From positions 1 to 32,920 of the IMG/VR virus record IMGVR_UViG_3300047560_001924: a stretch of DNA of 32,920 nucleotides; one strand, written 5' to 3'. The notes below the pieces were generated by a model. That model was not told where the DNA came from. It ran no database searches and worked only from the letters and a program-made list of their open reading frames with translations. The position numbers were made by a program, and so were the translations under genes. Positions 1-32,920 of this stretch are shown here, one piece after another. The stretch is from a virus. Position 1 is the stretch's first letter, and the number at the start of each line of letters is the position of its first letter.

Positions 1-44
1 CTATACTGGTAACACTTTTAACACAGAGAGAAAGAAGGTAACAA

Positions 45-173
45 ATGAAGAACTTCATTGCAGGCACTATTTTTGGTATTGTCATTGCAACCGTCGGTTT
101 GACTGGAATTGCTCGTATGGGCGATAAGGCAATCGATCAAGTAAAGACACATTCACAGGAAATGGCAAAATGA
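45..173 (+). CDS. Small single-helix membrane protein (42 aa)
   Basis: A 42-residue ORF starting at an ATG preceded by a purine-rich GAAGGT ribosome site. Residues 4-22 form one hydrophobic, glycine-rich helix (FIAGTIFGIVIATVGLTG). A short polar tail containing DKAIDQVK follows, so it is probably an inner-membrane anchored peptide with a small amphipathic C-terminus. Its stop codon overlaps the ATG of the next gene (ATGA), which suggests translational coupling with the entericidin-like gene. Similar glycine-rich one-helix peptides are common in T4-like phages of aquatic bacteria, from memory, but no function is known to me. The 44 bases upstream hold no complete gene; they may be the end of an upstream gene or a leader. 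Confidence 0.72.
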   Translation: MKNFIAGTIFGIVIATVGLTGIARMGDKAIDQVKTHSQEMAK

Positions 174-301
174 AAACCATTATCAAACTAATGTTGGTAG
201 CGGTTACAATTTCATTCGCCGCTTGTAGTACAGTGGCAGGTGTTGGTAAAGATATCCAAGACACTGCTAATTGGACCAAAGATAAAATGTCAGGAAAATA
301 A
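170..301 (+). CDS. Entericidin-like small lipoprotein (43 aa)
   Basis: A 43-residue protein with an N-terminal signal sequence (residues 1-18) ending in the lipobox FAAC, so Cys19 would be lipidated and the mature peptide would be about 25 residues. The mature start CSTVAGVGKDIQDTA matches the hallmark of the entericidin EcnA/EcnB family (Cys-x-Thr-Val-x-Gly-x-Gly-x-Asp-Ile-Gln). In enterobacteria these are small membrane lipoproteins forming an antidote/bacteriolytic toxin pair. The start has a good ribosome site (CACAGGAAA, 155-163) and overlaps the preceding stop. It sits between a membrane peptide and a larger lipoprotein, so a role in envelope modification, lysis timing or superinfection exclusion is conceivable; this is inference. 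An o-spanin is the alternative reading, but the family signature favours entericidin. Confidence 0.75.
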   Translation: MKTIIKLMLVAVTISFAACSTVAGVGKDIQDTANWTKDKMSGK

Positions 302-302
302 A

Positions 303-860
303 ATGAAAAAAATTCTTTTGCTAATCCCTATTATTGCGCTTTTGACTGCATGTGGTACAACTAAAGATGCTTACGAGCGTCGAGCAGACAACGAACGTGA
401 ACGTCAAGAAAAATATGCTACACGCATGATTGACCAATCACCTGAGTGGATGATGAAGTTGCCAATGAGCAACAGTGCAGTGTACGCATCTGGTACTAGT
501 GTTAGTCGCGACTACAACATGGCATTTATCAAAGCAAAACATTTTGCCTATGCTAAAGTTTGTATGAGTGCTGGTGGTACAATGGACCAACGCACCAAGT
601 TATATCTTGCAGATACTGAAACTGGTAGTTCTGAAGTCAGTGAAACAATTATCCGCTCTTCATGCAAGGGTGTAGATATCACTGGTGTTGAGACCGCTGA
701 TCGCAAAGTTATCAATGAAGGTGGGCGTTACCGTGCGTATGTGCTCGTAGCATTGCCCACTGGTGATGCAAACGTATTGCGTAAGGCTCGTGATTCACAA
801 CGTGCCCAAGCCGCTGCCGCAAAACGTGCGCCTGAAGCGTTCAAGGAACTTGATCAGTGA
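303..860 (+). CDS. LPP20-like outer-membrane lipoprotein
   Basis: 185 residues from the ATG at 303. The reading frame is open further upstream, but this start has the ribosome site AGGAAA and is followed at once by a signal peptide with lipobox LLTAC (Cys17 lipidated). The stretch DQSPEWMMKLPMSNSAVYASGTSVS with the following alanine-rich helix (AFIKAKHFAYAKV) resembles the LPP20/LptM-type lipoprotein fold, in which a PEW motif precedes a YA-x-G-x-S strand. The C-terminus is an Ala/Arg-rich helix. It lies one base downstream of the entericidin-like gene, and its stop overlaps the next GTG start, so four genes appear to form one translationally coupled unit. Phage lipoproteins of this type may act in the host envelope, for example in superinfection exclusion, but nothing here proves it. 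Confidence 0.72.
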   Translation: MKKILLLIPIIALLTACGTTKDAYERRADNERERQEKYATRMIDQSPEWMMKLPMSNSAVYASGTSVSRDYNMAFIKAKHFAYAKVCMSAGGTMDQRTKLYLADTETGSSEVSETIIRSSCKGVDITGVETADRKVINEGGRYRAYVLVALPTGDANVLRKARDSQRAQAAAAKRAPEAFKELDQ

Positions 861-1189
861 GAACGCTTTTAGCTTTTATCAAATGGATCCTAGTCAAAGT
901 TGGCGAGGGTCTATTTGAATTCCATAGAGGGTTTAAACGTGACTTGGCACGTGAGACCGGCATGGCATTGGTCGCATGGTTTTTTATAAGCCTTCTATCA
1001 ACATTATTCATGTTGATAGTACTTAGTGGCATCCAATGCGTTACGGGTACTAACATACCAGTACAAATTTGGTTTGCTTACATATTCGGCTGTGTGTTCT
1101 ATTTGCTTTACACTGGAATACAAATAATGTATAATGCATTTAAGGCTGAACGAGCCGAACTATTTGAAACAATTAAAAACGGAAGATAA
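857..1189 (+). CDS. Small membrane protein, two transmembrane helices (110 aa)
   Basis: Starts with GTG at 857, overlapping the previous TGA; an AAGGAA sequence at 843-848 is well placed as ribosome site. The protein has an amphipathic basic N-terminus (residues 1-33), a hydrophobic helix around residues 38-58 ([21 protein letters not shown]), a short loop with PVQIW, a second helix around 72-90 ([20 protein letters not shown]) and a charged tail ending KNGR. The two-helix topology with charged ends is compatible with a holin-like protein, but holins have no reliable sequence signature, so the function is unassigned. It is followed 8 bases later by clpP. Confidence 0.66.
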
Positions 1190-1197
1190 GGAAATAT

Positions 1198-1818
1198 ATG
1201 CCACGTTTAATCCCTACAGTTATTGAAACTGAAGCTCGCGGTGAACGTGCTTACGACATTTATAGTCGTTTGCTCAAAGACCGCATTGTAATGCTTGACG
1301 AAGATGTCAATGAACATAGTGCAAGCATTTTAGTGGCTCAACTATTATTCTTGGAGAGTCAAGGAAATGAAGACATTACAATGTTTATTAATAGCCCTGG
1401 CGGCTTGGTTACTGCTGGCTTGGCTATCTACGACACCATGCAGTTTATTAAGCCTGACGTTAGCACTGTTGTTATGGGCCAGGCTTGTAGCATGGGCTCT
1501 TTGTTGGCCCAGGCCGGTGCAAAAGGAAAACGATATGTCTTGCCTGAATCGCGAACTATGATCCACCGTGTGAGTTCTGGAACTCCTGGGACTAAGGGTA
1601 GCGTTCATGTGCAAGAACTGCAATTTGAAGATGCAAAACGCAGCTTTGAAGAAAGCCAGCGTTTGAACAAGCGCCTTACAGAATTGTATGTTAAACATAA
1701 CTCAGCTGGTAAAAAGTATGACGAAATGTTTGAATCCATGAAATTCGACACTTTCCTCAGTGCTTCTGAAGCTGTAGAATATGGCTTGGCTGATAAAGTT
1801 ATCGAAAAACGCCCATAA
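1198..1818 (+). CDS. clpP: ATP-dependent Clp protease proteolytic subunit ClpP
   Basis: 206 residues, the normal ClpP length, with the family intact from end to end. The serine protease triad is visible: Ser98 in GQACSMGS, His123 in MIHRV and Asp184 in FDTFLSA. The substrate-groove segment [17 protein letters not shown] and the C-terminal [12 protein letters not shown] also match bacterial ClpP closely. ClpP forms a double heptameric chamber that degrades proteins unfolded by ClpX or ClpA. No such ATPase lies in this window, so it would have to use host unfoldases or one encoded elsewhere. The start has AAGGAAA ten bases before it. It ends the first transcription unit and is followed by a hairpin. 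Phage ClpP could adjust host proteolysis or process virion proteins; which one is not shown. Confidence 0.95.
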
Positions 1819-1831
1819 TATGCGTATATAA

Positions 1832-1854
1832 TTAGCCCGCCTAGTGCGGGCTAA
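1832..1854 (+). terminator. Terminator-like hairpin after clpP
   Basis: A perfect 9-bp stem TTAGCCCGC / GCGGGCTAA (1832-1840 with 1846-1854) closes on the five-base loop CTAGT, 14 bases after the clpP stop. There is no U-run after it, so termination may be partial. Its 3' arm runs straight into a late-promoter motif. Confidence 0.6.
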
Positions 1855-1857
1855 ATA
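1851..1857 (+). promoter_or_regulatory. Putative late promoter CTAAATA
   Basis: CTAAATA lies 19 bases before the ATG of the metallopeptidase gene. This matches the T4-like late promoter type (T4 TATAAATA, cyanophage CTAAATA from memory) and the spacing of the other late motifs here. It overlaps the 3' arm of the preceding hairpin. Confidence 0.55.
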
Positions 1858-1876
1858 ATGGGTGTAGGAGACGCCC

Positions 1877-2599
1877 ATGCAGTATCCATTCAATTGGTCT
1901 GAGCTAGATCGTGAACAATTGTACTCATATTTTTACTCACTTAATAAAAAAGTAGTAGGAAAAACGCTGACTGCTGATAAAGTACAAAAAATTATCAGTA
2001 AGCATATAAAAGCATGGCTACCCGTAAAAGTAACTAAAATTGTAGGAGTAAAATCCCACCTAGGTTACATACAAATGGGTGGAATGTATCACAGCGATTA
2101 CGATAAAAAAGATCGCACCTCGATAGAAATTAGCTTTTATTACAATATGTTCGATGAACATTATAAGCTAACTACACATCGATGGAAGCGAATGAGTTTA
2201 CGTTTTGCGGATATTATACTTCATGAGCTGATTCATATGCGACAGTTCCGTGCTCGCAATTTTAAGAATATCCCAGGATATCAAAGTACTGCCGAGTATG
2301 CCAAAGAGCGAAAAGAACAAGAGTATTTTGGTGACAGGGATGAAATGGGATCATTCGCATTTAACATAGCTTGCGAAATGATTGATAGATTTGATTATGA
2401 TCCATCTACAATCAAACGCTACATGGATTCAAATGGTGCTACACGCCATAAAAATTCATGGTGGTATAGTTATTTAAAAACCTTCAAGTTTAACCATGAC
2501 CATAAAATTATACGCAGAATGAAACGTAAAATTTTAACGCAATTGGAAAACGCATACGAAGGAAAACCATTTAAGACTACAAACTACTTGACATACTGA
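1877..2599 (+). CDS. Putative zinc metallopeptidase with HExxH motif
   Basis: 240 residues. The clear signal is HELIHMRQ, a zinc-binding HExxH motif (His116, Glu117, His120) in the predicted helix ADIILHELIHMRQF. A Glu/Asp-rich second helix around residues 146-160 (KEQEYFGDRDEMGSF) could give the third ligand (Glu149, Asp153 or Glu156). That is the layout of gluzincin or SprT-like metallopeptidases, though I cannot place it in a named family. The rest is basic (NHDHKIIRRMKRK near the C-terminus). The start ATG has the ribosome site GGAG and lies behind a late-promoter motif and a terminator hairpin, so it may be expressed late. Virion protein processing or host protein cleavage are possible roles; both are inference. 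Confidence 0.75.
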   Translation: MQYPFNWSELDREQLYSYFYSLNKKVVGKTLTADKVQKIISKHIKAWLPVKVTKIVGVKSHLGYIQMGGMYHSDYDKKDRTSIEISFYYNMFDEHYKLTTHRWKRMSLRFADIILHELIHMRQFRARNFKNIPGYQSTAEYAKERKEQEYFGDRDEMGSFAFNIACEMIDRFDYDPSTIKRYMDSNGATRHKNSWWYSYLKTFKFNHDHKIIRRMKRKILTQLENAYEGKPFKTTNYLTY

Positions 2600-2616
2600 T
2601 AACTATTGTGTAGAAT
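2588..2616 (+). promoter_or_regulatory. Sigma70-type promoter before the DNA ligase gene
   Basis: A full consensus -35 box TTGACA (2588-2593), a 17-bp spacer and a -10 box TAGAAT (2611-2616, one mismatch to TATAAT). It overlaps the end of the metallopeptidase gene and lies 28 bases before the ligase ATG. The match suggests host RNA polymerase reads the ligase early. Confidence 0.75.
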
Positions 2617-2644
2617 AAACACATTATATTATCACGAGGTCATA

Positions 2645-3973
2645 ATGAGCGATCCCTGCTACAGAGTTATTTCTAGTCTTGAAGATCATCCTAGTCGGTT
2701 AAACAAAGAACAGATTGTTGCTGTACAAGCAGAATCTGGCAATAGCGAGTTCTTTGAAGGATGCAAACTTGCACTCGACTCAATGATTACTTTTGGTCTC
2801 AAACAAATTCCGGAGAAAACAAATGAAGATGGTGCTGGCCTATCTTGGTCTGGCTTTACTAGTGTTGTTGAGCGTTTGCGTAATCGTGAGCTCACCGGCA
2901 ACACTGCCCGTTCTGCCGTTGATGCGATGATGAACACTGCCACCAAGGCAGAATGGAATGGTTGGTATCGTCGTATCCTTATTAAGGATTTGCGTTGTGG
3001 GGCAAGCGAGAAAACAATTAACAAAGTAGTAGAAAAGAAATATCCACAATATGCAATTCCTGTTTTTAGCTGTCAGCTTGCTCACGATAGTACTAATCAT
3101 GAGTCCAAAGTTACAGGCAAGAAATATATTGAAGTTAAACTCGACGGTGTTCGCGTCATTACTATTGTTCGCGCAGATGGTCGCGTTGAGATGTTTAGTC
3201 GCAATGGTAAAGAGCTAGTAAACTTTCCACACATTGCAGAGCAAATTAGTGCCGTAATTAAAAAGCATGGTACTACTAAGAACGTAGATTTTGTCCTTGA
3301 TGGTGAAGTCATGTCAAGTAGTTTCCAAGACTTAATGAAACAAGTACACCGCAAGGACAATGTTGAAGCAGGTGACGCTGTGCTACATTTGTTTGACTTC
3401 CTTCCACTTGCAAACTTTGAGCAAGGTGGTTGGGACAAAGGACAAGAAGAACGTAGTGCTATGTTGTACTACTGGCATAAAACTTACAAAGATGAAATGC
3501 CCAATGTAGCAGTTGTTGGTCATGAACTTGTTGACCTTAATGACGCAGAAGGTAAAAAGCGTTTTAAAGAAATTAACCAATACGCAATTGCTGGTGGTTA
3601 TGAAGGAATCATGATTAAGGATCCTAATGCTCCTTATGAATGTAAGAGGACGGCAAGTTGGCTGAAGTTGAAGCCTTTTATTGAGGTATCACTGGAGGTT
3701 CAAAATGTTGAAGAAGGAACTGGTAAGAATCTGGGAAGACTTGGAGCTCTGGTTTGTTCCGGACAAGACGACGGGAAAGATATTACCGTCAATGTTGGTA
3801 GTGGTTTTAGCGATGATCAGCGAATTAGCTTTTGGGCTGATCGTGATAGTTTGCTTGGCCAAGTTGTTGAAGTGAGAGCAGATGCAGTTACACAAAATCA
3901 AGATGGCACTTTTTCTCTACGTTTTCCACGATTTCTCCATTTTAGAGGCTTTGAGAATGGCGAGAAAATATAA
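2645..3973 (+). CDS. lig: ATP-dependent DNA ligase
   Basis: 442 residues from the ATG at 2645, chosen because of the ribosome site GAGG just before it; an in-frame start further upstream would lie next to the promoter. The adenylation motif I is IEVKLDGVR with the nucleophile Lys165. Motif III (FVLDGEVM), motif IV (EGIMIKDP) and motif V (WLKLKP) follow in the right order, and a C-terminal OB-like segment ends the protein. The N-terminal 140 residues hold a helical DNA-binding-like region, with KDLRCGASEKTINKV typical of the T4 gp30 type of phage ligases. It seals nicks during phage replication and repair using ATP. The next gene overlaps its 3' end by 17 bases. Confidence 0.94.
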   Translation: MSDPCYRVISSLEDHPSRLNKEQIVAVQAESGNSEFFEGCKLALDSMITFGLKQIPEKTNEDGAGLSWSGFTSVVERLRNRELTGNTARSAVDAMMNTATKAEWNGWYRRILIKDLRCGASEKTINKVVEKKYPQYAIPVFSCQLAHDSTNHESKVTGKKYIEVKLDGVRVITIVRADGRVEMFSRNGKELVNFPHIAEQISAVIKKHGTTKNVDFVLDGEVMSSSFQDLMKQVHRKDNVEAGDAVLHLFDFLPLANFEQGGWDKGQEERSAMLYYWHKTYKDEMPNVAVVGHELVDLNDAEGKKRFKEINQYAIAGGYEGIMIKDPNAPYECKRTASWLKLKPFIEVSLEVQNVEEGTGKNLGRLGALVCSGQDDGKDITVNVGSGFSDDQRISFWADRDSLLGQVVEVRADAVTQNQDGTFSLRFPRFLHFRGFENGEKI

Positions 3974-4205
3974 TATTAGACGCAGTATGCACAAGGACAT
4001 GGTCTACGGATCATTGATGGAACTTGTTAAAAACAGAACTGTTTGGCATGAAAGCACGGTAAGTCCTGAGTATAGCCACTTGACAGACGATGGCAAGGAT
4101 GCTATTGTGCATGTTGTTGAAGAATTATTCCGTGGTATGCAAATTATACATAACGCAGAAGTAAAAGAAGAAGCAAAACGTCAAACATTGGATGCATTGA
4201 AATGA
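3957..4205 (+). CDS. Small hypothetical protein (82 aa)
   Basis: I chose the ATG at 3957, which has the ribosome site AGAGG and overlaps the last 17 bases of the ligase gene; the reading frame is open further upstream, inside the ligase. The protein is basic at the N-terminus (MARKYNIRRSMHKD) and has a mixed helical body. The segment EYSHLTDDGKDAIVHVVEELF looks like a helix-rich fold, perhaps a winged-helix type, but I do not recognise the family. Its stop overlaps the next ATG (ATGA), so it is coupled to the downstream membrane protein. Function unknown. Confidence 0.68.
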   Translation: MARKYNIRRSMHKDMVYGSLMELVKNRTVWHESTVSPEYSHLTDDGKDAIVHVVEELFRGMQIIHNAEVKEEAKRQTLDALK

Positions 4206-4462
4206 CTTCACAAAACAAATACAAGTGGGTGTTTGCCACTTTGCTTGTTGTAGGTTTTATTTGGGCCGCATGGCCCGAACCTATTCGTGAGGATCGTACA
4301 AAGATAAAATTATTTTGTACAAATGGTAGAGTATTCATAGAGTTTGAAGAGAAGTATAACACATGGGGAACTATGTGGCTAGATGATGATGGCAAACCTG
4401 TTAGCTGTGGAGATGATGGCAGGTTTATTGAAGAGAAACTAAGTACTCGCATAACAATATAA
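4202..4462 (+). CDS. Single-pass membrane-anchored hypothetical protein (86 aa)
   Basis: Starts with ATG overlapping the previous TGA. Residues 8-24 (KWVFATLLVVGFIWAAW) form one hydrophobic helix. The following 60 residues are polar with a beta-like pattern and two cysteines (LFCTNGRVFIEF and KPVSCGDDGRF) that could form a disulfide if exported. An N-in topology with a periplasmic domain is likely, given the short basic N-terminus. No family was recognised; it may act at the host inner membrane. Confidence 0.66.
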   Translation: MTSQNKYKWVFATLLVVGFIWAAWPEPIREDRTKIKLFCTNGRVFIEFEEKYNTWGTMWLDDDGKPVSCGDDGRFIEEKLSTRITI

Positions 4463-4471
4463 GGAAAAATA

Positions 4472-4846
4472 ATGACAAACCCGTTTCGCGATCAAGAAAA
4501 ATTCATGACTGCTTGTGATCAGTCAGTTGACGGTTCAGACCGTGAACAATATGAGATGTACCTCAAACTAGTTACTGAAGAGTACAAGGAATTACAAGAA
4601 GCGATCATCACTGGTGATGTTCAAGAACAATTTGATGCGTTACTAGATATCGTGGTTGTGGCTATTGGCGCCATGCACAGTATGGGTGCTAATCCTGATG
4701 GCGGCTGGAAAGAAGTTATGAGTACCAACTTTGCCAAGATTGATAAAGAAACTGGTAAGGTTCGTAAACGTGAAGATGGTAAGGTACTTAAACCAGTTGG
4801 CTGGGTCGCTCCTAACTTGAAGCCGTTTTTAAAGAAAGATGTATAA
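4472..4846 (+). CDS. MazG-like nucleotide pyrophosphohydrolase family protein
   Basis: 124 residues with ribosome site AAGGAAA. The helix LKLVTEEYKELQEAI carries the acidic E-x(3)-E type motif (Glu36 and Glu40), and the next helix has Asp55 and Asp59 in QFDALLDIVVVAIGAM. This is the metal-binding layout of the all-alpha NTP-PPase (MazG/HisE-like) superfamily. The C-terminal signature NFAKIDKETGKVRKREDGKVLKPVGW is shared, from memory, with phage and HisE-like members that hydrolyse nucleoside triphosphates. Phage MazG homologues are thought to clean up or adjust the nucleotide pool during infection. The last bases overlap a 44-aa gene. The substrate cannot be predicted. Confidence 0.8.
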   Translation: MTNPFRDQEKFMTACDQSVDGSDREQYEMYLKLVTEEYKELQEAIITGDVQEQFDALLDIVVVAIGAMHSMGANPDGGWKEVMSTNFAKIDKETGKVRKREDGKVLKPVGWVAPNLKPFLKKDV

Positions 4847-4973
4847 GGTCAGATATTACATGACCGCTGGTACTCCTACTAGTAAAACATTTAAAACTTT
4901 ACACGAAGCTACTTTATTTGCAGTATATAAAGTAGCGTATGGAAATGTAATTGGAATTGATAAGGTAGATTAA
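4839..4973 (+). CDS. Small hypothetical protein (44 aa)
   Basis: A short ORF starting at the ATG at 4839, eight bases before the end of the MazG-like gene, and ending one base before the next gene's ATG. It fills the only gap in this stretch and has the same base composition. The residues (MYKVRYYMTAGTP...FKTLHEATLFAVYK) suggest a small beta-alpha fold: an N-terminal strand, then a helix with a KTLHEA start. No family was recognised. The ribosome site is weak (AAAGAAAG), so expression probably depends on coupling. Confidence 0.55.
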   Translation: MYKVRYYMTAGTPTSKTFKTLHEATLFAVYKVAYGNVIGIDKVD

Positions 4974-4974
4974 A

Positions 4975-5808
4975 ATGCGTGGAAAATATTGGTCATGTTC
5001 AAACTTTGCTGACTGGGTTCGCGGAACTCCTAAGTTAGCTTTTGGTACAAGTGAAGAGTGGGATACTTGGTATGATGATGCCAAGAAGTATAACCCCCTT
5101 CGTTACTGGTTGGCTGAAACTGGCCTAAGTAGTCTACAAAATGCATTAATGTATATTCCGGATAAACTATATGCTATCAAGTATTACTTTAATAATCGCT
5201 TTATTACTCGAACACACGCTCTTACTGCCCACCCTTCTGATATTAATCCTGGGTCTTGGTGTGATGTTGGGAATCGTTTTCTCCCATGTTTATTCAACGA
5301 ACTCAGAGATTTCGTCGAAGTCGAACTTGCATGGTGGCACCTTGCATGGAATTCAGAAGAGAGAGCCAAGTACAAAGCGCCATGGTACAACTTTGGGTGG
5401 TTCCGTATCAGAGGGTGGCGCTGCCCCCAAGCTGGACTTGACAATTTGGAGTGGCAAAGAAATCTACGCTGGCAAAAAGATGAAGTCGGAGATGATAGCG
5501 AAAACCTTGGAAAACTTACGCCGCAAGCAGTAAAAGCACAAGAGATTCTTGACCTTTATACTTGGTGGACAGTTACACGGCCAGCGCGACCAGATCCATA
5601 CGAAGCAAGTGGGTGGACTGCTTACTGTGAGGCAAGTCGTCAAGCCAACGGTGGTAAATTGCGTTGGAGTAGTGACAAGTCTCCAGAGCTTAAAAAGATG
5701 AGTAATAAGGCCCATAAGTTACTACAAAAAATGGAAGCAGCGTATGAAAAGGAAGACGAAGAAATGATGATCCGTCTTATCAAAGTTCGACACGGTCTTT
5801 GGACATGA
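4975..5808 (+). CDS. Conserved phage protein of unknown function (277 aa)
   Basis: 277 residues rich in Trp and Tyr. The opening KYWSCSNFADWVRGTPK and the later run NPGSWCDVGNRFLPCLFNELRDFVEVELA match a family seen repeatedly in large phages of many hosts, from memory, with no known function to me. A C-terminal helical segment (KMSNKAHKLLQKMEAAYEKEDEEMMIRLI) is coiled-coil-like and acidic/basic. Three cysteines (CSNFAD, WCDV, PCLF) could bind metal, but there is no clear pattern. The stop overlaps the next ATG. A DNA-metabolism or host-takeover role is only a guess from its neighbours, ligase and MazG. Confidence 0.82.
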   Translation: MRGKYWSCSNFADWVRGTPKLAFGTSEEWDTWYDDAKKYNPLRYWLAETGLSSLQNALMYIPDKLYAIKYYFNNRFITRTHALTAHPSDINPGSWCDVGNRFLPCLFNELRDFVEVELAWWHLAWNSEERAKYKAPWYNFGWFRIRGWRCPQAGLDNLEWQRNLRWQKDEVGDDSENLGKLTPQAVKAQEILDLYTWWTVTRPARPDPYEASGWTAYCEASRQANGGKLRWSSDKSPELKKMSNKAHKLLQKMEAAYEKEDEEMMIRLIKVRHGLWT

Positions 5809-6062
5809 TTATTGATGTACGTGAAGAGAAGTACCCCGTCCCTAAGTATGTTGCATATATTTGGGAAGGGGAAGAGGACAATTACTTTGAGGCCACAAAC
5901 ACTACATATAGTGAAGAGTTTTATCAAGAGATGAATGATTGGTGTAAAGAATCTTTTGGTAAACACACAAGAACGGCATACAATGTATTTGAATTTAAGA
6001 AGTATAAACATTTACAATGGTTCATGTTAAGATGGACAGGAGAAGGCAATAATGGCAACTAA
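5805..6062 (+). CDS. Small acidic hypothetical protein (85 aa)
   Basis: Starts with ATG at 5805, overlapping the TGA of the previous gene; an in-frame TTG six bases earlier is less likely. The protein is acidic and aromatic (VAYIWEGEEDNYFEATN, then a helix with YQEMNDWCKESF) and ends in a basic, Trp-rich tail (KHLQWFMLRW). The ten-base overlap with the next gene indicates coupling. No family was recognised and the ribosome site is poor. Confidence 0.62.
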   Translation: MIIDVREEKYPVPKYVAYIWEGEEDNYFEATNTTYSEEFYQEMNDWCKESFGKHTRTAYNVFEFKKYKHLQWFMLRWTGEGNNGN

Positions 6063-7263
6063 GGCAAAAGCAGCACCAAAAACTCGCGTTACTAAAAAAC
6101 AAGTAATTGCACACAGAACCAGGGCGGTTAAAGATACTAGCCCAACTTGGGATGATTGTGAATCATGGGATGGTGACACATTTCATAGGCACTTCAAACG
6201 TGCTATGGACTATTATCGTCTAGAGTCTGAAATTAAATCATACAAACCAGTTCTCATCAAATGGATGGAGAGCATCAGCTGTGCTAAATCAGATATCGCA
6301 GCAATTAAGAAAGTTAAAGATAACCGTATTAGCACTACCACTGGCGCCATTGCACATTGTTTGCTCCGTGGCATGACTGCACAGCGTGATGATTTTAATA
6401 GTGGAAAAGATTCTGCTGAATGGTTGCGTAAGCAAATTGTTGATATTATTGCACAAGGCAAGGATGACGTTGATCCTGAAATTGCAGCAGCAGAGAAAGA
6501 AGCAAATAAAGCTGATGTTTATACTCCTAGTATTCAGGAACGTGTGCGTGAAGCAGCACTTAAGATGACTGAAGAAATTGAAAACGCAATTGAAGCGTTT
6601 CAAACTGATCCGGAATCGTTTGATCCAAAGGCGTTCAAAGTCGTAAACCTGCTTAGAGCAGTAGAAGCAAAAGCAGCACACGCTCGCATTATCAAAGGCT
6701 TTTACGAACGTAATTTAGCAGAGCTTGAGGAAGCAAGTAGCAAGGAAGCAGACGAGCAGCTTAAAGAAGCATATAGCTACCTTAGCAAAGCCAACATGAA
6801 AAAGATCATTACGTTCTATCAAGAAGTAATGAGTGCTTGCGATATGCTTGCTCAAGAAGCTAAAGTTAACCGCGCACCACGTGCTAAAAAACCAACAGAC
6901 AAAGCTAAAGTAGTTTCTAAACTAAAATACTTGAAACAACATGAGCCGCTAAAGCTAGTCAGCATCAACCCAATTGATATTATTGGTAGTAAAGAACTGT
7001 GGATCTATAACACTAAAAATCGCAAATTGGGCAGATATGTTGCTAACGAATACATGGAACTTGGTGTAAAAGGCACTACTATCACTGGATTCAACGAGAA
7101 TACTAGTGTATGTAAAACTGTACGTAAGCCTGAAGAGAAACTTAAAGAATTTAAAGCTGCGGGTAAGGTACAATTACGCAAGTTCTTGGACGAAATTAAT
7201 GCTACTGACACTAAATTAAACGGTCGTATTAACGAGGAAATTATCCTGTTAAAAGTAGCATAA
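6052..7263 (+). CDS. Lysine-rich coiled-coil protein, function unknown (403 aa)
   Basis: 403 residues starting MATKAKAAPKTRVTKK, a basic Lys/Ala/Thr tail, with a strong ribosome site AGGAGAAGG. The middle (residues about 150-280) is a charged helical, coiled-coil-like region. The C-terminal 100 residues are beta-rich: YNTKNRKLGRYVANEY, then the KGTTITGF and VRKPEEKLKEF motifs. The same C-terminal signature occurs, from memory, in hypothetical proteins of marine T4-like phages. A DNA- or nucleoprotein-associated role is possible because of the basic tail, but it is not supported further. It ends a transcription unit at a strong terminator. Confidence 0.78.
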   Translation: MATKAKAAPKTRVTKKQVIAHRTRAVKDTSPTWDDCESWDGDTFHRHFKRAMDYYRLESEIKSYKPVLIKWMESISCAKSDIAAIKKVKDNRISTTTGAIAHCLLRGMTAQRDDFNSGKDSAEWLRKQIVDIIAQGKDDVDPEIAAAEKEANKADVYTPSIQERVREAALKMTEEIENAIEAFQTDPESFDPKAFKVVNLLRAVEAKAAHARIIKGFYERNLAELEEASSKEADEQLKEAYSYLSKANMKKIITFYQEVMSACDMLAQEAKVNRAPRAKKPTDKAKVVSKLKYLKQHEPLKLVSINPIDIIGSKELWIYNTKNRKLGRYVANEYMELGVKGTTITGFNENTSVCKTVRKPEEKLKEFKAAGKVQLRKFLDEINATDTKLNGRINEEIILLKVA

Positions 7264-7271
7264 CACAAACT

Positions 7272-7293
7272 AGCCCGCTTCGGCGGGCTTTTT
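7272..7293 (+). terminator. Rho-independent terminator with UUCG tetraloop
   Basis: The stem AGCCCGC / GCGGGCT (7272-7278 with 7283-7289) closes a TTCG tetraloop with C-G closing pair and is followed by a run of T's (7289-7293). It lies 9 bases after the stop of the 403-aa gene. The stem matches that of the hairpin at 1832-1854. Confidence 0.92.
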
Positions 7294-7307
7294 CATGACT
7301 GAATGTT

Positions 7308-7315
7308 GATAAATA
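7308..7315 (+). promoter_or_regulatory. Putative late promoter GATAAATA
   Basis: GATAAATA, one base from the T4 late consensus, is 19 bases before the ATG of the 491-aa fibre-type gene and directly after a terminator. A ribosome site (AGAGA) lies between. Confidence 0.68.
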
Positions 7316-7334
7316 CTCAAAAGAGACCCCTATT

Positions 7335-8810
7335 ATGAGCCAAATATTCAACATCGTAGAAGATACAGTCATTATTGACAAACTAGCCCTTTCGCATACT
7401 GCTGGATCCGTATTGCATACTGGTTCAGTGAATATCACTGGGGGATTGACTGTTGAAACCGTTACTGCTAACACCATAAATGTTAAAAACCTAGTTACTG
7501 ACAATGGGGGCTTAGCCAGCATTGGTGAATGGACTTACGATACTGAAGTTGAACTAAACGGTAAGGGATTTACATGGGCTTGGGCAGACGGGCAAACAAA
7601 GCTGATTTTTAGAAATGGAAACAGACTTTGGACTAATGCAAACTTTGACCTAGCAGCTGATTCAGTTTATAGCATTGGTGATTCCACAGTTCTAACATCT
7701 GATTCATTGGGTGACGCAGTTATCAACAGTAGATTGACATCAGTTGGTACATTGACTGAGTTGGCAGTGTCTGGTGATGTATCGTTAGGTGATTTCACAT
7801 TCTTAAACAGCTCTTATAACAGAGTTGGTATTGGTACTGAAGAGCCAAATGCATCACTAAGTATTTTAGATAATAATGTTGAGATTATTTTAGGTAGCCC
7901 AGAACCAAACAGTGCATTTATTGGTACATATACATCACATGATGTTAGCATTGTAACTGATAACATTGCAAGAATCACGGCAAAATCAAACGGTGAAATA
8001 CACATTGGTAACGAGTTTAGTAAAACTGGTGTATTGCGTGTCTATGGCACACTTTACGCTGATGCTATCCAAACAGACAACAGAGTTACTCGTACACACC
8101 CATTGGAATTCAAAGCCACTGTTGATACGTCAACTTATGGTTTGGGTTTAATCTGGACTGGTACTGGGTCAGAAAAACAATTAACGCTTTTAGCATCTGA
8201 TGATGGTGATAAAATCCGTTCAACTGAACATTTTGAATTAGATTCAGGCAAAGGATATTTTATTGGTGGGCAACAAGTACTTTCACAAACAAGTATTGGT
8301 GCTTCCGTTATTGCAAGTAGCTTAACTTCTGTTGGTACTCTTGAATCATTAACTGTTTCTGGTACAGCAAGATTTGACGGAGAAGTTATATTAGACAGAG
8401 TTAATGCTAATTCTGTTAGTTTTGGTGATATTACATTAAACGATTCTGGATTTGGAACATCTGGCGCAATGACATTGGCTGCAAACAATGCTCGCGTCTT
8501 GTACGCCGATGATACACAGATAACTGTTGGTGATCCATCCAGAAATGAGAAGAATGTAAAAGTGTATGGTCAGTTAAGTGTTGGTATCAATAACCCTGAC
8601 CCAAGCGTTAACTTCTCAGTCAATGGCGATGTTAAGATTGGTGGTAAGAAATTTACCAACGGTATTTCTGCACCATCAGTTGGATCGTATACAGTGGGTG
8701 ATATTTGTTGGAATACTCGTCCACAAGCAAACAGCTATGTTGGATGGATTTGCGTAGTCTCTGGAGACCCTGGCGAATGGCTACCATTTGGTAGCATAAA
8801 CGTTCAGTAA
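7335..8810 (+). CDS. Phage tail-fibre-type structural protein (491 aa)
   Basis: 491 residues, Gly/Ser/Thr/Val-rich with few cysteines, typical of trimeric phage fibres. Two tandem modules of about 85 residues repeat: WAWADGQTKLIF to LTSVGTLTELAVSGDV and WTGTGSEKQLTLL to LTSVGTLESLTVSG. They share the S-L/R-TSVGTL-x-x-L-x-VSG phrase also found in the 1446-aa protein further on. Between them stands the fibre motif NRVGIGTEEPNASLSI, and a later VGINNPDPSVNFSVNGDV copy precedes the C-terminus. The C-terminal end (GDICWNTRPQANSYVGWICV, then a GEWLPFG phrase) is a common phage structural ending. The late-promoter motif and the virion-type sequence argue for late expression. The exact position in the tail is unknown. 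Confidence 0.82.
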   Translation: MSQIFNIVEDTVIIDKLALSHTAGSVLHTGSVNITGGLTVETVTANTINVKNLVTDNGGLASIGEWTYDTEVELNGKGFTWAWADGQTKLIFRNGNRLWTNANFDLAADSVYSIGDSTVLTSDSLGDAVINSRLTSVGTLTELAVSGDVSLGDFTFLNSSYNRVGIGTEEPNASLSILDNNVEIILGSPEPNSAFIGTYTSHDVSIVTDNIARITAKSNGEIHIGNEFSKTGVLRVYGTLYADAIQTDNRVTRTHPLEFKATVDTSTYGLGLIWTGTGSEKQLTLLASDDGDKIRSTEHFELDSGKGYFIGGQQVLSQTSIGASVIASSLTSVGTLESLTVSGTARFDGEVILDRVNANSVSFGDITLNDSGFGTSGAMTLAANNARVLYADDTQITVGDPSRNEKNVKVYGQLSVGINNPDPSVNFSVNGDVKIGGKKFTNGISAPSVGSYTVGDICWNTRPQANSYVGWICVVSGDPGEWLPFGSINVQ

Positions 8811-8840
8811 AAGTAGCGTTATTACTTACGCCCTTGGGCT

Positions 8841-8848
8841 TATAAATA
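8841..8848 (+). promoter_or_regulatory. Putative late promoter TATAAATA (exact T4 consensus)
   Basis: An exact TATAAATA in a 40-base gap between the 491-aa gene and the membrane protein gene. Only 8 bases separate it from the ATG at 8857, less than at the other motifs. A weak GC-rich hairpin (GCCCTTGGGC, 8830-8839) lies just before it. Confidence 0.6.
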
Positions 8849-8856
8849 ATTTGACT

Positions 8857-9192
8857 ATGGGACCAATCACAAAAAATCTCTATAAACAAATTACTGGATG
8901 GCGCATCTATTCAGTAATCGCACCTGCCGTTTTCTGCGGTGTGTCTGCGTTCTTGTTTTTACACTACGGTACACCATTCCAGTCGATTTTCTACTCTGGA
9001 TTAATTATACTAGCAATTACTTGTATTAGCTGGTGGCATTGGAGTCTGTCAACAATGGTTACAATGCTGTTAATTATGAAAGACACTGACGATCATTTCG
9101 AAAAACTTAACAAAACTTTAGAAGAGTTGCGTACTCACACTGCTGGTAGACCGAACCTAACAGTAGTCAAAAAAGTTGACGAATCTAAATAA
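8857..9192 (+). CDS. Small membrane protein, two to three helices (111 aa)
   Basis: I start it at the ATG at 8857; a TTG six bases earlier is in frame. Residues 18-37 (RIYSVIAPAVFCGVSAFLFL) and 44-63 (SIFYSGLIILAITCISWWHW) are hydrophobic helices, followed by a third shorter one (STMVTMLLIM) and a charged helical tail (DDHFEKLNKTLEELR). There is no ribosome site in the short space after the late motif, so the transcript could be nearly leaderless. The shape fits a holin or envelope protein, but no family is recognised. Its stop codon overlaps the next CTAAATA. Confidence 0.66.
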   Translation: MGPITKNLYKQITGWRIYSVIAPAVFCGVSAFLFLHYGTPFQSIFYSGLIILAITCISWWHWSLSTMVTMLLIMKDTDDHFEKLNKTLEELRTHTAGRPNLTVVKKVDESK

Positions 9193-9203
9193 TAAAGTAT
9201 AAT
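9176..9203 (+). promoter_or_regulatory. Sigma70-type promoter of queD
   Basis: -35 TTGACG (9176-9181), 16-bp spacer and a perfect -10 TATAAT (9198-9203). Transcription would start near 9209-9210, giving a 95-base leader before the queD ATG. A CTAAATA late-type motif (9185-9191) overlaps the spacer, so the gene may also be read late. Confidence 0.7.
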
Positions 9204-9205
9204 TA

Positions 9206-9303
9206 CTGGATAAGGCACATTTATCCAGGCAAATATAGGCTAGAGGACTTTAGACGCTCATCCCTCGTAAAATATTCTGCGTGTCATCTTATAGGATAAC
9301 AAG
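9206..9303 (+). promoter_or_regulatory. Structured queD leader with two alternative pairings
   Basis: A strong 8-bp hairpin is formed by CTGGATAA (9206-9213) and TTATCCAG (9221-9228) around a 7-base loop. The core of its 3' arm, TTATCC (9221-9226), is also exactly complementary to GGATAA at 9294-9299, which holds the ribosome-binding site just before the ATG at 9304. The two pairings exclude each other, the pattern of a translational switch. Smaller helices are possible between (GAGG 9243-9246 with CCTC 9263-9266; ACGC 9254-9257 with GCGT 9279-9282). It does not match the preQ1-I consensus I know. Confidence 0.5.
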
Positions 9304-9855
9304 ATGACTTGGATCATTGATAAAACTTTTGAATTCTGTTACGGACACAGAGTTCATACTCAAACGCTAAACGGCGAATATGCCGCTGACTTAAAATGTG
9401 CTTGCCGCCACTTACATGGGCATGAAGGCAAGATGCAAGTGTTTTTAACAGCACCAAAATTAGATAATACTGGTATGGTTACTGATTTTAGACATTTGGA
9501 ATGGCTAAAGAAATGGATCAACACATACATTGATCACCAATTTATTATTGACAAAAATGACCCACTCTACAATAAAATCATTGGCGACCGAGGCTTGGTA
9601 CCAGTATTGGTCCCCGGTACTGACCACGTGGCAGGCTATCATTTGGATCTCACAGGGTTGCAAGAAAACACACCTGAATACGAATATTACGAAGGGTTTA
9701 TGGTGGTTGATTTTGTTCCCACTAGTGAGCATTTGTCTAGTTGGATGGCTGAACTAGTACAAGCTAAAATGAAGGCATTGGGCGTAACTGTTCAACGTAT
9801 TGAATGGTGGGAAACTCCAAAATCTCGCTCAGTATTTTATCGCGACGGTGTTTAA
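9304..9855 (+). CDS. queD: 6-carboxytetrahydropterin synthase QueD-like
   Basis: 183 residues of the PTPS/QueD family. Zinc ligands are His15 (YGHRVH) and His38/His40 in CRHLHGH; the catalytic cysteine of that motif is Cys34. The Asp77-His78 pair (YIDHQFI), the PTSEHLSSWM segment and Glu170 in WWETPKS complete the active site. QueD converts dihydroneopterin triphosphate to 6-carboxytetrahydropterin, an early step to queuosine precursors (preQ0/preQ1). In phages this pathway can feed 7-deazaguanine modification of DNA as well as tRNA. The protein is about 60 residues longer than E. coli QueD because of an insertion around residues 85-135 (LVPVLVPGTDHVAGYHLDL...), which other long phage/bacterial members also have. 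It has its own promoter and a structured leader. No other queuosine gene is in the window. Confidence 0.9.
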   Translation: MTWIIDKTFEFCYGHRVHTQTLNGEYAADLKCACRHLHGHEGKMQVFLTAPKLDNTGMVTDFRHLEWLKKWINTYIDHQFIIDKNDPLYNKIIGDRGLVPVLVPGTDHVAGYHLDLTGLQENTPEYEYYEGFMVVDFVPTSEHLSSWMAELVQAKMKALGVTVQRIEWWETPKSRSVFYRDGV

Positions 9856-10009
9856 AAAGTTTTGGCATTTGTGGGCAAAGGCCCTTGGTGAAAAAGCAGG
9901 CAGTTCGGATGAAGAAGCAGACCGAATTGCTTGCATACGAACAATCATTGTGCTAATATATGTTATTACTAACTTTTTTATAGTGGCAGGTGTTATCCGC
10001 CACTGGTAA
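9848..10009 (+). CDS. Small single-helix membrane protein (53 aa)
   Basis: I start it at a GTG at 9848, overlapping the queD stop by eight bases, like the GTG start at 857; an in-frame ATG at 9800 inside queD would add 16 residues. The N-terminal basic amphipathic stretch (FKKFWHLWAKALGEKAG) precedes an acidic link and one hydrophobic helix (IIVLIYVITNFFIVAGVI), ending HW. The start lacks a clear ribosome site, so coupling to queD is likely. Function unknown. Confidence 0.58.
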   Translation: MFKKFWHLWAKALGEKAGSSDEEADRIACIRTIIVLIYVITNFFIVAGVIRHW

Positions 10010-10016
10010 GGCACAA

Positions 10017-11036
10017 ATGGGCAAAATTGGTTTTGCGTGTAAATGGATTGATTTCCCGCATCAAACAGCCGGCATTGGTAAAAATGACGATGCTAAAAAG
10101 TACAACACTGGTACAACTACCATTAGTTGGTTAAATAAACAAAGTAGAGCCGTTGCAGAACAAAAACTGTGGGATATTACCACACAGAACTTGGCGGCAG
10201 TTTATAACCTAGTAGAACGTGTAGGGGAATTGGATGAGCAACTCCGTATGGTCCGCATTGGCAGTGATATCCTCCCTGCTTACACTCATGAGCTTTTTCG
10301 TGATTATTATAAGCGAGTGGATGTGCTTACAGCACTTGAGCAAGGATTTTCGAAAATCGGAGTTTTGGCTAGGAGTAAACAAGTACGCTTATCAATGCAC
10401 CCTGGGCAGTTTTGCGTTTTGGCTAGTGATAATAATGATACAGTTGTCAATTCTATAGAGGAATTTGAATATCATGCAGACATGGCTCGCTTTATGGGAT
10501 ATGGCAAGGAATTTCAAGATTTCAAAATCAATGTCCATATCAGTGGACGGCAAGGGCCTGAGGGTATTCGTAAAGCCTACGCCAAACTCTCAGACGAAGC
10601 AAAGAATTGTATTACTATCGAAAATGAAGAAAACGCATGGGGGTTAGATGATTGTCTCAGTCTTAGCGATTTGCTACCTATCGTACTTGACGTGCATCAC
10701 CATTGGGTGCGCGAAGGAGAGTACCTCGATCCTAGCGATGCCCGTGTTGCACGGGTTCTTGACAGCTGGCGCGATGTTCGTCCTACTATGCATTACTCCG
10801 TGTCAAGAGAAGATGTCTTGGTTGGGCACGACAGCAACGTTTTGCCCAGCATGGCTACACTAATTGAATCAGGACACAAAAAACAAAAGTTGCGAGCTCA
10901 CAGCGACTTTTATTGGAATAAGGAAGTTAATAATTGGGCACTAAGTTTCGCGGACAAGTTCGACATAATGTGCGAAAGCAAGGGCAAGAACCTGGCAAGC
11001 ATCGAACTTTACAATCACTACAAGGGAATGATATGA
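10017..11036 (+). CDS. uvdE: UV damage endonuclease UvdE-like
   Basis: 339 residues from the ATG at 10017, which has the ribosome site AAGG; an upstream in-frame start is less likely. The UVDE TIM-barrel signatures are all present: RIGSDILP, SMHPGQF (His128), VHISG (His174), ITIENEE (Glu202/Glu204), LDVHHHW (Asp225, His227-229), MHYS (His259), RAHSDFYW and the late MCESKGK (Glu320). In characterised UVDE these His/Asp/Glu residues bind the metal cluster that cuts DNA 5' to UV photoproducts. It would let the phage repair UV-damaged DNA without nucleotide-excision repair, the role T4 gives to DenV, which is unrelated. The neighbours queD and ligase support a DNA-maintenance theme. Confidence 0.92.
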   Translation: MGKIGFACKWIDFPHQTAGIGKNDDAKKYNTGTTTISWLNKQSRAVAEQKLWDITTQNLAAVYNLVERVGELDEQLRMVRIGSDILPAYTHELFRDYYKRVDVLTALEQGFSKIGVLARSKQVRLSMHPGQFCVLASDNNDTVVNSIEEFEYHADMARFMGYGKEFQDFKINVHISGRQGPEGIRKAYAKLSDEAKNCITIENEENAWGLDDCLSLSDLLPIVLDVHHHWVREGEYLDPSDARVARVLDSWRDVRPTMHYSVSREDVLVGHDSNVLPSMATLIESGHKKQKLRAHSDFYWNKEVNNWALSFADKFDIMCESKGKNLASIELYNHYKGMI

Positions 11037-11224
11037 CAACTAGAGAAAAGTTAATACACCACGTTGAGCATCTTAAAGATAAGCATGACAAATTAGACAA
11101 GCAGATCAAAGAGCTTTACGAACATCACACTGAAGATCTCAAAGTTGAGGAACTTAAAAAGAAAAAACTCGCCATTAAAGACGAGATTGAACAAACCAAT
11201 AAACGTATTAACAATATTCAATAA
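11033..11224 (+). CDS. DUF465/YdcH-like small coiled-coil protein (63 aa)
   Basis: Starts at the ATG at 11033, overlapping the UvdE stop, with an AAGGGA site just before. Almost the whole protein is helical and charged (LIHHVEHLKDKHDKLDKQI, then LKKKKLAIKDEIEQTNKRI). The pattern H-x-x-LDKxI then LKKKKLxxKDEIE is typical of the DUF465 (YdcH) family of short bacterial proteins of unknown role. It probably dimerises as a coiled coil. It ends the operon at a bidirectional terminator. Confidence 0.76.
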   Translation: MTTREKLIHHVEHLKDKHDKLDKQIKELYEHHTEDLKVEELKKKKLAIKDEIEQTNKRINNIQ

Positions 11225-11250
11225 AAAAGGGGCAATAAGCCCCTTTTCTT
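11225..11250. terminator. Bidirectional terminator between convergent genes
   Basis: AAAAGGGGC and GCCCCTTTT (11225-11233 with 11239-11247) form a perfect stem with loop AATAA. It has A's on one side and T's on the other, so it can stop transcripts on both strands. It sits between the DUF465-like gene and the end of the minus-strand gene. Confidence 0.92.
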
Positions 11251-11527
11251 ATTTTGCAGGTTTAACTGCTTTTGGTGCTTTTGGCTTCTGGCCACCTTGC
11301 TTCTTAGCTGCTGCTGGCTTTTTAGCGCCTGCTGGCTTCTTGTTGAAGTTTTGCTTCTTACCAGCTTGTTTCTTAGCTGGTTTAGATTCAGCAGCTGGGG
11401 CTGCAGGTGTTGACTCTACTGCTGGAGCAGCAGGTGCTTCGACCTTGTATGGTGCTGGTTGTTGAGCTACTGCGATATCCTCAACAGCTGGTTTAGCACC
11501 AAATAGTTTTTTTAAAAATCCGAACAT
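11249..11527 (-). CDS. Lys/Ala/Pro-rich basic protein (92 aa)
   Basis: Minus-strand gene with a very strong ribosome site AGGAGG and a late-type promoter. An N-terminal hydrophobic/basic helix (FGFLKKLFGAKP) leads into a low-complexity region: an acidic/Pro/Ala linker (VEAPAAPAVESTPAAPAAES) followed by about 45 residues of Lys/Ala/Gly/Pro repeats (KKPAGAKKPAAAKKQGGQKP). This is the composition of histone H1-like or nucleoid-binding tails and is very basic at the C-terminus. It might bind DNA or anchor at a membrane, but low-complexity sequence says little. The N-terminal MFGFLKKLFG resembles a phage or bacterial peripheral anchoring helix. Confidence 0.76.
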   Translation of the reverse strand: MFGFLKKLFGAKPAVEDIAVAQQPAPYKVEAPAAPAVESTPAAPAAESKPAKKQAGKKQNFNKKPAGAKKPAAAKKQGGQKPKAPKAVKPAK

Positions 11528-11549
11528 TTTACGTTCCTCCTTGTGGTTT

Positions 11550-11556
11550 TATTTAG
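11550..11556 (-). promoter_or_regulatory. Putative late promoter CTAAATA, minus strand
   Basis: CTAAATA read on the minus strand (11556 to 11550), 22 bases before the ATG of the basic protein. The ribosome site AGGAGG lies between. The spacing agrees with the plus-strand late motifs. Confidence 0.6.
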
Positions 11557-11564
11557 TACACAGA

Positions 11565-11852
11565 TTATAACTGGTCCAAAGTCTTGAGACTGCTAACGGG
11601 CATATCCCAAATTCGTCTAGCTTCTACGCCCTTTTCTTGGGCGAATCGTTTGGCATCACAACTACCGCAAACGTGATAGAAGTTGTTATTTAATCGTTTA
11701 GGATCCATATTTCCTTTATCACGTTTAAAGTAACCCCCACACGCATCACACTGAAACACCACAACAGTTTTTTTACGAGTATACATGTGTTGTGTACCGT
11801 ATTTGCTCTTGCGATAATAGTTTTGATGTGCGTATTCTGTGCCAATGTACAT
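11565..11852 (-). CDS. Four-cysteine zinc-ribbon hypothetical protein (95 aa)
   Basis: Minus strand. Basic, tyrosine-rich N-terminus (YRKSKYGTQHMYTRKK), then FQCDACGGYF (Cys-x2-Cys) and, about 25 residues on, HVCGSCDAKRF (Cys-x2-Cys). These four cysteines make a typical treble-clef/zinc-ribbon site. The tail AKRFAQEKGVEARRIWDMPVSS is a signature I recall from hypothetical proteins of T4-like phages. A nucleic-acid binding or transcription-modulating role is plausible but unproven. It shares a direction with the basic protein downstream. A late-type motif lies only five bases before its ATG. Confidence 0.74.
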   Translation of the reverse strand: MYIGTEYAHQNYYRKSKYGTQHMYTRKKTVVVFQCDACGGYFKRDKGNMDPKRLNNNFYHVCGSCDAKRFAQEKGVEARRIWDMPVSSLKTLDQL

Positions 11853-11857
11853 GATTG

Positions 11858-11865
11858 TATTTACA
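11858..11865 (-). promoter_or_regulatory. Possible late motif TGTAAATA, minus strand
   Basis: TGTAAATA on the minus strand ends five bases before the ATG of the zinc-ribbon gene (11852). It keeps the TAAATA core, but a start at the usual distance would give a leaderless transcript. It faces away from the plus-strand motif at 11887. Confidence 0.35.
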
Positions 11866-11886
11866 TTAAGGTTCTAGAAATGGTTC

Positions 11887-11894
11887 GATAAATA
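11887..11894 (+). promoter_or_regulatory. Putative late promoter GATAAATA
   Basis: GATAAATA, identical to the motif at 7308, lies 40 bases before the ATG of the giant fibre gene. Ribosome site GCGAGA follows. It is divergent to the minus-strand genes. Confidence 0.6.
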
Positions 11895-11895
11895 A

Positions 11896-23981
<12,086 letters not shown>

Positions 23982-23982
<1 letters not shown>

Positions 23983-26900
23983 TGGCTAAACAAGTAATCA
24001 ACATTGGGCAATCAGTAAACGATAAAACTGGTGACCCAATTCGCACAGCGTTTGGTAAAGTTAATGACAACTTTGCAGAATTATATACATTAACTGGTGG
24101 TACTGCGGCTGACTTAAAAGAGTTGGCGCAGGACTACGCAGCTGATATGCTTACCTCCGGTGATCATACTGGGATTAGTGTTATATATGATGATGGCAAC
24201 AATAAGATCAACTTAACTGTTGCAAATCAAAGCTGGGCACAGATTTCTGGCAAGCCAGAGTTTGCTGATGTTGCGTATAGTGGTAGCTTTAATGATTTGA
24301 CAGACATACCAGTTGGGACTGTGGTTGGTAGCACTCCCCCAAGCTCACCAGGTGAAGGTGAAATGTGGTATGATACAAATAGTGGTCGCTTGTTTATTTT
24401 CTACAACAATAGTTGGGTTGATGCGAGCCCTGAGTCAATTTACGTATTACCAGCTGCAAGCAATTCAACACTTGGTGGTATCAAAGTTGGAACTAATTTA
24501 TCTATAGATGGAAATGGCGTACTATCAGCAACGGCTACTCCCCAAGTTAACGCAGACTGGAATGCTTCAAGCGGGGTGGCACAAATTCTTCACAAGCCAA
24601 CCTCATTGAATTCATTTACGAACGACCCAGGTTACTTAACAGCCAGCGATTTTGGTAACATCACATTTGACACAAATCTAATTAGCGTTTCGGGAACAAA
24701 TGAAGATTTATTCATAGGTGGTAATGGTACTGGACAAACTAAAACATTAAATGGATTACAAGTTCTTACACTTGGTATGAACAGTACTCCTGCGTTTACA
24801 GTTGCTCCTACTGGACTTATTCAAGTGAACACACCTAGCGTTCCTACAGGAACCCCTGGGGCATTAAACATCGTAGGTAGTGGTGATGGAAGTTACCAAC
24901 CCGTTAATGGTGCAGGTGGTATGATTCATATTACCGGTAACGACAATACACTAGCCCGTATTACTGTAGACGGATATGCTACTGCTACTACTGGCGCACA
25001 ACCAGCACAGGCAGGCTATGGGTTACTCGCATTGCGATCAGCACGTGGTACTGCGGCAGCACCAGCCCATGTTTTAGCAAATGATATTTTGGCAAGTTTC
25101 TCGGGACTTGGTTATGTTGGCACAGGTGGATACAGCACAGGACAAGTTGCTGGCTTACAATTCTTTGCCGCAGAAGATTTCTTAACAAGTTCAAACAAAG
25201 GTACATACGCACAGATTAAACTATGCCCAGTGGGCGGTAGTGCTGGACAACTAGCAGTTCAATTTAACGCCACTGGTATGGTAGTTCCTGGAACTGTAGA
25301 TATTCAAAGTACAACAACTTCATCAAGTGCATATACTGGTGCATTAACTGTAGCAGGTGGTGTGGGAATTAACGGTCCAATGTGGGTCAACAAATCCATC
25401 TATGTTTCGGGATACAATGAAGGGTTTTATGGTGGGTACATTGGTAACAACAATACCGGTGAAGATTTCACAATTAGATCTAACCCAAATAACGACGGTA
25501 CTGTCCACATATATGGTAATAATGTCGACATCCATACCACTAATAATCCTAATCCAGTATTCCAAGTTAAGTCAGATGGTCAAGTTGTAATTTTAACTCC
25601 TACATTTGATCCAAATCAAGGTGCGTTTAATGTTGTGGGATCTACTGATGGTTCATATGTGGCACCAACGTCTCCAGGTACAATGGTCCACGTTACTGGT
25701 CAACCCGGAACTATCGCTCGTCAATATATTGACAGCGTGGATCAACCAGCACACAAAGTTGGTAGACGATACAACGGCACTAGCGCAAGTCCATTGCCAG
25801 TAAACAGTGGTGAAGTTATTGCTAGATTTGTTGCCAACGCATACAATGGCGGCAGTAGTAACAATGGATTCGCACCAATTGGTTTATCCTTTATGGAGAT
25901 TGTTGCTACTGAAGATCAAACAGCAACCGCAAACGGTGGGCAAATTAATTTCTGGACCACTGCCAATGGTACCACTACCAACGTTAACTCAATTAGTATT
26001 GTGCCAACAGGTATCCAATTCGCAGATGATACTGTGCAGAGTACTGCGGGCATTCCACTAACACAAAAAGGTCAACAAAATGGTGTTGCTACACTAGGTT
26101 CAGATGGCAAGGTTCCCAACTCACAGTTACCAGCAGGATCTACTGTGTACTTGGGCACATGGGATGCAAGCACAAACTCTCCACATTTAGCAAATGGTTC
26201 TGGCGTTGCTGGTAACGAATATGCGGTCAGCGTCAGTGGTACTGTGGATTTTGGTGCTGGTGGTATTACATTCAGTGCAGGTGACTTTGTTATCTATAAC
26301 GGAACAGCTTGGCAGCGTATTCCAACCGCGGTGGGCGTAAGTAGCTTTAATGGTAGAAATGGCGTTGTAACTCTAACCAGCAGTGACGTAACCACAGCAT
26401 TAACTTATACACCATATAACGGTTCAACAAACCCCAATGGTTATGTTAACAGCACAGGAGCCGCAAGTGCTGCACCAGTACAAACAGTATTTGGCAGAGC
26501 TGGCAACGTTGTATTACAAACTAGTGATGTAACTGGAGTGTTAACAGCAGGAACTATCACCAACACCATGTTGGCAGGTTCTATTACCAATGCCAAACTG
26601 GTTAACAGTTCAGTTACGGTTAATGGTACAACAATTAATCTAGGTGATACCGCAACTATTACTGCGGCAGCAGGTACGTTAACTGGCAACACATTAAATG
26701 CCACAGTTATAAATTCCAGCTTATCAACTGTTGGTACATTGAATAACTTAACCGTAGCAGGCAGCACAAGTTCAGGTACACTGGCAGCAACCGCCAGCAC
26801 AACTGGTTCCGCTTCCGCTGGTGCTATCAAGTATGGCACACTGAATTATGCCGATACTAATATTTTAGCCAGCTTCAGCAGTAGTGTAAACAACTATAAT

Positions 26901-28322
26901 CAAATTGTTATACAAAATACAAATAACGGCTCAAGCGCATCAGCTAACTTGATTGTATCAAACAACAACGGAAGTGCTGGCAACTATTACGGTGAGTTTG
27001 GTATGAACAGTGGTACCTATACTGGTACTGGCGCATTTAGTGCTCCTAATGCTGTTTACCTAAGCTCACAGACTAGTGATTTAGTAATTGCCACTCAGAG
27101 CAACAGCGCAATTCACTTTGTAACCAACGGTGGCACTAATACCAGCGATGTATTGACAATCAGCGGAGCAGGTGTTGCTACATTTGCCAACACTATTGTA
27201 GGTAGTATCAACGGCAATGCAGGTACAGTAACCAATGGGGTTTATACAACAGATACCGGCACAGTGACCAATACTATGTTGGCGGGGTCAATTGCTAATA
27301 ACAAGTTGTCGAATAGTAGTGTAACTGTTGGTACAACGGCAATCGCACTAGGTGCTAGCTCAACTACACTAGCTGGGCTAACATCAGTAACCAGCACAAC
27401 GTTTGTGGGAGCATTAACAGGTAATGCAAGCACTGTAACAAATGGGGTTTACACAACAGACACTGGAACAGTTACCAATACCATGCTAGCTGGCTCTATT
27501 GCTAACAACAAACTATCCAACAGTTCAGTTACTATCAACGGTTCTACTATTAGCTTGGGTGGCACTGCTACCATAACAGCAGCAGCTGGTACATTGACTG
27601 GTACTACTCTAAATTCAACTGTAGTAAGTTCCAGCTTAACATCAGTTGGTACGCTATCTAACTTAACTGTTACTAACACAATTATTGGTAGTATAAGTGG
27701 CAACGCTGGAACAGTTACTAATGGATTCTATACAACAAGCTCATTTAATATAGGAACTACGTCAATTGCTGTTAACAGAGCAAGTGGTGCTCAATCATTA
27801 ACTGGAATTAGCATTGATGGAAATTCAGGAACTGCGACAAAGTTAGCAACTGCTCGTAACATTAACGGTGTATCATTTGATGGCACTGCTGATATCACTG
27901 TAACAGCCGCAGCAGGTACACTAACGGGTACAACACTAAACTCAACTGTAGTTACAAGTAGTTTAACAAGTGTTGGCACACTGATTAACTTAACAGTAAC
28001 TAATCCAATTTCTGGTTCAGTAACTGGTAGCTCTGGTTCAACTACTAACTTGGGCAATACAACATCAACGTTAATTGGTCAATTATCAATATCACCTTCC
28101 GCAGTTAACAAGAACAGTGCCTCTACGCAGACATTCACTTTGTCTGGATTAACAACAAGTCATAAGGTTGTTATTACTGGTAACACAGCACAAACATATG
28201 GATGCTTCATAACCAGTTCATGGGCTAGTGCTACAAATACGTTAAGTGTTCAATTTATGAACATCACTGGCGGTAACATAACACCACCTACAACAAATAT
28301 TTCTTATCACGCTTGGGTATAA
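23982..28322 (+). CDS. Tail-fibre-like protein (1446 aa)
   Basis: 1446 residues; the ATG overlaps the stop of the giant gene by one base (TAATG), with ribosome site GGGAGAG. The N-terminal KQVINIGQSVNDKTGDPIRT, then FGKVNDNFAELY, matches the giant protein's N-terminus, so both may dock to the same baseplate partner. A GEGEMWYDTNSGRLFIFYNN segment near residue 120 is a common phage fibre phrase. From about residue 850 the protein is built of repeats: TNTMLAGSI-x-N-x-KL-x-NSSVT, TITAAAGTLTG-x-TLN, and SSLTSVGTL-x-NLTV. The last 70 residues (STQTFTLSGLTTSHKVVITG...) look like a beta-sandwich tip. Glycine, serine and threonine dominate. Function: probable tail or side fibre. Confidence 0.88.
27234..27533 (+). 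repeat. Identical 31-residue repeat encoded by diverged DNA
   Basis: Residues 1085-1115 and 1154-1184 of the 1446-aa protein are the same, from NGVYTTDTGTVTN to LSNSSVT. The codons at 27234-27326 and 27441-27533 differ at 17 of 31 positions, always synonymously (for example TTG against CTA, AGT against TCA). Confidence 0.85.
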
Positions 28323-28324
28323 TA

Positions 28325-28600
28325 ATGTCTAAAGTCATCTGGATCAACCCTGTAGTTAAAGGGTCGTGCGACAGTCGAAAATGTGGCGCGGCTTGTTGCT
28401 ACTGCAAAGTCTATACTGATTCAGAAAACTATACAACACACCCATGTCCAGAATTAGATTTAGAAACACTTAAATGTAAAATTTACGATACTAGGCCGGA
28501 AGGTTGCAGAACGTACCCCAGCGTTTTGAGTTTTACATCAGCGAGCACATTTCCAAACTGTGGCTATTACTTAGAAGAAGATCAGACAACCACTGATTAA
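28325..28600 (+). CDS. YkgJ-like CxxCC iron/zinc-binding protein (91 aa)
   Basis: 91 residues from the ATG at 28325; four extra upstream codons are possible but the TAATAATG arrangement favours this start. The cysteines Cys15, Cys20, Cys24, Cys25, Cys27, Cys41, Cys51 and Cys61, and the phrases CGAACCYCK, PCPELD, CKIYDTRPEGCRTYP match the YkgJ (CxxCxxCC) family of small metal-cluster proteins of unclear biochemical role. It sits between fibre genes, an unexpected place. Fibre assembly, modification or a moron gene are the options. Confidence 0.82.
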   Translation: MSKVIWINPVVKGSCDSRKCGAACCYCKVYTDSENYTTHPCPELDLETLKCKIYDTRPEGCRTYPSVLSFTSASTFPNCGYYLEEDQTTTD

Positions 28601-28603
28601 ATA
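28596..28603 (+). promoter_or_regulatory. Possible late promoter ATTAAATA
   Basis: ATTAAATA overlaps the stop of the YkgJ-like gene and lies 20 bases before the ATG of the 323-aa fibre-type gene. It keeps the TAAATA core and the usual spacing. Confidence 0.45.
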
Positions 28604-28623
28604 TAAAGAACAAGGATAAAATT

Positions 28624-29595
28624 ATGGCATTAAATTTTCCACAAACTCCAGAACAAGGTGATATTTACGAAGCCGATAACGGCGTGAATTACTTGTTTGA
28701 CGGTATTAAATGGATGGGGTCTGCTAACCACTCAGGCGGCAGTGGGGGTAGTAGTACAATATCGTATAACGATTTAATTAACAAGCCAAGTATCCCATCA
28801 GATGTTTCAGATCTAACTGACACAGAAAATTTATTAGATGGCGGGACTGATCCAGTTTTTAATACTGTTACAGCTAACAACGGTTTGATAGGACCGCATA
28901 CTGATCAAGTTGGTTACCGATTCTCTGACTATGTTAGCGGACCTGCACCAGTTTCTGGAGAGACCAATACGTATCGTTGGATTTGGATGGATACTTCTCC
29001 AACCTTTCCAATGAACCAGATTGTTGCTGCCTTCCAATCAGTTGGCGCTAATAATTGGACTATATATCGCCGCAATCAAAATGGAGATACTGGAACTGTT
29101 GTCAACATAATTGATTTTCAGTATACTCCTGGTAGCAACAAGATCTTGAAGATTACAACATCCCAAGCAATGCCGCAGCCTTACGGCTATGACAGTGCCA
29201 CATTAACAAGCCCCGACTATGCCCAAGCAACTGCATCAAATTTAACATTAATTGCTGGTACACACACTTGGACGTTGGGTACTGATGGTACATTTAACTT
29301 GCCATTAGCTGTTAACGGAAAAGGCGTTATTCAAACCACTGGGGATTATTATTTCGATGCTGATGGTGCCATTTACAACTTCGGTGCTGATGGAGCATTC
29401 ACATTCCCAGACGGTACTGTACAAAACACAGCATACCAGACAACAACTGCTCCGAGCACTAGCAAAGGTGTTAGCGGAAACAAAGCAGGTATGGTTGCGT
29501 TTGATAGCGGTAACTTCTACTATTGTAAAACAGATTATACAAACGGTGCTGCTGACATTTGGGTCAAGACAGCATGGACAGGTACTAGCTGGTAA
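28624..29595 (+). CDS. Tail-fibre-like protein (323 aa)
   Basis: 323 residues with ribosome site AAGGA. The start LNFPQTPEQGDIYEADNGV followed by YLFDGIKWMG is a short phage fibre domain (P-x-x-P-x-x-G-D-x-Y ... Y-x-x-D-x-x-x-W). A glycine/serine hinge (GGSGGSS) follows, then INKPSIPSDVSDLTDTENLL, a phrase found in many T4-like fibre proteins. A fibre motif ADGAFTFPDGTVQNTAYQT lies near residue 265, and the protein ends in WVKTAWTGTSW. It probably forms part of the tail-tip or side fibre. The next gene starts 10 bases after the stop. Confidence 0.78.
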   Translation: MALNFPQTPEQGDIYEADNGVNYLFDGIKWMGSANHSGGSGGSSTISYNDLINKPSIPSDVSDLTDTENLLDGGTDPVFNTVTANNGLIGPHTDQVGYRFSDYVSGPAPVSGETNTYRWIWMDTSPTFPMNQIVAAFQSVGANNWTIYRRNQNGDTGTVVNIIDFQYTPGSNKILKITTSQAMPQPYGYDSATLTSPDYAQATASNLTLIAGTHTWTLGTDGTFNLPLAVNGKGVIQTTGDYYFDADGAIYNFGADGAFTFPDGTVQNTAYQTTTAPSTSKGVSGNKAGMVAFDSGNFYYCKTDYTNGAADIWVKTAWTGTSW

Positions 29596-29605
29596 GGAAT
29601 AAATT

Positions 29606-31264
29606 ATGCCTATTAAAAAAATTGAAATTGACGGATTAAATCCAGAACACCCATTAGCAACAGTTATTGATGAGATCAACGCCAACTTAGACAACGTTAT
29701 CGAGCACATTAACGGGATAGATGCCGAGACAGGGGTAGTGGGGGCAACTGGTGCAAAAGGTGACAAGGGTGAACCTGGGCAGCAGGGTATAGAAGGGCCG
29801 GCTGGTAAAGACGGAAAGGATGGTATTGATGGAAAAGACGGAAAAGATGGAAGCCCTGGACTTGATGGTCGAGATGGCAAGGATGGACTTCCCGGAGAAC
29901 AAGGTCCTGCTGGTAAGGACGGCAAAGATGGTAACGATGGTCAACCCGGACGAGATGGGCTTCCAGGCCGAGACGGTGTTGATGGCAAGGACGGTAAAGA
30001 CGGACTTCCAGGAATCCAAGGACCTAAAGGCGAAGCTGGAGCACAAGGTGTTCAAGGGCTTCCAGGTAAAGACGGCAAGGACGGTCTCCCAGGCACAGCT
30101 GGTAAAGATGGTTTGCCAGGCGCCACAGGTTCACAAGGTGTGGCAGGACCCGCTGGTGTCCAAGGTCCTGTAGGCCCTAAAGGCGATAAAGGAGATACGG
30201 GGCCAGTAGGATCTCCAGGTGCAATGAATTACAAAGTATATGCTCCTGGTAGAGTAACTGCTGTTAATGCTATTGGTAGAACTATTTTAAGCACAACATT
30301 TACCAGCACGGGTAATCCAGTAATGATTATCGTTACAGGCGATGCTAACCCCACAAGCCCAGGTTATATTGTTATGCAGATATTTAGAAACAGTAGTGCT
30401 ATTGGTATGAAGGTTCAAGCAGAATCGCTAAACGCTAACGTCAATGTGCCGTACTGTGTACAAACTGTAGACACTCCACCCGCAGGCACATATACTTACA
30501 GTATGCAGACTGTTACTGCGGTAGGCGGCAATTGGGACTTTGGTGAGCAAGATGGTCCCACAATGACCATTGTAGAATTAACTGGTGCCATTGGTCCAAC
30601 TGCTGGAACTGCTAATCAAGTAGTTTATAAAAACTCATCAAATGCAGCCGCTGGCAGTGATTCTCTTACATTTGATGGTACTAAATTGACTGTTCCTTAT
30701 CTAGTAGCTACATCACAGGGCGGCGATGAGGGCGGTGAGATAATGCTAGGTAAACCTGCTACAAATACTTCTTTGGGCGGGAACGGTGTTGTCATCGATG
30801 TTTTCCAAAATAGACTTCGTATTTTTGAACAAGGTGGTAGCAACAGGGGTGCGTATGTCGACTTAACAACTACTGCTGGCGCAGTGGGAACACCTTTAAA
30901 TAGAGGGTTTGCCAGCGGTTACGTAGATGCTGGACAGTTTGTAACATTAGACAATCTTAAATTTAGCGTAACAACAGGTGGGGCAAGAGGCTTATGTTGT
31001 GCAACAGTAACAGGCACCGCAACTCTTAGCATTTCTGCTAACTACGCATTTATTAGTGGTGATGCCGGAACCGCAACTACTTATCCGGGCTCCACTATGA
31101 CAACAACTCCTAGCGGATCATGGTTTGGATGGAGTTTCCCGAACGCAGGCGACGGGTCAACGTATCTAGTCAATGACTATACAAATCAGAAGTTCTACAG
31201 AGTTACACTAATGATTGGCGCTTACTATTTGAAGAACTTCATCAGCATTGAGAGATTGTACTAA
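29606..31264 (+). CDS. Collagen-like fibre protein (552 aa)
   Basis: 552 residues. A short N-terminal region (KKIEIDGLNPEHPLATVIDE, then a helix ANLDNVIEHI, probably a trimeriser) leads into an uninterrupted run of 54 Gly-X-Y triplets (residues 46-207), rich in GKDGKDG and GLPG. This is a collagen-type triple helix, seen in several phage and bacterial surface fibres. Lysine-aspartate pairs, which stabilise such helices without hydroxyproline, are frequent. The C-terminal 340 residues are a beta-rich knob with the fibre phrase KNSSNAAAGSDSLTFDGTKLTV. Expected role: a trimeric receptor-binding or decoration fibre. Confidence 0.9.
   Translation: MPIKKIEIDGLNPEHPLATVIDEINANLDNVIEHINGIDAETGVVGATGAKGDKGEPGQQGIEGPAGKDGKDGIDGKDGKDGSPGLDGRDGKDGLPGEQGPAGKDGKDGNDGQPGRDGLPGRDGVDGKDGKDGLPGIQGPKGEAGAQGVQGLPGKDGKDGLPGTAGKDGLPGATGSQGVAGPAGVQGPVGPKGDKGDTGPVGSPGAMNYKVYAPGRVTAVNAIGRTILSTTFTSTGNPVMIIVTGDANPTSPGYIVMQIFRNSSAIGMKVQAESLNANVNVPYCVQTVDTPPAGTYTYSMQTVTAVGGNWDFGEQDGPTMTIVELTGAIGPTAGTANQVVYKNSSNAAAGSDSLTFDGTKLTVPYLVATSQGGDEGGEIMLGKPATNTSLGGNGVVIDVFQNRLRIFEQGGSNRGAYVDLTTTAGAVGTPLNRGFASGYVDAGQFVTLDNLKFSVTTGGARGLCCATVTGTATLSISANYAFISGDAGTATTYPGSTMTTTPSGSWFGWSFPNAGDGSTYLVNDYTNQKFYRVTLMIGAYYLKNFISIERLY
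29741..30226 (+). repeat. Collagen Gly-X-Y repeat region, 54 triplets
   Basis: DNA encoding 54 consecutive Gly-X-Y triplets. Codon use varies between copies (GGT/GGA/GGC for glycine, AAA/AAG for lysine, GAC/GAT for aspartate), so copies are not DNA-identical. Confidence 0.93.
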
Positions 31265-31265
31265 C

Positions 31266-31273
31266 GGTAAATA
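31266..31273 (+). promoter_or_regulatory. Possible late promoter GGTAAATA
   Basis: GGTAAATA lies 18 bases before the ATG of the last gene, with ribosome site CGGAG between. It matches the spacing of the other motifs but has two mismatches to TATAAATA. Confidence 0.45.
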
Positions 31274-31291
31274 CAGTATACGGAGCAAATA

Positions 31292-32920
31292 ATGTCATTA
31301 AACGTGTGGACACAGCTATCTGGATACAGCTTGGGGACCTTTCCAGAAAGGAATCATATAGATGTACAATTACCAGTATCAAACGACACTGGTGTAACAT
31401 ATTCTATCATTTCAGGAAAATTACCAAGTGGGTTGTTTATCAATGGCGACAGGATACAAGGCAGCCCATACGTCGATGATAACACGTTGGACTACGAATT
31501 TTGTATTCGTGCATTAAGCAACGCAGGATTTTCTGATAGGACTCTTAAATTACACGTGAGCAATATTGCTGCTCCAGAGTTTATAACTCCAGCTGGTGAA
31601 CTGCCAGTGGGCGTACATAAACAGTTTTATGTATTGGATGGCAGCTATGTAAACTATCAAATTGAAGCGTTGGATATGAATCCAGTAGCTGGTCAAACAT
31701 TAAAATTTTACATTGATAACGATGGTGGTGAACTACCACCAGGTGTTACACTTTCAGATTCTGGCTTGTTGAATGGTTTTGTTGGGCCAGCATTAGTAGC
31801 ACCACTGGGTTCTCCCCATGTATTCACACTATCGTACAATTTCATAGTCACAGTTACTGATGGTATCAACTTTAACTATAGAACTTTTGAAATTTTTGTG
31901 GCAGATCCAGATGCATTTAGAGCTGACTCGTTGATGCGTGATGGCCTAGCTGGCAAATTTACATCTGATTCAACATTCTTGCAACAACCAGTGTGGTTAA
32001 CTGATAGTGCATTGGGGACTCATCGAGCAAATAACTACTTGACTATCCCAGTAGCATTGTATGATAATCAAAGTACTACTTTCCGTTTAGAAGCAACTAA
32101 TATGGAAATGTATGCATCTACATTCCAAGTCGCAAATACTGACAACCATGCAGGAAGCTACTATTTGACTATAACAAATGCGTCAAAAGCACCAATTGCT
32201 GGACAGTATTTTACATTTTTAAATTATCTTGACATAGACGATAGCACAGTTTACAGAATTTATTCAGTGGCAACCGTTTCAGGCGGTTATAGATTGCGTT
32301 TGACAACTCCACTAGCATATGACATTGACAATGGATTTACATTCTACATTGGATCGTTGAGTCAATTGCCACCAGGTATGAGTTTTGACCCAATTACTAG
32401 CGAAGTTTATGGCAGAGTTCCATATCAACCAGCAATTACTACAGAATATACATTTACAATTACTGCTATTAGGGCGTATGTCTTAAGTAATGAAACAGCA
32501 GTATCGTCACGAACATTTACTATTGACTTGTTGGGTGACATTACAAGTGAAATTATTTGGAATAGTCCAGATACATTGGGACCACTAGATGCAGACTATG
32601 TGTCTACTTTGAGCTTGGATGCGATTAGTTCAATTCCCGAAGCAATTGTTATCTATGAACAGGTTGATGGAACATTACCACCAGGGTTAACTCTTAGTTA
32701 TGACGGAGAACTCATTGGGTCAGTACCACAGTATTATAATGGAATTACTGGGGAACTTGGTTTAATTACTTTTGATGGTGGTACCACCGTATTTGATAAC
32801 AACACAACAACTTTTGATAGATCATTTAAGTTTACAGTGTCAGCAACAGATCAATATCAATACAGTGCAAAATCTAAAGAATTTACAATTTTAATTGATA
32901 CACCAAATACTGTTAAGTAT
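31292..32920 (+). CDS. Ig-like repeat virion protein, truncated by window edge (first 543 aa)
   Basis: Open from the ATG at 31292 to the last base. It starts SLNVWTQLSGYSLGTFPERN and contains several Ig-like units marked by the phrase L-P-P/S-G-(L/M/V)-x-(F/L): GKLPSGLFINGDRIQGSP, GELPPGVTLSDSGLLNG, SQLPPGMSFDP then VYGRVP, and GTLPPGLTLSYDGELIGSVP. This is the He_PIG-type putative Ig domain seen in surface adhesins and phage fibres. A late-type motif precedes it. The role is likely virion adhesion or structure. The C-terminus is missing. Confidence 0.82.
   Translation, partial: MSLNVWTQLSGYSLGTFPERNHIDVQLPVSNDTGVTYSIISGKLPSGLFINGDRIQGSPYVDDNTLDYEFCIRALSNAGFSDRTLKLHVSNIAAPEFITPAGELPVGVHKQFYVLDGSYVNYQIEALDMNPVAGQTLKFYIDNDGGELPPGVTLSDSGLLNGFVGPALVAPLGSPHVFTLSYNFIVTVTDGINFNYRTFEIFVADPDAFRADSLMRDGLAGKFTSDSTFLQQPVWLTDSALGTHRANNYLTIPVALYDNQSTTFRLEATNMEMYASTFQVANTDNHAGSYYLTITNASKAPIAGQYFTFLNYLDIDDSTVYRIYSVATVSGGYRLRLTTPLAYDIDNGFTFYIGSLSQLPPGMSFDPITSEVYGRVPYQPAITTEYTFTITAIRAYVLSNETAVSSRTFTIDLLGDITSEIIWNSPDTLGPLDADYVSTLSLDAISSIPEAIVIYEQVDGTLPPGLTLSYDGELIGSVPQYYNGITGELGLITFDGGTTVFDNNTTTFDRSFKFTVSATDQYQYSAKSKEFTILIDTPNTVKY

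Follow-up and report, generated by a model that had tools for sequence, protein, structure and literature searches.

The leader of a phage queD gene was found to carry a compact pseudoknot whose 3' edge can alternatively pair with the start-codon region of the gene. That the element is a genuine regulatory RNA, carried by phages and absent from Rfam, is near certain, and it is highly probable that it is a translational switch in which the two folds compete. Sequence comparison establishes the pseudoknot, its association with PTPS genes and no others, and the incompatibility of its second helix (P2) with the start-codon hairpin (P3). The best explanation of the whole, taking its steps as correlated, is a cis-acting regulatory RNA that switches translation ON, and we consider this reading moderately probable.

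The window, that is, the whole stretch of DNA analysed, comprises 32,920 nucleotides (positions 1 to 32,920 of IMG/VR virus record IMGVR_UViG_3300047560_001924). This 32.9-kb virus encodes a ClpP-like/head maturation protease, a DNA ligase, virion structural proteins and tail-fibre proteins, and the window is therefore a tailed-phage fragment. A single 4015-aa open frame at 11935-23982 probably encodes a giant tail-fibre or adhesin-like protein. The queD gene (9304-9855, plus strand, like the leader features described below) encodes a 183-aa PTPS-family protein resembling 6-carboxytetrahydropterin synthase (PF01242, E 9.8e-27; PHROG 2389, QueD-like), whose nearest solved structure by sequence is 3jyg.

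The element occupies 9242-9308, between the two repeats on which the initial annotation had built a switch, and combines an H-type pseudoknot of ~45 nt (P1 and P2, 9242-9285) with P3 (9283-9308). The P1 5' strand, AGAGG (9242-9246), pairs through 9243-9246 with the covarying 3' strand CCUC (9263-9266); A9242 and G9267 are unpaired in the window, whereas most relatives have A-U or U-A at that position. L1 (9247-9252) starts with ACU, an instance of the NCU triplet that follows P1 at all 119 distinct sites among the matches listed. The P2 5' strand, GACGC (9253-9257), sits within the P1 loop, which gives the pseudoknot topology, and covaries with its partner GUGUC (9281-9285), the last three bases of which also begin the anti-start strand. 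We rejected the register ACGC/GCGU for P2, since in L009, L017 and L024 only GACGC/GUGUC is retained. Comparison of leaders defined L2, UCAUC (9258-9262; UCANC in the family), which places a C immediately 5' of the P1 3' strand, and the A-rich L3 (9267-9280; NNNAWANAYUCUGC). In P3, the anti-start strand GUCAUCUU (9283-9290) pairs with AAGAUGAC (9301-9308), which includes the queD start codon (9304-9306), and sequence and fold place the Shine-Dalgarno (SD) AGGA (9293-9296) in the loop. The family consensus reads A-GNGG, NCU, a variable stretch, the P2 5' strand, UCANC, CCNC-U, NNNAWANAYUCUGC and the P2 3' strand.

Covariation in P1 and P2, as read from the alignment, was very strong. Across 74 non-redundant sequences (alignment A1), 93.4% of P1 and P2 pair cells were standard, compared with 70.6±1.1% after shuffling, a comparison somewhat inflated by relatedness, and with at most 58.2% in slid controls, which retain relatedness and agree. 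Double changes numbered 158 (51.5 when shuffled), and the covariation score was 0.577 (0.155 when shuffled). The middle pair of P1 occurs as A-U, C-G and U-A, and at each P2 pair between four and six kinds of standard pair occur. Permutation tests run independently on P2 and P1 also counted in favour of the pseudoknot.

Evidence independent of any RNA pattern came from 80 viral contigs carrying the closest QueD homologues, which were gathered by QueD protein similarity alone: 35 of the 80 leaders contained the motif. Pattern scans of viral contigs yielded more than 200 further sites. The first scan used only L2, the P1 3' strand and L3 and returned at least 120 sites; it made no use of either P2 strand, the P1 5' strand, NCU, the start region or the gene that follows. 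Conserved bases in the three segments searched for were partly imposed by the pattern and were excluded as stand-alone evidence. Among the matches listed, P1 and NCU were present at 159 of 159 sites, after addition of four genome-contig sites and removal of L092, a chance pattern match in a coding region. Likewise among the matches listed, 150 of 151 readable downstream proteins fell into one PTPS BLAST cluster, the remaining one being that of L092. Two more scans, run as a second test, produced 123 new core matches, 104 with P1 and NCU and 19 without. A PTPS gene lay downstream in 102 of the 104, the other two having no readable gene, and in none of the 19. Since 102 of 102 readable full-fold sites and 0 of 19 core-only sites precede PTPS, the fold predicts the gene. 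The element thus shows a conserved aptamer-like structure together with a strict gene association, as is general for riboswitches. All 24 large phage records inspected (64 to 382 kb) held one copy each.

Scanning 84,980 genomes of bacteria and archaea with a strict pattern returned four sites, all on contigs from two metagenome-assembled bins; a PTPS gene could be read behind three of them, and the contig of the fourth ends just past the start codon. These are probably phage contigs, and the element is phage-only so far. Each bin holds two motif contigs (L202 and L204 in MED657; L201 and L203 in YR_bin-4742), which suggests that DNA of two or more phages was misbinned in each. A BLASTN search with the region found no match among cultured phages, and model R1, run on nine cultured-phage PTPS loci (R5C, ACP17, BUCT-ZZ01, BcepGomr, phi30-2, Motura, Vibrio 2.275.O, CP20 and X1) and 17 motif-less QueD homologue loci, matched the window alone.

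PTPS proteins encoded downstream of the motif vary widely, that of the window and that of L103 sharing 25% identity over 76 residues, yet the motif is absent from QueD relatives ~80% identical to the window protein (e.g. L023 and L025). Descent along the gene tree alone therefore does not account for where the leader occurs. L140 (6234-7172, minus strand) has a context syntenic with the window; there a single motif lies ahead of a tandem pair of PTPS genes from separate subfamilies, one encoding 141 aa (HGH type) and the other 171 aa (HGY type). The L103 gene (1849-2352) and most motif-linked genes belong to the commoner subfamily, of STKTY/FRQWRA type, with CxxxHGY as against CxxxHGH in the window. 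Proteins of this type appear to lack a further His and have no relative among solved structures by sequence; their metal site or chemistry may be altered.

Because the P2 3' strand can alternatively pair with the start region, the two folds compete; three bases (GUC in the window) are common to P2 and P3. In the free fold, the bases of the P2 3' strand were paired in 115 of 118 leader tails, mostly with the start-codon region, and a strong P3 was missing in a few leaders (L164, L185 and L193). CAUUG strands occurred only with CAAUG starts (13/13), and CAUC or CGUC strands almost only with GAUG or GGUG starts (84/85), matched changes through which P3 has been kept. P3 helices averaged 6.7 bp, compared with 6.05±0.07 bp when start regions were exchanged and 3.78±0.10 bp when strands were shuffled. 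The mean unpaired value of the AUG was 0.10 in the free tail, 0.40 with P2 locked and 0.12 with a control 5-mer locked; locking P2 lowered rather than raised accessibility in 7 of the 118 leaders. It cost the tail a mean of 4.8 kcal/mol in folding energy, a figure that does not include the energy of the pseudoknot itself. By computation, the aptamer-like fold and the expression platform are mutually exclusive, and since the AUG opens when P2 forms, a stabilised pseudoknot is predicted to turn translation on.

We propose that, when the signal is absent, GUCAUC at the 3' edge of the pseudoknot would pair with GAUGAC in the start region to form P3, closing the AUG. In the presence of the signal, most likely a small 7-deazaguanine/pterin-pathway metabolite that binds the conserved loops, the P1/P2 pseudoknot would be stabilised. 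P2 would then hold GUC, P3 would lose its closing base pairs, and ribosomes could start queD. The ON direction, predicted from folding energies, is probable; a small-molecule ligand rather than a protein is the candidate signal with slightly less assurance, and a 7-deazaguanine or pterin metabolite is favoured. We give an even chance to the full proposal of a new phage-specific riboswitch class that senses such a metabolite, frees the start codon and turns PTPS/QueD translation on. ON logic would be unusual for a biosynthetic gene if the ligand were the end product.

The main rival holds that a phage or host protein binds the pseudoknot, throws the P2/P3 switch and activates translation. Com, a translational activator of phage Mu, offers a precedent: the mom start codon lies in a stem that Com binding is proposed to melt (PMC6483171). 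The situation here is the same, a phage modification-pathway gene with a closed start codon, and conserved loops can serve as protein sites. In Mu, however, the protein binds a hairpin, whereas the queD leader has a covarying pseudoknot and no known activating protein. The same ~45-nt core also precedes genes for PTPS proteins only ~25% identical, and does so in very different phage records, and no co-conserved regulator is known, short of a systematic search. We regard a protein activator as unlikely.

A highly diverged preQ1 class I riboswitch with longer P2 and L3 is improbable, although preQ1-I has the nearest architecture among known systems. Both preQ1-I (RF00522) and the phage element are tiny H-type pseudoknots in mRNA leaders, with a P1 of 4-5 bp (AGAGG/CCUCU-like), an A-rich L3, a C just before the P1 3' strand and a 7-deazaguanine pathway gene downstream. 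The pair of bases preceding the preQ1-I P1 3' strand is UC in type I and AC in types II and III (PMC11625349). In the phage element this C, which was part of the search pattern yet is present too in leaders found by protein similarity, is always there, and among the matches listed it is preceded by U at 76, C at 24 and A at 19 of 119 sites. However, NCU follows P1 where types I and III have UU flanking the P1 5' strand, P2 is longer (usually 4-5 bp), and L3 runs to about 13 nt and ends in UCUGC. The preQ1 switches reviewed work by SD occlusion or transcription termination (PMC11625349). In the phage element the P2 3' strand is not itself the SD but can pair with the start-codon region, and the predicted logic is ON. 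The initial annotation had seen no preQ1-I consensus. Rfam gave no match to RF00522 at the gathering score, and at E up to 10 no preQ1 match was found in eight loci or in the leaders of the window and of L157. Given the absence of an Rfam match, the different triplet, the longer P2 and L3 and the start-masking P2 3' strand, we do not file the element as preQ1-I.

An RNA thermometer or a static start-codon hairpin with no specific signal could draw on P3, which closes the AUG by itself and might act by melting. Such a device needs neither a covarying pseudoknot nor conserved unpaired loops, both of which are present, and it is very improbable.

Transcription of the leader is predicted to begin at about 9210-9212, from a putative sigma-70-like promoter, TTGACG-N16-TATAAT (9176-9204), with 11 of 12 matches and boxes at 9176-9181 and about 9198-9204. 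A -10 box lies upstream of P1 in 76 of 116 relatives, at a median spacing of 8 nt. In many relatives the pseudoknot element forms the extreme 5' end of the leader; in the window it lies ~30 nt further in. Just 5' of the motif in L001 and L004-L006, AT-rich inverted repeats (e.g. CTAGTATA...TATACTAG) overlap the -10 box and are possibly an operator. Upstream in the window, TATAAATA (8841-8848) resembles a T4-type late promoter and precedes a small gene at 8857.

The initial annotation had also proposed a translational switch in the queD leader. That part is strongly supported; the pairings it suggested give way to the P1/P2 pseudoknot competing with P3. Its sequences are all in place, with CTGGATAA at 9206-9213 and TTATCCAG at 9221-9228 forming a hairpin (9206-9228), and GGATAA at 9208-9213 and 9294-9299. 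Only 1.45% of dinucleotide shuffles of the leader contain a perfect 8-bp hairpin with a loop of 3-10 nt, whereas a repeated 6-mer appears in 60% and is expected by chance. The hairpin is lineage-specific and, like the second GGATAA, missing in most relatives that retain queD, and its 5' arm lies mostly upstream of the predicted start. As the predicted +1 falls inside that arm, a transcript from this promoter could not form the 8-bp stem, which could arise only in read-through transcripts; read-through from the T4-like sequence at 8841-8848 would take in the hairpin. TTATCC was found in 0 of 28 checked relatives with queD and the pseudoknot motif, so homologues retain queD without the paired segments, the outcome that the initial annotation had named as refuting its pairings. 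Among these 28, two GGATAA copies occurred only in L013 and L014, which have identical leaders with TTATTC as the partner, and in several relatives the leader begins directly at the pseudoknot element. A switch in which TTATCC pairs alternately with the two GGATAA copies, though all three sequences are present, is hardly credible given the lack of conservation, the position of the 5' arm and the chance level of the repeat. Minimum-energy folding of the whole leader, by a program that cannot draw pseudoknots, was no better than for shuffles (z = -1.15 and -1.16).

Among 25 motif-bearing records, PTPS was present in all and GTP cyclohydrolase I (folE) in 15; QueC-like matches occurred in eight, of which three were above the cut-off and not all were convincing. 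PF01702 detected a TGT/DpdA gene in none of the 25, although DpdA may be too diverged for that model. PTPS genes of the L103 type in cultured phages adjoin folE, queC or queE, so a role in 7-deazaguanine synthesis is likely. Tiny and widespread, the element is linked to a single enzyme step in phages many of which also carry folE, and the identity of its signal would reveal how base modification is timed or metered in the course of a phage infection. To our knowledge, few riboswitch classes are known mainly from phages. If the proposal is correct, this class is carried by hundreds of phage contigs, some of more than 300 kb, before enzymes that may be only ~25% identical.

The Rfam 15 search at gathering and relaxed thresholds returned only chance matches to unrelated families, and we did not find the motif described in the open-licence literature, although a description may exist elsewhere. 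With SAM-V, an H-type pseudoknot translational riboswitch (PMC6061858), and others of that kind, the element shares control of translation by a pseudoknot; it differs in sequence and downstream gene and has no Rfam match to them. THF-II (the folE motif) resembles it as a leader RNA of a pterin-pathway gene. THF-II RNAs are located exclusively before folE (PMC6800512), whereas the phage motif, which neither matches the THF-II model nor lies before folE, occurs singly in each record before a PTPS gene, even where folE is also encoded (15 of 25 records).
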